Shown here: positions 1 through 64,000 of the stretch, one piece after another
Layout of the letters: each line of letters starts with the position of its first letter
Numbering within the stretch: position 1 is the stretch's first letter
Notes under the pieces: model-generated
What the model was told of the DNA's origin: nothing
The model's database searches: none
Seen by the model: only the letters and a program-made list of their open reading frames with translations
Assembly: GCA_016207665.1 (NCBI GenBank)
Contig: JACQPG010000024.1
Location: 22,476 to 86,475 of the forward strand
Source of the DNA: Elusimicrobiota bacterium
GTDB taxonomy: Bacteria; Elusimicrobiota; Elusimicrobia; UBA1565; UBA9628
Direction of reading: 5' to 3'
Length of the DNA: 64,000 nt
Translations under genes and position numbers: made by a program

Positions 1-619
1 AGCATCTTTTCAACGATGCTCCCCCTAAGAAGAGAATCCGGCGGTTGGCGTACCTTTGCCGAGAGATGGCAGCACCGAGCAGCTCCGGGCCGATATTCGG
101 GTAATTGTGCGCTGAGACCACTTTGGCGCCGCTTAATGTGGTGAACTTCTCGCGAAGTTCGTCATCGGCTGTGACGGTACCGTCGAATATCTTGACTGAA
201 AGTTTGAGAGCCAACTGCATGATCAAGGCAATGAGTGGCCTTAGGGGGCGGGGAATCCATTCTTTAGCGAGAACATCCCCAGGGTAGTTTTCATGAATGT
301 CGATGACGACCTTTCCTCCCAAAACCTTCAGTAGCATCCCAAAGGGGATCAGATCCGGATCATGAAAATGATAGAGGTCGCCGTTGAGCTGCCATGCCTT
401 GTGGAAAATTCGGAAAGTCGTCATGAAAAAACGGCCGAATCGGGTCTTGGCTCGAGTGATGGTGATAGTCGTCGCGCCATTCAACGTCGTCTCTTCGCAC
501 GAGGAAGATGGTGCCACTAGATACGTTTCATAACCCGACGCAGCCAGAGAAGTGATTTCCTTGTAATAGATCCGATTGTCGGTTGGAGGATGCGCCGATG
601 TGAAATGAACAATCCGCAT
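1..619 (-). CDS. Glycosyltransferase family 4, N-terminal part (truncated by window edge)
   Basis: Reverse complement from ATG at 619 reads MRIVHFTSAHPPTDNRIYYKEITSLAASGYETYLVAPSS...LYHFHDPDLIPFGMLLKVLGGKVVIDIHENYPGDVLAKEW, a GT4 N-terminal pattern; open to position 1. Absent from the ORF track because it is unclosed. Confidence 0.8.
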   Translation of the reverse strand, partial: MRIVHFTSAHPPTDNRIYYKEITSLAASGYETYLVAPSSSCEETTLNGATTITITRAKTRFGRFFMTTFRIFHKAWQLNGDLYHFHDPDLIPFGMLLKVLGGKVVIDIHENYPGDVLAKEWIPRPLRPLIALIMQLALKLSVKIFDGTVTADDELREKFTTLSGAKVVSAHNYPNIGPELLGAAISRQRYANRRILFLGGASLKRC

Positions 620-622
620 AAA

Positions 623-1828
623 TCAGGCACGCCTCGCGGCAGGCAGGTGAAGGGTCTTTCTTGCGTGGAGGCTGGGGGAAGAAAGCGCCTGACCGTTCAG
701 CCAAGCCAGTAATAATCCAAGGAATACATATAGATACCGGGCGCTTGTGAACCCCCCGCTCTTGGAAAAATTGAACATCATATAAGTTGCGAGCATAAGG
801 AGATAAGTCCCGGTCCTTGATTTGATCGCCATCGGCGTCAATTGAAGCAGCCGCAAGAGCCCCAGCGAAAACAACAGGAAACCAAATACCCCGGTCTCGG
901 CAAAAGCCTCCAAAAACAGGTTGTGAGGATAATTATGTTCATCAATGCCATAGGCAGCTAATCCATAGCCTCCAAGACCGACGCCCAGCAATGGATGCTC
1001 AAAAATGATCTGCAAGGCGATCAGAAACAGGGGTAGGCGGAGGGCTTTCTCCAGTGATTCCTCCCATCCGCCGACGATTCGTTGTCTGAGGAACCCCGCG
1101 CCCTCCCATTGGAGGAGCGCGAACAGCAATACGGCGCCGAATGCGAGGGAACCCACCGTGCGCCGGTTAAAAACCCTAACCCGGCCGTGGCGAATCATCA
1201 AATAAATCGCGACCGTCATCAGAAGAAATAGAAACGGTCCTCGCGCGCCGACCAGAGCTATAGCGGCACCGCCCATCATGGCTATGCCGATACTCGTGAG
1301 CGTCGGCCTTGATAGCAACGTGAGTATACCCAGGCCGATAGTCGTTCCAATCGTGAGATAGTCGTGCGTCTCACCTGCCTTTCCCTTCGCGAGGAGCTGC
1401 CCAATGGTGTCTGTTCGATACATGTTCAGGATGATGGCGATGGCGATAAGGCCCGTGAATGCCAGCCAGAAAGTAAAGGAGGAAAAATCCTCCGTCTTCT
1501 TAAAGCAGAGCAAGGGGAAGATGAAAGTAATGATGTTTAGGATGATCGAAAGGGCTTTTGTGTGCACGAACGTGCTCGATATTGAATAGGCCGACGTTCC
1601 GAGATACCATAAGAGAAATGCCAGCGAATACAAAATGGCCGGCCGAACTTCTGGGATGAATCGGTGGCGCCGCAGCATGACCGAGGACATCAATATCAGT
1701 GCGGTGGGAATCCCGAAGAGGATGGTCGCGTCGATGGGGAAAATATCAAAGGGTTTTAGGAGACCTGAGAATACAAAGAGAAAATAGACGCCACATTTTA
1801 GAAACGAAGTAATGCTTCTAAGGCTCAT
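623..1828 (-). CDS. O-antigen ligase/polymerase (Wzy-like) membrane protein
   Basis: Polytopic; EHPLLGVGLGGYG...DEHNYPHNLFLEAFAETGVFGFLLF is typical of the Wzy_C/O-antigen ligase family. Confidence 0.8.
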   Translation of the reverse strand: MSLRSITSFLKCGVYFLFVFSGLLKPFDIFPIDATILFGIPTALILMSSVMLRRHRFIPEVRPAILYSLAFLLWYLGTSAYSISSTFVHTKALSIILNIITFIFPLLCFKKTEDFSSFTFWLAFTGLIAIAIILNMYRTDTIGQLLAKGKAGETHDYLTIGTTIGLGILTLLSRPTLTSIGIAMMGGAAIALVGARGPFLFLLMTVAIYLMIRHGRVRVFNRRTVGSLAFGAVLLFALLQWEGAGFLRQRIVGGWEESLEKALRLPLFLIALQIIFEHPLLGVGLGGYGLAAYGIDEHNYPHNLFLEAFAETGVFGFLLFSLGLLRLLQLTPMAIKSRTGTYLLMLATYMMFNFSKSGGFTSARYLYVFLGLLLAWLNGQALSSPSLHARKTLHLPAARRA

Positions 1829-3128
1829 AGAGCGGCAATCTGCGGGCCGGTTTTTGGACGATTGCTTTTAGTTCAGCCCATGAGAGGTTAATGAAATCGC
1901 GCGGTTTCACGGAAAATGTTCCGGAAAAGACAGCCGCAATAAACCCAAACGAACAAAGAGACGCGATCAGGTTGCTCCATGCTGCCCCTTGAAGGCCCAT
2001 GCGCGGAAGGAGTGCATATGACAATACAGCTATGACCAGAAGATTGATCATCATCATCTGGGTTCCGTATTTCTGCATCGCTCGGCCAGCCAACGAGTTA
2101 AAGAGAATGCCGCTCAAAGCGGAGGGAAGCATGGCGATCGTCAAAAGTGTCATCGTTCTTTCACTGCCGGCGAATTGTGCTCCGAAGAGAATTGACACGA
2201 TGGCTTCAGGAAACATCATGATGGGAACGAGGCACGCCACGCTTGCGATTGCGACTATCTTGACCACGGAAACGGTCAAGCGCGCGCCGTGAGATAAGTC
2301 CCGGCTGGCGGAGACATGCGCATAAAGCACCGTCGATAGTTGCTGCGGCAGGTTCGCGAACATCGTCGGGATGGTGTTTGCCGCCGTGAAGAGGCCGACC
2401 GACCGCGTCCCCACAAAGTAACTGAGCAGGAAGTAGTTGATGCGTTGTGAGACAAAGGTTCCAATTTGCATCGCTAACAGATGGATGCCCTGCTGATACG
2501 CCTGCAGGATGATTCGCGGTCGGATGGCGGCGATGGAGCAGGTAGTTTTAAAGCCCACCGAAGTGGATATTAAAAGCAGCAAAACTAACAGCCGAGATAT
2601 TAGATAGGCGGAGAGAACGCTTATTAGTGACAGCCACCTTAACTGCCACGCCGCGAAAATGCCTGCTAGGAAAACAAGATCCTCGAAGACGACCGACTGA
2701 TTGTAAGCATTAAATCGCTTGCTGCCCAACAGCAGATGGCGCAGCTCGGTCATCAGGACTGTAAGGCTCGTTATGGCGATGACATATGAAATCTCAAGGG
2801 GGGACAATTGGGAGACTCGCGCCAGGATTAGATAAGAAGGGATGGCAAAGAGCATGGAGAGTGCGAGAAAATAGAAGAAGATCGTGCTGGCGATCTCTCG
2901 TGTGGAGAATGCTTCGGAAGCGATCAGTTGGATAGAAGCGACGGATATTCCGGAGTCAACCAGCGCGGCCGCGAGACTGATGGACAGCATGACGATAGCC
3001 AAGGAGCCGCGGAGATCCGGCCCGAGCAGTCGCGCTAAAATGATGCTGGTAATCGAGCCAAAGATAAGTATAGGCACCCGCCAAGATATCATCTGAATGG
3101 AATCGGAGGCAAAGGACATTTCAATCAC
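1818..3128 (-). CDS. Polysaccharide flippase (Wzx/MATE-like)
   Basis: Many TM segments, Wzx-like N-terminus, position next to Wzy-like gene and glycosyltransferases. Confidence 0.75.
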   Translation of the reverse strand: MIEMSFASDSIQMISWRVPILIFGSITSIILARLLGPDLRGSLAIVMLSISLAAALVDSGISVASIQLIASEAFSTREIASTIFFYFLALSMLFAIPSYLILARVSQLSPLEISYVIAITSLTVLMTELRHLLLGSKRFNAYNQSVVFEDLVFLAGIFAAWQLRWLSLISVLSAYLISRLLVLLLLISTSVGFKTTCSIAAIRPRIILQAYQQGIHLLAMQIGTFVSQRINYFLLSYFVGTRSVGLFTAANTIPTMFANLPQQLSTVLYAHVSASRDLSHGARLTVSVVKIVAIASVACLVPIMMFPEAIVSILFGAQFAGSERTMTLLTIAMLPSALSGILFNSLAGRAMQKYGTQMMMINLLVIAVLSYALLPRMGLQGAAWSNLIASLCSFGFIAAVFSGTFSVKPRDFINLSWAELKAIVQKPARRLPLYEP

Positions 3129-4290
3129 TTTCGGAAGCGGTAGGGTTGTTTGCGCTCATGCCCGCTTTAATGATCCGAAGAAAACTGTCGACTTGGGCCT
3201 GGAAATTGAGGTGTTGCTCCGCGTAGGCGCGAGCCTTAGCCCCGATTTCCCACATAACCTCTTTCTTGTCCACGAGATTGCGAATGACGCGGGCGGCCTC
3301 TTGGACAAAATCTTGTGGATTGACCAGCACGGCCGCCCCTGGAACCATGAAGTTTCTCTGCGTGCCGCTCTTCCCGTCAACGCTTAACGCTATTCGGCCG
3401 CACGCCATGGCCTCTCGGACGATACTTCCGCCTTGGGGATCCTCTTCGAGTAAGGGAACGATATCCATAGCATTGATGAATTGATTGACCTCCGACATTG
3501 GGACCCAGCCGGTGAGGATGGTGCGATCGGTCAATCCCCAATCCCGAATCAGTTTTTGTATGCCGTCAAACCATGGACCGCCGCCCACCAGGAGCAGCCG
3601 AAATCTATGGAAGCCGAGGTCCCGTAGTTCCTTGCATAGGGCTACGGTATTGCCGACTTGCATGTTTGTCGCGATCCGGCCGACCCAGCCGATGACGATT
3701 TCATCACTGAATATGCCCAGGCTATTGCGGACGGCATCGCGTTTGGGCGTGTCGAACGGGAAGAACATCGTTGTATCAACACAGAGGCGAAGCTCGAAGA
3801 GCTTGGATTGAGACACCCCTTTGCGTTTTAATTCCTCGAATACGGCCTGCCAACCGAAATAGCCGTCGATCAGTTTGTCGATACATATCCATCTATAAAA
3901 GCGGTATAACGTTGGCTCAACCTGAATAAGGCTGCAGCCGATAAATCGGTAATGTCGTATTCTCAGGCGGCGAGCGACCAGGCCGCAAAGCAGGCTGCCG
4001 AGGCCACTGCCGGAAACAATGATATCGAATCTATTACTGCGACAGTATGCCGTAAGGGCCCGAAGAATAGTGATCAGTTTCCAGGGGCGGAAGAGGTAGT
4101 CCTTCCCAGCGAGGTGGATCGGGATCTGGTGGAGTTTTGCATGAGCGGCAATGGCATTCTGCATGCCGTCGCCATAAAGATAGATCATATGAACTTCATG
4201 ATCCTTCGGCGGGATGCGCTTGATAATATGATACGTTTGAGTTTGTTGCCCACCGAGATTCATCGACTCGTAATAGAATGCGATCCTCAT
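3121..4290 (-). CDS. Glycosyltransferase family 4
   Basis: VGRIATNMQVGN...LLLVGGGPWFDGIQKL...ILTGWV...PLLEEDPQGGSIVREAMACGRIALS: GT4/GT-B pattern. Confidence 0.85.
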   Translation of the reverse strand: MRIAFYYESMNLGGQQTQTYHIIKRIPPKDHEVHMIYLYGDGMQNAIAAHAKLHQIPIHLAGKDYLFRPWKLITILRALTAYCRSNRFDIIVSGSGLGSLLCGLVARRLRIRHYRFIGCSLIQVEPTLYRFYRWICIDKLIDGYFGWQAVFEELKRKGVSQSKLFELRLCVDTTMFFPFDTPKRDAVRNSLGIFSDEIVIGWVGRIATNMQVGNTVALCKELRDLGFHRFRLLLVGGGPWFDGIQKLIRDWGLTDRTILTGWVPMSEVNQFINAMDIVPLLEEDPQGGSIVREAMACGRIALSVDGKSGTQRNFMVPGAAVLVNPQDFVQEAARVIRNLVDKKEVMWEIGAKARAYAEQHLNFQAQVDSFLRIIKAGMSANNPTASESD

Positions 4291-4997
4291 GATCTCGTCA
4301 CCCAGGAGGCAACCGTTTCCTCGCCCGCGAAGAAGAGGGCATCCAGGATGGACAGGCCGGGAACAAAGGTGGGCGCCCGAAGTTGGCGATAGCTCGGATG
4401 CTGGAAATTGTTGTATTCCAAAATAATGCCTTGTTTGGCGAACAGGTGGTCTTCCTGATAGCCCTGCGCGCCGCTTCCGCAGCGATAGGTGTCCGCGCCG
4501 ACTTTCTTGAGAAGGTCTATCAGCAGTTGAGTACTGCGTGTGTGGACGTCAAGAGTGGAACTGTAGATAATTTGGGTGTGGATGCCCAGCAGGCGCATGA
4601 CACCTTCGATGAAGCGCATGTTCCTGCGCATAAGATTTTGATCTAAATCGGAGAAATAGGCTTCTGCGAAGTGAAAATAGCGGGAAAAAAATGGGGCGTT
4701 GGCATAGGCCATCCGAATGGTCTTAAGCGCGTTCATCTGGAGATCGGCGATCGCGGTGTTGATGGTCATATCCCTGATGGGAACCCCGATGACGCCGTGT
4801 TTGGTTGGCTTGTTGAGTGGGACTGATAACCAGGTTGCCCGGCCATTGACCAAAATACTTACGCGCCTGCCCCAAAACGCCGCATCTCTGGGATTGTTCT
4901 CGACATGGTCAAGCACGATCCAGCAGTCCGAATGGGCTATCTTGTCGAATAGGCCCAGCCACGGAAGAAAATCAGGTTGATGAATGGTGGCTTTCAC
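4287..4997 (-). CDS. WbqC-like family protein
   Basis: MKATIHQPDFLPWLGLFDKIAHSDCWIVLDHVEN...GRATWLSVPL matches the WbqC-like family N-terminal signature. Confidence 0.8.
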   Translation of the reverse strand: MKATIHQPDFLPWLGLFDKIAHSDCWIVLDHVENNPRDAAFWGRRVSILVNGRATWLSVPLNKPTKHGVIGVPIRDMTINTAIADLQMNALKTIRMAYANAPFFSRYFHFAEAYFSDLDQNLMRRNMRFIEGVMRLLGIHTQIIYSSTLDVHTRSTQLLIDLLKKVGADTYRCGSGAQGYQEDHLFAKQGIILEYNNFQHPSYRQLRAPTFVPGLSILDALFFAGEETVASWVTRS

Positions 4998-5440
4998 AGG
5001 AGATTCACGGTCGTGTGGTAGACGGTAGCTGGGCTCACAGAAAAATACTTCTTGTATAGTTTTCCAGCGCGAACTTGATCGTCGGTTTTCACGATGACCT
5101 TCCGAATCGATTTATCTGATTTAGCTCGCCTGAGGAAAGCCCGTACCAGCTGTTTGCCATAACCCTGGCCCTGCCGCGAAGGGCAAATAATGACCTCCTC
5201 CAATTCGTATCCGAATCCGAGGTAACGAGGCATGGCGAACCGATTACATGTCAGAATGCCTATCGGGAATTTCCCAGTATAGCCGACGAGCATTTCGAAG
5301 TTAGAATGGTCCATTAAGTGATTAGCCCGCACGTATCTCTCGAAATCCGATAACGAGTAGCGCGCTCGTCCCCGCAATTCCTTCAAGCATTGAAAGGCAA
5401 ATTCCAGAGAGTCGTCCGAGAGCGCTTTGAGTTTAATCAT
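4994..5440 (-). CDS. GNAT family N-acetyltransferase
   Basis: GYELEEVIICPSRQGQGYGKQLVRAFLRRA: GNAT acetyl-CoA loop (Q/RxxGxG/A). Confidence 0.75.
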   Translation of the reverse strand: MIKLKALSDDSLEFAFQCLKELRGRARYSLSDFERYVRANHLMDHSNFEMLVGYTGKFPIGILTCNRFAMPRYLGFGYELEEVIICPSRQGQGYGKQLVRAFLRRAKSDKSIRKVIVKTDDQVRAGKLYKKYFSVSPATVYHTTVNLL

Positions 5441-6471
5441 AATCTCTCTATGGCGGATTTGATCTTCGCCATATCGGCATGGCTCAATGCTGGATGGAGA
5501 GGGATGGAAAAAGTTGTTTCGACCAATTGACGGGCCTTCGGGTACTTGGGTATCTGGTTCTGCGGACAGACAAAAATGAGTTCGCTGCAGCCTGGAACCC
5601 CGGCCGTTAAAAGTTTATGCGTCCACCGCTTCTTTTGTTTCGCATCTTCAGCGAAGACCAGTAGGCGGGAGGGGACTTCGTTGCGCCGCATTTCCAAGTG
5701 CTTTATCCCTCGCTTGAAAAGGACCTCGCTCAATGCATGAAAAGAAGCGTTCATCGCCTGAGCGATTTCACCCAAATGTGACAATGTGCCAAGCGCGAAT
5801 GCCGCGCTGATGTTATTCATTCTCAGGTTGTATCTTGGCGAATCTGAGGCCTTCCGCTGATCGGAGTATGAGCACAGATCCTTGGCGCGCGCATAAAAGG
5901 TCGCATCGTTAGTCAAGATCGCGCCGCCATCTATGCCATTGATCAGTTTGGTGGGAAAAAATGAAAGCACTATTATGTCCGCCGCGGTCTTTAAATGAGA
6001 TCGGCTTATAAACGATTGTGCGGCATCCTCGATCAAAAGGCCATCGCGGGATTTCCATTTCACGCAAGCGGGCGCGATGGCTCCAAAATGATCCGGCACC
6101 ACCGCGATTCGAGAACGTCCTCCGCGAGTTGGTCTTGCAAGGCTTGCGGAGGCCATATCCATGTCATCGTAGCAAGTGCTATGTCCGGCTGCTTTTATCG
6201 CATTTGTAATCGCGAAGCAGGTGCTTGCGGGAGATGTTAGCACGTTCCACTTCCACGGATGCTGCGTGGCGCTCTTAAGCGCGACAAACAGAGCTGAGAA
6301 GCCGTTGGCCGTAAGAACAACATGCTGCTTGCTAAAAAGACGTGACAATTGTCTCTTAAGAAGCTGAAGGTGCGGGCCGATCGCCAGGTGTCCAAACCTG
6401 ATTGCCTCAGTAACATTGTCCAGTTGCTCGTCAAACAAGGGGATCTTAATTCGCGCTATCAGGTCACTCAT
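5437..6471 (-). CDS. DegT/DnrJ/EryC1/StrS-like sugar aminotransferase
   Basis: LIEDAAQSF...VLSFFPTKLINGIDGGAILTND: PLP-Lys region of the DegT family. Confidence 0.75.
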   Translation of the reverse strand: MSDLIARIKIPLFDEQLDNVTEAIRFGHLAIGPHLQLLKRQLSRLFSKQHVVLTANGFSALFVALKSATQHPWKWNVLTSPASTCFAITNAIKAAGHSTCYDDMDMASASLARPTRGGRSRIAVVPDHFGAIAPACVKWKSRDGLLIEDAAQSFISRSHLKTAADIIVLSFFPTKLINGIDGGAILTNDATFYARAKDLCSYSDQRKASDSPRYNLRMNNISAAFALGTLSHLGEIAQAMNASFHALSEVLFKRGIKHLEMRRNEVPSRLLVFAEDAKQKKRWTHKLLTAGVPGCSELIFVCPQNQIPKYPKARQLVETTFSIPLHPALSHADMAKIKSAIERL

Positions 6472-7198
6472 AAAAGTGCCTGTCGAAATATGTGTCGGAG
6501 TGGATCAGGAGATAGATCAGCGGCCGGCCCTCGGCGGCGTGTTCTCCAAAGGATTTCTGGTTCCCCGCGACCAGTTGTCCGCGGTCGTAGCATTTCCAGC
6601 GTGTCCACTCTGAGTCGCTTATATAGAACGCCTCCTGGAAGAGATTGAACTCCGGTTGCTTGTCGTAGGCCTCGTATAGTAAGCCGAAATCAGCAGGCTT
6701 TCTGTCGTTCCAGAAGTCCAAGTTGTTGAGTCCGGTCATCCCGCCATGGCTGGCAACGCCTTGGATTCGGATGCCGAACGCGCGGTTCATGACATCTATA
6801 TCCCTTCGCAGGCAGTTCTCCGCCGCTTCGCTCCAAATGGCCGACTCGTCGACTATCTCCGAATGATAACCGAGCTCATGGCCCGAGGAGATTAGGGTTT
6901 TGATGATGCGATAGTTCTCAAAGGAGAATGGATTGTATTCTGGGGCGTGAAGACGGAGATAAAACGAGGCTCGGATTTTCAGCCGATCAAAGATGGCGCC
7001 AAGGCGATCGGCCTTCTTGACCGACATATCCATATCGACGCGATTTACCACCAACTTCGTTGTCTTTCCAGCGCGCTTGCGCGTCACATACTCAGCGCAG
7101 GTGCAAAACTCGTAACCGAGATCAAGGGCCGTTCGGTATTCGCGCTCAATCGCTTCGAACGTGAAACGGAAGGTTGTCTTAATTGCCTTTTCGTCCAT
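6464..7198 (-). CDS. Polysaccharide deacetylase-like protein
   Basis: NRVDMDMSVKKADRLGAIFDRLKIRASFYLRLHAPEYNP...LISSGHELGYHSE: NodB-like fold pattern. Confidence 0.65.
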   Translation of the reverse strand: MDEKAIKTTFRFTFEAIEREYRTALDLGYEFCTCAEYVTRKRAGKTTKLVVNRVDMDMSVKKADRLGAIFDRLKIRASFYLRLHAPEYNPFSFENYRIIKTLISSGHELGYHSEIVDESAIWSEAAENCLRRDIDVMNRAFGIRIQGVASHGGMTGLNNLDFWNDRKPADFGLLYEAYDKQPEFNLFQEAFYISDSEWTRWKCYDRGQLVAGNQKSFGEHAAEGRPLIYLLIHSDTYFDRHFYE

Positions 7199-7206
7199 AA
7201 GCTACC

Positions 7207-8316
7207 TCATTTGCGTGAACTGGAGTTCAGCAGGCGCTCTAATTCGACGACTATCCTTCCGCCGGCCTTGCCGTCCCATTTTTCCGGGATGGCGCCCTTC
7301 TTCCAACTACCCGAATAGAGACGATCGAGCGCCGGCTTGAGGCGGGAGGGGTCGGTTCCAAGTAGCTCGTTTGTCCCGATGGTGACCGTCTCGGGGCGCT
7401 CTGTCGAGTCCCGGAGCGTCATGCAGGGAACGCCCATGACCGTAGTTTCTTCGGTTATGCCACCGGAATCCGTGATAACGGCCTTAGAGTATTTAGCCAG
7501 GTAATTGAATTCTAAATAGGGCTGGGGCTCGACGACCTTCAAGCTGCTCGGCAAATCTTTCAGTGTGCGAAGCGTTATTGCCGTGCGTGGATGTACGGGG
7601 AAGATCACAGGAAGATCGCGGCAGCCTTCGGCGACTGCCAGTAGCATCGTCCGCAATCGCGCGGCGTCGTCGACGTTGGTGGGACGGTGCAATGTTAGGA
7701 TGAAATAATTGCCGGCCTTCAATCCCAGTTCCTTCCAGAATGCCGGTGGCCGCAGGCGTTCCATGTTTGCAAGGAGGGTGTCGATCATCGTGTTGCCGAC
7801 AAAAAAGATCCGATCGGCAGCTACCCCGGAGCGACATAAATTCCGGTTGGCGTTCTCGCTCGTAGTAAAGAAATAGTTCGTGATGGAATCCGTCACTATC
7901 CGGTTGATCTCCTCTGGCATACTCCAGTCATCGGACCGTATGCCAGCTTCCACGTGCGCTACAGGCACGTGAAGCTTTTGCGCCGTGATGGAACAGGCGA
8001 GGGTCGAGGTGACGTCTCCCACAACGAGACACAGCTCGCTTTTGCGGCTCAAGAGAAGTCGCTCGTAGCGAGTCATGATGCGAGCGGTTTGTTCTGCCTG
8101 GCTGCCGGAACCTGCATCCAGGTTGACGTCCGGATCAGGTATGCCTAGTTGGGCAAAAAATCTAGCGGACATCTCTTCGTGGTAATGTTGACCGGTATGG
8201 ACGAGTCTGTAATCCAATCGTCCCCCATTGCGCTTGCGCGAACTTATCGCCCCGATGATGGAGGCAATTTTCATGAAATTGGGTCGGGCTCCGGCAATGA
8301 GATCGATTACCGGCAT
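7207..8316 (-). CDS. Non-hydrolysing UDP-N-acetylglucosamine 2-epimerase (WecB/WbpI-like)
   Basis: GARPNFMKIA...HTGQHYHEEMS...VVGDVTSTLA...HVEAGIRS...PEEINRIVTD...VITDSGGITEETTVMGVPCMTLRDSTERPET. Confidence 0.9.
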   Translation of the reverse strand: MPVIDLIAGARPNFMKIASIIGAISSRKRNGGRLDYRLVHTGQHYHEEMSARFFAQLGIPDPDVNLDAGSGSQAEQTARIMTRYERLLLSRKSELCLVVGDVTSTLACSITAQKLHVPVAHVEAGIRSDDWSMPEEINRIVTDSITNYFFTTSENANRNLCRSGVAADRIFFVGNTMIDTLLANMERLRPPAFWKELGLKAGNYFILTLHRPTNVDDAARLRTMLLAVAEGCRDLPVIFPVHPRTAITLRTLKDLPSSLKVVEPQPYLEFNYLAKYSKAVITDSGGITEETTVMGVPCMTLRDSTERPETVTIGTNELLGTDPSRLKPALDRLYSGSWKKGAIPEKWDGKAGGRIVVELERLLNSSSRK

Positions 8317-9074
8317 AGTCCGGTCTCTCTCAGTTCTCGGTCGTCCGGGAAATTCACAAGCACGCCCATTCCTTTCTTTTGAAAAACAACCATGCTCCCC
8401 AAGGCGACTGCGGATGCGCCGGCCCGCTGGACCACATCCGCTATATGGCCGACCGCGCCTGCGCCCCCATGGGCGATTACGGGGATGCTGACGGCGTTCG
8501 TCACGCTATTGATGAGTTCCAGGTCGAAGCCATCCCAGGTGCCTTCTCGATCGATGGACGTCAAAAGGATTTCGCCGGCGCCTAGTGACTCAAGTTCTTG
8601 CGCCCATTCGACCGGTTCGCGCCTGGCATCCTTGGTACCTGAGCGCGTCATGACTCGGTAACTCCCCCAGAAATCTTTCTTGACGTCAATTGAAGCGATG
8701 ACCGCCTGGCTGCCGTATTGCGCGGCCAACTCACCGATGAACCGAGGGTTTTCCATGGCGTAGGAATTGAGTGCTATCTTCTCAAACCCTATATCAAACA
8801 CCGCTTTTGCATCAGCCAGGCTGGCTATCCCTCCGCCGTAACCCAACGGCATGAAGCATTCATTGGCAATTTCGGCCAGGACTCTCAAGTTCGGTGTGCG
8901 TCTTTCCAACGTAGCCGTAATATCAAGAAAGAGTAACTCGTCTACCTCCAGTTCATTGAAAATGCGCACAGTATTGCACGGGTCTCCCACATAAGTGAAT
9001 CGATCGAAGCGCAGCGTCTTGACCAGGCTTTCGTTTCGCAGTAAGAGGACCGGAATGATTCGAGTGCGTAACAT
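8307..9074 (-). CDS. hisF: HisF-like imidazole glycerol phosphate synthase cyclase subunit (sugar amidine pathway paralogue)
   Basis: HisF-type (beta/alpha)8 barrel: LGYGGGI, KIALNS, IASIDVKKD, AGEILLTSIDREGTWDGFDLELI, IAHGGAG. Located beside HisH- and WbpG-like genes. Confidence 0.85.
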   Translation of the reverse strand: MLRTRIIPVLLLRNESLVKTLRFDRFTYVGDPCNTVRIFNELEVDELLFLDITATLERRTPNLRVLAEIANECFMPLGYGGGIASLADAKAVFDIGFEKIALNSYAMENPRFIGELAAQYGSQAVIASIDVKKDFWGSYRVMTRSGTKDARREPVEWAQELESLGAGEILLTSIDREGTWDGFDLELINSVTNAVSIPVIAHGGAGAVGHIADVVQRAGASAVALGSMVVFQKKGMGVLVNFPDDRELRETGLCR

Positions 9075-9703
9075 TAGAGTCGAGCGAAATTCATCAGAAG
9101 TCGCATCCCGAACTTATGGCTCTTCTCGGGATGGAATTGCGCGCCGAAGATGTTGCCGCGCTGGATCGCGGCGTCGAAGCGGATTCCATAGTCCGTTTTG
9201 AGTATGGAATCTTCTTCACTATCGACGCGCACATAATATGAGTGTACAAAATAGAATCGAGACTCATCGGGGAGGTCCTTTGTCAGGGGACTGTCTCGAG
9301 TGGGGATAACCCTATTCCATCCCATGTGGGGAACTTTCGTTCCGGGTTGCGCGGGAAAGCGGATTGTCGAAGCGGGAACCCAAGCTAATCCTGACAGTTT
9401 GCCTTCATCGCTGGACCGGGTCATAATCTGCATGCCCAGGCAGATTCCGAGAATTGGGATGCGTTCTTTTAAGGCTTTATGGTCAAGGATTCGGCGGAAT
9501 CCCCGACTATCGATTCTTGCCATGGCGTTATCGAAAGAGCCGACACCTGGCAATAGCAGCTTGCGTGCTTTCGAGATGTCCTCCAAATCATTGGTAACGA
9601 TGGACGATACTCCAATACGTTTGAGCATGTTTTGGATGGAGCCCAGATTGCCAATGCCGTAGTTGACGACGGTGATCATGCTCATGCCTTGGCTGGGAAA
9701 CAA
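9074..9703 (-). CDS. hisH: HisH-like glutamine amidotransferase
   Basis: VVNYGIGNLGSIQNML, LLPGVGSFDNAM, GICLGMQ (nucleophilic Cys), HMGWN, FVHSYYV, GAQFHPEKSHKFG. Confidence 0.9.
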   Translation of the reverse strand: MFPSQGMSMITVVNYGIGNLGSIQNMLKRIGVSSIVTNDLEDISKARKLLLPGVGSFDNAMARIDSRGFRRILDHKALKERIPILGICLGMQIMTRSSDEGKLSGLAWVPASTIRFPAQPGTKVPHMGWNRVIPTRDSPLTKDLPDESRFYFVHSYYVRVDSEEDSILKTDYGIRFDAAIQRGNIFGAQFHPEKSHKFGMRLLMNFARL

Positions 9704-10851
9704 TATTTGAGATAAAAACTCATGGGCACCAAGTTGTAGTTAGCCAACATAGCGAATAACGGACGCAGACGCTCGAAGCGCTTCTTATACGTGGGAAATT
9801 CCGTCCATGATCTCGGCGGTTGCCGCATGATATGTTCATATTCTGCATCCGAAAGATCCAATCGTTTCTTGAAGTAAGTCACGAGCTCGGGTTCAATCTT
9901 TGGAGGAGTGTTGTACTCGGCCCAGGCAGCTTCGCGTGTCATTCTCCCCATTCTTGCCAATGCGGACAGGGTATTGTTCCTTAGGTCCGAGCCAAATTTT
10001 TGCGGCAGATAAATCCCATGGCAAAAGGCCGTCATTCTATTTTCTAAATGATGGCCGCCATAGTATTGCCAGCCAAAATTCCTTTCCAAGAATTCCCGGG
10101 CGGCCTCCTTGCTATAATCGAGATACCAGAATGGTCGAACTTTTTTTATCCTGGCGATGCTTGTCCACCACATGAATCGGCTGAAGGTCATCAGCGGATA
10201 GGTTTTCATGGGGCGACGGCCATGCTTCTGATGAATTGACTGGATGTATTTCCCGTCGAAGTAATTTCTGCCGAAGGGCGTGATGCCTTCTGTGACGAAC
10301 GAATGACCCTCTAGTATGAATTTGACGCCGTTTGTCCAGGCCGCGCGATACATGACCTCCGCCAGCGCCAAATCAGTCGCCGCCTCGATTTCGGGAACTC
10401 CTGATAAGAAAAAAGATCGGAAGATGTCATCGGACTCTTTATTATCGACGACGTGGGTATAGAGATCGACATTCATGGCGCCAAGCACCTTGCGGATATT
10501 TTCCGTGGCGATCGCCGAATTCCAGGTATTGTCGTAATGGACAGCTAATGGCCGTAAACCCCATCGCCTTGCCAGGCACAACAGGTAAGATGAGTCAGTT
10601 CCGCCGCTGACTCCGATCACGCAGTCGTATCGTTTCCCTTTCCCGTCGGCCTTGATTTCTGAAACGATTCGTTGAAAGGTGGATTTGCCGATTTCGGTAC
10701 CTGTCCCGTATTGTTGTTTGAGGCGATCCGTCTGATGGCAATAGTTGCAAACGCCCGATTGATCGAAGGTTATGGCGTCGACGCGTGCGTCATAAATGCA
10801 GCGGCTGCATACCTGGAGGGTCGCCTTATGCAGATCAGGGTCTAGCAGCAT
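9682..10851 (-). CDS. N-acetyl sugar amidotransferase (WbpG/PseA/LegG-like)
   Basis: CSRCIYDARVDAITFDQSGVCNYCHQ...YDCVIGVSGGTDSSYLLCLA (PP-loop SGGxDS with Cys pairs). Confidence 0.85.
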   Translation of the reverse strand: MLLDPDLHKATLQVCSRCIYDARVDAITFDQSGVCNYCHQTDRLKQQYGTGTEIGKSTFQRIVSEIKADGKGKRYDCVIGVSGGTDSSYLLCLARRWGLRPLAVHYDNTWNSAIATENIRKVLGAMNVDLYTHVVDNKESDDIFRSFFLSGVPEIEAATDLALAEVMYRAAWTNGVKFILEGHSFVTEGITPFGRNYFDGKYIQSIHQKHGRRPMKTYPLMTFSRFMWWTSIARIKKVRPFWYLDYSKEAAREFLERNFGWQYYGGHHLENRMTAFCHGIYLPQKFGSDLRNNTLSALARMGRMTREAAWAEYNTPPKIEPELVTYFKKRLDLSDAEYEHIMRQPPRSWTEFPTYKKRFERLRPLFAMLANYNLVPMSFYLKYCFPAKA

Positions 10852-11824
10852 CTTCCTTCTTACCCAGGCTTGCTGAAAATGCGTTGTTATTGCCGGGCTT
10901 GTTCCGTTCGCGCCACCAGATAGAAGCGGGCATATCTATTCCGTTCATCCCAATATGGGTGATCTCCAAAACCGATTCGTTTCCGCATCCAACGAATATC
11001 TGGCCATCCATCGTTTTAATTTGTCCGCAAGGCGGAAACGGGAAATGTTTATGCGGAACGAGCTGGGACGACCAAATTGTAACCTTATCGGCTTGGTGGA
11101 ACGTGAAGGCGCCAGGGTATGGCTTGGTCTGGGCGCGAATGAAATTGTAGATCTGGCAGGCGGGGCGCGACCAGTCGATGATTCCATCCTCTGGGCCGCG
11201 CTGTGGAAACAACCGCCGTCGACTTTCGTCTTGGGGTGTTAGCTGCGCAGAGCCGTTGGCCAGACGGGGTAATTGTTTTACGAGAAGCTCGATCCCTAGC
11301 GATTCTATTCGTTGGTAAAGGGTGGCGATGGTATCCTCTGGGAGGATATCTGCCGCCAGTTGTCCTACAACCGGCCCGCTGTCCACGCCATCAGCCAGCT
11401 GAAATAGAGTGATGCCTGTCTTGGTTTCGCCGTTGATCATAGCCCATACAAGCGGCGCCCCGCCACTGTAATCAGGAAGCAATGAGGAGTGGAGCCCATA
11501 GGCGGGCGCCATTTCCCGCCAGGGTCGTGGGACCATGTGGTACCACCCGGCTACGAGGAACATATCTGGCGCCCAGGAGCGAACGCGGTCCATCAGGTCT
11601 GGATCCTTCATGTTCCGACGGATTATGGCGCATTCTATGTTATGCGAGTCGCAGTAGCTCTTGACGTCGGCAAATAGGACATTCGTGACGCCTTGCGGCC
11701 GATATGAGATTGAAAAATGGCGTGGGGCGGTGACGGCCCCCACGATTTCGCAGCAGGGCAAAGTAGTAATTGTTTCCAGGCAGCGCATTCCAAACGTGCT
11801 CGCGCCTATAAATACGATTCTCAT
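10835..11824 (-). CDS. Methionyl-tRNA formyltransferase-like (possible sugar N-formyltransferase)
   Basis: MRIVFIGASTFGMRCLETI...YGLHSSLLPDYSGGAPLVWAMINGETKTGITLF: HxSLLPxxxG formyltransferase motif. ORF extends to 11884. Confidence 0.75.
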   Translation of the reverse strand: MRIVFIGASTFGMRCLETITTLPCCEIVGAVTAPRHFSISYRPQGVTNVLFADVKSYCDSHNIECAIIRRNMKDPDLMDRVRSWAPDMFLVAGWYHMVPRPWREMAPAYGLHSSLLPDYSGGAPLVWAMINGETKTGITLFQLADGVDSGPVVGQLAADILPEDTIATLYQRIESLGIELLVKQLPRLANGSAQLTPQDESRRRLFPQRGPEDGIIDWSRPACQIYNFIRAQTKPYPGAFTFHQADKVTIWSSQLVPHKHFPFPPCGQIKTMDGQIFVGCGNESVLEITHIGMNGIDMPASIWWRERNKPGNNNAFSASLGKKEDAARP

Positions 11825-13716
11825 GCGTGGATGCTTCCCGGCCTGATTTCCGTTAGCCACTGTTCCACATTGAGTAGTGACCATATCAGCAGCCGTCTAT
11901 TCTGCGTACCGCTCAAGTGTTCCTTTACGAGTTGTTCGACGACCGCACTGTCCATGAACTCGTAGATATTTGCCTTGCGATTAAGCAGGGTGCGTTTGAC
12001 GAATTCAATGCTTTCGCCTTTGAACCAGCTCGCATCCGGGGCGGAAAAGCCTTGCTTGACGGTGCATGTTGTATCATCGGGAATGTAGCGCTTCATGACC
12101 TCGCGCAGGATTCGTTTGCCATCGCCGGTTTGTTGGAAAAAATCGCCCTGTTTATTGCCTGCGTCGTTTTCATTGATGCGAATCACATCGGTCAGGTTGC
12201 GGAGTTTGAGATGCACTGGACAGCGCATGGCAAAGTCGACCAGGTCATTATCCAAAAACGGCACCCGGGTTTCCAATCCGTGGGCCATGCTGAGCTTATC
12301 TTCAACCACGAGCAGGCCATGAAGGAACGTCTTTGCTTCGAAATAAAGCGAGTGGTTGATATAGTCCTCGGGGCCATCAATATGTCCCTTATAATTCTGG
12401 AAGACATCGCGAAAGATATCTCGCGTCCAGACCTGTTCCACGTCAGCCGCTATGGGAGCGAACAGCAGTTTTAGATGACGATTGTCCACCAACCGTTGCC
12501 AGAACAGATAGTACTTATCGATGTACTGCTCGAAATTATCGTTGACCACTGCCCTATAGTAGCGCCAAGGGTAACCGCCGAAAAGTTCGTCGCCGCCTGC
12601 GCCGCTAAGAACCACCTTGACGAATTTGCCCGCGAGTTGGGCGGCATAGTAGTTGGGATAACTTTGCCCCACGCGGGGTTCTTCCAGATGCCATGCCAGT
12701 TTTGGCAACACTCGCTCCATATCGCCTGCTTTTAGGACCATTTCGTAATGCTCGGTCTTGAAATGATAAGAGAGGGCTTCGGCCTTTCTCCGTTCATCGA
12801 AGGCCAGCTCTATTCCGGAGGCAGAGCTTAAGTCAAACCCGCAGGTGAAGGTCTTGAGATACGGGAAAGACTTGGCGGCGATGGCCGTGATCGATCCGGA
12901 GTCCATTCCGCCGCTCAGATAACTCCCTAGTTCGACGTCCGTGATTAGTTGGCGATTGACTGCCTGTTGGAAGAGGCGGTTGAGTTCCTCACGATATTCT
13001 TCATCGTCGGCTCGCTCGGAGGGCTCTTGAAAGCGGTAATCCCAGTATTGGATGCGGCGCAGTGTGGGATCCGCATGCTTGAGATCGAGCGTGGCGTAGT
13101 TTCCTGGGGGAAGCAGCTGGATGTTCTCCAGCAAGGTCCGATCGGTAAAGATGTTCTGAAACGTGAAGTATTCAAGTAGCGCGGGCTTATCCATCCGTCG
13201 TATGAAGCCCGGGATGGCCAGGATAGCCTTCTGTTCGGAGGCGAAGGCAAATGTGTTCCCTTGGCGGCTGACATAGAGAGGCTTTATGCCGTAACGGTCT
13301 CGGGCCAGGAGCAATGTTCTATCCTTGCGGTCCCAAAGCGCCAAAGCGAACATGCCGTTGAATTTGTCGAGCGCCTTTATTCCCCATTCCGCGAGTGCAT
13401 TTAGGACGACCTCGCTGTCGGTCTTAGACCGGAACCAGTAGCCCTTGGCTTCCAGCTCGCTGCGTAATTCGCGGAAGTTATAGACCTCGCCGTTAAAACT
13501 AATGAAATAGCGATGATCGGCGCTGGCCATGGGCTGGTGCCCAGCGGGTGAGAGATCGATGATAGCCAGGCGGCGGTGGCCGATGCCGACGTTGCCTTCG
13601 ATCCAATGCCCCTCTCCATCCGGTCCGCGATGGGCGATGACGTCGGTCATGCGCTGCAGAGTCTTTGGGGAGATCGGCGCGCTATCGAGGTTGATGAGAC
13701 CGGCTATTCCGCACAT
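11821..13716 (-). CDS. asnB: Asparagine synthase (glutamine-hydrolysing) family protein
   Basis: MCGIAGLINLD N-terminal Cys, AHRGPDGEGHW, SFNGEVYNFRELR, SYLSGGMDSGSI. Confidence 0.9.
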   Translation of the reverse strand: MCGIAGLINLDSAPISPKTLQRMTDVIAHRGPDGEGHWIEGNVGIGHRRLAIIDLSPAGHQPMASADHRYFISFNGEVYNFRELRSELEAKGYWFRSKTDSEVVLNALAEWGIKALDKFNGMFALALWDRKDRTLLLARDRYGIKPLYVSRQGNTFAFASEQKAILAIPGFIRRMDKPALLEYFTFQNIFTDRTLLENIQLLPPGNYATLDLKHADPTLRRIQYWDYRFQEPSERADDEEYREELNRLFQQAVNRQLITDVELGSYLSGGMDSGSITAIAAKSFPYLKTFTCGFDLSSASGIELAFDERRKAEALSYHFKTEHYEMVLKAGDMERVLPKLAWHLEEPRVGQSYPNYYAAQLAGKFVKVVLSGAGGDELFGGYPWRYYRAVVNDNFEQYIDKYYLFWQRLVDNRHLKLLFAPIAADVEQVWTRDIFRDVFQNYKGHIDGPEDYINHSLYFEAKTFLHGLLVVEDKLSMAHGLETRVPFLDNDLVDFAMRCPVHLKLRNLTDVIRINENDAGNKQGDFFQQTGDGKRILREVMKRYIPDDTTCTVKQGFSAPDASWFKGESIEFVKRTLLNRKANIYEFMDSAVVEQLVKEHLSGTQNRRLLIWSLLNVEQWLTEIRPGSIHA

Positions 13717-13723
13717 GACCGGG

Positions 13724-14770
13724 TCAGGTCATCTTGCGGGCTATGATGGTGATACCCGCGTCTTCGACCACTTCCCGCTCTATGGAAAGATCGCATTCGG
13801 CGCACCACCTCCTGACCTCCTCGGGGGATTGCCGAGCCGCGTTGGCGGGAGCGTACCAGTCGTAGTTGATATGGTTCATTTCGGCGAAGCTCAATTCGGG
13901 GTGATAAAACGCCTTCGCCACATGCCAATAGAATAGGCGTTGGATGTTGATGCGGCCCGCAGGTATGTCAAGCAAATCAATGGGGCGTGGAATGTCGATT
14001 TCAGCATTTAATTTTCCGAGGGCGATGCCGAGTTTGGTAAGAGGCTCCAGGGCCTCCCAGGCTTTCTCTGGCGCCATCGGCTGGAGTTTTTGGCGAACAT
14101 AATCGTCCGTAAACTCCCGCAAGGGGCCTTTGCGGCGATAGACATAGAACATAAATCTCCCGCCCTTCTTGAGGAGGCGCGCTAGGGACGCCAAGGCCTG
14201 CTTCGTGGAATCAGTGTGATGCAGGACCCCTTCGGAGAAGATGATATCTACGGAGCCTGCCGGAAGAGGTAGATTGCAGATATCGGCCTGCATGAATGCC
14301 GCCTGGAACCCTCTCTCGGCGAAACGTTCCGCCGCGGTGTCGACTGCGGTGGACACGTCGATGCCTAGATAGCGGACATGCGGCAATAAAGAGTCGAATA
14401 ATTCCATAGCGGACATACCGGCGCCGCATCCGGCGTCAAGTAAAAGCGGCCTGTCGCCATGTTCGGCGACCCACGGGGCCGACTTCAGGTCTCCATATCG
14501 CTCACACAGCCAGGAGCGCATGCGCGCCAGCGAAGGATCGGAGTCAAAGGTATCTCGCCTTTTCCACTTGAATCCAAATGTCGTTTCGGTCTGCGATTGG
14601 GCCGCTGAAAGGATGGTACGGCTGCGCAGGATGCCCGTGCGGTAAACGAAGCTCTGGCCGGAGAGCGAAAGTTCATCGCCTTCTCGATGATTGGGAATTC
14701 CCAGATAGCTGCATAGCCATGGAGGAGCGAAGGATTTAGAGGTTGTGGAGGATTTCGACGATGTATTCAT
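13724..14770 (-). CDS. SAM-dependent methyltransferase
   Basis: LLLDAGCGAGMSAMEL (motif I), ADICNLPLPAGSVDIIFSEGVLHHTDSTKQAL. Confidence 0.85.
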   Translation of the reverse strand: MNTSSKSSTTSKSFAPPWLCSYLGIPNHREGDELSLSGQSFVYRTGILRSRTILSAAQSQTETTFGFKWKRRDTFDSDPSLARMRSWLCERYGDLKSAPWVAEHGDRPLLLDAGCGAGMSAMELFDSLLPHVRYLGIDVSTAVDTAAERFAERGFQAAFMQADICNLPLPAGSVDIIFSEGVLHHTDSTKQALASLARLLKKGGRFMFYVYRRKGPLREFTDDYVRQKLQPMAPEKAWEALEPLTKLGIALGKLNAEIDIPRPIDLLDIPAGRINIQRLFYWHVAKAFYHPELSFAEMNHINYDWYAPANAARQSPEEVRRWCAECDLSIEREVVEDAGITIIARKMT

Positions 14771-15875
14771 AGTCTCTTTTTTTCATCCGGTTATGCAGCG
14801 GCAGCGCCATCGTATTAGCGTCGCAGTCACGGGCTGCCGGGAAGTGTTCTGGCTTGAGTCCGAGGCGATCGCGGTAGTAACCAAGCATGTGCACCGCGTG
14901 CGTTCCGGGCCGTGTGGCAATGCCGGCGGCCTGCAGGCGCTCCATGATCTTATCGCGGGTCATGGGAGATTTTGTGGGATCGACATAGGTGACGAAAGCC
15001 TGCCAAGCATGGGTGCCGTTCTCTGGGAAGACTGGCATACGGAGCCATCCCAAATTTGCGAGGGTCTCCCGGTAATATTCGGCGTATTGATGACGCTCCT
15101 CGATAAAGCGGTCGAGCTTAGCGAGTTGCGCGAGGCCGATAGCGCCCTGTAGGTCGGTCATACGATAATTGTAGCCCAGGAGGTTAAATTGTGGTAGCAG
15201 GTAGGGACGTGGGCCTTTGTGGCGCTGTTCTTCGGAGACGGAGGCGCCATGGTTTCTAAGCATGTTGACCACTTCGGCGAGCCGGCCGTCGTTGGTTGTG
15301 ACCATTCCGCCTTCCCCGGTGGTGATTGACTTTCGAGGGTGAAATGAGAATGCGGCCGCGTCACCCAGAGCGCCGGCGAAGGTTCTCTTGTAGCTGGCTC
15401 CGGCAGCACAGGCGGCGTCCTCGATGATCTTTATCCCAGCAGGGACGATGGCGCGTATGGCGTCCATGTCGGCGCAGAGACCAAAGAGATGGACGGCGAT
15501 GACCGCGCGTGTTTTTGATGTTAGCTTACGCGCCAAGTCGACGGGATCGATATTGTTGGTCGCCCGATCGACGTCGACGAACACCACGGTGGCGCCACAG
15601 TAGAGCACGACGTTGGCCGTCGCCACCCAGGTGAAAGCCGGGACGATCACTTCGTCTCCCGGACCGATGCCCATCGCGGCCAAGATAAGATGTAGGCCAG
15701 TCGTGCAACTGGTGGTGGCAAGGGCATGTGCCACCCCGTGCCGTTTGGCAAACGCCTTCTCGAAAGCGGCGACCTTGGCGCCTTGGGTAAGCCAGCCCGT
15801 CATCAGCGGCTCACGGCAAGCCTGCCACTCTTCTTCGCCGGTGGACGGGAGGGATATTTGGATAGAGCGGTCCAT
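14736..15875 (-). CDS. DegT/DnrJ/EryC1/StrS aminotransferase
   Basis: FVDVDRATNNIDP...IIEDAACAAGASYK...AAFSFHPRKSITTGEGGMVTTND. ORF extends to 15947; MDRSIQISLP start at 15875 is more plausible. Confidence 0.85.
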   Translation of the reverse strand: MDRSIQISLPSTGEEEWQACREPLMTGWLTQGAKVAAFEKAFAKRHGVAHALATTSCTTGLHLILAAMGIGPGDEVIVPAFTWVATANVVLYCGATVVFVDVDRATNNIDPVDLARKLTSKTRAVIAVHLFGLCADMDAIRAIVPAGIKIIEDAACAAGASYKRTFAGALGDAAAFSFHPRKSITTGEGGMVTTNDGRLAEVVNMLRNHGASVSEEQRHKGPRPYLLPQFNLLGYNYRMTDLQGAIGLAQLAKLDRFIEERHQYAEYYRETLANLGWLRMPVFPENGTHAWQAFVTYVDPTKSPMTRDKIMERLQAAGIATRPGTHAVHMLGYYRDRLGLKPEHFPAARDCDANTMALPLHNRMKKRDYEYIVEILHNL

Positions 15876-15883
15876 ACGGTCTC

Positions 15884-16885
15884 CTAGGTCTGCAGGCTGA
15901 CGGCTTGGCGCCGGGCTTCGACTTCCCGCATGTTGGCGGCTCTCCAATCAATGAGGCGCTGGAGCCCCTCCCGGAGCGGAAGAGCGGCGGTAAAGCCGAT
16001 CTCCGCCGCGGCGCGCTTGGGACAACCTATGCGGTTGCGCACGAGCGTGGCTTGGCTGCGAGGGGCGAATTTGATAGGTTGGCCGCAGCCGGTCAGATCA
16101 AGCAGAATTTCCGCCAGCTCTTTCAAGGAAGTTCGCTTTCCAGTGCCGACGTTATAGAAACGATCGGTCGAGGTTGCCTTCATGGCGCAGACGTTAGCGT
16201 TGGCGCAATCCTCAACGGCGACGAAATCGAAGGCTTCCGAGCCATCTCCAAGGATGGTCGGCCCTTCCCCCCGGTCGATGGCGTCGAGCATCTTCATGAT
16301 GACGGCAATGTAGGCGCCATGATAGTCCTGGCGTGGTCCGTAGACGTTCATGTAGCGCAGGCCAACATAGTTTAGACCATATCGGTGATGAAAGGCGCGC
16401 AGCATGGCCTCGCCGGCGATTTTGGTGGCGCCGTAGAAGTTCTTGTTGTTAAAAGGATGATCTTCGGTCATAGGTTCTTGCACGGCGTCGCCATAGACGG
16501 AGGCCGAAGAGGAATAGACTAGGCGCTTGACTCGAGTTTTAACGCAAGCCTCCATGACGTTGAAGGTTCCTCGCACGTTGACGTCGAAGGCGCTGCGTGG
16601 AAACTCGTGGCACTGGAGCAGCCAGAGGGCGGCGAAATGGAATACGCCGTCTGCGCCGGCCAAAGCGGTCTCCAGAATATCGGTTTGCAATATGTCTCCA
16701 CCTATGTCAAATATCTTGACGCGAGGATCATCGAGCGCGTTGGCGAGGTTCTCGACCCTACCCCGCACGAAATTATCATAGATCAAGATATCCCGTACGT
16801 CTTCCTTCAGGAGCCTATCAACTGTATGCGAACCGATAAGCCCGGCTCCGCCGATGAGTACTAGTCTTTTGCCCGTCAACTCCAT
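15884..16885 (-). CDS. NAD-dependent epimerase/dehydratase (extended SDR)
   Basis: LVLIGGAGLIGSHTVDRLL (GxxGxxG), YSSSASVYGD, NFYGATKIAGE. Confidence 0.85.
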   Translation of the reverse strand: MELTGKRLVLIGGAGLIGSHTVDRLLKEDVRDILIYDNFVRGRVENLANALDDPRVKIFDIGGDILQTDILETALAGADGVFHFAALWLLQCHEFPRSAFDVNVRGTFNVMEACVKTRVKRLVYSSSASVYGDAVQEPMTEDHPFNNKNFYGATKIAGEAMLRAFHHRYGLNYVGLRYMNVYGPRQDYHGAYIAVIMKMLDAIDRGEGPTILGDGSEAFDFVAVEDCANANVCAMKATSTDRFYNVGTGKRTSLKELAEILLDLTGCGQPIKFAPRSQATLVRNRIGCPKRAAAEIGFTAALPLREGLQRLIDWRAANMREVEARRQAVSLQT

Positions 16886-16922
16886 GCGGCACCTCCGTTC
16901 AAAAAGTTACCCAAACCATGGA

Positions 16923-18080
16923 TCAGCCTCGGGTTGCTCGAGACAGAGATAAGACGACGGCCTCTTGCTGTGCGGGCGTTAGCTCCGGGAAAACTGGAAT
17001 CGCGAGAGAATCCGCAGAGACCTTCTCCGACAAAGGGAAATCACCACGTTTATAGCCTAGTTTGTTGAAGCACTCCTGCAAGTGGAACGGGACCGGGTAA
17101 TAAACTTCCCAGCTATTGCCTTCGGCGCGCAGTCGCTGCTGGAGGCGGTCCCTCTCGGAGACTTGGATGACGAATTGATTATAGATGTGATAATGCCTTG
17201 TCCCAGAGCTCTGATACACAGCCTTGGGCAAAATTACGTCCTTCAACCCGCTCTTGGCGAAAAGGTCTTCGTATCTCCGCGCATTTTGCTGCCTCTTCTG
17301 GGTCCATTCGTCGAGATGTTTAATTTTCACGAGCAGAATGGCCGCATGTAGGGTATCCAGACGAAAGTTGCCGCCTATGAATTTGTGATAATACTTCGTC
17401 TTGCTTCCGTGATTGCGTAGAATCCGCAGCCGTTCGGCTAGATCAGCATCGTTGGTGACAACCATGCCGGCATCGCCTAGGGCGCCCAGATTCTTACTCG
17501 GGAAAAATGAAAAACATCCGATGTCTCCCATGGATCCTGCCTTCATCCCATTCTTGTACTCGGCTCCGATGGCTTGCGCGGCATCCTCTACAACTCTCAA
17601 CCCATGTCGACGCGCAATATCGAGTATGGGTGCCATATCGGCGCATTGGCCAAAAAGATGGACGGGGATAATGGCTCTGGTCCGAGGTGTGACCGCTTGC
17701 GCAATGCCGTTTGGATCGATGTTGAATGTCGAGGGATCTATGTCGACGAACACGGGTTTTGCCCCTAGCCGGACGATGGCTCCGGCCGTAGCGAAGAAGG
17801 AATAAGTGCTGGTGATGACTTCGTCTCCGGGTTTAATGTTAATTGCCATCAGCGCGATGAGCAAGGCATCTGTTCCAGAAGACACACCGACCGCGTGTTT
17901 AACCTTGCAATAGGCCGCTGCGGCTGACTCGAATGCGGAGACCTCGGGACCATTGATGAAATGCCCATGGTCCATGACGCGGGCAATGGCGGCGTCTAAC
18001 TCGGCGCGCAAAACGCGATGCTGAACGTTCAAGTCTAGCATTGGTACCGAGGGCGGCGCTTCAACCCTTGAGTTCGTCAT
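16923..18080 (-). CDS. DegT/DnrJ/EryC1/StrS aminotransferase (WbpE-like)
   Basis: FVDIDPSTFNIDP...VVEDAAQAIGAEYKN...FSFFPSKNLGALGDAGMVVTND. Confidence 0.85.
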   Translation of the reverse strand: MTNSRVEAPPSVPMLDLNVQHRVLRAELDAAIARVMDHGHFINGPEVSAFESAAAAYCKVKHAVGVSSGTDALLIALMAINIKPGDEVITSTYSFFATAGAIVRLGAKPVFVDIDPSTFNIDPNGIAQAVTPRTRAIIPVHLFGQCADMAPILDIARRHGLRVVEDAAQAIGAEYKNGMKAGSMGDIGCFSFFPSKNLGALGDAGMVVTNDADLAERLRILRNHGSKTKYYHKFIGGNFRLDTLHAAILLVKIKHLDEWTQKRQQNARRYEDLFAKSGLKDVILPKAVYQSSGTRHYHIYNQFVIQVSERDRLQQRLRAEGNSWEVYYPVPFHLQECFNKLGYKRGDFPLSEKVSADSLAIPVFPELTPAQQEAVVLSLSRATRG

Positions 18081-18732
18081 AGGTCTTTTCTCCTTTGGTC
18101 AAACCAGCCGGGAGAGCCGCCTCCTCATCTAAATCCAGGCACCGTAGCATTCCGGTGGATACTTCCTTGTACCTATAACGGCTCTCGGGACAGCGGAGTA
18201 CACCGTCTGCATCTGGGTTCTTGAGCAGATGTCCGTGTCGGCTCATCCAGCCTCTTTGGCGTGCTGGATTTCCCATGACCAGGGCATAGTCCGGTACATC
18301 CTTGACTACGACCGCGCCAGCCGCCACAAAACAATAGCGGCCCAGCGTAACGCCGCAGACGATGGTAGCATTGGCGCCGACGGTTGCGCCTCGGCGCAGC
18401 AGCGTCTTCTCGTATAGCGAGTGGCGGTTGACTTGAGAGCGCGGATTGGTGACGTTCGTCAGGACACAGGATGGGCCGAGAAAGACGTCGTCCTCAATCA
18501 GAGTACCTGTATAGACGGATACGTTGTTTTGAATCTTGACGTTGTCGCCGATGACGACGTCGTTGGCTACATGGCAGTTTTGCCCGAGAATGCAATTGCG
18601 CCCGAGGCGAGCCCCCGTAAGGACGTGGGAAAAATGCCAGATTTTCGTGCCGGCACCTATTATACAGGGTTCATCGACGTAAGCGGATTCATGGACTTTC
18701 ACATCCTTGGCCAGCCAAGCTGCTTTGAACAT
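18061..18732 (-). CDS. Left-handed beta-helix N-acetyltransferase (WbpD-like)
   Basis: Hexapeptide repeats: GAGTKIWHFSHVLTGARLGRNCILGQNCHVANDVVIGDNVKIQNNVSVYTGTLIEDDVFLGPSCVLTNV. Confidence 0.85.
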   Translation of the reverse strand: MFKAAWLAKDVKVHESAYVDEPCIIGAGTKIWHFSHVLTGARLGRNCILGQNCHVANDVVIGDNVKIQNNVSVYTGTLIEDDVFLGPSCVLTNVTNPRSQVNRHSLYEKTLLRRGATVGANATIVCGVTLGRYCFVAAGAVVVKDVPDYALVMGNPARQRGWMSRHGHLLKNPDADGVLRCPESRYRYKEVSTGMLRCLDLDEEAALPAGLTKGEKTYDELKG

Positions 18733-18778
18733 GGGATTCGATTGAGTGTTCAGGATGGAATCTTGTCAGAAAATATTG

Positions 18779-20671
18779 TCAGCTTGTCTGAGCTTTTGTA
18801 AGCGGTTGGACTTGGTGGGCAGCGGCGGGTGCGAAGCTCGGTGCCAATTCCTTTAGCTTTTCAACCAGCACCTTTGGGTCAGGGTGGCGGCTTGCCATTC
18901 CGATGTCTATAATCCAACTTTCCATATCGGATACTGCTGGACTATCTGAGCGAAGAATCATGATAGAGGGATGCCCTGAATCATCGCAGATGCTTGGATC
19001 TTCCATCAGGTCCTCGTCTAGTTTCTCGCCTTGCTTCAGTCCCGTAAAACGGATTTCAATATCTCTAGCAGGCTCAAGACCTGAGAGTAAAATCAAATTT
19101 TTCGCCATGTCAAGGATTTTGACTGGAGTGCCCATCTTCAGAATAAAAATTTCGCCGCCTTTGGCCATTGATATAGCTTGAAGGATAAGCTGTACTGATT
19201 CTTCAACTGTCATGAAATAACGTTTTACATCTGGATGCGTGACAGTAATGGGGCCACCCGCCGATATCTGTCTTTGGAATATTTCAAGAACTGATCCCGA
19301 ACTACCAAGCACATTGCCAAAACGAACCGTGACGAACCTTGTCTTGGTCGAAAGACGGGAAAAGTTCTTGACGATCAGCTCCGCGACGCGTTTGGTCGCG
19401 CCCATAACACTTGATGGCTTTACGGCTTTGTCGGTGGAAACCAAAAGAAATGCTTCAGCCTCATATTTTTGCGCGGCACGAGCGACGTAATAAGTTCCCA
19501 GAATATTATTACCCACTCCCTCTTGGACATTGAATTCTAGCTGGTGAACATGTTTATGAGCGGCTGCATGGAGTACAACCGTTGGTTTGTATTGAGAGAA
19601 AAGGCGATCGACCATGACTTGATCTCGAATATCACCCAACACGGAGACAATCTTGTGATCAACGGCTCTTTCTTGAAGTTCGGACTCAATGTAAAACAAC
19701 GACGTGGCGTGGCTTTCCACCAGAACAAGCCTGCTGGGATTGTATTGCAGCACCTGACGACTGAGTTCTGATCCGATGGTGCCTCCCGCCCCGGTCACCA
19801 ATACCACCTTGTTGGCGAGAGATTCGCTGATTTTTGCGAGATCTAGCTTAACAATATCGCGATTGAGAAGATCGGCAGGTCTGACTTGTCTGGGCGAGCG
19901 TTCGGCAAGGGGGGCTTTCAACATCTCATCCAAACCCGGGGCAATTTTAAGTTCAGGCTTGCTAGACGAATTCCGCAGTGCATCTATGATGGTGCGGACA
20001 ATTTCTCCGCGTCTAGACGCGATCGCTATTACGACTTCGTGAATCTGATGCATTTCCAATATGCGGCACAGTACCCGTGTGCCCCCAAATACTGGCCGTC
20101 CATGAATACGCATCCCCCATTTAGACATGTCGTCATCGATAAAACCAACGACGTTGTAACAGGGCTCCTTGGTCTTGAGCATCTGACGCAAAAGACTCTC
20201 ACCCAATTCTCCCGCACCTACGAGGAGAACGTTTCTGTGTTTGCCAGAGTAGGTTCTTGGCATGCTTAGATATGTTTTTATTAAGCGAATTCCGAAGCGA
20301 GTTCCACAAACCCCTAAGAAGGCAAGGATAGGGTGTAAAAGAAGCACGGCTCGAGGGAACTGGGCCTGCTTTATGAACAAAATGGCTGTAGCTGTTAGAA
20401 TCCCGCTTGCGGTAACTGCTTTTGTGATATTGAGCAAATCCGCAAAACTAGAAAAGTAATAAATTCCGCGATAAAGAGAAAAAGCATGGAACGCGATTAT
20501 ATACGTTATAAGAAAAGGAACGGTCTGCCAGACGAGCTCCCAATTTGCAAGTTCAATGTTAAAATCAAAACGAAGCAGAAAGGCAAGGAAATAAGTACCA
20601 AAAACCGTCGCGATATCAAATAAAATCACGCCCAGTCGTCTGGGAGTGTAGCGAATATGTGTAGGCATCAC
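18779..20671 (-). CDS. Polysaccharide biosynthesis nucleoside-diphosphate sugar 4,6-dehydratase (CapD/WbpM-like)
   Basis: N-terminal TM segments, then VLVTGAGGTIGSELSRQVL, HAAAHKHVHQLE, VSTDKAVKPSSVMGATKRVAE. Confidence 0.9.
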   Translation of the reverse strand: MMPTHIRYTPRRLGVILFDIATVFGTYFLAFLLRFDFNIELANWELVWQTVPFLITYIIAFHAFSLYRGIYYFSSFADLLNITKAVTASGILTATAILFIKQAQFPRAVLLLHPILAFLGVCGTRFGIRLIKTYLSMPRTYSGKHRNVLLVGAGELGESLLRQMLKTKEPCYNVVGFIDDDMSKWGMRIHGRPVFGGTRVLCRILEMHQIHEVVIAIASRRGEIVRTIIDALRNSSSKPELKIAPGLDEMLKAPLAERSPRQVRPADLLNRDIVKLDLAKISESLANKVVLVTGAGGTIGSELSRQVLQYNPSRLVLVESHATSLFYIESELQERAVDHKIVSVLGDIRDQVMVDRLFSQYKPTVVLHAAAHKHVHQLEFNVQEGVGNNILGTYYVARAAQKYEAEAFLLVSTDKAVKPSSVMGATKRVAELIVKNFSRLSTKTRFVTVRFGNVLGSSGSVLEIFQRQISAGGPITVTHPDVKRYFMTVEESVQLILQAISMAKGGEIFILKMGTPVKILDMAKNLILLSGLEPARDIEIRFTGLKQGEKLDEDLMEDPSICDDSGHPSIMILRSDSPAVSDMESWIIDIGMASRHPDPKVLVEKLKELAPSFAPAAAHQVQPLTKAQTS

Positions 20672-20676
20672 GACTA

Positions 20677-21906
20677 TTATATATCATTAACGGAAATCGG
20701 TGTGTAGCTGCTGGCATTGGGAGAGGTTGCTATATAACTTGAAAAGGGCAACGAGCAGGTCAATGCCGGGCTCACCGCGTTGAGCACGTGCCTGCTTCGA
20801 GGGGTTTGCTCGATCAGCATATCATCGACGAGCCGGCCGTCGGAGCCGATCATCTGAGCCCGTATCCCCGCGTGGCTGTAGCGGACATCCGCGGCGCGCA
20901 ACTCCGGGACTAAACGGCGTGCGTCCCGCACCAACGATCTTTTAAAAACCGCTTTGCGCCATTCGCGCCGGGCTAGGTCTAGGAATCGGGGGGAAAGGAG
21001 CATTCTCCAAAAGGCCCTGTCTCCGGCCATTTGCCGCAGATCGTCCAGGTTGAACGAAAATCGCCCGTAGCTCTCTCGGCTGAGGGCGATGGCGGCTCCG
21101 GGGCCCACCAATACCCGGCCATCGAAGGTTCGGGAAAAATGAGGGCCTAAAAATGGGAATTGCGGGTCGGGAGCGGGATAAATATGGGCTCGGGTCAGAT
21201 GCCGGCGTTGCGGCGTGAGCTCGTAATAGTCGCCCCGGAATGGGATGATGCGATAGTCTCGGCAAAGCCCCATCATCTGAGCGATGCGATCGGCCTGCAA
21301 GCCCCCGGCGCCGAGAAAGAAACCGCATTGGAGGACGCGGCGGCTGGTAGTGATCTCCACGTGCCGGGCGGTCTCTTTTAGGCCGGTGATTTGCTCGCCC
21401 AGCGAGATCTCAGCCCCTTTGGAGCGGATTTCCTCACCCAGCGCGGCGACATAACCCTTGGAATCGAAGCTGGCGGCCTCCGGAGCGAGCAAGCCGGCCA
21501 GGCCGCGGGCATGGGGTTCGATCTGCGTGATGCCCTTCTCATCCACCCACTCGGCCTTGGCCCCGTTGGCCTTGGCTCGTTCAAGAAGGGTCTTGAGAAC
21601 CGCGATCTCGGGCTCGGTGCGGGCGACTACGAGTATGCCGTCTTGCACCATCGGGATATTCCGCTCGAGGCAGAATTCCCGCAGCCGGCGATTGCCTTCG
21701 ACCACGAGCTTGGCCTTGAGGGTTCCGGGCTTCTGGTTGTAGCCGGCGTGGATGACTCCGCTGTTGCGGCCGCTTTGGTGAAAGGCGAGCTCTTTCTCCT
21801 TTTCGATCAAGCAGAGCTTGAGCCCGGGATTCTGGAGTAGTATGGCCCGGGCCGCGGCGCAGCCGATCACGCCGCCGCCGGCGACGACTATGTCGTAGTT
21901 GTCCAT
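20677..21906 (-). CDS. lhgO: L-2-hydroxyglutarate oxidase (FAD-dependent)
   Basis: MDNYDIVVAGGGVIGCAAARAIL...FHQSGRNSGVIHAGYNQKPGTLKAKL: LhgO signature. ORF extends to 21990; ATG at 21906 preferred. Confidence 0.85.
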   Translation of the reverse strand: MDNYDIVVAGGGVIGCAAARAILLQNPGLKLCLIEKEKELAFHQSGRNSGVIHAGYNQKPGTLKAKLVVEGNRRLREFCLERNIPMVQDGILVVARTEPEIAVLKTLLERAKANGAKAEWVDEKGITQIEPHARGLAGLLAPEAASFDSKGYVAALGEEIRSKGAEISLGEQITGLKETARHVEITTSRRVLQCGFFLGAGGLQADRIAQMMGLCRDYRIIPFRGDYYELTPQRRHLTRAHIYPAPDPQFPFLGPHFSRTFDGRVLVGPGAAIALSRESYGRFSFNLDDLRQMAGDRAFWRMLLSPRFLDLARREWRKAVFKRSLVRDARRLVPELRAADVRYSHAGIRAQMIGSDGRLVDDMLIEQTPRSRHVLNAVSPALTCSLPFSSYIATSPNASSYTPISVNDI

Positions 21907-21922
21907 CACCTCGGGGGCCAGC

Positions 21923-22465
21923 CTAGGGCGTGGTAGGGGCGGGCTCGGGCGCCGGCGTCGTAGCCGACTCCTTGGGCTTTTCCTCGGCATGTTTCATCTT
22001 GCGGCGTTCGCCGCGGCGCTTGGCGCGGCGCTCGCGCCAGATGGGGGCGGTGCCCTTGCGGAAGTCGCGGTGAAGGGATTCCTCGTCCTGGCGGTGGTCC
22101 TGGCGCTTCTGGCGATGCTCGTTCTCGAATTGGACGCGTTTTTCGCGTTGCTCCTTGTTGAAGCGCTCGAGCTCGGCCTGGCGCTGATCGGCGGCTTTGG
22201 ACTTGAGTCCGTCGAGAAAGGCCTTGCGCTCCTCCACCATCTTCTTTTCAAAGGCCACGCGCTCCTCCTTCATCTTGGCGCGGAATTCCTGCTGGCGGGA
22301 GTGATGGGATTCGATCCTCTCGAGGGTCTTGGTTAGATAGTCGTCCAGGCGCTTCTTGCGCTCCTCGATGCCGGCCTCGTCGAGCGCGGGCTCGGGCTGG
22401 GGGGGAGCGTCTTGCGCGTGGGCTACGGGCGCGAAGAGGCATGCGGCCAATAATAGCTTGATCAT
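21923..22465 (-). CDS. Predicted secreted, highly charged coiled-coil protein
   Basis: Signal peptide MIKLLLAACLFAPVAHAQD followed by long K/E/R/Q-rich helix; lies 3' of tolB in the same direction. Confidence 0.6.
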   Translation of the reverse strand: MIKLLLAACLFAPVAHAQDAPPQPEPALDEAGIEERKKRLDDYLTKTLERIESHHSRQQEFRAKMKEERVAFEKKMVEERKAFLDGLKSKAADQRQAELERFNKEQREKRVQFENEHRQKRQDHRQDEESLHRDFRKGTAPIWRERRAKRRGERRKMKHAEEKPKESATTPAPEPAPTTP

Positions 22466-22482
22466 GATTCCCTATACCTCCG

Positions 22483-23789
22483 TCATTGCGACCAATTGGG
22501 GGTGAAGCTGGAGCCGGGGATGTCGACGATGCGATGAGGGGCCGAGCCGTCGGCGTCCATGACATAGAGCTCGGGCTTGTCGCGGCCGCTGGCCGAGTTG
22601 CGGGTGGAGGTGAAGGCCAGGAAGCGGCCGTCAGGAGACCAGGAGGGGTTCTCGTTGCTGCCCTCCCCTTTGGTGAGCTGGCGTATTTGATTGCCGGTGA
22701 CGTCGACGAGGAATATGTCCATCTTGTCCAGGGCGTTGGCGCGGCCGGCGAAGGCGATCCATTCGCCGGTGGGCGACCATGAGGGGGAATCGCACCAATT
22801 GAGATTGGTGAGCCTTTTGGCGCGATGCGTGGCCATGTCCAAGATATAGATCTGGGGATTTCCGGAGCGATCCGAGACAAAGGCGACCTGGGAGGCGTCC
22901 GGGGAGAACGTAGGCGAGCTGTCCGCGCCGAAATGCTGGGTGAGCTGGGTGATCTGGCCGTCCGAGAGGGTCTTGACGAAGAGATTGGGGCTTTTCTGGC
23001 GCGACATCGTCATCAGGATTTGGGAGCCATCAGCTGAAAAGCCGCCGGCGATGTTCAAGCCCTGCTTGTTGGAGAGCACCTTGAGCCCGGCGTTGGCCAG
23101 ATCGAGCAGGAATAAGTCGGGATTGCCGTCTTTATAGCTGGTATAGGCGATATAGCGGCGATCCGGGGAGAATCGAGGCAACAAGGTGATCGAGCGATGG
23201 CGGGTGAGCTGCCTCAAATTCTCGCCGTCGTAATCCACCAGGTAGAGCTCCTTGTGTCCGGACTGGTTATTAGCAAACACGATTTGAGATTGGGCGATTC
23301 CCATGCGGCCGCTCACGGCTTGGACCACATCGTCCGAAAGCTTGTGGGCGAGCGAGCGCTGATAGGACTTGTCCTGCTTGTAGTGGCGTTCGAAGACGGC
23401 CTCGCCGGCGTTGAGATTGTCGAGGCGGGCGATCATCTGCAGCTTCTCGCCGGCTTGCGAGACCTGCGCGGTGAGCAGCCAGCCCGAGCCGAGGTTCTTC
23501 CAGTCCGAGCCGATCTTGTCCCGGTTGTCTCCATCGAAATGGGGGCCTTGCTCGAGCAGGTTGAAATAGCGGGAGAACAGCAGATCGGCGCGCACGATCT
23601 CGCGCAATTGCTTGGCCGTCACCGCGTCCTCGGGCTTTTGAGGGGCCGCCGCGATGAAGGGGGGCAGGCCGAGGGCAAAGCGCGCGTCCGCCCCGCCCTG
23701 GCCGCCTACCTTAATATGCACCTCGGTCGCAGCCTTGAGAGAGCCGCAAAGGCCCAAGGCGAGCGCGAGCCCGGTCAGGACTTTCACTG
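22483..23789 (-). CDS. tolB: Tol-Pal system protein TolB
   Basis: GTG start gives VKVLTGLALALGLCGSLKAATEVHIKVGG; repeated beta-propeller blades (SPDRRYIAYTS, FSPDASQVAFVSDRSGNPQIYILD, WSPTGEWIAFAG, WSPDGRFLAFTS). ORF extends to 24030. Confidence 0.85.
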
Positions 23790-24569
23790 GACGGTGTTCT
23801 GGGGCTTGGTCGAGTTTTGGGCGAGCTTCTTGAGCGTTTCGGAGGCCTTGCGCGCCTCGGGGCTCTGCGGGAAGTCCATGACCACGGACTCGAGATATTG
23901 CTTGGCCTCGCTCATGTTGCGCCGAAGTCCGATCAGGCTCATGGCGTACATGAGCCGGGCGGAGGCGGTCAGCGTGCTCTTGGGGTATTTCTCGAGCACG
24001 GTCGCGAACTGGCGGCCGGCGTCCTCCCATTTCTTCTGCCCGTAATGGGCCTGGCCGAGCTTGTAATGGGCGATGTCGATCAAGGCGCCGTTAGGGAACT
24101 TGTTCACGTACTCCTCGAACCCCTTGGCGGCTAGCGCGTAGCTCTTGACCCCGAGCCGCGCGTCGGCCGTGTTGAAGAGTTCGGTGGGCGATTGCGTCGC
24201 CAGGGCCTTTTTCTGCTCCTCGATCGCCTTGGCTTGCTGGTTGGTGAGCGCCGAGCCGATCGAGGCCACCTTGTTCTCGACCGTGGAGCTCATGTCGTCG
24301 AGCTTGGAGGAGAGCTTGCTCATCTCGCCTTGCGACTCCTTGACCGCCTCGGTGAAGGTCGAGAGATTCTCGTGCAGCTGCTTCATCTGCAGCGAGAGAT
24401 CGGCCTGGTTGGCCTGCAAAGAGTTGATGGTCTTTTTGAGGTCGGCCACCTGCTCCTTGAGCTCCTCGGTGTGGCTTTCAAGGTCCAAGATGTCGCGCTG
24501 GGTGGCTATGCAGCCGGACAAGCCGAGACAAAGGGCGGCGAAAAGCGCCGCCCATGAGCGATTGATCAT
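23784..24569 (-). CDS. cpoB: Tol-Pal system protein CpoB/YbgF (predicted lipoprotein)
   Basis: Lipobox LGLSGC, coiled coil, then TPR: LFNTADARLGVKSYALAAKGFEEYVNKFPNGALIDIAHYKLGQAHYGQKKWEDAGRQFATVLEKYPKS. Confidence 0.85.
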   Translation of the reverse strand: MINRSWAALFAALCLGLSGCIATQRDILDLESHTEELKEQVADLKKTINSLQANQADLSLQMKQLHENLSTFTEAVKESQGEMSKLSSKLDDMSSTVENKVASIGSALTNQQAKAIEEQKKALATQSPTELFNTADARLGVKSYALAAKGFEEYVNKFPNGALIDIAHYKLGQAHYGQKKWEDAGRQFATVLEKYPKSTLTASARLMYAMSLIGLRRNMSEAKQYLESVVMDFPQSPEARKASETLKKLAQNSTKPQNTVQ

Positions 24570-24600
24570 GGGCTAGACGTCAAAGAGGCGTCTCGCCGGT

Positions 24601-25143
24601 CTAGCCGTTGGAGGCCGTGGCTGCGCGGATGCGGGTTTCGCCGCGGCGGTTTTGCGACCAGCAGCTCTCGCTATGCTCGGCGCAGAAGGGGCTTTCCTTG
24701 CCGTAGGAGATGGTCGCCACAGACTTGCCGGGCACGCCCAGGCGGATGTAGTACTCGCGCACTTCCTTGGCGCGCTTCTGGCCGAGGGCCAGGTTGTACT
24801 CGACGGTGCCGCGCTCGTCGCAGTAGCCGGCGACCAGCACCTCGAGGTTCTTCTGGGCCTTGAGGTAGTCGGCGTTCTTCTTGAGCGTCTCCAGGGCTTG
24901 GCCCTTGAGCGAGTAGCTGTCGTAGTCGAAGTAGATGGGGGCCAGTCCCTCGGCGGAGACGAACTCCGAGCCGCGCAGGCTGGCCTCGCTCACGTCGACG
25001 GGGGGAATGGTGGAGCTGGCGTCGGCGGAGGCCGTGTCCGAGCCCTTGGCCTTCTTGCGCAGCTGCGACTTTCCGCAGCCGGAGAACAGCAGGGCGGCGA
25101 CGGCGACGACCGCTAACACACGAACCGAGCTTGATATTTTCAT
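24601..25143 (-). CDS. pal: Peptidoglycan-associated lipoprotein Pal
   Basis: Lipobox LLFSGC; OmpA-like domain IYFDYDSYSLKGQALETLKKNADYLKAQKNLEVLVAGYCDERGTVEYNLALGQKRAKEVREYY. Start at 25143; ORF extends to 25263. Confidence 0.92.
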   Translation of the reverse strand: MKISSSVRVLAVVAVAALLFSGCGKSQLRKKAKGSDTASADASSTIPPVDVSEASLRGSEFVSAEGLAPIYFDYDSYSLKGQALETLKKNADYLKAQKNLEVLVAGYCDERGTVEYNLALGQKRAKEVREYYIRLGVPGKSVATISYGKESPFCAEHSESCWSQNRRGETRIRAATASNG

Positions 25144-25171
25144 GGCAACCTCCATGTCAATCGATGATCGA

Positions 25172-25177
25172 ATTATA
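25172..25177 (-). promoter_or_regulatory. Candidate -10 element (TATAAT) for pal
   Basis: Minus strand GTTATAATTCG about 30 nt upstream of the pal ATG, with GGAGG preceding the start; no convincing -35. Confidence 0.4.
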
Positions 25178-25256
25178 ACAAAAAGCGTGACGGGCAAGGG
25201 CAAGAGGAACTTTTGGGGAGGCTGGTTCGTATTGTGGGGAGGGGTCTTGAAAGTTA

Positions 25257-25271
25257 ATAGCAATCTGCTAT
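25257..25271. promoter_or_regulatory. Inverted repeat ATAGC-aatct-GCTAT, candidate HigA operator
   Basis: Perfect 5-bp dyad with 5-bp spacer immediately upstream of the higB ATG (25278). Confidence 0.4.
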
Positions 25272-25277
25272 CATTCT

Positions 25278-25565
25278 ATGAGGATCATGGGAAGGGATCA
25301 TGTATGGGAGTTTGGCGCATGCCATCCCCGGGCAAGGGTTGGGCTGAATAACTGGATCAAATCAATGGAAAACCACTCTTTCGCCAATTTTCACGAGCTC
25401 CGGAACGTTTTCGGTTCTGCGGATTATGTCAGACCCTATACGGTCTTCAATATCGGGGGCAATCGATATCGCCTGATTGCCACGGTGCATTATGATCACG
25501 GACGGGTGGCGGTGGAGGGCATTTTAACACACTCTGATTATGATCGATTTAGATGGAGACGATAG
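25278..25565 (+). CDS. higB: HigB-type toxin (mRNA interferase)
   Basis: FGSADYVRPYTVFNIGGNRYRLIATVHYDHGRVAVEGILTHSDYDRF matches HigB_toxin family; followed by overlapping HTH antitoxin. Confidence 0.85.
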   Translation: MRIMGRDHVWEFGACHPRARVGLNNWIKSMENHSFANFHELRNVFGSADYVRPYTVFNIGGNRYRLIATVHYDHGRVAVEGILTHSDYDRFRWRR

Positions 25566-26028
25566 GGTGACCATCAAAACTCTTGAAAGGAAATTGAGGG
25601 AATTTAAGGCTCCCGCGGAAAACCGCCTATTAAAATTGCTCTATTGCCACTTGCCGCCGCAGACGATTAAGGGCCGGAATATGCATCGCCGTTATGCCGA
25701 GGTAATGAGGATGCTGTTTAGAGAGCGCGAATTGGGAACGCTCAATTCCTCGGACCTTGAAGCGGTAGACTGCTATATTAAGGCGGTATTTCCGTTTATC
25801 GAAGAATTCGAAAAGAAGGAATTCCCGACAAAAGATCCTAGTCCCGAGCAGGTGATGCGCTTCTTTATGGACCAGCAGGGCCTGAGCCAATACGATCTCG
25901 CCAAGGAGTTGGGCGGCCAGCCCGTGGTATCGAACGTGCTCCGGGGCAAGAGAAAGCTCAATAGAAGGCAGATAGAGCGCTTGGCCAAGCGCTTCGGCGT
26001 CAGTCCCGCGGCGTTTTACCCCGCCTGA
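25540..26028 (+). CDS. higA: HigA-type antitoxin, XRE HTH
   Basis: C-terminal HTH: GLSQYDLAKELGGQPVVSNVLRGKRKLNRRQIERLAKRFGVSPAAFYP; overlaps higB. Confidence 0.85.
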   Translation: MIDLDGDDRVTIKTLERKLREFKAPAENRLLKLLYCHLPPQTIKGRNMHRRYAEVMRMLFRERELGTLNSSDLEAVDCYIKAVFPFIEEFEKKEFPTKDPSPEQVMRFFMDQQGLSQYDLAKELGGQPVVSNVLRGKRKLNRRQIERLAKRFGVSPAAFYPA

Positions 26029-26106
26029 TCCTTCCCGGGAACTTTTTCGGGGGCTGATTCGTATCCCGGAAGGCTCTAATTTATGCTTGATCGGGGAGGG
26101 CGCATG

Positions 26107-26125
26107 GTATATACTTTGGATATAC
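26107..26125. promoter_or_regulatory. Inverted repeat GTATA-tactttgga-TATAC, candidate MazE operator
   Basis: Dyad located just upstream of the likely mazE ATG at 26134. Confidence 0.35.
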
Positions 26126-26133
26126 AACTCGAT

Positions 26134-26376
26134 ATGGTCACCAAGGTCCAACGTTGGGGCAACAGCCTGGGATTGAGGCTTCCTCGCGCCGTGGCGGAAG
26201 AAGCGGGGGTGGGCGAGGGAGCGGCGGTCGATATCCGCGCTCGCAAGGGCGAGATCATCATCCGGCCGCTGCCTGGCCGCCGCTACAAGCTCGGCGATCT
26301 CCTGTCCCGCGTTTCCAACGAGAACCTGCATGCTGAAATCGATGCGGGATCGTCCCGCGGGCGCGAGAGTCTATGA
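26134..26376 (+). CDS. mazE: MazE-like AbrB-family antitoxin
   Basis: MVTKVQRWGNSLGLRLPRAVAEEAGVGEGAAVDI: AbrB/MazE SpoVT fold signature. ORF extends to 26083. Confidence 0.85.
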   Translation: MVTKVQRWGNSLGLRLPRAVAEEAGVGEGAAVDIRARKGEIIIRPLPGRRYKLGDLLSRVSNENLHAEIDAGSSRGRESL

Positions 26377-26708
26377 GCGATTTCACCCCGGATCGAGGGG
26401 ATTTGATCTGGCTTGAGTTCTATCCTCAGGCCGGCCGGGAGCAGATGGGGCGCCGCCCGGCCCTCGTGCTGTCTCCCAGGCTTTATAATCGGAAGACGGG
26501 GCTGGCCCTTGTTTGCCCCGTCACCTCGCGGATCAAGGGCTATCCCTTCGAGGTGCCGCTTCCCGGCGGCCTCAAGATACAAGGCGCGGTGCTTTCCGAC
26601 CAAGTCAAAAGCCTCGATTGGCGGATCCGAAAAGCCAAGAGAGCCGCGAAGGTGGACGAGCCGGTCGTCGCCGAGGTGCTGGGGAAGCTGTCCGCCTTGC
26701 TGGCCTAG
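26373..26708 (+). CDS. mazF: MazF-like mRNA interferase toxin
   Basis: DRGDLIWLEFYPQAGREQMGRRPALVLSPRLYN...VCPVTSRIKGYPFEVPLP...GAVLSDQVKSLDW; ATGA overlap with mazE. Confidence 0.9.
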   Translation: MSDFTPDRGDLIWLEFYPQAGREQMGRRPALVLSPRLYNRKTGLALVCPVTSRIKGYPFEVPLPGGLKIQGAVLSDQVKSLDWRIRKAKRAAKVDEPVVAEVLGKLSALLA

Positions 26709-26720
26709 AGGCAGAGGCCG

Positions 26721-27350
26721 CTACGCGCCCTTGGCCGCGGCGGGGGCGGAGATGGTCTTGGAGAGAACCTGGCCCTGGGGGCCGATCTCGTAGGTGATGG
26801 GGCGGCAGGTGTCGATGTTGACCGCCATGATCTGCTCGGGGCTGAGCCTCTCGAGATCCATCAGTATGGCGCGCAGGCTGTTGCCGTGGGCCACCACCAG
26901 GACGTTCTTGCCGGCCTTCGCCTCGGGCAGGATCTGCGATTCGAAATAGGGAAGGGTGCGCTCGGCCGTGTCCTTGAGGCTTTCGCCGCCCGGCGGGCGG
27001 ATGTCATAGGAGCGGCGCCAGATATGCACCTGCTCGGCTCCGTATTTCTTGGCGGTTTCGGCCTTGTCGAGCCCTTGGAGGTCGCCGTAATGGCGCTCGT
27101 TCAAGGCCCTGTCCTTGCGCACGGGCAGATTCTGGGCGCCGATCTCCTCTAGGATCAGGGCGAGGGTCTCCTGGGCTCTCTTGAGCTCGGAGGTGAAGGC
27201 CAGGGCGAAGGGCAGGTCCTTGAGCTCGCGGCCGGCGCGGCGGGCTTCCTGGGCGCCGAGCTCGGTGATGGAGACGTCGACCCAGCCGGTGAAGCGGTTC
27301 TCGAGGTTCCATTGCGACTGGCCGTGGCGGACCAGGATGAGCTTAGCCAT
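26721..27350 (-). CDS. gpmA: 2,3-bisphosphoglycerate-dependent phosphoglycerate mutase
   Basis: LILVRHGQSQWNLENRFTGWVDV...ALNERHYGDLQGLDKAETAKKYG...VVAHGNSLRAI. Confidence 0.92.
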   Translation of the reverse strand: MAKLILVRHGQSQWNLENRFTGWVDVSITELGAQEARRAGRELKDLPFALAFTSELKRAQETLALILEEIGAQNLPVRKDRALNERHYGDLQGLDKAETAKKYGAEQVHIWRRSYDIRPPGGESLKDTAERTLPYFESQILPEAKAGKNVLVVAHGNSLRAILMDLERLSPEQIMAVNIDTCRPITYEIGPQGQVLSKTISAPAAAKGA

Positions 27351-27714
27351 GCTCGAGCATCTCCCGGACGGTGTGGCGAAGCTGGTCGACGTGTATGGGC
27401 TTGGCGAGGAACTGGGAATGCGAGGTGTCGGTGATCTTGTCGAGTATCTGCTCGGGGGCGGCCTCGCCGCTGAGGAAAAGTATGGGGGTCTCGCGGCTGG
27501 CCTGGTTGCGGCGCAGGGATTCGAAAAGATGGGCGCCGTCGGTGCCGGGCATGTGGAAGTCCAAGATGATGAGGTCGGGGGTCTCGGCCCGGCATTTTTG
27601 CATGCCTTCGACCGGCTCGCTGGCGGAGCGCACCGCGTGCCCGTCGCGCTTGAGTATCTCGGTGAGCAAGGCGACCAGCTCGTGATCGTCGTCGACGATG
27701 AGTATCTTGGCCAT
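27343..27714 (-). CDS. Response regulator receiver protein
   Basis: ILIVDDDHELVALLTEIL...PDLIILDFHMPGTDG...FLSGEA...KPIHVDQL. Confidence 0.9.
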   Translation of the reverse strand: MAKILIVDDDHELVALLTEILKRDGHAVRSASEPVEGMQKCRAETPDLIILDFHMPGTDGAHLFESLRRNQASRETPILFLSGEAAPEQILDKITDTSHSQFLAKPIHVDQLRHTVREMLEHG

Positions 27715-27763
27715 GGGCGCTACCGGGCTATTATACCGGATGGGGAGGCGGGGCGCAAAAGGG

Positions 27764-28678
27764 CTACTTGGAGGCCCGCTCCCTGCGGGCGGCGGAGCGG
27801 CGGGCTTTCTTCATGGCGAACATGCGGCGGTCGGCCAGGCGGAGCAGCTCGTCGGGGTCGCCCGAGGGCGGAAGCGCCGCGGCGCCGTAGGAGAAGCCGA
27901 TCTCCTTGCCGAGGGTCTGGCTGATGGTGGCCGCGACGCGGCTGCCCACCTTTTCCGCGAGCTCGGGAGGGGAGCAGGGCAGCAAGACGACGAACTCGTC
28001 GCCCCCGTAGCGATAGGCCGAGTCCATCTCCTTGCGTATGCTCTTGGAAAGCACGTCGGCGAAGGCCTTGAGCAGGCGGTCGCCCTCGAGGTGGCCGTCG
28101 GTGTCGTTGACGCGCTTGAAGCCGTCGAGGTCCATGAGCAGCACCGAGAGGGGATAGCCCTGGCGCTTGGCGCGCGCGGCCTCCTGGGCCAGGCGATCGC
28201 GCAGGTGCCGCTGATTGAAAAGGCCGGTCAGGTTGTCGGTGATGGAGAGCTTGAGCAGCTTCTTTTCGAGCTCGACGCGCCCGGTGATGTCCTTGGAGAT
28301 GCCGAGCGTCCCGATCACCCGGCCGGCGTGGTCGCGCAGCAGCGAGGTGGACATGCTGACGTGGATGCGCCGGCCGTCCTTGGCCTTGAGCACCATCTCG
28401 TGATTCTTGATCTGGCCGCTTTTGCGCAGCATGGCCATGAGGCGCTCGGCCTCCTCGCGGCCGCCCTCGTAGAACTCGTGGGCCTTGCGGCCGACGATCT
28501 GGTTGGCCCGATAGCCCAGCATGGCCTCGGCCCCGGGGCTGAAGAAGATGACCTTGCCCCGGATGTCGGTGGTGCAGATGGCGTCGCTCGAGGAGGTGAT
28601 GATCGCCTCGAGATACTCCTTGGCGCGGATGAAATCAGCGGACAAGTGCACCAGCGGCGCGGCGATGGAGCTGCCCAT
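27764..28678 (-). CDS. PAS-GGDEF diguanylate cyclase
   Basis: PAS domain plus DNLTGLFNQRHLRDRL...LLMDLDGFKRVNDTDGHLEGD...AYRYGGDEFVVLLP. Confidence 0.9.
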   Translation of the reverse strand: MGSSIAAPLVHLSADFIRAKEYLEAIITSSSDAICTTDIRGKVIFFSPGAEAMLGYRANQIVGRKAHEFYEGGREEAERLMAMLRKSGQIKNHEMVLKAKDGRRIHVSMSTSLLRDHAGRVIGTLGISKDITGRVELEKKLLKLSITDNLTGLFNQRHLRDRLAQEAARAKRQGYPLSVLLMDLDGFKRVNDTDGHLEGDRLLKAFADVLSKSIRKEMDSAYRYGGDEFVVLLPCSPPELAEKVGSRVAATISQTLGKEIGFSYGAAALPPSGDPDELLRLADRRMFAMKKARRSAARRERASK

Positions 28679-28774
28679 GGTTATTAAGCGAAAACCTCGC
28701 TCATGCCGAAAGCATAGCCAAAGGCGAAAAAAGTCGACAGTGGCTTTCGGTCCTTATTTGGGGGGCCGGAGGGC

Positions 28775-29167
28775 CTAGGACTTTTTGCGTTTTTCCAAGG
28801 CCGAAAGGACCCTTTCGATCTTGGTCTTGAGCAGCTCGATGTCGACGGGCTTGACCACGTAGTCCACCGCGCCGAAGAGCAGGGCGTCGTTCAGGGTCCC
28901 GGCGTCGGCCAGGCCGCTGACCACGAGTATGGGGATCTCGGCGGTTTTGGGGTCGGAGCGCAGCTCGCGGGTGAGGCTGATGCCGTCTTGGTCCGGCATC
29001 ATGATGTCCATGAGTATGAGATCGGGCTTCTTGGAGGCGAGATGCTCCTTGGCCTTGCTGGCGTTCTCGGCGCAGGAGACCTCGTAGCCGCAGAGGCCCA
29101 GCCCCTTCTCGTAGAGGTCGCAGACCGAGGGGTCGTCGTCGATGGCGAGTATCTTTTTCTTGCTCAT
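28775..29167 (-). CDS. Response regulator receiver protein
   Basis: ILAIDDDPSVCDLYEKGL...PDLILMDIMMPDQDGISL...VVSGLADAG...VKPVDIELLKTKI. Confidence 0.9.
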   Translation of the reverse strand: MSKKKILAIDDDPSVCDLYEKGLGLCGYEVSCAENASKAKEHLASKKPDLILMDIMMPDQDGISLTRELRSDPKTAEIPILVVSGLADAGTLNDALLFGAVDYVVKPVDIELLKTKIERVLSALEKRKKS

Positions 29168-29175
29168 CCGCGGGC

Positions 29176-29661
29176 TTAAGCCCGCGGGGGGCCAGCCTTG
29201 GCGGAAGTATAGCCCGAGTCGGCCCAGTTGTCCAGGGAGTAGAGCCGGCAGCCGGCCTTGAAGGCCGCGAAGCAGAGCGCCAGCAGCCCCGAGTCGAGGA
29301 GAAGGGTCTGGTTGGGCGTGGGATGCCAGCCCATCCCGAAGCAGCCGCAGCTGGGCAGCATGATGCCCCGGGCTTTGACCGAAAGCAGGGCGAGGATGAA
29401 GCCTGCGAGCATGGCGGCCGCCCCGAGCGCGGCTCCCCGAGTGAAATAGCCGAAGATCAGGGAAAAGCCCAGCAGGAGCTCGGCCCAGGGCAGGAAGGCG
29501 GCCAGGGCGAGCGCGAAATCGGGGGGGACTATGTGATAAGACTCGATGATCAGGGCGAACTCCTCGGTGGGTTGGGCGAACTTGTTGGCGCCGGCGAAGG
29601 CGAGCAACGCTCCCAGCAGCACGCGCGCGGCCAGCCCGGCGGCGGCCCAGCGCCCGCTCAA
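29176..29661 (-). CDS. MauE/DoxX-like redox-associated membrane protein
   Basis: LLGALLAFAGANKFAQPTEEFALIIESYHIVPPDFALALAAFLPWAELLLGFSLIFGYFTRGAALGAAAMLAGFILALLSVKARG...CGCFG: MauE pattern. TTG start overlaps the DsbA-like stop. Confidence 0.75.
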   Translation of the reverse strand: MSGRWAAAGLAARVLLGALLAFAGANKFAQPTEEFALIIESYHIVPPDFALALAAFLPWAELLLGFSLIFGYFTRGAALGAAAMLAGFILALLSVKARGIMLPSCGCFGMGWHPTPNQTLLLDSGLLALCFAAFKAGCRLYSLDNWADSGYTSAKAGPPRA

Positions 29662-30290
29662 TTCTTGAGTTGCCTGTCTATCCAATTCATCCCTCTCGTG
29701 GACAATTGCTTGGCGCCGGCGAACCTTTTTTCGTTGATGAAGAAAGTGGGCGTCGAGCCCACCCAGCGGAGATTGCCCTGCTTGACGTCCTCGTCGATCA
29801 AGGCGGAGATCTCGGGATCGGCGAGGCATTTCTTGAAAAGGTCGAGGTCCAGTCCCAGCGCGGCCGCGTAGCCCTGCAGCTCCGACTCTGGGGACTCGGT
29901 GTGGGCCCAGTGCTCCTGCTTTTCGTAGAGCTTGTCGTGATAGGGCCAGAATCGTCCCTGGCGCCCCGCGCACTCGGCCGCGATCGCGGCGGGCTTGGCC
30001 CAAGGATGTATGCCCTGCAGCGGGAAATGCTTGAAAGTGAAGACCACGTCGTTGCCGTAGAGCTCCAGGATGCGCTTGAGAGGCTCGGTCGCGACCCGGC
30101 AGGCCGGGCATTGAAAGTCGGAATACTCGACGATGGCGATGCGCGCGCCCGGGACCCCCTTCTGCCGGTAGGCGGGGGCGTTCTCCACGATGGGCCCATG
30201 GAGGCCGCGCGAGGCGAAGGCCGAGATCAGCGAGGCGGCGATGATCAGCGCCGCTCCCGCGGCGCGGCGAGCCGGCCGTGTATTCAACAT
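29658..30290 (-). CDS. DsbA-like thiol-disulfide oxidoreductase
   Basis: N-terminal TM; IAIVEYSDFQCPACRVATEPLKRI (CPAC), FTFKHFPLQGIHPWAKPAA, GSTPTFFINEKRFAGA. Confidence 0.88.
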   Translation of the reverse strand: MLNTRPARRAAGAALIIAASLISAFASRGLHGPIVENAPAYRQKGVPGARIAIVEYSDFQCPACRVATEPLKRILELYGNDVVFTFKHFPLQGIHPWAKPAAIAAECAGRQGRFWPYHDKLYEKQEHWAHTESPESELQGYAAALGLDLDLFKKCLADPEISALIDEDVKQGNLRWVGSTPTFFINEKRFAGAKQLSTRGMNWIDRQLKN

Positions 30291-30303
30291 GCCGTTAATA
30301 TAT

Positions 30304-30336
30304 AAAAAAAAGAGCCCCCGCGTTGAGCGGGGGCTC
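30304..30336 (-). terminator. Rho-independent terminator downstream of the subtilase gene
   Basis: Perfect 10-bp stem gagcccccgc/gcgggggctc with 5-nt loop, followed on the minus strand by a run of T. Confidence 0.9.
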
Positions 30337-30357
30337 CAGGATAAGCGTCGTTACGGC

Positions 30358-31596
30358 TTATTGCACGAGCTTGGCCGCGTCGATCATGCCCGCGCCTTGC
30401 TGGTTGGGCGTGGCGTTGGGCAGAGGTAAAGACGCCGCCTTCAGAGCCGCGCGAACCGCCGGCTCGCCGCGCAGTCTCTTGGCCGAGATCGCCAGGGCGG
30501 CCAGGCCCGAGACATGCGGCGTGGCCATGGAGGTGCCGGAAAGGCTTTGATAGCCCCCGCCCATATAGGTCGAAGGGACATCGACGCCCGGGGCGATGAA
30601 GTCGACCTCCGGGCCGCGGCTGGAGAACCAGGCCACCGCGTCTTGCGAGTCGGAAGCCGCGATGGCGATCGCGCCCGGGTAGCCCGCGGGAAAATTCACC
30701 GTATCCGAGTTCTCGTCACCCCAACCGCCGGAGTTGCCGGCCGCGGCGATGAGAACCGTGCCTCCGGCCACCATGGCCTCGACCGCTTCCTTAAACGAGT
30801 CGTTGCCCTGGGAGGCGCCCAGAGACATGCTGGCGATATCCATCTTATTCTCCCAAGCCCATTGCATGCCGGCGATCACGTCCGAGAAGGTGCCGGAGCC
30901 GCCCGAATCGAGCACCTTGACCCCGTAGATCGAGGCCTCGGGGGCGACGCCCACCACTCCCTCGGCGTTGTCAAGAGCCGCGATCGACCCTGCCACGTGC
31001 GTGCCATGGCCGTGGTCGTCCAGGAATTCCCCGTTCTTGCTGATCGCGTTCCAGCCGCCCTTGACGTTGGAGGCGAGATCCGGGTGCTTGAAGTCGACGC
31101 CGGTGTCGATCACCGCGATCTTGACGCCCTTGCCGCGAGCGGCGGCCCAGGCCTTGGGGGCGTTGACCCGCGGGATGCCCCAAGGAAGGCTCTGCTCGGC
31201 GCGCCTAACCGGCGCCGAGGCCTTGAAGGGCGAGATCACGCTTTTGATGTCGGGCAGCGGTATGTCGGATATCCGCGCCGGCGCCGCGTTGATCCACTTG
31301 ATGCGGGGGTCATCGTCGATTCTCACCACCTCGGGGCGGCTGCGGAGGCGCGCCTGAAGCAGGACGACTTGTTGGGGAGCGCCCTCGATGACGACCGCAT
31401 GGATCATCTCGAGAGTCCTGACGACCTTGGCTCCGGCGCTCTCGGCGATGAGAACGCGGTCCTTGGCCGGCGTCTGCGCGGCGAATACGACGATCTTCCT
31501 GACGGGGGCTTGCTCGGCCTGCGTGTCGGCGCGCAAGCCGGCCGGTCCCGCCAAGCCCAGCGCCAAAAGCGCCAGGGCCGTCCTGATCTTGAGCAT
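30358..31596 (-). CDS. Secreted subtilisin-like serine protease (S8)
   Basis: Signal peptide MLKIRTALALLALGLAGPAGLRAD; KIAVIDTGVDFKHPDL (Asp), DDHGHGTHVAGSIAA (His), SLSGTSMATPHVSGLAAL (Ser). ORF extends to 31650. Confidence 0.95.
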   Translation of the reverse strand: MLKIRTALALLALGLAGPAGLRADTQAEQAPVRKIVVFAAQTPAKDRVLIAESAGAKVVRTLEMIHAVVIEGAPQQVVLLQARLRSRPEVVRIDDDPRIKWINAAPARISDIPLPDIKSVISPFKASAPVRRAEQSLPWGIPRVNAPKAWAAARGKGVKIAVIDTGVDFKHPDLASNVKGGWNAISKNGEFLDDHGHGTHVAGSIAALDNAEGVVGVAPEASIYGVKVLDSGGSGTFSDVIAGMQWAWENKMDIASMSLGASQGNDSFKEAVEAMVAGGTVLIAAAGNSGGWGDENSDTVNFPAGYPGAIAIAASDSQDAVAWFSSRGPEVDFIAPGVDVPSTYMGGGYQSLSGTSMATPHVSGLAALAISAKRLRGEPAVRAALKAASLPLPNATPNQQGAGMIDAAKLVQ

Positions 31597-31714
31597 GGCC
31601 ACCTCCTCTCCTCGGCCCCTGATGGCGGGCCGTGGCGAGGAGCTTAGCACATTTGGACCAAAAGGCCTATATTAATTTAGGTCCTTTGGGAATGGACGGA
31701 TTAGGACTTTTCGG

Positions 31715-32389
31715 TTAACGGAAGAGGCCGAGGAATCGGTCCTCGTACTCCGCGAAGAGGCCGTATTCGCGGAGGACCCGGCCTAGCCGCTCTCGCGCGG
31801 AGGGGTCGTCGGCCGCGGCGGCGAAGAGCGACTCTATCTCCCGCTTGCGGCGATCGTCCTGGCGGGCGGCGGGATCGAAGAGGCCGCGCCGCTCGAGATC
31901 CCTCACATGGGTGGGGAAGGAGCGCGCCGATTGGTCGAGAGTGAACTTCATGAGGGCCAGGGACCAGGCCGAGTCCGGGCACCAGATCACGGCCTTGTTG
32001 CCGGCCTCCTCCGAGTCGAGCTCGGCCAGTATGCGTCGCGCCACGGATTGCGGGGATTCCGAGATGACGCGCGTGGCGAAGCCCTGATTCTTGAAGTTGT
32101 ACTCCAGGGCCCGAAGCAGATCCCTATAGCTGCCGGTAAGCCACTGCGCGAACTCCTTGGCCTCATCCCCGAAACCCTCGAAGCGCTCGAAGAAGGACTC
32201 GGCCGTCAATATCTTGGGCTTCTCGGAAAGCACCTTGCCCTCGCGCAGGCGGGTCTTGTTCTTGAGGTCCTCCACGGGCGAGACCAGATGGTATTCGATA
32301 TTGGTGGCGCCGAAGGTGGACAGCACGCTCCGGGGCGTGCGCAATATCTCGGTCTGCCTGAGAAAGGACTGGATCAGCGAAGCATCCAT
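31715..32389 (-). CDS. Conserved hypothetical protein
   Basis: Closed ORF with good coding character: MDASLIQSFLRQTEILRTPRSVLSTFGATNIEYHLVSPVED...; no family recognised. ORF extends to 32662. Confidence 0.6.
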   Translation of the reverse strand: MDASLIQSFLRQTEILRTPRSVLSTFGATNIEYHLVSPVEDLKNKTRLREGKVLSEKPKILTAESFFERFEGFGDEAKEFAQWLTGSYRDLLRALEYNFKNQGFATRVISESPQSVARRILAELDSEEAGNKAVIWCPDSAWSLALMKFTLDQSARSFPTHVRDLERRGLFDPAARQDDRRKREIESLFAAAADDPSARERLGRVLREYGLFAEYEDRFLGLFR

Positions 32390-32519
32390 AATAAAATTAT
32401 AACACGTCCAGCATAGAAGATTTTCATTGCCTTTCCGATCCGGGATTCGTAGAATCCGGCCTAGGTGATCTAGGACCTTGGACCTAGATATAGAATGGGA
32501 CCTTTGGGTGGAGGGGCCG

Positions 32520-33434
32520 ATGAGTAATAGCCTGGTGGTGAAGCTGTTGTTAGCCTCTATGCTTGGCCTGGGCGTCATTGAACTGGCGGGCGCGCAGCGC
32601 TTAGTGGATTTCGACCAGGGCGTGGACGCCTCAACCCTATTAAAGGAAGCGACCGAGGGCACGATGGACGAGCAGACGCTTCCCCAAGCTCGCGTCGCCT
32701 GGCGGCAACGTTACGAGCGCGACTGCGTCAAGATCGCCTTCGCCCCCGATTCTCCGCCGGTCTCGCAGCCGGTGCGTCTCCATAGCCGGGAGTGGATCGA
32801 GGACTGCCGCTGGGTCCCGGGCGGGCGCAACCAGCCGGGACGCTGGGAATGCTGGGAGCGACCGGGCATGGGTTATTCGGAGACGGTGCAGATTACTCTC
32901 CGGGACCGCAAGCCGCTGTTGCCTTGGGAGCACGACGGCTTCCTCGCCTGCCTCGAGGGCCCTTGGACGGACTGGCAGGCGCTCGAGACGGCCTATGAGT
33001 ACAAACAGGCCTCGAGCCGCGGAGAGGGCTCGATCGTGCTGGCGCCCGGGCGCAAGCTCGCGATGAAGCCCGATCCCACCGGCATCAGGGTCGAGTCGTT
33101 CTCCCGCGCGCTCAAGCTCGCGCTCAGCGACCGCTGGTCCTCCTATTACGCGGGCGAAGTCACGCGTTTGACGCTCAAGCTCAAGCGCCAGGTCAAGCCT
33201 TGGCCCGATCCCGTGCTGCTCGAAAAGGAGCTCGATCTCGAGCCGGCCCCCTCCTATGAGATCGACTTTCTCGCCTATCGGGGGCAATTCTCCGAGCCGC
33301 TCAAGCCGGGGGAGAAGTATTATGTCGAGATCGAGTTCTCCCGGCGAGGGCGAGTTTCCAAGGAACAGAAGATCGAGATCGACGAGACGCCGGCCGTCCC
33401 CTATCAGCCTGTCTCGGTCGCGGCCGCCCGATAA
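32520..33434 (+). CDS. Predicted secreted protein of unknown function
   Basis: Signal peptide MSNSLVVKLLLASMLGLGVIELAGAQR; ORF extends upstream to 32478. Confidence 0.65.
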   Translation: MSNSLVVKLLLASMLGLGVIELAGAQRLVDFDQGVDASTLLKEATEGTMDEQTLPQARVAWRQRYERDCVKIAFAPDSPPVSQPVRLHSREWIEDCRWVPGGRNQPGRWECWERPGMGYSETVQITLRDRKPLLPWEHDGFLACLEGPWTDWQALETAYEYKQASSRGEGSIVLAPGRKLAMKPDPTGIRVESFSRALKLALSDRWSSYYAGEVTRLTLKLKRQVKPWPDPVLLEKELDLEPAPSYEIDFLAYRGQFSEPLKPGEKYYVEIEFSRRGRVSKEQKIEIDETPAVPYQPVSVAAAR

Positions 33435-33581
33435 GATCAGGGCCCTTCGCTCCTAGCCCGGGCATTTCGAGCTCGTCGAGGCCTAGGTCCCCTGGGCCGC
33501 TGAGCTTTAGGTCCTTAGCCAAGAGCCTGAAGTACCAATAGACCCATCACTGATCGGCGTCCTTTGGACATAATTCGATAC

Positions 33582-36500
33582 ATGCGACAAGTCAAAGGCT
33601 TTCTCGGGCGTTCTTTCTCCGTTGTTCTGGCGTTGGCGATGGCGTTTCCCGGCGGTCTGAACGCGGGCTCATCGCGCAACCGCTCTCGTTCCAAGGATTT
33701 TTCGGTCTCGCTCGGGCGCGTGAGGCCCCAGCGTATCCCGATCGCGCGGCCCGCGACGCCAGCGCCGATTCCGGCGCCCATCTCGGCCGCTGAGCTTCCG
33801 GGCGCGGCGATCAGGCGGCATCCCGTGATCGAGCTGATGGATCAGCTCCAGAGCGCGGGCGTTTCGCTTTCAGACGACGCCTCCGTGGATCCGGAGCGAT
33901 TGGAGTCCGCGGCGCTTCCCGAGTCGGCGCGTCAGAGCCTGGCCTCGATCGCCCGGGCCGTGGCCGCGCGGCGCGGCGGCTTGTCCGCCCAGGGCGCCTT
34001 GGGAAGGGCTTTCGACAGGGCTCGGGCCGAGGGCGACTCGGGAGTGGTTTCGGGTTCGGGGGGCGCGACCCTTATGGCCGGGCCCGCCGAGGCGGGCGCG
34101 TCCTTGCTGCGCTGGAGCCCGGGCGGGGGCGAGGTTCCGGAGAGCACTCGCGGCGTGGAGAGAGCCGGCGAGCCCATCGTGGGGCAGGATTTGGCGCTCA
34201 AGCATTTGCGCGACGCCTTGCGCATGTCCGGCAAGAGCTATAACGTCTATATCGCCGGTCCCGAGGATTCAGGCCGCCAATCCGCGGCCGAGCTCATTCT
34301 CAGGCGGGAGATCGCCCCGTCGCTTCCGACGCCTCCGGACCTGGTCCAGGTCACGAATTTCCAGGATAAGGAATATCCCCTGGTGTTGGAGCTGCCGGCG
34401 GGCGCAGGGCAGAGGCTGAGGGCGGGGGTCGCGCAATTCCTGATCAACTTCCAGCTCCATCTGGCCGAACGCATGTCGTCGCCCGAGATCAAGGAGAAGC
34501 ATCGCGAGGCCGCGGCCAAGATAGCGAAGGAGAAAGAGCAGGTGATGGCCGCCTTCGACGCGGAGGTCGAGCAAGTCGAGCTGGGCAAGTTCGGGATCGA
34601 GATATACGGGGAGCCGAACGGCAAGGGAATCGAGATCAAGGCGGCTCTTAAACTGGGGAAAGGCGGCCGGGTGATCGCCGAAAAGGAGCTGGACGAGCTG
34701 ATCAAGGAGGGAAAATTCAGCCGGCAGGAGTGGGAAGAGGCTCATGAACAGTTGCCTGAAAAATCCGCTCCTTTCATGGATAAATTCGAGGATGCCATAG
34801 CCCATCATCGCCATGCGGACGCCAGGCTTGCCGCCCAGATCGAGATGATCAATCGCCAGGCCGCCGCGAGCCTGGCCGCGGGGCTCGGCAACGCCATGCT
34901 TTCCGCGATGTTCGCGCCCGATGAGAACGATCCGCAGCTACAGCGATGGAAGGCGCAGGTGGCGCAGCGCGAGGCTGATTTCCGGAAGGGATTATCCTCG
35001 GTGATGATAGGGCCCTATGGCGTGGATTACATGATACACGAGGGGGGCTTTTTCCTGCTCTTGACCCGTTATGAAGGCGGGGAACGCGTTCCCGTGCAAC
35101 AAGAGGAGCTGGACTCGCTCAGGGCCTCGGGCGCGCTGACGCAAGACCATATCGACGAGTGGCTCCGGCTCGCGCAGGAGTGGTCGCAGAAGTTCTTGGA
35201 GATGGCGCGGCTCAATAACCAGGAGTACGCGGCCATGGGTTCTCGGAAGGACCCGACTGAACAGGATAAGAAGCTGATCGGCTGGGCCCAGCTTATGGCG
35301 GGCTACGCCGCCAGCCATTACAAGGAATTCCTGCCGGCCTATCTCAAGGATGACGGGGAAGCGTCGCAGGCTCAGGGCGGCGTCTCCGAGGCCTTCCAAG
35401 TCAACGTCATGGTCGACAACTCCCAGACCCAGGGGGCTCCGGTGATATTCGAGCCCAATCCTACCTTGGAGAACCTGTTCGGCTCGGCGGACGCGGAGTC
35501 CAAGAGCATGATCGTCGGCGGCAAGATGATGAAATTGGGCGGAGCCGCCGGTCCCAAGCTCAATCCGGGAGCGGTTCATAGGGCCAATGGCGGATTCTTG
35601 ATCCTGAAAGACCTGGACGTGCTTCGCCAACCCGGCGCCTGGGAAGCTCTGCAGCGCATGATCGAGACCGGAAAGGCGGAGATCATCGAAGGGGGGCTGC
35701 TGGGCTTGAGGCTTCAAAGCCGCGTCCACAAGACTCCGGTCAACGTGCGCGTGGTGCTGATCGGCAATTATCTGCGTCATAGGCTGCTTACCGAGCATGA
35801 CGAGAATTTCCGCCGGAATTTCAGGTCCTTGGCGCAGTTCGAGCCTTCCCTGGCTCTCAACGCCGAGACCCTCAAGGGCTTCGTGCAATTCCTGAAGATC
35901 ATCATCGAGAAAAGCGCGGGCGAGATCTTGGAGATGAACCGGCAGGCCATCGTCGCCCTCATCCAATACGCGGCCAGGCTGGTGCCCAGCCATGTGGAGA
36001 TATCGGCCCGCCTGGGCCTCATCGACAGCGTGGCGCGGGAGGCCACCTTCTTCGCCCGCAAGGAGGGAGCGGAGCAGCTCGACGGCCGGCATGTGGCGAT
36101 GGCGCTGGAGCGCCGCAAGGAAAGCCACGGCCTGTTCGAGCGCCGGACCCTGGCCCGCTACCGGGACGGCGAGGAGTTGGTGCGCGTCGAGGGCGCCGAG
36201 GTGGGCGAGATGAACGCCCTGGTGGTGTATGAGATGGCGGACAGCTTCGGGGCTCCCAAGCGCATGAGCGTCTACGCGGTGGCGGCGCCTCCGGGATCGC
36301 CCCTGCTCATCTCGACGGATCGCGCCGGCAAGCTCACGGGAAAGAGCTTCGACAAGGCCCTGGCCGTGGTGGAGAACTTCATCAAGCGCCAGTTCGGGCG
36401 CAAGCTGCTCATCCCGGCGCAACTGCTTGTGTCTTTCGAGCAGAGCCATGGGGTCGACGGGGACTCGGCCACCGGGGCGACGATCGCGACCGCGCTTTCC

Positions 36501-36875
36501 AGCCTTTCCGGCGTGCCCCTCAAGCAGAACATCGCGATGACCGGCTCGGCCGATCAGGCCGGGAATATACTGCCCATCGGAGGCGCCAACGAGAAGATCG
36601 AAGGCTTCTTGAACGTGGCGAGCCTCTTGGTCAGCCAGGCGCATGAGCAGGGATTGCATGGAGTAATCTTGCCTCAGGCCAACTTGGCGGATCTCATGCT
36701 CGATCCCAAGGTCATCGCCGCCATCGACGGCCGCCGCTTCAAGATCTATCCGGTCAGGCACATCAGCGAGGTCATGCCCATTTTGACCGGCGAGAGCTAC
36801 CAGTCGATCATCGAGAAGGCCGAGCGCTATATCGACGATCTGCGCCAGGGGCTTAAAGGGCTCGCCTCCAAGTAA
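33582..36875 (+). CDS. Lon-like (AAA_32/LonC-type) protease with signal-peptide-like N-terminus
   Basis: VGQDLALKHLRDALRMSGKSYNVYIAGPEDSGRQSA (degenerate Walker A), NGGFLILKDLDVLRQPGAWEALQRMIETGKAEI, C-terminal Lon domain VDGDSATGATIATALSSLSGVPLKQNIAMTGSADQAGNILPIGGANEKIEGF. Track starts at TTG 33564; ATG at 33582 likely. Confidence 0.88.
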   Translation: MRQVKGFLGRSFSVVLALAMAFPGGLNAGSSRNRSRSKDFSVSLGRVRPQRIPIARPATPAPIPAPISAAELPGAAIRRHPVIELMDQLQSAGVSLSDDASVDPERLESAALPESARQSLASIARAVAARRGGLSAQGALGRAFDRARAEGDSGVVSGSGGATLMAGPAEAGASLLRWSPGGGEVPESTRGVERAGEPIVGQDLALKHLRDALRMSGKSYNVYIAGPEDSGRQSAAELILRREIAPSLPTPPDLVQVTNFQDKEYPLVLELPAGAGQRLRAGVAQFLINFQLHLAERMSSPEIKEKHREAAAKIAKEKEQVMAAFDAEVEQVELGKFGIEIYGEPNGKGIEIKAALKLGKGGRVIAEKELDELIKEGKFSRQEWEEAHEQLPEKSAPFMDKFEDAIAHHRHADARLAAQIEMINRQAAASLAAGLGNAMLSAMFAPDENDPQLQRWKAQVAQREADFRKGLSSVMIGPYGVDYMIHEGGFFLLLTRYEGGERVPVQQEELDSLRASGALTQDHIDEWLRLAQEWSQKFLEMARLNNQEYAAMGSRKDPTEQDKKLIGWAQLMAGYAASHYKEFLPAYLKDDGEASQAQGGVSEAFQVNVMVDNSQTQGAPVIFEPNPTLENLFGSADAESKSMIVGGKMMKLGGAAGPKLNPGAVHRANGGFLILKDLDVLRQPGAWEALQRMIETGKAEIIEGGLLGLRLQSRVHKTPVNVRVVLIGNYLRHRLLTEHDENFRRNFRSLAQFEPSLALNAETLKGFVQFLKIIIEKSAGEILEMNRQAIVALIQYAARLVPSHVEISARLGLIDSVAREATFFARKEGAEQLDGRHVAMALERRKESHGLFERRTLARYRDGEELVRVEGAEVGEMNALVVYEMADSFGAPKRMSVYAVAAPPGSPLLISTDRAGKLTGKSFDKALAVVENFIKRQFGRKLLIPAQLLVSFEQSHGVDGDSATGATIATALSSLSGVPLKQNIAMTGSADQAGNILPIGGANEKIEGFLNVASLLVSQAHEQGLHGVILPQANLADLMLDPKVIAAIDGRRFKIYPVRHISEVMPILTGESYQSIIEKAERYIDDLRQGLKGLASK

Positions 36876-39800
36876 ATGAGCCCTTCCGGCAAGTTCTTGC
36901 GCGGCCTGCTTTGCGCCGCCCTGCTCATAGCCTCTCCGGGAAGCCTTCCTTACCAGGCCTTGGCGGCCTCCCGTCCCGAGGGCCGGCCCGTGTCGGCCGC
37001 GCAGCTGCGCCTGGCCATGCGGGCCGTGACGCGAGTCGGGAAAGGCCCCGCGGATTCATCTCGAGCGAGCCGGGCTCAGCGGCGCCTGGCGGGGCGGCTA
37101 TCCTCATTGGACCTGGACTCGGCCCAGGGCCGGGCGCTGGCGGAGAGATTCGCGCAACGCGTCGAGGGCCTGGGCCCCGAGGCCTCGGAATCGGAGCTGG
37201 CGCAAGCCCTGATCGCGGCCGCGGAGCAAAGCTCGGAGCCGCTGCAGCCCGGATTTGGCGGGTTCGAGGGCGTCGGGCGGCATATCGCCGCCGTGATCCG
37301 CTCCTGGCGTAAGGCGGTTCCGGCTGAAATCGAGGCCGCCAACTCCGCCGGCGTATCCGCGGCCCGCTCGCCGCAGGCCTTGGCCCGGCCCTCTTTTTCC
37401 CCTCGGGAGCCGGGCGTCATCGAGCCGGTGGCCGTGGAGCGGCATTCTCTCGGAACCCATGCCCAGCCGCGAGCTTTCTGGTCCGGGCGCTTGGGCCGGG
37501 CCGCGCTGTGGGGCGCGGCCTTGGCCTTGGCGGGCGCGGCGATCGCGCATCTGGGCTTGATCCCGGCCGCCGCGCTTTCCGCGGTGTTGATCGGCTCGGT
37601 GTTGTTGCACGAAGTCGAGCATCTTCGCGTCTTGCGCAAGCTGGGAGACCCTACCGCCGAGAAACACGGTCACGGCAGTCTCAATCCGTTGAAGCATATC
37701 GATCCTTGGAAAACCCTGGCCCTGCCGTTGCTGACGCTTCTCGGCAGCTTGCTGTGGCTGCCCGCGCCGGTGATCTTCGGCCAGGCCGCGCCCGTGCGCG
37801 TGGACTTCAACAAATTGCCCGATCCCAAGAGAGACGCCGCGCGCGTGGCTTGGGCCGGGCCGCGCACGAATCTATTGCTTTCGGCGGCGGCTTGGGCGGC
37901 GTACCTGGCCTTGCCGGGCCTGGGCCTTATCGCCGCGGGCGGAAGCGCCGCCTGGGTGTTGTGGCAAGCGGCCGCGATCAACGCCTCGCTGGCCTTGTTC
38001 AACCTGCTTCCACTGCCGAATCTGGATGGAGGCAAGATACTGGTGCGCTATCTGCCGCAGCGGGTCTATCGGCTTTGGACCAGCAATCCGGATCTGCCCG
38101 CTTCGTATCAAAGCACCTATCAAAGGCTCTATGAGGGCCCGGCTTATTTGTTGAGCAAGCTCGGCATCGCCAGCCAAGGCCGGGTCAATCGTCTGGCCTG
38201 GGGCGCCAGCGTCTTGAGCCTGGCGCTTTTTTCCGTGGGACTTTCCGCTTGGCTGGGCGCTCCCTTGGCGCTTTTCCTGCTGGTTTGCGCTTACGACTAT
38301 TATTGCATCCGGGAAAAGATACAGAACGAGGAGGCGGTCAAGGCCATCATCGGCATATTCCAGGGCTTTTCCCGGGCCATGGCCCAGGCCGCGGAGCGGG
38401 ACGAGGGCGTCGAATCCGAGATCAATTCAGAGGAAGTCGAGCATGTCTTGAAAAACGCCTTCGAGGACACCCTCGACAAGATCATGGACTCGGAGGGCTT
38501 CGAGGCCCTCGACGAGGCCGGACGATGGGAGCGTTTCGAGTCGGCCTATCGCGAGGCCGCGGTCGCGGCCCTGCGCGCCCACGGCATGAGCGAGGACGGC
38601 CCCGAGGCCATCCGGCGCTTCCTCGATCGTGCCGATCTCAAGTCCTATTTCCAGGCCCTGAGGGACTGGATGACGCGCTACGAGGCCTGGGAGAAGTGGC
38701 GCAGTCCCAAACGCAGGCAACGCCGGCGCGATGCCGAGGGCAAGTCCTCCCAGGCCCAAGGAGGAGCGGCCACCGCGATGGGCTTGGCGGTTTTGGGGGC
38801 TTTCGGCGTGGGCTTGGCGGGCATCGATCTCGGCGCCGTGGCCCTGCTTCCCGGAACGGTCGAGCCAAACGCGCCCGCCGCGCGCCCGAGCTTCGTCCAG
38901 GCGCTCAACGACGCGAATCTGAAGTTCGACGACAAGCAGAAGGCGTTCCTGACCCTTCACCTGACTGAGCTGAAGCTCAAGAAGGTGGCGCCCGTGATCG
39001 GCCGGGTCGAGGAGATCAAGCGTCTGATCAAGAGCGCGCGGGGCCCGCGCGGGGTGATCAACAACGTGGTGGCCTGGGGCAAGACCGGCGTGGGGAAGAC
39101 GGCGCTCTTCGAGGGCCTGGCCCAGGCGCAGGCCTTTTCGGAGACACAGCCCGAGGGAGGCACGTTCAAGCTCGCGAGCTTGGAGGGCCGCTATCTGCTC
39201 GAGCTCGATCTCTCGCGCTTGATGTTGGCCGATGACCCGGCGATGGCGCTGGCCATGATATTCCAGTATCTCGCCCGTTTCAATGATCCGGACCCCAGGA
39301 ACGGCAGCAAGGTGATATTGATCATCGACGAGATCCATAAGCTCTTCAAGCACCCCCGCGGCGAGCTCATGGCCGAGCTGCTCAAGAGGCATTTGAGGGA
39401 GGGAGACCTCGCGGTCTTCGCCGCCACCACCGAGGCCGAATACAGGAAATACATCGAGCCTGACGAGGCCTTCAGCCGGAGGCTGGTGCCGCTCGAGCTC
39501 AAGCCGGCCACCCCGGAGGAGACCCTGCTTTATCTGGAGGGAGGCCAGGAATACTATGAGCGGCTATTCGGCGTGACCATCGCGCCCGAGGCTCTTAGGG
39601 CTTTGGCGGAACTATCGCGCTTCGATCGCAGCGTGGAGCTGCCGGAGCGGGCCTTCAAATATCTGCGCCTGGCCTCCTCCGAGGCTAATTTTGACAGCCG
39701 GCGGGACCGCTACTCGCTCGATATTCGGGACTTGATCGGGCGGCTGCGCTATGCGATGCAGCGGCTCTCGGAGCAGCTTTCAGGATCGGAACTGGTCACG

Positions 39801-42800
39801 GACAAGCTGAAGAAGGACGAGCCAGGGGCGATCTCCCTTTATAACCTCGCCATAGACCTCAGCCAGGAACTGATCGACCTTTATCGCAAGCGCGACGGGG
39901 TGCCGACGGAGGGAACTCCGGTGGTGGATTCCGAGATGGTGAAGGAGGAGATATCCCGGGAAACCGGCATCAAATCAGGGCTTCTGGTCTCGGGCGAGGA
40001 GGATCTGGAGCGCTATCTCAAGATGGAGGAGATCGTCGGCCGAAGGGTGATAGGACAGGAGGAGCCCATCCATATCATCGCCGAGGCCGTGCGCCAGAAC
40101 AAGGCCGGGCTTTCGGATCCGAATCGACCCATGGGAGTGTTCTATCTCACCGGCCCCACGGGCTCGGGAAAGACCTTGCTCGCCAAGACCCTCGCCTGGT
40201 TCTTGTTCGGCGATCCCGAGGCCATGGTGCGCGTCGACATGTCCGAGTACCAGGAGGGCCACTCCGTGTCGCGCGGCATAGGAGCTCCTCCCGGCTATGT
40301 CGGCCATGAGCAAGGCGGACAGTGGACGGAGAAGGTGAGGCGGCGGCCCTACAGCGTGGTCTTGTTCGACGAGATCGAGAAGGCGCACCCCAATGTCTGG
40401 TTGTTGCTGCTTCCCCTGCTGGCGGACGGCCGCATGACCGACGGCCAAGGGCGAACCGTGGATTTCAAGAATACGCTGATTCTTATGACCTCCAATCTGG
40501 GCATGCAGGCGGTGAATGTCGAGCCCTATGTCAAGGCTTATCAGGCGATGCGGACGGATATCCAGGCGGCCGAGGCCGCGGGGGATGCCCATGCCCTGCA
40601 GGCGGCGCGGTCGCGCCTCGAGCAATTGATCGCCAATTTGTCGGCCGATACGAAGAAGACGACCATGGAGGTCACCGGCAAGTATTTCAAGGAGGTCTAT
40701 CCTCCCGAGTTCCAGGGGCGGCTGCATGCCCCTCCCATCGTGTTCAACCGCATCACGCCGGCCATGGCCCGGGAGATCGTGGAGCTGAACCTCAAGCAGC
40801 TCCGCGAGGTGCTGGCTTTCGCCGGCCACGAATTCGATTGGGATCCAGGTCTTGTGGCTCATATCGTCGACGAGGGCTATTCGATCGAATTGGGAGCCCG
40901 GCCCTTGCAGAACGCCATCGATCGGCTCGTGACCCGGCCGATAGCCAAGGAGATACTCAAGGCAGCGGTCGCCAGCGGCAATAAGATACGGCCCAGCGAG
41001 ATCAAGGTCGGCTTCGAGCAGGGCCGGGTGGGTTTCGAGATCAAGGCCCTCAAGCCCCGGCCTTTGGCCAAGAAGAAGTCCCGGGAAGCCGCGGCTCGCG
41101 AGCTGTTCATGCGCGTGCTGCGCCATTCCTTGGCCGCGGCGGTGCAGCCGATCGCGGCGCCGGGGCTTTCGGAGATAGATGCCTGGGCTCGGGCGGCCCT
41201 AGGTCAGGACCCGGTCCGCGCTCAGGAGCCGGGCTCGGGAGCTCCGGCGGCGGAGCCGCCTGGCGACGGCGCGCTTTTCAGCGCCAAGCCCGGCGGCATG
41301 AGGGCCATGGGAGATTCCCAGATAACCGTTCTCGCCTCTCATAACAGGCCGCAGGGCAAGGACGAGGGGCTGCGGCGCCTGCGCGAGGAGCTTTCAGCCG
41401 CCCTGGAGCGGGAGGGATATCCGGAGTCCGTTCGGGAGCTGATACTGCGCACGGTGGAGCATCCGGACGATCCCTATGTGGGCTGGCTCAAGCTCATGGT
41501 GGAGCGCGCCAAGGAAAGGCAAACGGGAGAGAGTCCCATTAAGATCAGCTACGAGGTGGACGGGGATTCGGTACGCCTGCTGGTGCATCGCGAAGGGGAA
41601 CTCGATGCTCGGGAGACGGCCGTGTTCGAGACCCATTTCAGAGGCCCCCCGCCCGAGAGCCCGTCCGTCTCGCGCGAAAGGGCCGAGGCCGCCAATGTGG
41701 CGGGCGAGGACGGGCGCAGGCATTATTTCGATCTCTATCGCGCTCTTAACCGGATGGGAGCGAATTGGGGCTATTTCTCCGGGATATTGGCCCGGGGCGA
41801 GAGCGGAGTGGATTATTGGATCGAGATACCCAAGGTCCCGCCGCAACCGGCCGCCGCACCCGCTGGCGAGGCTGCGGCGCGGGGGCAGCCTGATACGGGC
41901 AAGATCAAGGAGCACGCTCGGGAACGCGACATCGGCGCCTATGGTTTCGATCCGGCCTGGGCCGGCATCGTTTTGACTTTGGGCCGGCGCGAGTACCGGG
42001 GTTGGGACGGATACCTTTCCGAGCTCAAGAGCCGCTTCCATCTGCGCGAGACGCTTTCCATCCATGGAGGTCATGACACGAAATTCGGCTTGGTCCTCGA
42101 ACGGCGGCCTTCAGGCGATGAGGCTCTTGAGGAGGAGCTGGCGCGGCTGGCGATAGAGCTTTCCAGGGAGGAGGCGGCCGTGTCGATTGCCGTCGACAGG
42201 CGAGTGGCCAAGAGGATCGCGGCGCCCCAGCCCCCCGCTTTGTTGGCGAAGGTGGATCTGTTGCCGGACGAGCTGCGGCCGGCGGCCGAGGCTCGGCGCA
42301 CGATCTTGATCGAGCTGGCGCATCAGGGTTTCCCGACGCAATATTTCCGCGACAATCTTTTCGTCAGCATAAACCGCGGCGTGGGCCTGATGCTGGTGCG
42401 TGATTCCAGGACTGGGTCCCGGTTGGAGGCAGAGTTCAGGGCGGATGACCCGGAGGCCGCCGCCCGTGCCGTGATCGCGTTGGCCGATTATGGCGCCCTC
42501 GATGCGATCCGGGTGCATCCGGAAGTGAAACGGAGGATAGCCGAGCTGCTGAGAGACCCGTCCGCCCCGGCTCGCGAAAGGCCCGATCGTTCGCCCCGGG
42601 AGCAGTTGAAAGCCATGGCCCTGGCCATTTTAAGGCAGGGAAATCAGCGCAGCCCGTCCGTGTTGATCGCGGCGGGGGATCTCTTCGCGTCGCTGGCCTC
42701 TTCCGATGACCTGAACTTGGCCTTGGATTGGATCGGACATAACGACTCCCGCCTCCAGCATTTCCTCATCGGCGCCGGCGCGGCCGTCGTGGCCGCGCTG

Positions 42801-43742
42801 GGCCAGGGGGAAGACAAGCTGGAGGTCCTCAGCCAGGCCATGGAGTCGCTGTCGCGGCGCGGAGGCGATGAGTTCAAGCCGATTAAGTCGAGGCTGGCCG
42901 ACGCCTACGCGGAGATCGCGGCGCGAAGCCTGGATCCGGGCGAGATAAGGCGGCGCTTCGAAGAGGAATCGGGCAAGAGAGCCGTGGAGGGCCGCAACGA
43001 GCCCTTGATCTCGGCGCTTTATACGGCCCTAGCTCGACGCGCCGGTGCCGAGGCTCAACCGGTTCTCCTGGAGAATTGGGAGCAGCCGCGAGGGCGAGAG
43101 CTATACCAATATCTCAAGAGGGCCGAGCCCGCGCTGTTGCGGGAGATCTACGAGGATTGGAAAAGGATCAGGGCTCGGCCCGATGGAGCCGCGCGACAGC
43201 TCGTTCTTTACGCCATCGCCGACCATGGCGACCGCGACGATCTCGAGGCTCTCAAGGGCATCGCCGAAAGCGGTTGGGAGGGAGCCCTGGAGCACCAGGG
43301 CAAGCTCATGGCGGCCGAGGCTTACGCCGCCATGGTCAAGCGACTTGGGGCTTTCGCGTCGGTCAGGAACGAGAGCAGGACCTGGATTTCCGGCGGTTTG
43401 GGCGATTCGATCAACTTCAGCCGCATGGTGAGCGCGGTCGAGGTGATCGGGGAGGCGGGCTCGGCCAGGGATATGCCTCTGCTCGAGCGCCTGATGGAGC
43501 TCAACCCGGCCCAGGTCAATGCCGCGCATGAGATGACGCAACAGTTGGCCGCGCGAGCTTGGGCGCGAAGGGCGATCGCCCTCGGGCTGATGGGAGGTTT
43601 GATGAGCGCCGAGCCCGGGCCGGATCACGTCGATCAGCCGTCCAGGATCGCGAAGATGCTGACTGACACCAACCCCATAGTCAATACGGCCGCTCTAGAG
43701 GCCTTGAGGCTTCATTTCCAGGCCAGGCCCGGAGGCTCATGA
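36876..43742 (+). CDS. Giant fusion: M50 site-2-protease-like membrane domain, two-AAA Clp/Hsp100 ATPase, and long uncharacterised C-terminus
   Basis: HEVEH (37608-37622), GPRTN (37857-37871), NLLPLPNLDGGKIL (38019-38033); AAA1 GKTGVGKT (39078-39101) and ILIIDEIHKLF; AAA2 GPTGSGKT (40152-40175), GAPPGYVGHEQGGQWTEKVRRRPYSVVLFDEIEKAHP, GARPLQNAIDRLV. Confidence 0.9.
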   Translation: MSPSGKFLRGLLCAALLIASPGSLPYQALAASRPEGRPVSAAQLRLAMRAVTRVGKGPADSSRASRAQRRLAGRLSSLDLDSAQGRALAERFAQRVEGLGPEASESELAQALIAAAEQSSEPLQPGFGGFEGVGRHIAAVIRSWRKAVPAEIEAANSAGVSAARSPQALARPSFSPREPGVIEPVAVERHSLGTHAQPRAFWSGRLGRAALWGAALALAGAAIAHLGLIPAAALSAVLIGSVLLHEVEHLRVLRKLGDPTAEKHGHGSLNPLKHIDPWKTLALPLLTLLGSLLWLPAPVIFGQAAPVRVDFNKLPDPKRDAARVAWAGPRTNLLLSAAAWAAYLALPGLGLIAAGGSAAWVLWQAAAINASLALFNLLPLPNLDGGKILVRYLPQRVYRLWTSNPDLPASYQSTYQRLYEGPAYLLSKLGIASQGRVNRLAWGASVLSLALFSVGLSAWLGAPLALFLLVCAYDYYCIREKIQNEEAVKAIIGIFQGFSRAMAQAAERDEGVESEINSEEVEHVLKNAFEDTLDKIMDSEGFEALDEAGRWERFESAYREAAVAALRAHGMSEDGPEAIRRFLDRADLKSYFQALRDWMTRYEAWEKWRSPKRRQRRRDAEGKSSQAQGGAATAMGLAVLGAFGVGLAGIDLGAVALLPGTVEPNAPAARPSFVQALNDANLKFDDKQKAFLTLHLTELKLKKVAPVIGRVEEIKRLIKSARGPRGVINNVVAWGKTGVGKTALFEGLAQAQAFSETQPEGGTFKLASLEGRYLLELDLSRLMLADDPAMALAMIFQYLARFNDPDPRNGSKVILIIDEIHKLFKHPRGELMAELLKRHLREGDLAVFAATTEAEYRKYIEPDEAFSRRLVPLELKPATPEETLLYLEGGQEYYERLFGVTIAPEALRALAELSRFDRSVELPERAFKYLRLASSEANFDSRRDRYSLDIRDLIGRLRYAMQRLSEQLSGSELVTDKLKKDEPGAISLYNLAIDLSQELIDLYRKRDGVPTEGTPVVDSEMVKEEISRETGIKSGLLVSGEEDLERYLKMEEIVGRRVIGQEEPIHIIAEAVRQNKAGLSDPNRPMGVFYLTGPTGSGKTLLAKTLAWFLFGDPEAMVRVDMSEYQEGHSVSRGIGAPPGYVGHEQGGQWTEKVRRRPYSVVLFDEIEKAHPNVWLLLLPLLADGRMTDGQGRTVDFKNTLILMTSNLGMQAVNVEPYVKAYQAMRTDIQAAEAAGDAHALQAARSRLEQLIANLSADTKKTTMEVTGKYFKEVYPPEFQGRLHAPPIVFNRITPAMAREIVELNLKQLREVLAFAGHEFDWDPGLVAHIVDEGYSIELGARPLQNAIDRLVTRPIAKEILKAAVASGNKIRPSEIKVGFEQGRVGFEIKALKPRPLAKKKSREAAARELFMRVLRHSLAAAVQPIAAPGLSEIDAWARAALGQDPVRAQEPGSGAPAAEPPGDGALFSAKPGGMRAMGDSQITVLASHNRPQGKDEGLRRLREELSAALEREGYPESVRELILRTVEHPDDPYVGWLKLMVERAKERQTGESPIKISYEVDGDSVRLLVHREGELDARETAVFETHFRGPPPESPSVSRERAEAANVAGEDGRRHYFDLYRALNRMGANWGYFSGILARGESGVDYWIEIPKVPPQPAAAPAGEAAARGQPDTGKIKEHARERDIGAYGFDPAWAGIVLTLGRREYRGWDGYLSELKSRFHLRETLSIHGGHDTKFGLVLERRPSGDEALEEELARLAIELSREEAAVSIAVDRRVAKRIAAPQPPALLAKVDLLPDELRPAAEARRTILIELAHQGFPTQYFRDNLFVSINRGVGLMLVRDSRTGSRLEAEFRADDPEAAARAVIALADYGALDAIRVHPEVKRRIAELLRDPSAPARERPDRSPREQLKAMALAILRQGNQRSPSVLIAAGDLFASLASSDDLNLALDWIGHNDSRLQHFLIGAGAAVVAALGQGEDKLEVLSQAMESLSRRGGDEFKPIKSRLADAYAEIAARSLDPGEIRRRFEEESGKRAVEGRNEPLISALYTALARRAGAEAQPVLLENWEQPRGRELYQYLKRAEPALLREIYEDWKRIRARPDGAARQLVLYAIADHGDRDDLEALKGIAESGWEGALEHQGKLMAAEAYAAMVKRLGAFASVRNESRTWISGGLGDSINFSRMVSAVEVIGEAGSARDMPLLERLMELNPAQVNAAHEMTQQLAARAWARRAIALGLMGGLMSAEPGPDHVDQPSRIAKMLTDTNPIVNTAALEALRLHFQARPGGS

Positions 43743-44179
43743 AGAAAGGCATCATCGTTTCGGCGTTGGCCGTCTGCGCGGCGGCGCCGGGCTTCTCCTG
43801 CCCTGATCTGGCGGGCCGCTGGAGGCATGAAGGACAGGATAGGGACGAGATCTCCATCCAGCAGCCCTCCTGCCGGCGCCTCGTCATAGGCTCGGACTGG
43901 CTCTCGCGCATGTATACCGGGGTCGAGTTAGCCGTGGAAGAGCCGGGTGCCGGGGAGGATTACCGGACGCTTCCGCCCGGCTGGAGAGAGAACCTGGAAG
44001 GCCAGAAGAGGGAATGCGAGCGCGCTCGCCGGGCCTTCTGGCGCGGCGAGCGGCTGATCGTGCGCAATTGCTTTTGCAATGAGTGCGGCGACGTATCGCT
44101 TTGGAGAGAGGGAGATCGGCTCGCCGTCGAGTTGAGTTTCGCGGGCGGTTCTCCCAGCTATTATCGCCTGTCACCCTGA
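43739..44179 (+). CDS. Small Cys-containing predicted exported protein
   Basis: MKKGIIVSALAVCAAAPGFSCPDLAGRW signal-like N-terminus; start overlaps the upstream stop (ATGA). Confidence 0.6.
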   Translation: MKKGIIVSALAVCAAAPGFSCPDLAGRWRHEGQDRDEISIQQPSCRRLVIGSDWLSRMYTGVELAVEEPGAGEDYRTLPPGWRENLEGQKRECERARRAFWRGERLIVRNCFCNECGDVSLWREGDRLAVELSFAGGSPSYYRLSP

Positions 44180-44215
44180 GCCGGCCTGGGCGCGGCCGTT
44201 TCCCGGGGCCTAGGC

Positions 44216-45535
44216 TCAATAACGGTAATTCTCGGCCTTGAACGGCCCCTCGGGAGATATCCCCAGATAATCGGCCTGGGCCTTGCTGAGCTTGGTGAGC
44301 TTGGCGCCCAACTTGCCCAGGTGGAGCTTGGCGACTTTCTCGTCCAGGGCCTTGGGCAGGGTGTAGACTTGTTTATTGTACTTGCCCGTGTCCCGGTTGC
44401 CCCAGAGCTCGATCTGCGCCATGACCTGGTTGGTGAAGGAAGCGCTCATGACGAAGGAGGGATGCCCCTCGGCGCAGCCCAGGTTGACCAAGCGGCCCTC
44501 GGCCAGCACCGTGATCACCTTGCCGTTGGGCCAGAGGTATTGGTCGACCTGGGGCTTGACGTTGACCTTCTTGAGCTTGCGGTCGTTCTCGAGCGAGGCG
44601 ATGTCGATCTCGAGGTCAAAATGGCCGATATTGCAGACGATGGCCTGATTCTTCATCGCGTCCATATGGGCGCGGGTGACCACGTCGCGGCAGCCGGTGG
44701 CGGTGACGAAGATGTCGGCGCTGGAGGCCACGTCGTCGAGGGTGACCACTTGATAGCCTTCCATGGCGGCTTGGAGGGCGTTGATCGGGTCGATCTCGGT
44801 GACCAGCACGCGCGCTCCCATGCCCTTGAGGGCCTGGGCGCAGCCCTTGCCCACGTCGCCATAGCCGCAGACCACCGCGGTCTTTCCCGCGATCATCACG
44901 CCGGTGGCGCGCTTGATGCCGTCGATGAGCGACTCGCGACAGCCGTAGAGATTGTCGAACTTGGACTTGGTGCAGGAGTCGTTGACGTTGATCGCCGGGA
45001 CCTTGAGCGTGCCGTTCTGCTGGCGCTGATACAGGCGATGCACGCCCGTGGTGGTCTCCTCGGACAGGCCCACGATCTCCGGCAGCAGCTCGGTATGCTT
45101 GTCATGGACCATGTTGGTCAGGTCGCCGCCGTCATCCAAGATCATATTGAGGCCCTTGCCGTCCGGCCAGCGCAGGGTCTGCTCGATGCACCAGTCGTAC
45201 TCCTCGAGGCTCTCGCCCTTCCAGGCGAACACGGGGATGCCGGCCGCGGCGATGGCGGAGGCGGCGTGGTCTTGGGTCGAGAAGATGTTGCAGGAGCTCC
45301 AGCGCACTTGCGCGCCCAGCTCGACCAGGGTCTCGATGAGCACCGCGGTCTCGATGGTCATGTGCAGGCAGCCCGCGATGCGCGCTCCGGACAAGGGCTT
45401 TCTTCCCTTGTATTCCTGGCGCAGGGCCATGAGCCCCGGCATCTCGGATTCCGCGATGGTGATTTCCTTGCGGCCCCATTCGGCGAGGCTGAGATCCTTA
45501 ACCTTGTAATCCGGCGCGGCGACTGTCGTGCTCAT
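44216..45535 (-). CDS. ahcY: Adenosylhomocysteinase
   Basis: [25 protein letters not shown]...[16 protein letters not shown]...[31 protein letters not shown]...[18 protein letters not shown] extends to 45562. Confidence 0.95.
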
Positions 45536-45577
45536 TTTTTGGCTCCCTTTATGCTTCGTCATTCAAAAACCACAGGG

Positions 45578-45583
45578 ATTATA
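45578..45583 (-). promoter_or_regulatory. Candidate extended -10 promoter element (TGGTATAAT) for ahcY
   Basis: Minus strand ATTGGTATAATCCC about 43 nt upstream of the likely ahcY ATG; no clear -35. Confidence 0.4.
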
Positions 45584-45599
45584 CCAATAATGGTTTAGT

Positions 45600-46544
45600 C
45601 TATTGGCACTTCTCGAGGCTTTGGAGAAGAAGGGCTTCAAATCGGCCACTCCGGCGCGGCTCTCGATCCAGCCCGTCCCCGCCTAAGGCGGATCCCGGCA
45701 AGGGCCGCAGCCAAAAATAGTCGGCCCACAGCGCGGGGCCCTCGGGCTCGCGCAGCCGGCGCAGGAGCTCCTCCTGAGCGGCGCCTGGCTCGTCTTGAGG
45801 ATAGTTGATGAGCACGCTCTGCTCAAGCGTGGAGTCGCGCAAGCGCAGGCTTTCCGCGATGCCCGCCTTGAACATCACATGGCCGAAACCGGCCAGTATC
45901 AAGACTCTGTGGCCGTCGCCCAAGGGACCCAAGGCTGATTCGGCCATGGAATTGTTCCAGACGGCCATGGCTTCCAGCATGCGCTCAAGGCGCTTGGGGT
46001 CGGTGGAGCCGTGCCGCTTGAGCTGCTCCTCGACCCAGTCGCGATAGCGCGAGTCCTGGGTGGGGTGGATGCGCGCGGGAAGCCTTTTGCGCTCTTCAGG
46101 CGAAAGCGAGGCCAGCCCGCAGCGCGCCACCTTGCGCACCAGGGCCGCGGGGGCGTTCAAGGCCTTGACCGGGATGCGCCGATCGCGCGCCCGCTCCAGT
46201 ATCGGCCGATAGAGCTCGAAGGGAAAGCCCCAGGCCTTTTCCCAGAATCGGGCGAAGTCCTGGTCATCGATGGCGCGGGCCAGATACTGGTCCAGGGTCG
46301 GCTGGTGGGAAGCCTCCAGCATCTCGAGCCCGAGGGTCACGCCATTGCCGGGGAAGGCGGAATCGAGCGCCATGAGCTGGAGCTCATGGTCCAAAGGATT
46401 GTCATGCCTCTCGCCCACATAGGCCACCTTGGCCCGCTGGAGCCTGGCCCAGAGCTCGCCCTCGTCCATCAAACGCGCCGAGCCGGCGTCGTATATCGCG
46501 GCGCTGGCCGCGCAGGAAAGGAAAAGGGCGCTTAGCGGAAGCAT
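45600..46544 (-). CDS. ChaN-like (DUF399) haem-binding lipoprotein-family protein
   Basis: AKVAYVGERHDNPLDHELQLMALDSAFPGNGVTLGLEMLEASHQPTLDQYL: ChaN/Tiki-like signature GExHxNxxxH. Confidence 0.8.
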   Translation of the reverse strand: MLPLSALFLSCAASAAIYDAGSARLMDEGELWARLQRAKVAYVGERHDNPLDHELQLMALDSAFPGNGVTLGLEMLEASHQPTLDQYLARAIDDQDFARFWEKAWGFPFELYRPILERARDRRIPVKALNAPAALVRKVARCGLASLSPEERKRLPARIHPTQDSRYRDWVEEQLKRHGSTDPKRLERMLEAMAVWNNSMAESALGPLGDGHRVLILAGFGHVMFKAGIAESLRLRDSTLEQSVLINYPQDEPGAAQEELLRRLREPEGPALWADYFWLRPLPGSALGGDGLDREPRRSGRFEALLLQSLEKCQ

Positions 46545-47059
46545 TTGAGCTCCGCGAGCATGGGCGTCTCATTGACCACGGCGTTGATCATAAGTCCTCC
46601 GGACTCACCATAGATCTCGGTCTTCTCGCCGAGCGCGCCCAGCCAGTGGCGGAATTCCGGTTCCGGCCAGCCGAACACCTCGACCCGATGGCTGCGGCGC
46701 AATTCCTCGCTCAGATCCTGGCGCAGGCGCTGGGCCGCCCGCTCGCTGGGCTTGATCACCACGATGCGGGCGGCGGGCAGCCGGCGTATGAGCTTGGAGA
46801 GCTTGTGCAGAGTGACCTGGCCGCATTCGATCCAAAGCTTTATGGAGCCGGTCTCGTCTAGGGCCATGAGATCCGGCGTGAACTCCTGGCCCATCAGGGC
46901 GGGATGCTTGGGGCTTGCCTCGAGTATGGGCTGCTCTTTCCAGAACAACAGATAGGCCGACAGCTTGAGAGCCAGATGCTCGACCGTCTCGGACTGCCCC
47001 GCCACGAGCACCAGCTTGCGCGACCCTCCGTTGAGGTGAAGGTCGCATCGGATCTTCAT
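46532..47059 (-). CDS. YaeQ family protein
   Basis: ETVEHLALKLSAYLLFW...PDLMALDETGSIKLWIECGQVTLHKLSKLIRRLPAARIVVI: YaeQ pattern. Confidence 0.75.
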   Translation of the reverse strand: MKIRCDLHLNGGSRKLVLVAGQSETVEHLALKLSAYLLFWKEQPILEASPKHPALMGQEFTPDLMALDETGSIKLWIECGQVTLHKLSKLIRRLPAARIVVIKPSERAAQRLRQDLSEELRRSHRVEVFGWPEPEFRHWLGALGEKTEIYGESGGLMINAVVNETPMLAELKCFR

Positions 47060-48282
47060 CCGACCTTGGCCGGCTTTCTCCTGGACGGGGAGCGTTCAGG
47101 CAGGCTTTCCAGGAAGCGGCCTATGCGCCGGGCCGCCTCGCGCAGCTTCTCCTCGGGCGCGACCAGCGAAAAGCGCATAAAGCCCTCGCCATGGGGACCG
47201 AAGCCGACGCCGGGCGCTATCACCACGCCATGTTCCAGTATCAGGCGCTCGGCGAAGGCCAATGAGCCTAGGGACCTGGCCCTTTCCGGGAGCCTTCCCC
47301 AGAGATACATGGCGGCCCGCGGCGGCGCGATAGTCCAGCCGATCTTGCTCAAGGCCTCGACCAATGCGTCTCGGCGGCTTCGATAGGTCCGGCAGGCCGC
47401 GGCGATGGTGTCTTGCGGGCCCGAAAGGGCGTTGATGCCGGCCTGCTGGATGAAATTCGGTATGCCGTAATCGAGGAAACCCTTGAACTTCGCCAGCTGC
47501 GAGATGGCCTCGGCGTTGCCGACCACGAAGCCGATCCTCCAGCCCGCCATGGAGTAGGACTTGGACAGCGAATGGAACTCCACGGCGTGCTCCATGGCCC
47601 CGGGGACCTGGAGTATGGAAGGAGCCTGATAGCCGTCGAAGACGAGCTCCGAATAGGCGTTGTCATAGGCGATCAAGCAGCCGTATTTGCGGCTGAAGGC
47701 GAGGGCCTCCTCCAAGAGGCTGTTGTCCTCGAGCACGGCTCCGGTCGGGTTGTTCGGGTAGTTGAGCAGCATCACCTTGGCCTGCCGCGCCGCGGCCGCG
47801 GGTATCTTGCGCAAGTCGGGCTTGAATTCGTTTTCCTCGAGCAAGGGCATGAGCACCGGCCGTCCTCCGGCCAGGATGACCCCGTTGTAATGGACCGGAT
47901 AGCAGGGATTGGGCACGAGCACGGACTGGCCCGGCTCGAGCAGGGCCATGAACAAATGAGCCAGTCCCTCCTTGGACCCGACCAGGGGCAGCACCTGGCG
48001 GTCGGCGTCGAGCGTCACGTCGAATCGACGGCGATACCACGCCGCGATCGCCCGGCGCAGCTCGGGAAGCCCCTGGGTCTGGGGATAGCGGTGGGTCCAG
48101 TTCTGGCCGACCGCTTCCTGAAGGGCCTTGACCACATGGTCCGGGCTGGGCAGGTCGGGACTGCCCTGGCCCAAGTCTATGATGGAAAGCCCGGAGCCTT
48201 CGGCCTGCAGCCTGAGCTGATGGAGGCGGACGAAGAGATAGGGCGGAAGTTGGGACAGTTTTTTGGAAGGGATCGGTTTCAT
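47056..48282 (-). CDS. Class I/II aminotransferase (AlaC/LL-DAP aminotransferase-like)
   Basis: IIDLGQGSPDLPSPDHVV...VMLLNYPNNPTGAVLE...CLIAYDNAYSELVFDG...FHSLSKSYSMAGWRIGFVVGN. Confidence 0.9.
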   Translation of the reverse strand: MKPIPSKKLSQLPPYLFVRLHQLRLQAEGSGLSIIDLGQGSPDLPSPDHVVKALQEAVGQNWTHRYPQTQGLPELRRAIAAWYRRRFDVTLDADRQVLPLVGSKEGLAHLFMALLEPGQSVLVPNPCYPVHYNGVILAGGRPVLMPLLEENEFKPDLRKIPAAAARQAKVMLLNYPNNPTGAVLEDNSLLEEALAFSRKYGCLIAYDNAYSELVFDGYQAPSILQVPGAMEHAVEFHSLSKSYSMAGWRIGFVVGNAEAISQLAKFKGFLDYGIPNFIQQAGINALSGPQDTIAAACRTYRSRRDALVEALSKIGWTIAPPRAAMYLWGRLPERARSLGSLAFAERLILEHGVVIAPGVGFGPHGEGFMRFSLVAPEEKLREAARRIGRFLESLPERSPSRRKPAKVG

Positions 48283-48308
48283 GGGCTTAACCTCGTAGGA
48301 TCGGGCCT

Positions 48309-48314
48309 ATTATA
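48309..48314 (-). promoter_or_regulatory. Candidate -10 element (TATAAT) for the aminotransferase gene
   Basis: Minus strand CTATAATAGG about 27 nt upstream of the start at 48282, in the divergent intergenic spacer. Confidence 0.3.
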
Positions 48315-48328
48315 GATAAAATGGGCTG

Positions 48329-48796
48329 ATGCCAAGCGCACACTCCGGCCCCGAAAGCCAGGCGGTCTCCATGCGCGGCCGCGCCCTAGCCTTGGCGGCT
48401 TTCGCCGTCCTGTTCGCCGGCGGTTGCTGGGTGGCCAAGCAGGATTGGCCCAAGTACATGCATTTGCGCGAGCATGGCGTGGGAGCCAACGGCTGGGTTA
48501 CCTCCAAGGATGAAGGCACGGGCCGGATCCATTATTCTTTCATGGTCGACGAAAGGGAGTATTCCGCGTGGGATCGTCCGGGGCTCGGCACGCTGAGATT
48601 CAGGGAAGCGGCCATCGGGGACGCCGTGGTGGTCTTTTACGACCCGCGTGACCCGGCCGTTTCAGGCCTCGGAGACCCGAAGGAGCGGCTGCGGCGCCAG
48701 AATGGGCTTATGGGTCTGCTGATCGCCTCCGGTTTTTTGCTCGTCCTCTGGTGGGCGCGGCGCGAATTGAAGGTCGCCTCAGACGCCCATCGTTAA
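48329..48796 (+). CDS. DUF3592-like membrane protein
   Basis: TM, then ANGWVTSKDEGTGRIHYSFMVDEREYSAWD...GDAVVVFYDPRDPAVSGL, then TM: DUF3592 layout. Confidence 0.6.
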   Translation: MPSAHSGPESQAVSMRGRALALAAFAVLFAGGCWVAKQDWPKYMHLREHGVGANGWVTSKDEGTGRIHYSFMVDEREYSAWDRPGLGTLRFREAAIGDAVVVFYDPRDPAVSGLGDPKERLRRQNGLMGLLIASGFLLVLWWARRELKVASDAHR

Positions 48797-49142
48797 TTCC
48801 CGCGCTTGCCGCCGCCAAGCGCGGCGCGGACCCGGCGCAGACTGACTCCGACCTCCCTCGCCACCCGTCCGATGAGCTCCCTGCGGCCTAGGCCGCGGCC
48901 CAGCAGCTCCGCGGTTTCATCCATTCTCAACCACTTCCGCATGGAGTTGCGGATGCGGACGCTCTCCGAAGAGACCATAAACCGAAGCGGAGAGCGTGAC
49001 GGGCGGTTCGATTTCTTGTAGGCGCGATGTGTTGGCATCGATCATTCTAGCCTTTTTGCCCTCGACAAATGCTATCGTTGATTAGATATCTGTTTCCGGC
49101 CTGCTGAATTCCTGCCCAAAGGACGAGAACGCGCCATCCGGG

Positions 49143-50147
49143 ATGATCGCTCATCCCATGGGTGAAAGCGAGGTCGACGAACCTGCAGATTCCGGCATCG
49201 GCGGAGGTGAAGGGTTAAGCATGGCCAAAAGAGATTTGCCGGCCTGGCAGGCGTTCCCGTTGGTCATCCTTCTCAGCGCGCTGGGTCTTCTGGCCTCGCT
49301 GCTGCCCCGGCGCCTTGAGGTCGTCCTTGGCAGAACCCTGGGCCGCTTCGTGTGCCGCGTTCGCCTGTTTCGGCGAAGCCTCGTGGAGGCCAATCTGTCC
49401 CGTTGCCTGCCTGGTTTGGACCGGCCGGCGCGCCTGTCGCTGATCCGCCGCAATTACGAGCATTATGGATTGCTTTTTTTCGAGTTCATGCATTTCTTTT
49501 CTCCATTCCGCGGACATTGGCGGCGCTATGCTCCCAAGGTGGCGCGCCTCGAAGGCATCGAGCATTGGCGGCGCGCGCGCGATCAAGGCAAGGGCGTCAT
49601 ATTTTTCTGCGCGCATCTGGGCTCCTGGGAGACCGCCGCCGCGGTCACCGCCCTGGGCGGCGTCGAGGCGACTATCGTGACCACGGTCCTCACGCCGCGC
49701 TGGCTGCACGAAAAGATCACCGCGTGCCGCGAATCCGTCGGCATGAGAGCCGCCTTCCATCCCGGCTCGTTGCCTTCCGTCATGCGGACCCTTCGGCAGG
49801 GCGGCTCGGTCGCCTTCATGAACGATCAGTACGCCCCCGCGCCGATGGGCTTGCCGGCGGTGTTCTTCAAGACGCGGGTGCACACCTTGTCGGTCGTCGG
49901 CCCCTTGGCTCGCCGCACCGGCGCTCCCGTTCTTCCTCTCTTCACGTTTCGAGAGGCCGACGGAAGCACGACGGCGCGCATCGAGCCGGAGTTCGATCTG
50001 GGCGATCGGCCGGACGATGTCGCGGGCGTCACTCAGCGCGTCGCCAGCCGCGTCGAAAGATGGGTTCGCGCTCATCCCGAACAATGGCTTTGGGTACACA
50101 GACGTTTCAAGAATGTCGCCGTTCAAGAGGCCGCAGAGGCCGCATAG
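49143..50147 (+). CDS. LpxL/HtrB-like lysophospholipid/lipid A acyltransferase
   Basis: LEGIEHWRRARDQGKGVIFFCAHLGSWETAAAV (HxxxxxE), FMNDQYAPAPMGLPAVFFKTRVHT, HPEQWLWVHRRFK. Start may be 49221. Confidence 0.85.
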   Translation: MIAHPMGESEVDEPADSGIGGGEGLSMAKRDLPAWQAFPLVILLSALGLLASLLPRRLEVVLGRTLGRFVCRVRLFRRSLVEANLSRCLPGLDRPARLSLIRRNYEHYGLLFFEFMHFFSPFRGHWRRYAPKVARLEGIEHWRRARDQGKGVIFFCAHLGSWETAAAVTALGGVEATIVTTVLTPRWLHEKITACRESVGMRAAFHPGSLPSVMRTLRQGGSVAFMNDQYAPAPMGLPAVFFKTRVHTLSVVGPLARRTGAPVLPLFTFREADGSTTARIEPEFDLGDRPDDVAGVTQRVASRVERWVRAHPEQWLWVHRRFKNVAVQEAAEAA

Positions 50148-50156
50148 GAGATCACC

Positions 50157-50480
50157 ATGGGAACGAGGTTGTTTGTCGGAAGCCTTCCATTCGAGACGAC
50201 GGAAGGCGAGCTCAATAGCTTATTCGCCGCCTGCGGCCAGGTTATCAGCGCCAAGCTGATCACCGATCGCGTGACCGGGGGCTCGAAGGGCTTCGGTTTC
50301 GTCGAGATGTCGAACGGCGACGAGGCGAGGGCCGCCATCGCCAAGCTCAATAACAGCACGATCGGAACGCGTCGCATCGTGGTCAACGAGGCGCGGCCCA
50401 TGGAAAAGAGGCCCGGGGCCGGCGGCGCCTTCGGTAACCGAAGCGGAAAGGGACGGCGTGGGGGAACTAAGCGTTGGTGA
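50157..50480 (+). CDS. Bacterial RRM-domain RNA-binding protein
   Basis: RLFVGSLPFETTEGELNSLF (RNP2) and SKGFGFVEM (RNP1), with Gly/Arg/Lys-rich tail. Confidence 0.92.
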   Translation: MGTRLFVGSLPFETTEGELNSLFAACGQVISAKLITDRVTGGSKGFGFVEMSNGDEARAAIAKLNNSTIGTRRIVVNEARPMEKRPGAGGAFGNRSGKGRRGGTKRW

Positions 50481-50524
50481 GCGGGTTGGACCGCGAGCCG
50501 GCAAAAGACGTAAAATAGTCAATT

Positions 50525-50713
50525 ATGAAGAGAAAGGATCTTGTCAGGCATCTAATGGATAACGGCTGCATCCTTCTTCGCGAGGGCGGAAAATACTCGG
50601 TGTTCCAGAACCCCGTCAACCAAAAGGAAGTACCGGTGACGCGTCATCCTGAGATGGAGGATTTCGCGGCTCGCAAGATCTGCAAGCAGCTGGATATCCC
50701 GGTTCCCAACTAA
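50525..50713 (+). CDS. HicA-like toxin, apparently without adjacent HicB
   Basis: MKRKDLVRHLMDNGCILLREGGKYSVFQNPVNQKEVPVTRHPEMEDFAARKICKQLDIP: HicA/YcfA fold. Confidence 0.75.
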   Translation: MKRKDLVRHLMDNGCILLREGGKYSVFQNPVNQKEVPVTRHPEMEDFAARKICKQLDIPVPN

Positions 50714-52116
50714 GCCCGCCGGGCGCCTAGCGGGACGGCGGCCGAACAGGAGCGTTCCAGCAGCTCCTTGGCCGCCCGATTGGCGCGCTCCGCGATCCAA
50801 TTCTCGTCGCCGGTCAACAGCCGGCCCTGCTCGGCGATGATCTTGCCGTTGGCGATGGTCCAGCGGGTGCGGTGCGAGGTCCCGCAGAAAAGCAGCGCCG
50901 CCACCGGATCGGAAAGCGCGCCGGCATAATCGACAGTCCTCAGATCGAACACCGCCAGATCCGCCGCCTTTCCCGGGCCTATCCTTCCTATGTCATCGCG
51001 CCCCAGCACGGCCGCTCCTCCGCGAGTAGCCATCCAAAGCACGTCGCGAGCCGGCATGGAGGCGACCCCGCTGCGCACGCGATGGGCCAGCAGGCATTGG
51101 CGCAGCTCGCCCATCATGTCGCCGGAATCATTGGAGGCCGAGCCGTCCACCCCCAAGCCGACCGGCACGCCAGCGTCGAGGTAGTCCCGCACCGGCGCGA
51201 TGCCCGAGCCCAGCCTGAAATTCGAGCTCGGGCAATGGGCCACCCCGGTCCTGGTCAGGGCCAGTTGACGGACCTCCTCGGGCTTGAGATGCACCATGTG
51301 GGCGAACCAGGCGTTGCCCTCCAGCCAGCCGACCGACTCGATGAATTCCAGCGGCCTCTGGTGATAGCGCTCGAGGCAATAAATCTCCTCATCCAAGGTC
51401 TCGGCCAAATGGGTATGGAGGCGTACGTCCCAGCGCTTGGCCTGCTGGGCCGAGGTTCGCATCAGCTCGGGGCTTACCGAGAACGGAGCGCAAGGCGCCA
51501 GCCCCACCCGGCACATCGAGTAAGGGCCCGGGTCATGATAAGCCTTGACCAGGCGCTCGGCGTCCTTGAGTATCTCCTCCTCGTCCTGGGTCACGTCATC
51601 GGGGGGCAGACCTCCCTTGGATTGGCCCACGGACATCGAGCCGCGGGTGGGATGGAAACGTATGCCCAGGCGTCGGGCGGCCTCGATCTGCCGGTCGATG
51701 AGCTCGTTGGACGTTGCCCGCGGGAAAAGATAGGTATGATCGGAGCTGGTGGTGCAGCCGGTCAGCAAGAGCTCGGCTAGCCCCGCTTCGGCACCGGCCT
51801 CGGCGGATTCCGGAGTGAGATGTCTCCAGATCCCGTAATGATAGACCAACCAGTCGAAGAGCTTGGCGTTTTGAGCGGCGGGGAGATTGCGCGTGAGCAC
51901 CTGGCAGAGATGATGATGGGTATTGACCAGCCCCGGCAGCACCACGCAGCCCCGGGCGTCGAGCACCTGGGCGGTGTCATCCTCCAGCCCACGACCGACC
52001 GCGATGATCACCCGGCCTTTGATCAAGACGTCCGCGTCGGCAAGTTCGGTCCTAGCATCGTCCATGAGGGCCACGCGCAGGGCGTTCTTGATCAGAAGCG
52101 GCGGACGCATGATCAA
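50710..52116 (-). CDS. Amidohydrolase, 8-oxoguanine deaminase / AtzB-TrzN-like
   Basis: VVLPGLVNTHHHLCQVLTRNLP...RLHTHLAETLDEE...WFAHMVHL...VGLGVDGSASNDSGDMMGELRQCLLAHR. Confidence 0.85.
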   Translation of the reverse strand: MIMRPPLLIKNALRVALMDDARTELADADVLIKGRVIIAVGRGLEDDTAQVLDARGCVVLPGLVNTHHHLCQVLTRNLPAAQNAKLFDWLVYHYGIWRHLTPESAEAGAEAGLAELLLTGCTTSSDHTYLFPRATSNELIDRQIEAARRLGIRFHPTRGSMSVGQSKGGLPPDDVTQDEEEILKDAERLVKAYHDPGPYSMCRVGLAPCAPFSVSPELMRTSAQQAKRWDVRLHTHLAETLDEEIYCLERYHQRPLEFIESVGWLEGNAWFAHMVHLKPEEVRQLALTRTGVAHCPSSNFRLGSGIAPVRDYLDAGVPVGLGVDGSASNDSGDMMGELRQCLLAHRVRSGVASMPARDVLWMATRGGAAVLGRDDIGRIGPGKAADLAVFDLRTVDYAGALSDPVAALLFCGTSHRTRWTIANGKIIAEQGRLLTGDENWIAERANRAAKELLERSCSAAVPLGARRA

Positions 52117-52247
52117 GGATTTTACAATACTGGAATCAAGGGGAGTTTAAAATTCTCTGGTATATCGTTAAAGAGATGGCGATTGCAGACTTTAGCAGGG
52201 TGATTTTCAATTTATGCCGATTTTTAAATTATTTTTTTCTCAAAACC

Positions 52248-52314
52248 TTGGCAGGCAAGATAGAAACAAAAAAGTGCTTTAAATTTTAGTAGAATTCGGA
52301 CACAAGCCTGCCAA
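52248..52314. repeat. Inverted repeat TTGGCAGGC ... GCCTGCCAA in an AT-rich intergenic island
   Basis: Exact 9-bp arms at 52248-52256 and 52306-52314 with 49-nt spacing. Confidence 0.5.
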
Positions 52315-52372
52315 AAGCGAAGATTATGGGGGGAGGTCCTTGGCCCTTTCATTTTTCCAGATCGATCGTATA

Positions 52373-53143
52373 TCAATCATTCGAATGGGGGATGAGTCCC
52401 GCCAAGCGTTCATAAAGGAATCCTGGCATGGGGCCCAGCACCAGTCGCATGAACCAAGCCATGGGAGCGGGAAAGGCCACCAGACGCTTCTTCGCCCGGA
52501 TGCCATGCAATATGCGGCGAGCGCCGTCCTCGGTCTGGAGCAGGAAAGGCATTCGCCGGAAATCCCTCTTGGCCGTCAGCTCGCTCTTTATGTATCCCGG
52601 GCAGACGGTCACGATGCTGACTCCCGTGCCGCGCAGGTCCACTCGCAGTGACTCGAGCAGCACGTTGAGAGCGGCTTTGCTGGAGCAATAAGAGGCGGCG
52701 CGGGGCAATCCCCGCCAAGCTGCGAGGCTTGAGATCACGGCGATGGTGCCTTCTCGGGAGGCGAGCATGCCGGGCAGCACTCGTTCGATCCAATACGCCA
52801 CGCCGAACACATTGATCGAGAACAGGTCCACGAAGCCCTTGGCCGAGAACTTGCGTCCGCTCGCCGAGCCGCCGACTCCCGAGTTCAGTATGGCCCAATC
52901 AAGGCCATCCCAGGCTTGGACGATGCGGGCATAATGCTTCTCGGAGGAGGCGGGGTCGGCGACGTTACCGGGCAGTTCCAGGCATTCGGCGCCCAGGGCT
53001 CGGGCACGCCGGGCGACGTCGGCCAAGCGATCCTCGCGCCTGCCGGTCAGGGCCAGGCGGCAGCCCTCGCGTGCCAGTTGCAGGGCCATGGCCTCGCCGA
53101 GGCCCGAAGTGGCGCCGGTGATCAAGACGCGAAGACCTTTCAT
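52373..53143 (-). CDS. Short-chain dehydrogenase/reductase
   Basis: MKGLRVLITGATSGLGEAMALQLA (TGxxxGxG), ILNSGVGG, ISSLAAWRGLPRAASYCSSKAAL (YxxxK). ORF extends to 53203. Confidence 0.9.
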   Translation of the reverse strand: MKGLRVLITGATSGLGEAMALQLAREGCRLALTGRREDRLADVARRARALGAECLELPGNVADPASSEKHYARIVQAWDGLDWAILNSGVGGSASGRKFSAKGFVDLFSINVFGVAYWIERVLPGMLASREGTIAVISSLAAWRGLPRAASYCSSKAALNVLLESLRVDLRGTGVSIVTVCPGYIKSELTAKRDFRRMPFLLQTEDGARRILHGIRAKKRLVAFPAPMAWFMRLVLGPMPGFLYERLAGLIPHSND

Positions 53144-54978
53144 GGGTTCTCTCTCCTGAGCGAGACTATAGGACAGTAAAGCCCCAACGGTTTTGCCCTC
53201 CACCAGCCGGGCTCTTTCCAGCTCGTGAATCGATAATCATGCAGGGTGGCGCGCAGGTATCTCGGCGGGCGATTGGGGAATGGATCGGTGGACAAAAGGT
53301 TTCGCACGGGCTTGGATCCCTGCAGCAGACGGAATAGGAAGTTGACGAACCAGGGGTTGTCCTGGCAGCGCGAGAGCGCGGCGAACCACATTTGCCAATC
53401 CAGGCGCGGTTGATGGGGCGCGACGAAGGACGGTCTTTTTCCGGGATCGCCGGGCTTCCATTTGAATTCGTAACGCAGCCACGTTTTTCCATCGTCGCTT
53501 CCTTCGATCATTATCTCCGGACGCGAGGTGGTCATCACCGCGAAGAGGCCATAGCTGTTGACCAGCCTCAAGGGCTCGATCAAGCGCAGCGCCTTCCCGA
53601 TGGGCTGGGGCAGGGAAAGGGGAAGACGCAGCAGCAAGGATAAGTGGAAGGCCGAGAACAACGCGACTAACGCCGCCAAGCAGGAGGCGCTCAGGCTCCG
53701 TATTCTCCCGGCGGAGCGAGGTGGAGGCGACTGCCAGTCTCGGGTCAAGCGATCGGGAAGAAGCCGCCGTATCATGGCATCATCGAACAGGAACAGGCAG
53801 AGCGAGGCGGCCAGCCAATTGAAATAGCAATAATTCCCGGTCAGCGCTATGCCGGCTTGGAGGGCCAAGAAAAGGAGGCCGGCCAGGGCCCTGGGCTTCC
53901 TTGGGAGGAATATCAGGAAAGGGACGGCTAACTCGATAAGGAACAGCCCGCCCGCGGAAAGCTGGTGGAAACGCGCCGGCAACTGATGGGCCCAATAGCC
54001 GATCCAGGTGGGAAGGGGCTGGGTCTCATAGTGGAAAGACAGCGCGGTCAGGCCGCTCCAACTCGGATCGCCGCTGGCCAGCTTGACCACGCCTGATTGG
54101 AACATCAAGCGGAAAAGGAGCCAGCGCAATAGCCACAGTCCAATGCCGGGAAAGGGCGATTGCGCGTTCCAGCGCGCCCGGAGTCTCCAGGGCGCGATCA
54201 AGGCCGCGATAAAGGAAGTCTCGAGCAAGAGCATGTCCCATTGAAAGCTCATGAATTCCTGTCCCGCGACCACAAGCGACAAGTAAAGCCCCCAGGACGC
54301 GGCCAGGCAGGGACCCATCAGGAAGCCGAAGAGAGCCAGCAGCGAGAGCAATGCGCCGGCCGCGCAGAGGCTCTCGAGAAAACGCGCGCTGGAGCCCAGC
54401 CAGGCGATCGTGGGCAGTCTCAGGTAGGAGCCCGCTCCGAGTTGGGCGTGGGCTGAGCGCAAATAATCCCCAGCCGGCAATATGCCGTCCGGGCCGGTCA
54501 AGCCGTCAGCTTGCAGGCCGAACGATAAAAAGGCGCAAAGGAATATCAGAGCCAGCAACCTCAGGAACAGCCATTGCGGGAAGTGATAGGTGGACCGTTC
54601 CAGCTGCCGTCCCCAGAGCCAGAAGGTGAGGCTCGAAAACAGCGGGCGATTCTCGGCGACGCGGCGATAGACCCATTCGCTCGTCGGCGCGAAACCGGGC
54701 ACGCTCCGATAGGCTTTCAGCCAATACCCCTGGACGCCTCCCGCGTAGGCCAGGAGCCGGAACACCGCCTCGGCGCCGCGGCTGACCCGTCCCGGCTCGA
54801 CGAGATGGACCGAACGAGACAACTGATCGGCGGGGATGTCCGGGAAACGCTGCGCCGCTTCCTGATAGGGCAGCCAGTCGACCTTGTCGCCGATCGCTTG
54901 CCGCCAGCGAAGCACCCAAAACCGGCAGAACCCGCATTCCCCGTCGTAAAGAAGCGCGGGCCGGCGGCGCACGTTCAA
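53140..54978 (-). CDS. DCC thiol-disulfide oxidoreductase domain fused to lipase maturation factor-like membrane protein
   Basis: N-terminus PALLYDGECGFCRFWVLRW (DCC motif), then polytopic membrane region and YEFKWKPGDPGKRPSFVAPHQPRLDWQMWFAAL...NPWFVNFLFRLLQG (LMF family). Confidence 0.85.
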   Translation of the reverse strand: MNVRRRPALLYDGECGFCRFWVLRWRQAIGDKVDWLPYQEAAQRFPDIPADQLSRSVHLVEPGRVSRGAEAVFRLLAYAGGVQGYWLKAYRSVPGFAPTSEWVYRRVAENRPLFSSLTFWLWGRQLERSTYHFPQWLFLRLLALIFLCAFLSFGLQADGLTGPDGILPAGDYLRSAHAQLGAGSYLRLPTIAWLGSSARFLESLCAAGALLSLLALFGFLMGPCLAASWGLYLSLVVAGQEFMSFQWDMLLLETSFIAALIAPWRLRARWNAQSPFPGIGLWLLRWLLFRLMFQSGVVKLASGDPSWSGLTALSFHYETQPLPTWIGYWAHQLPARFHQLSAGGLFLIELAVPFLIFLPRKPRALAGLLFLALQAGIALTGNYCYFNWLAASLCLFLFDDAMIRRLLPDRLTRDWQSPPPRSAGRIRSLSASCLAALVALFSAFHLSLLLRLPLSLPQPIGKALRLIEPLRLVNSYGLFAVMTTSRPEIMIEGSDDGKTWLRYEFKWKPGDPGKRPSFVAPHQPRLDWQMWFAALSRCQDNPWFVNFLFRLLQGSKPVRNLLSTDPFPNRPPRYLRATLHDYRFTSWKEPGWWRAKPLGLYCPIVSLRRENP

Positions 54979-55649
54979 GGTGCTTGCGGCGAGCTCGGAT
55001 CTTCGTCGGAAAGAAGCAGCTTCGGGGAGGGCACGTGATAGAAGTCGAGCGATCCGTCGCGGACCCGCATTCCGTAGCGAGTGCCGTTGATCGAGACGAA
55101 CCAGCGGATGGCCGCCAACTCCTCGACCTTCCGGTGCGTCACCCAGTGCTGGCCCTCCAGGTCCTCGCGCAGAAGAGTGATTCCCCGGAGCTCGGGGCCT
55201 GGTTCATAGAGGAGGGAATATTCGATCGGATGGAACGCGACCTTCAGGCCTTTGGCCAATATCCTCTTGCGAAGCTCGATCAGCTCGGTCGATATCCGCG
55301 GCTCGAAAGGCGGCTCCAGCGGCTCTATCTTGATCTGGCCCCGGCTGCCGCTGAAGAAGTAACGCTGATCCGGCAAGGAGAGCTCGACGCCGGCTTCGAG
55401 CGCGGAGTAGTCGACGACTACGGCCGAGCCGCGCTGGCGCGCTTTGAGCCATACCCGGTCCTGGGGGCTTCCAGGCATCGATCTGTCGATTTCAAGGAAC
55501 AGGCACAGCTCGATCGTGGAGAGGCCCGCGGGCTTGGAGAGGCAGGCCTGCTCCTGCTGGGAGGCTATCTCGAGCAAGGGGACGCTGCGAAAGAGCCTCG
55601 GTTCGGCGGCGAAGGCCGAGCCCATGAGCAAGATCAAGATCGATTGCAT
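54975..55649 (-). CDS. Predicted secreted hypothetical protein
   Basis: MQSILILLMGSAFAAEPRLF signal-like N-terminus; stop overlaps the next gene's start. Confidence 0.55.
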   Translation of the reverse strand: MQSILILLMGSAFAAEPRLFRSVPLLEIASQQEQACLSKPAGLSTIELCLFLEIDRSMPGSPQDRVWLKARQRGSAVVVDYSALEAGVELSLPDQRYFFSGSRGQIKIEPLEPPFEPRISTELIELRKRILAKGLKVAFHPIEYSLLYEPGPELRGITLLREDLEGQHWVTHRKVEELAAIRWFVSINGTRYGMRVRDGSLDFYHVPSPKLLLSDEDPSSPQAP

Positions 55650-55756
55650 GTGCCGATTATAGCAAGGAGCGCACGGCGGCCGGCAATAAGATGTTACCCT
55701 CGCGACATCTCCCGGCGGTGAGCGTCGGCGCTATACTGCAAGAGGAGAGGCGCCGC

Positions 55757-56893
55757 ATGAGAGTGCAGTTGAGGTTGGGAAGCGTACTCGGAATCCCCAT
55801 ACAGCTCCATTACAGCTGGGCGGTGGTCGCGGCTCTGGTGGTCATCTCGTTGGCGCGCTTCTTCGATTTCGCGGAGCCGAAGTGGAGCGACTCGTTGACA
55901 TGGACTCTGGCCGTGATCACCGCCGTCCTCTTTTTCGGATCCCTCGTGCTCCATGAGCTCGCTCACGCGGCGGTGGCGCGTTCCCGGGGGCTGTCGGTCC
56001 GGTCCATCACTCTCTTCGCCTTGGGCGGCGTGGCTCAGATCGGCAAGGACGCGGCCGATCCTCGCACCGAGTTTTGGATGGGCATCGTGGGGCCTTTGAC
56101 CAGCGCCGCCATAGGGCTGCTCTGCCTAGGCGCGGCCGCGGCCATCGGCGCGGGGTCCGACGGTCCGGCCCTCGAGCCCGCGGGCGCCGTGTTGGCTTGG
56201 CTTGGGATCATCAACCTGGGTATCGCCGCCTTCAATATGATCCCGGGCTTTCCGCTGGATGGAGGGCGGGTCTTGCGCGCCATCGCCTGGTTTTGGACCG
56301 GCAACCTCATAAGGGCGACGCGGCTGGCGGCGCGCGTGGGAGAGCTGTGCGGCTATCTCCTGATCGTGTTCGGGCTCTACCGATTTTTCGGCGGCGCCGG
56401 CTTGCCCGGGTTGTGGCTGGCCTTTCTCGGCTGGTTCCTGCTGGAGGTGGCCAGCGGCAGCGCCGAGCAGACTCTGATGTCCGAGGCGATGCGTGGATTG
56501 ACCGCGGCCGACGTCATGGCCAAGGAGCTGCCCACGGTCGATGGCCGCAAGGATCTAAGGGTCTTCATCGATGAGGACCTTCTGCGCACGGGGCGCAGGT
56601 ATTTTCTCGTGCGGGGGGAGGGAGACGGGCGCATCGACGGCGTCATCACATCCGACGAGGTCAGGACGGTCGAGCCGGGGCTTTGGAGCTCGATGACCGT
56701 GGGCAAGGCCATGTGGCCGATGGACCGAATCAGGACCATCGCGCCCGAGACGCCCCTTTCCGAGGCCCTTGAGCTCATGAGCCGCGAGCAGTTCAGCCAG
56801 ATTCCCGTGGCTCGAAACGGAAAGGTCGAGGGGTTGCTTGCCCGGGGCCAGATACTGAACCTCTGGCATGCCCGAGCGGAGATACAGGCCTAA
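55757..56893 (+). CDS. M50 site-2 protease with C-terminal CBS pair (Rip3-like)
   Basis: LVLHELAHAAVARSRGLSVRSITLFALGGVAQI, FNMIPGFPLDGGRVLRAI, C-terminal CBS repeats. ORF extends to 55691. Confidence 0.92.
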   Translation: MRVQLRLGSVLGIPIQLHYSWAVVAALVVISLARFFDFAEPKWSDSLTWTLAVITAVLFFGSLVLHELAHAAVARSRGLSVRSITLFALGGVAQIGKDAADPRTEFWMGIVGPLTSAAIGLLCLGAAAAIGAGSDGPALEPAGAVLAWLGIINLGIAAFNMIPGFPLDGGRVLRAIAWFWTGNLIRATRLAARVGELCGYLLIVFGLYRFFGGAGLPGLWLAFLGWFLLEVASGSAEQTLMSEAMRGLTAADVMAKELPTVDGRKDLRVFIDEDLLRTGRRYFLVRGEGDGRIDGVITSDEVRTVEPGLWSSMTVGKAMWPMDRIRTIAPETPLSEALELMSREQFSQIPVARNGKVEGLLARGQILNLWHARAEIQA

Positions 56894-56909
56894 TTTTTTT
56901 GGAGGAATC

Positions 56910-57122
56910 ATGCCCGAAAGAGCCACCTTGGAGCGAGCCAGGCGCGCCCGGCGTCGCGGCAAGGTTCCGTACACCCAGGCGGGAGAGTTCGCGCGCGAGG
57001 AGTTCCGTCACGTGCGCCGGCGCAAGCATGGCGCCAGCGGCCGCAAGCAGGCCATCGCGATAGACCTGTCCAAGGCCCGCCGCGCTGGCATGCGCATTCC
57101 CGCCAAGCCGAAACGCTCCTGA
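56910..57122 (+). CDS. Small basic DUF6496-like protein
   Basis: MPERATLERARRARRRGKVPYTQAGEFAREEFRHVRRRKHGASGRKQAIAIDLSKARRAGMRIP; preceded by GGAGG. Confidence 0.7.
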   Translation: MPERATLERARRARRRGKVPYTQAGEFAREEFRHVRRRKHGASGRKQAIAIDLSKARRAGMRIPAKPKRS

Positions 57123-57177
57123 GCTCGGGGTTCCGGACCTTCGCACCGACCCCCGGCGGTTTTAGTAAGATAAGCGC

Positions 57178-58539
57178 GTGCAAGTTCTCGCGTTATTCCT
57201 TCCTGAAATCCGCGAGATGCTCAAGGCCCGGAATTACCGGTCGTTGAGGAAGCTTCTCGTCCAGGTCAATCCGGTGGATTTGGCGGAAGGTTGGCATCTC
57301 TTCGGCCCGCAGGAGCAGGCCGCGATCTTCCGTCTCCTGCCGCGCCAGCGCGCGGCCCAGCTCTTCGAGGAACTGGAGACCCCGGAGCAGGAAGCCGTGC
57401 TCAATCACGTCAGAGAAGTCGACATCCAGCAGTTGCTCACCGACCTCGAGCCCTCGGAGACCTCGCATCTGGCCCGCGAGCTGCCGCCCAAGCTCGTGCA
57501 AAAGCTCTTCGCCATGATGAAGCGCGAGAGCGCGGGCCACGTGCAGCGCATTCTCAACTTCCCGGAGAAGTCGGTCGGCCGCCTGCTGCGGACCCGCTTC
57601 GTAAGGCTTAAACCCGTCTGGAGCGTGCGCTCGGCCCTCGAGCACATCCAGCTCAGCACGCGGCTTCGCCGCATCGATGAGACCTATCTGGACCATCTCT
57701 ATGTCACCGACCCCCAGGACTACTTGGTGGGGCTGGTCCCGCTCAAGGTGTTGATGGTGGCGCCGCGGGACATGCATGTCTCGGATCTCATGCGCAAGGC
57801 GCCCTATCGGCTTCGGCCGGAGATGGACCAGGAGGAGGCGGCCAACCTTTTCCGGAAGTACAAGCTCAACTCTGCCCCCGTGGTCGACGAGCAGCAGGCC
57901 TTGATCGGCGTCCTGCTCTTGCGCGACATGCTCGAGGTCATCGAGGAGGAGACCGAGGAGGACTTCGCCAAGATGGTCGGCGGTCGGGCCGGCCTTTTGT
58001 CCCAATCCGTGCTCTACACCGCCCGGGTGCGACTCCCATGGTTGATCATCACTTGCTTCGGGTCCTTGATCGTCTCCGCCGTGGTCGACCGATTCCAGCC
58101 CGTGCTCAACCAACTGCTGGCCCTGGCGATATTCATGCCCATGATCGCGGCCATGGGGGGGAACGTGGGAGCTCAGAGCGCGACGGTCGTGGTGCGGGGC
58201 TTGGCCACCGGGGAGCTGGCGCTAGCCAACCGCTGGCGTGTGGTGCTCAAGGAGATCGGCGTGGGCTTGCTTCTTGGGTTTTTTTATGGCGCGGTCATCG
58301 TGACGGTCTCGCACGTCATTTACGGCGCCAAATACGGTTGGTCGTTCTCGCTCGTGGTGGGGGCCGGGATGCTGGTTTCGATGACGGCGGCCGCCACCAT
58401 GGGTTCGCTCAATCCTTTCCTACTCCAGAGATGGGGCATGGATCCCGCGACCGCCACGGGTCCGCTGATCACCACGTTCACGGACCTGGTCAGCATCCTG
58501 ACCTATTTCAGCCTGGCGAGCTGGATACTGCTTAAATAG
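57178..58539 (+). CDS. mgtE: Magnesium transporter MgtE
   Basis: MgtE N domain and CBS pair, then TM domain with AAMGGNVGAQSATVVVRGLATGEL and DPATATGPLITTFTDLVSILTYFSLA. Confidence 0.92.
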   Translation: MQVLALFLPEIREMLKARNYRSLRKLLVQVNPVDLAEGWHLFGPQEQAAIFRLLPRQRAAQLFEELETPEQEAVLNHVREVDIQQLLTDLEPSETSHLARELPPKLVQKLFAMMKRESAGHVQRILNFPEKSVGRLLRTRFVRLKPVWSVRSALEHIQLSTRLRRIDETYLDHLYVTDPQDYLVGLVPLKVLMVAPRDMHVSDLMRKAPYRLRPEMDQEEAANLFRKYKLNSAPVVDEQQALIGVLLLRDMLEVIEEETEEDFAKMVGGRAGLLSQSVLYTARVRLPWLIITCFGSLIVSAVVDRFQPVLNQLLALAIFMPMIAAMGGNVGAQSATVVVRGLATGELALANRWRVVLKEIGVGLLLGFFYGAVIVTVSHVIYGAKYGWSFSLVVGAGMLVSMTAAATMGSLNPFLLQRWGMDPATATGPLITTFTDLVSILTYFSLASWILLK

Positions 58540-58993
58540 GCGCGCTCTCGTCCCGGATCAGCTCGATGACCTCGGTGGCGCTGCCGCAGGAGGAAAGACG
58601 TCCGCGCACCTCGGGGACGCGCACGAGCCTAGCGATCTGGGAAAGCAGCTTGAGGAAGGACTCCGGCGCGTTCTGCGGCCCGAGCACGAGGAAAAAGATA
58701 TTGACGGGCTGACCGTCGACCGCGGCGAAGTCCACGCCCTTGCGGGATATCCCGACCGCGACCATGGGCTGCTTGAGTCCCGCGACCCTGGCGTGAGGCA
58801 CCGCGACCCCGGAGCCGCAGCCCGTGGAGCCCTGGAGCTCGCGATGGCGTACGGCTTCGAGCGCCGCGGCCGCGTCGGGCAGCCTGCCCCCGTTCCTGAG
58901 AAGCTCGACCATCTCGGAAAGCACGCCGTCGCGCGACGGCGCCTTTAGATCGACGGAGACGGCCTCAGGGGTCAGATGGTTGAGCAATGTCAT
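58532..58993 (-). CDS. PTS EIIA type-2 (PtsN/fructose IIA-like) domain protein
   Basis: GCGSGVAVPHARVAGLKQPMVAVGISRKGVDFAAVDGQPVNIFFLVLGP with active-site His. Confidence 0.88.
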   Translation of the reverse strand: MTLLNHLTPEAVSVDLKAPSRDGVLSEMVELLRNGGRLPDAAAALEAVRHRELQGSTGCGSGVAVPHARVAGLKQPMVAVGISRKGVDFAAVDGQPVNIFFLVLGPQNAPESFLKLLSQIARLVRVPEVRGRLSSCGSATEVIELIRDESAPI

Positions 58994-59156
58994 GGCGTCG
59001 CTCGGATAGTACTGAGATTATACAAGAGCCGTCAGGATTCAATCAATTTTCGGCTTGGGATCTTGGGATCGGGGATGTCCCAGTCCCATCGAGCCTGCGG
59101 CCACGAAGGGACAGGAATCTCCGCCTTTGGCTGGCCTGTTGCATACAACCGCGACA

Positions 59157-59879
59157 ATGCGCTGCCAGGATCGAAGCGCCTGCCTACCATGTCCCGTGCG
59201 TAAACTTCGAGAGTTTCGGGGCATCAACGCCGACGTTTGGCAAAAATTCCTTGCGCGCAGAGCCGAGAACACCTACCGGCTAGGGAACATTCTTTTTTAT
59301 CAAGGAAACCGGCCCCTGGGCCTTTTTTTCATTTGTCGCGGCCGAGTGAAGCTGGTCAAGGAAGACCGCTTCGGCCATAGCCGAATCGTGCGTGTTGTGG
59401 AGGCTCCGGATATTCTGGGCGATCGAGCTTTTTTCGCCGAAAGGCCTTATGCGTGCTCGGGGGAGGCGATGGACGAAACCCGGGCTTGCTTTTTGGAAAG
59501 GCGCGTTTTCTGCGAATTATTCGGCCAAAATCTGCCGATGTTCCATCGTCTGACCCAGAGATTCGCGCAAGAGCTTGGAAGCGCCGAGCACGCCATGCAC
59601 TGCCTTTCGGCCTGTCCGGTCAATGCGCGGGTGGCGACGCATCTTCTGATGTACCCAAAACAAAGGGGATCGAATGCGCCTTTGCGGGGCGAGTTGACGC
59701 TCCAAGAGTCCCGCACGGAGCTGGCGCAGATACTTGGGACCACGATCGAGGCGGTCAGCCGCGCCCTGGCCCTCTTTGCTTCGAGGCGATGGATCGCGGT
59801 GGAGGGCCGGCATGTCCGCATTCTCGAAGAAGATCGGCTCAGGCGGGCGGCGTGCCCGCATCTCCCTCTGGAGCCGTAG
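59157..59879 (+). CDS. CRP/FNR family regulator with N-terminal Cys cluster
   Basis: MRCQDRSACLPCPVRKLREF (C-x5-C-x2-C), cNMP-binding fold, C-terminal HTH LTLQESRTELAQILGTTIEAVSRALALFASRRWIAVEGRHVRI. ORF extends to 59055. Confidence 0.88.
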   Translation: MRCQDRSACLPCPVRKLREFRGINADVWQKFLARRAENTYRLGNILFYQGNRPLGLFFICRGRVKLVKEDRFGHSRIVRVVEAPDILGDRAFFAERPYACSGEAMDETRACFLERRVFCELFGQNLPMFHRLTQRFAQELGSAEHAMHCLSACPVNARVATHLLMYPKQRGSNAPLRGELTLQESRTELAQILGTTIEAVSRALALFASRRWIAVEGRHVRILEEDRLRRAACPHLPLEP

Positions 59880-59886
59880 ACTCCAT

Positions 59887-59900
59887 TTGACAAGAATCAA
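59887..59900. promoter_or_regulatory. FNR/CRP-type box TTGAC-AAGA-ATCAA
   Basis: Matches 9 of 10 half-site bases of TTGAT-N4-ATCAA; lies upstream of the rrf2-cytochrome-narG cluster. Confidence 0.6.
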
Positions 59901-59961
59901 ATGAGGGTTTGATGGTGTTCATGGCGGGGAATGGCGGGTTAAGGTTCAATAAGACCCTATC

Positions 59962-60450
59962 ATGAGGGCGTGCGGAAAAAAGTGTGGTTTAGATTTCAAA
60001 GGAGAGCCGGGTCCACAATTCCCCATTTTTCAACTCTCTTCCGCCTCTCGATACGCCTTGAGCGCGACATTCTACCTGGCGCAAAGGCCCGGCCAATACT
60101 GCGCGGTAGAGGAGGTCGCCAAGAAAAGGGGGTTGCCCCGGAGCTTCTTGGTGAAGGTGCTTCGCCATTTGGCGAGGCGGGGGATTACCCGCGTTCAGCG
60201 CGGGCCAGGCGGCGGCCATATCCTCGCGCGGCACCCGAACGAGATCTCTTTGGCCGAGATCATCGAGGCGGTTGAACTGCCTTTGGCGGGAGCGCGCTCT
60301 TGCCTGCTGGAGTTGCATGGATGCGGCATCTCGCCCTGCGCGATCCATGAGGATGTTTGCGTGGCCGAGAGGCATGTCTGGAAGGCCCTGCGCGCTGTCA
60401 CGCTCGGCAGTTACGCGGCTGGGGCCTCGGGGTCAGGGATAGGATCATGA
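59962..60450 (+). CDS. Rrf2 family regulator with Cys cluster
   Basis: FQLSSASRYALSATFYLAQRPGQYCAVEEVAKKRGLPRSFLVKVLRHLARRGITRVQRGPGGGHILARHPNEISLAEIIEAVE; CLLELHGCGISPCAIHEDVC. Confidence 0.9.
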   Translation: MRACGKKCGLDFKGEPGPQFPIFQLSSASRYALSATFYLAQRPGQYCAVEEVAKKRGLPRSFLVKVLRHLARRGITRVQRGPGGGHILARHPNEISLAEIIEAVELPLAGARSCLLELHGCGISPCAIHEDVCVAERHVWKALRAVTLGSYAAGASGSGIGS

Positions 60451-61307
60451 GGATGAGGTTAGGGAGACGTTTGGCGAAAGCGGCGGTTCTAGTCTGGATC
60501 GGAGGCGCTACCGCCTACGCCGATGAGGTGGGCGACGATTTTAGACAAAATTGTTTTTCCTGCCACACCATCGGAGGCGGGCGCCTGACTGGTCCTGACC
60601 TTAAGGACGTGCTCAAACGCCGCGACAAGGAGTGGATTTTGCGTTTCATCCAAGGCCCTCGCAAGATGATGGATGCCGCAGACGCCGAGGCGGTCAAGTT
60701 GCGCGACGAGTTCCGGGGAGTGGTGATGCCCGACATCGCCGGGATGACCGCGGCCAGAGCCGAGGCTCTGCTTCGGCTAATCAGCGAGGAGTCGAAGCTG
60801 GAGAAGTCCCGCTTCCGCGGGCTTTCCTTAATAGACCGGCCGCTGCTTCCCAGCGACGCCGCCGCGGGCCGGGAGCTGTTCATCGGCGTAAGGCGGCTGC
60901 GCAATGGAGCGCCCTCCTGCCTTTCATGCCACACAATCGGTGGTTTGGGAGGCGCTTTCGGCGGCGGGGCTCTGGGACCGGATCTTACCCAGGCCAGCTC
61001 GCGGCTCGGCGGGGCGAAGGCCCTTGCCGCCTGGCTCGTCTCGCCCTTGACTCCCATCATGAAGCCGGTGTTCCAGAAACACCCGGTCCACGAGAGCGAG
61101 ATCCTGCCGCTCGTCGCCTTCCTGCAGGCCGCCTCGGAGAGCGAGCGGCCTACGGGTCCCCAGAGCCGGCTGCCGTTCTTGATCGCAGGCGTAGGCGGCG
61201 GCGTGTTCTTGTTGCTGGCTTTCGATTCGGCGTGGAGGGGCAGGCTTCGCTCCGTCCGCCGCAGGATGGTCGCCCGGAGCCGCTTGCAGGAGGGACGTGA
61301 TGAATAA
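60447..61307 (+). CDS. Diheme c-type cytochrome, membrane-anchored, nitrate reductase associated (NarC-like)
   Basis: Signal peptide; heme motifs CFSCH (60552-60566) and CLSCH (60918-60932); C-terminal TM; ATGA overlap with rrf2. ORF extends to 60357. Confidence 0.88.
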
Positions 61308-64000
61308 CGGGAGCGGAAACGGGAATGGGAATTCGTGGATCAAGGATGAGCGGGACGCCTCGCTGAGGCAATGGGAGCAGTTCTACCGAAACCGCTGGCA
61401 GCACGACAAGGTCGTGCGCAGCACGCATGGCGTCAACTGCACCGGCAGCTGCAGCTGGCAGATCCATGTCAAGAACGGGATAGTGACCTGGGAGATGCAG
61501 GGCCTTGATTACCCGATCTTGAGTCATGACCTGCCTCCCTATGAACCGCGGGGCTGTCAGCGCGGCATTTCTTTCTCATGGTATCTCTACAGCCCGCTTC
61601 GCGTGAAGTATCCCTACGTCCGAGGCGCGCTCATCGACCTGTGGTCCGAGGCCCGGCGCACGTTCGACGACCCCGTCGAGGCATGGGCTTCCCTGGTTGG
61701 CGACGAGGCCAAGCGCCGCCGCTGGCAGAAGGCGCGTGGCAAGGGAGGCTTCCGCCGCTCTAACTGGGACACCGTCCTCGAGATCATGGCCGCCGCCAAC
61801 ATTCACACGATCAAGACCCACGGGCCCGACCGCATCGCGGGCTTCTCCCCGATTCCCGCCATGTCCATGATCAGTTATGCCGCTGGAGCCCGCCTGATGC
61901 AGCTCATGGGGGGCATTTCCCTGTCCTTTTACGACTGGTACTGCGACTTGCCGAGCGCCTCGCCCGAGGTCTGGGGCGAGCAGACTGACGTCAACGAGTC
62001 GGCGGACTGGTTCAACGCCAAGCTCCTCGTGGTCATGGGTTCCAACCTCAATATGACCCGCACGCCGGACTGCCACTTCGCGGCCGAGGCGCGCCACAAC
62101 GGGACGAAAATGGTCGTCTTCTCGCCCGATTTTAACCAGGTGGCCAAATACGCCGACGAGTGGATGGCGCTCAATGCCGGGCAAGACGGCGCGTGGTGGA
62201 TGGCGGTCAACCACGTTCTCCTAAAAGAGTTCCATCACGAGGCGAAGAACTCCGCCTTTCTAGAATATACGAAGCGCTTTACCGACGCCCCTTTTCTCGT
62301 CGAGCTTGATCCCGGCGAGCAGGGAGCCTGGCGGCCCGGGCGACTGCTGCGGGCCAATCGGCTCAAGGCCTACGCCCCAGCCGAGAACGGCGATTGGAAA
62401 TTCCTCATGTGGGACGAGAAGGAGGGTCGCCCGAAGATGCCGATGGGCTCTGTCGGGCACCGCTGGGGCAGCGAGAAGGGCAAGTGGAATCTGCTGCTCA
62501 AGGACGCGGCCGACGGCTCCGAAATCGCGCCAGCCCTGAGCTTCCTGGGGGAAAAATCCGTCTCCGTGAGATTCGATGATTTCGGAGCCGCGGCGGTCAA
62601 GCGGCGGCATGTCCCGGTACGGGAGCTAGAGACTAGGGAAGGCAAGGTCCTGGTCGCGACGGTCTACGACCTTCTGATGGCCCAATACGGCGTGGCCCGC
62701 GGCCTGGACGGCGATTACCCGAAAGGTTACGACGACGACTCCGAGGCCTATACCCCGGCTTGGAGCGAGCGTTACACCGGGCTCTCACGCGACAACGTGA
62801 TCAAGTTCGCCCGGGAGTGGGCGATTACCGCCGACAAGACAGGCGGCAAGTGCACGGTCATCATCGGCGCGGGCATCAACCATTGGTATCACGCCAACCT
62901 TATGTACCGCGCGCCGATCCATGCCCTTCTTTTCACCGGCTGCGTCGGCGTCAACGGGGGAGGCCTGGCCCACTACGTGGGCCAGGAGAAGCTCGCTCCA
63001 GGCGAACCTTGGTCGGCGATGGCCTTCGCCAAGGACTGGATCCCGGCCTCACGGCTTCAGAACGCTCCCAGCTGGCATTACGTCCATTCGGATCAGTGGC
63101 GCTACGAACGGCAGTTCACGGACTATCACACCGTGCCTCAGGGCGAGAAGGGCCGGCCCGCGCCCAGCGGGCATACGATGGACCATCAAGTTCGGGCGGT
63201 CCGCAACGGGTGGCTCCCCTTTTATCCCCAGTTCGAGAAGAACCCGCTGGACATAGTCCGCGAGGCCGAGGTCCAGGGGGCCTCTGAGGCCTCCTCGATA
63301 ATCCAGCGCGTGGTCGATGGCCTTAAGTCCCGCAAGCTCAAGTTCGCCGTGGAGGACCCCGACGCCGCGGACAATTGGCCTCGGGTCTGGTACATTTGGC
63401 GCGGCAACGCGCTCATGTCGAGCAGCAAGGGGCACGAGTACTTCCTCAAGCATTATCTCGGGACGCACAACAATGCGGTAGCCGAGGACCTGGCCAAGGA
63501 CTCCGTGACGGAGGTCGAATGGCGGGAAAACGCGCCGATCGGCAAGCTCGATCTCGTGGTGGACCTCAACTTTCGGATGGATACCTCCGCGCTTTATTCG
63601 GACATCGTGCTGCCAGCCGCGACCTGGTATGAGAAAAACGACTTGAATTCCACGGACATGCACAGCTTCATCCATCCGTTGTCGGCGGCGGTCCCTCCGT
63701 GCTGGGAGTCGAAGAGCGACTGGGACATCTTTCGTTCCATCGCCAAGAAGTTCTCGGAGCTGTCGGCCAAGCACTTCCCGGAGCCGGTCAAGGACATAGT
63801 CGCCACGCCGCTGGCGCATGACACGCCGGCCGAGATCGCCCAGCCGACGCCGAAGGACTGGATCGCCGGCGAGGTCGAGGCTATCCCGGGCAAGACCATG
63901 CCGGCTTTCTCGGTGGTCGAGCGGGACTACAAGAACCTCTACCGCCAATTCATCGCGCTGGGACCCCTGGTCCGCCAAAACGGCCTCGGCGCTCACGGGA
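61300..64000 (+). CDS. narG: Respiratory nitrate reductase alpha subunit NarG, truncated by window end
   Basis: ATG at 61300: [43 protein letters not shown]...[25 protein letters not shown]; frame still open at 63961 ([13 protein letters not shown]). Not in ORF track because unclosed. Confidence 0.93.

Follow-up and report, generated by a model that had tools for sequence, protein, structure and literature searches.

The question raised by this locus is whether a Lon protease that has kept its AAA-like module can work outside the cytoplasm. The window, a stretch of 64,000 nucleotides from a 2.78 Mb metagenome assembly of an Elusimicrobiota bacterium, contains an open reading frame for a LonC-type protein on the + strand, running from ATG 33582 to the stop codon at 36873-36875 and encoding 1,097 amino acids. 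A TTG at 33564 is an alternative start and would add 6 residues. The ATG in the window is not preceded by a clear Shine-Dalgarno sequence; in many orthologues AAGGAG or GAGGAG was found before the ATG. An earlier sequence-only reading had described the product as an extracytoplasmic or membrane-tethered Lon and had proposed that loss of the ATPase is what permits export. The motifs on which it was built were recovered at the same places: the P-loop reads GPEDSGRQ, the Walker-B-like strand reads FLILKDLDVL, and the catalytic residues in GDSAT and NEKIEG are Ser962 and Lys1005, 43 positions apart. The coordinates are collected in Table 1.

Table 1. Parts of the window protein and leader-bearing AAA+ proteins of the same lineage, with their positions.
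Feature	Position	Strand	Basis
Signal-peptide-like N-terminus, residues 1-28	33582..33665	+	Leader in all 26 assessable orthologues, under purifying selection
Variable Ala/Pro-rich linker, residues 29-73, predicted disordered	33666..33800	+	AlphaFold pLDDT <50 for residues 1-79; alignment
Clade-specific small helical module, residues 74-151, RHPVIELMDQLQ..., invariant P81, G93, L96, P113	33801..34034	+	Alignments, AlphaFold model
Degenerate Walker A GPEDSGRQ, residues 226-233	34257..34280	+	Arg232 in 19/19 exported-type proteins
Helical-hairpin insert, first copy, about residues 323-400	34548..34781	+	Tandem duplication, AlphaFold model
Helical-hairpin insert, second copy, about residues 465-540	34974..35201	+	Tandem duplication, AlphaFold model
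AAA_32 (PF13654) AAA-like domain, residues 617-754	35430..35843	+	Pfam E 4.7e-27
Walker-B-like FLILKDLDVL, residues 672-681, inside AAA_32	35595-35624	+	Alignment
LonB_AAA-LID (PF20436), residues 785-846	35934..36119	+	Pfam E 6.5e-12
Lon proteolytic domain, about residues 871-1075	36192..36806	+	Pfam, solved relatives, fold match
Catalytic Ser962 (GDSAT)	36465..36467	+	Invariant in every aligned row
Catalytic Lys1005 (NEKIEG)	36594..36596	+	Invariant except G019, an orthologue truncated by a contig end
P0002, next gene, 2,288 aa, M50-ClpB fusion	36876-43742	+	
Leader-bearing LonA, intact Walker A/B and Ser-Lys dyad, 0-2 Cys	L189:4744-8607	-	
Leader-bearing LonA, intact Walker A/B and Ser-Lys dyad, 0-2 Cys	L190:5893-9714 and 9576-12437	-	
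Clp-type double AAA+ with signal-like leader, intact Walker motifs, 1,325 aa, 0 Cys	L169:2700-6677 (G000:C47, this genome)	-	

Pfam matches in the window protein were obtained for AAA_32, LonB_AAA-LID, Lon_C and LonC_helical. Within its clade, AAA_32 (PF13654), the LID domain (PF20436) and Lon_C were present in 19/19 members, and PF20437 in 15/19. The best solved relative was MtaLonC/TTC1975 with an E-value of about 8e-60. An AlphaFold model was calculated from a 45-row alignment (mean pLDDT 81, pTM 0.68); it was mostly confident from about residue 167, with residues 1-79 disordered. In a Foldseek search with this model the top ten matches were all MtaLonC (best 8k8v, E 4.7e-42, TM 0.83 by target length). 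Therefore the window protein is, by its domains, its best solved relative and its predicted fold, of the LonC type and not a LonA or LonB. The features expected of a LonC were found in it, namely the Ser-Lys dyad of a Lon proteolytic domain with its spacing of 43, an AAA-like module of the AAA_32/LID type with a LonC helical domain, the absence of canonical Walker A/B motifs and of the catalytic Glu, and an MtaLonC-like fold in the model. Two LonC-specific insertions in the protease domain are known for LonC (PMC3391209). An identity as LonA was rejected because intact Walker A/B motifs and the LonA N-terminal domain are both missing in the Pfam search and the alignment. Likewise, archaeal LonB was rejected for want of a membrane segment between Walker A and B, and a YlbL-type PDZ-Lon because Pfam returned no PDZ match and AAA_32 is present.

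Scanning the genome contigs with the single sequence gave no relatives, and these were found by an alignment-based scan. A strong match was obtained in 31 of 295 genomes sampled from the phylum Elusimicrobiota, within which the long-leader type is confined to the same family or order. We call these proteins exported-type after their predicted location. Elsewhere in the phylum, two genomes had ordinary short LonC-like matches and one (G282) had a fusion. The fusion (L060, G282:C117) is a single open frame of at least 1,508 aa, in which LonC is flanked by an M48-like membrane protease part on one side and an MFS-transporter-like part on the other. A tree was built from 71 proteins; in it all 29 exported-type proteins grouped together with support 100, and leaderless Elusimicrobiota LonC proteins were placed outside it. 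The tree thus indicates that the exported LonC arose once, in one order of Elusimicrobiota. Of the exported members the window protein has diverged most, with one other about as far (branch about 1.4). The 26 orthologues with a readable N-terminus were 30-39% identical overall.

The N-terminus of the window protein reads MRQVKGFLGRSFSVVLALAMAFPGGLNA followed by GSS, with three K/R, a best 12-residue hydropathy of 2.27 and L-N-A before the plausible cut. The same kind of leader was found in 26/26 assessable orthologues, window protein included, which bears out the export-signal-like N-terminus seen earlier. In these leaders there are 1-4 K/R and the hydrophobic core is short, with a 12-residue hydropathy of 2.2-2.8; most of them end in an A-x-A-type sequence. 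The count comprises orthologues with a complete N-terminal frame; two cut by contig ends and one with a disturbed frame were left out. Leaders were judged by simple hydropathy rules and by comparison, and the ATG before the hydrophobic core was taken as the start. Since the start was picked by the hydrophobic core, a control scan outside the Elusimicrobiota matters. All start codons upstream of Walker A were scanned in 77 LonC-like proteins of other phyla, and no convincing leader was detected; hydropathy was 1.5 or lower in all of them except one. This borderline control (L080) reached 2.03 in a stretch that lies in frame upstream of the likely start. In a codon comparison of close pairs the leader was under purifying selection (pN/pS 0-0.48), and in most of these pairs it was more constrained than the linker behind it. 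The codon comparison therefore indicates that the leader is translated and conserved. Export of the LonC clade is predicted from these sequence data.

No second membrane segment was found in the exported-type LonC proteins, including the window protein. While the extracytoplasmic location of the sequence-only reading stood, its membrane tethering became less likely than a soluble protein. A tethered LonC would keep its leader uncut and sit at the outer face of the inner membrane, comparable to YlbL. Such an arrangement is known from YlbL-type proteins, in which a single transmembrane segment precedes a Lon domain on the outer side (PMC6051672), and the leaders of some orthologues are fairly hydrophobic (19-residue hydropathy >2). 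Nevertheless, we regard tethering as unlikely, given the short hydrophobic core, the usual AxA-type cut site, often as AxA-Q, the long disordered linker behind the leader and the lack of a second membrane segment.

Cysteine is absent from all 1,097 residues of the window protein, and orthologues contain 0-2. The background in soluble non-signal proteins is 1.18% in this genome and 0.95% in a second genome, and 4-5 Cys in about 800 residues were counted in cytosolic LonC paralogues of the same order. The near-absence of cysteine from the mature chain argues against a LonC that is cytoplasmic, or anchored with its catalytic part inside, in which the leader would be a non-functional or inside-facing helix. 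So do the conservation of the leader under purifying selection and the presence, in the same lineage, of leaderless cytosolic LonC and LonA paralogues with normal cysteine. The literature does place LonC in the cytoplasm (PMC9569914), and signal-like leaders are also borne by LonA and Clp proteins with intact ATPase motifs, which would need ATP. With both sides weighed, a catalytic part on the cytoplasmic side appears improbable.

A DsbA-like thioredoxin (29658-30290, -) and a subtilase (S8, subtilisin; 30358-31650, -), both with signal-like leaders, are encoded shortly before the LonC gene on the opposite strand. The DsbA-like protein would fit an oxidising periplasm. A conserved gene neighbourhood of the exported LonC was not found; apparent clusters consisted of the Lon genes or of antisense frames, or were patchy. 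P0002 did not adjoin LonC in the 20 same-family relatives examined. Secretion past the outer membrane, where LonC would break down external protein or be active in another cell, could be suspected from the nearby subtilisin and from a secretin gene in one relative (G014). However, there is no sorting signal, secretion genes are not linked and the neighbours are not conserved, which leaves this reading with little probability.

The P-loop Lys is replaced by Arg232 in all aligned exported-type proteins, and in other LonC proteins K and R are nearly equally frequent at this position (20 vs 21). Walker B lacks its catalytic Glu in every member of the exported clade and in essentially all of its relatives. 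The idea that the Walker motifs degenerated as an adaptation to export was therefore rejected, the degeneracy being an old, family-wide trait in LonC. Because it also occurs in cytosolic LonC of other phyla, loss of the ATPase motor most likely preceded export, which would make LonC pre-adapted rather than adapted. Thus the proposal that ATPase loss permits export was weakened, and it was weakened again by leader-bearing LonA proteins in relatives and Clp-type proteins in this genome and in relatives, whose Walker motifs are intact. Three points of the sequence-only reading remained supported by sequence and comparison, namely that the protein is a LonC, that its ATPase is inactive and that it is exported. 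MtaLonC is devoid of ATPase activity and, independently of ATP, degrades proteins that are unfolded but not those that are well folded (PMC3391209). It still binds ATP-gamma-S (PMC3391209), and therefore a degenerate Walker A is no proof of nucleotide independence. An ATP/ADP translocase (PF03219) as ATP source was absent from this genome, with short weak matches only in relatives. That the Arg-type P-loop still hydrolyses ATP is very improbable: the invariant Arg232 implies that the loop is still constrained in the clade, but no exported member has the Walker B Glu and MtaLonC lacks ATPase activity.

Between Walker A and the GAPV motif the exported clade is longer by about 130 residues. Where the motif was readable, this spacing was 383-410 residues in exported types, compared with 259-272 in cytosolic LonC. 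The insert is a tandem duplication: in most orthologues its two halves match each other much better than shuffled sequences do (z up to about 33). The duplication signal of the window protein itself is weak (z 2.8); its length and two predicted strand-pair/long-helix units fit. In the AlphaFold model the two copies appear as strand pairs and long helices. By position, the duplicated insert corresponds to the LonC helical hairpin extension named in PMC9569914. The helical module in front of Walker A is absent from cytosolic LonC, whose N-terminus begins about 60 residues before Walker A.

LonC is not the only AAA+ protein of the lineage with a signal-like leader. Relatives encode LonA proteins with such a leader, GPPGVGKT or GPPGTGKT, DEVDK and an intact dyad (L189, L190, L202-L206 among others). 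Those of L204-L206 match the L189 and L190 proteins of Table 1 in their intact Walker A/B motifs, dyad and 0-2 Cys; leaderless LonA paralogues of the same family usually have 4-7 Cys. Several leader-bearing LonA proteins have no second membrane segment. The Clp-type protein of this genome has a possible second one at about residues 163-182. P0002 consists of a signal-like leader, an M50-type intramembrane protease segment (LLHEVEHL, NLLPLPNLDGG) and a double ClpB-type AAA+ part, with intact Walker motifs and only 3 Cys; similar fusions in relatives have about 2,300-2,740 aa (L195, L196). In leader-bearing proteins with a second membrane segment, the AAA part may lie inside.

A short motif, [FY][DE][GN], recurs in L189, L190, L196, L204-L206 and most LonC orthologues; it lies past the Ala/Pro-rich linker, about 110-200 residues from the start. 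It is common to otherwise unrelated leader-bearing proteins (LonC, LonA, Clp, M50-ClpB, a histidine phosphatase and a PLD protein) and is enriched in the LonC/LonA/Clp set. We do not claim it as a general export tag, as it occurs in 2 of 36 signal-bearing proteins of this genome and the difference in G014 is modest (6/39 vs 5/125).

The leaders on Walker-intact LonA and Clp proteins speak against export of LonC in so far as leaders in this lineage could mean something else. Either LonC is pre-adapted to an ATP-free compartment, or the lineage exports a wider AAA+ set with an unexplained energy source. We consider it possible, though doubtful, that a whole cysteine-depleted, leader-bearing AAA+ proteolysis set is exported, consisting of the ATPase-less LonC and Walker-intact LonA and Clp-type proteins. 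If so, ATP would be available outside the cytoplasm, or canonical AAA+ proteases would work there in some other way. Whether ATP-driven protein unfolding takes place outside the cytoplasm in these bacteria is thus a testable question.

For the window protein itself we favour, with some reserve, an exported LonC that acts as a soluble, passively gated chamber protease for unfolded envelope proteins. The Sec pathway would carry it out of the cytoplasm, and signal peptidase would cut off residues 1-28. The mature protein would be soluble in the periplasm and assemble into a chambered ring resembling that of MtaLonC. Its entrance, enlarged and passive, may be shaped by the duplicated helical insert together with the N-terminal helical module. 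Unfolded or damaged envelope proteins would enter passively and be cut at Ser962/Lys1005 without ATP. Thus, a LonC clade with a lost ATP motor and a conserved export signal probably degrades unfolded proteins outside the cytoplasm.

Full AAA-Lon proteases are, in the literature consulted, either enzymes of the cytoplasm or mitochondria (LonA, LonC) or located at the membrane (LonB); LonA and LonC are described as soluble cytoplasmic enzymes and LonB as membrane-bound (PMC9569914). An exported AAA-Lon was not found in this literature, in which subscription journals were mostly not covered, and within it Lon proteases of this build have so far not been described outside the cytoplasm. A conserved clade with an export leader on the whole ring-forming chain would be a natural ATP-free chamber protease outside the cytoplasm, and it would offer a clean test of passive substrate admission to a chamber.

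Among known systems, LonC (MtaLonC of Meiothermus taiwanensis, TTC1975 of Thermus; MEROPS S16.007) shares with the exported clade the domain order, the fold, the LonB-type Ser-Lys site and the degenerate AAA-like module. For MtaLonC, PDB entries give 732 residues, and the enzyme is described as a soluble protein of the cytoplasm. In contrast, the exported clade adds a signal-like leader, a linker, a helical module and a duplicated helical insert, and has almost no cysteine. The nearest sequence relatives outside the clade are the COG1067/AAA_32 Lon-related bacterial proteins of about 800 aa, with about 25-29% identity over the full length. They have the same degenerate Walker motifs but are leaderless, with one helical insert and the shorter Walker A-GAPV spacing. 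Archaeal LonB (TonLonB, 3k1j) resembles the window protein in its LonB-type active site and in carrying AAA and protease parts on one chain. It hydrolyses ATP, however, and is membrane-bound through an insert between Walker A and B that the window protein lacks. A further relative in build is the YlbL-type PDZ-Lon (Bacillus subtilis YlbL), whose Lon Ser-Lys domain is thought to be extracytoplasmic and needs no ATPase. YlbL has a membrane anchor and a PDZ domain and no AAA-like module (PMC6051672), whereas in the exported clade the whole AAA-like ring module appears to be exported.
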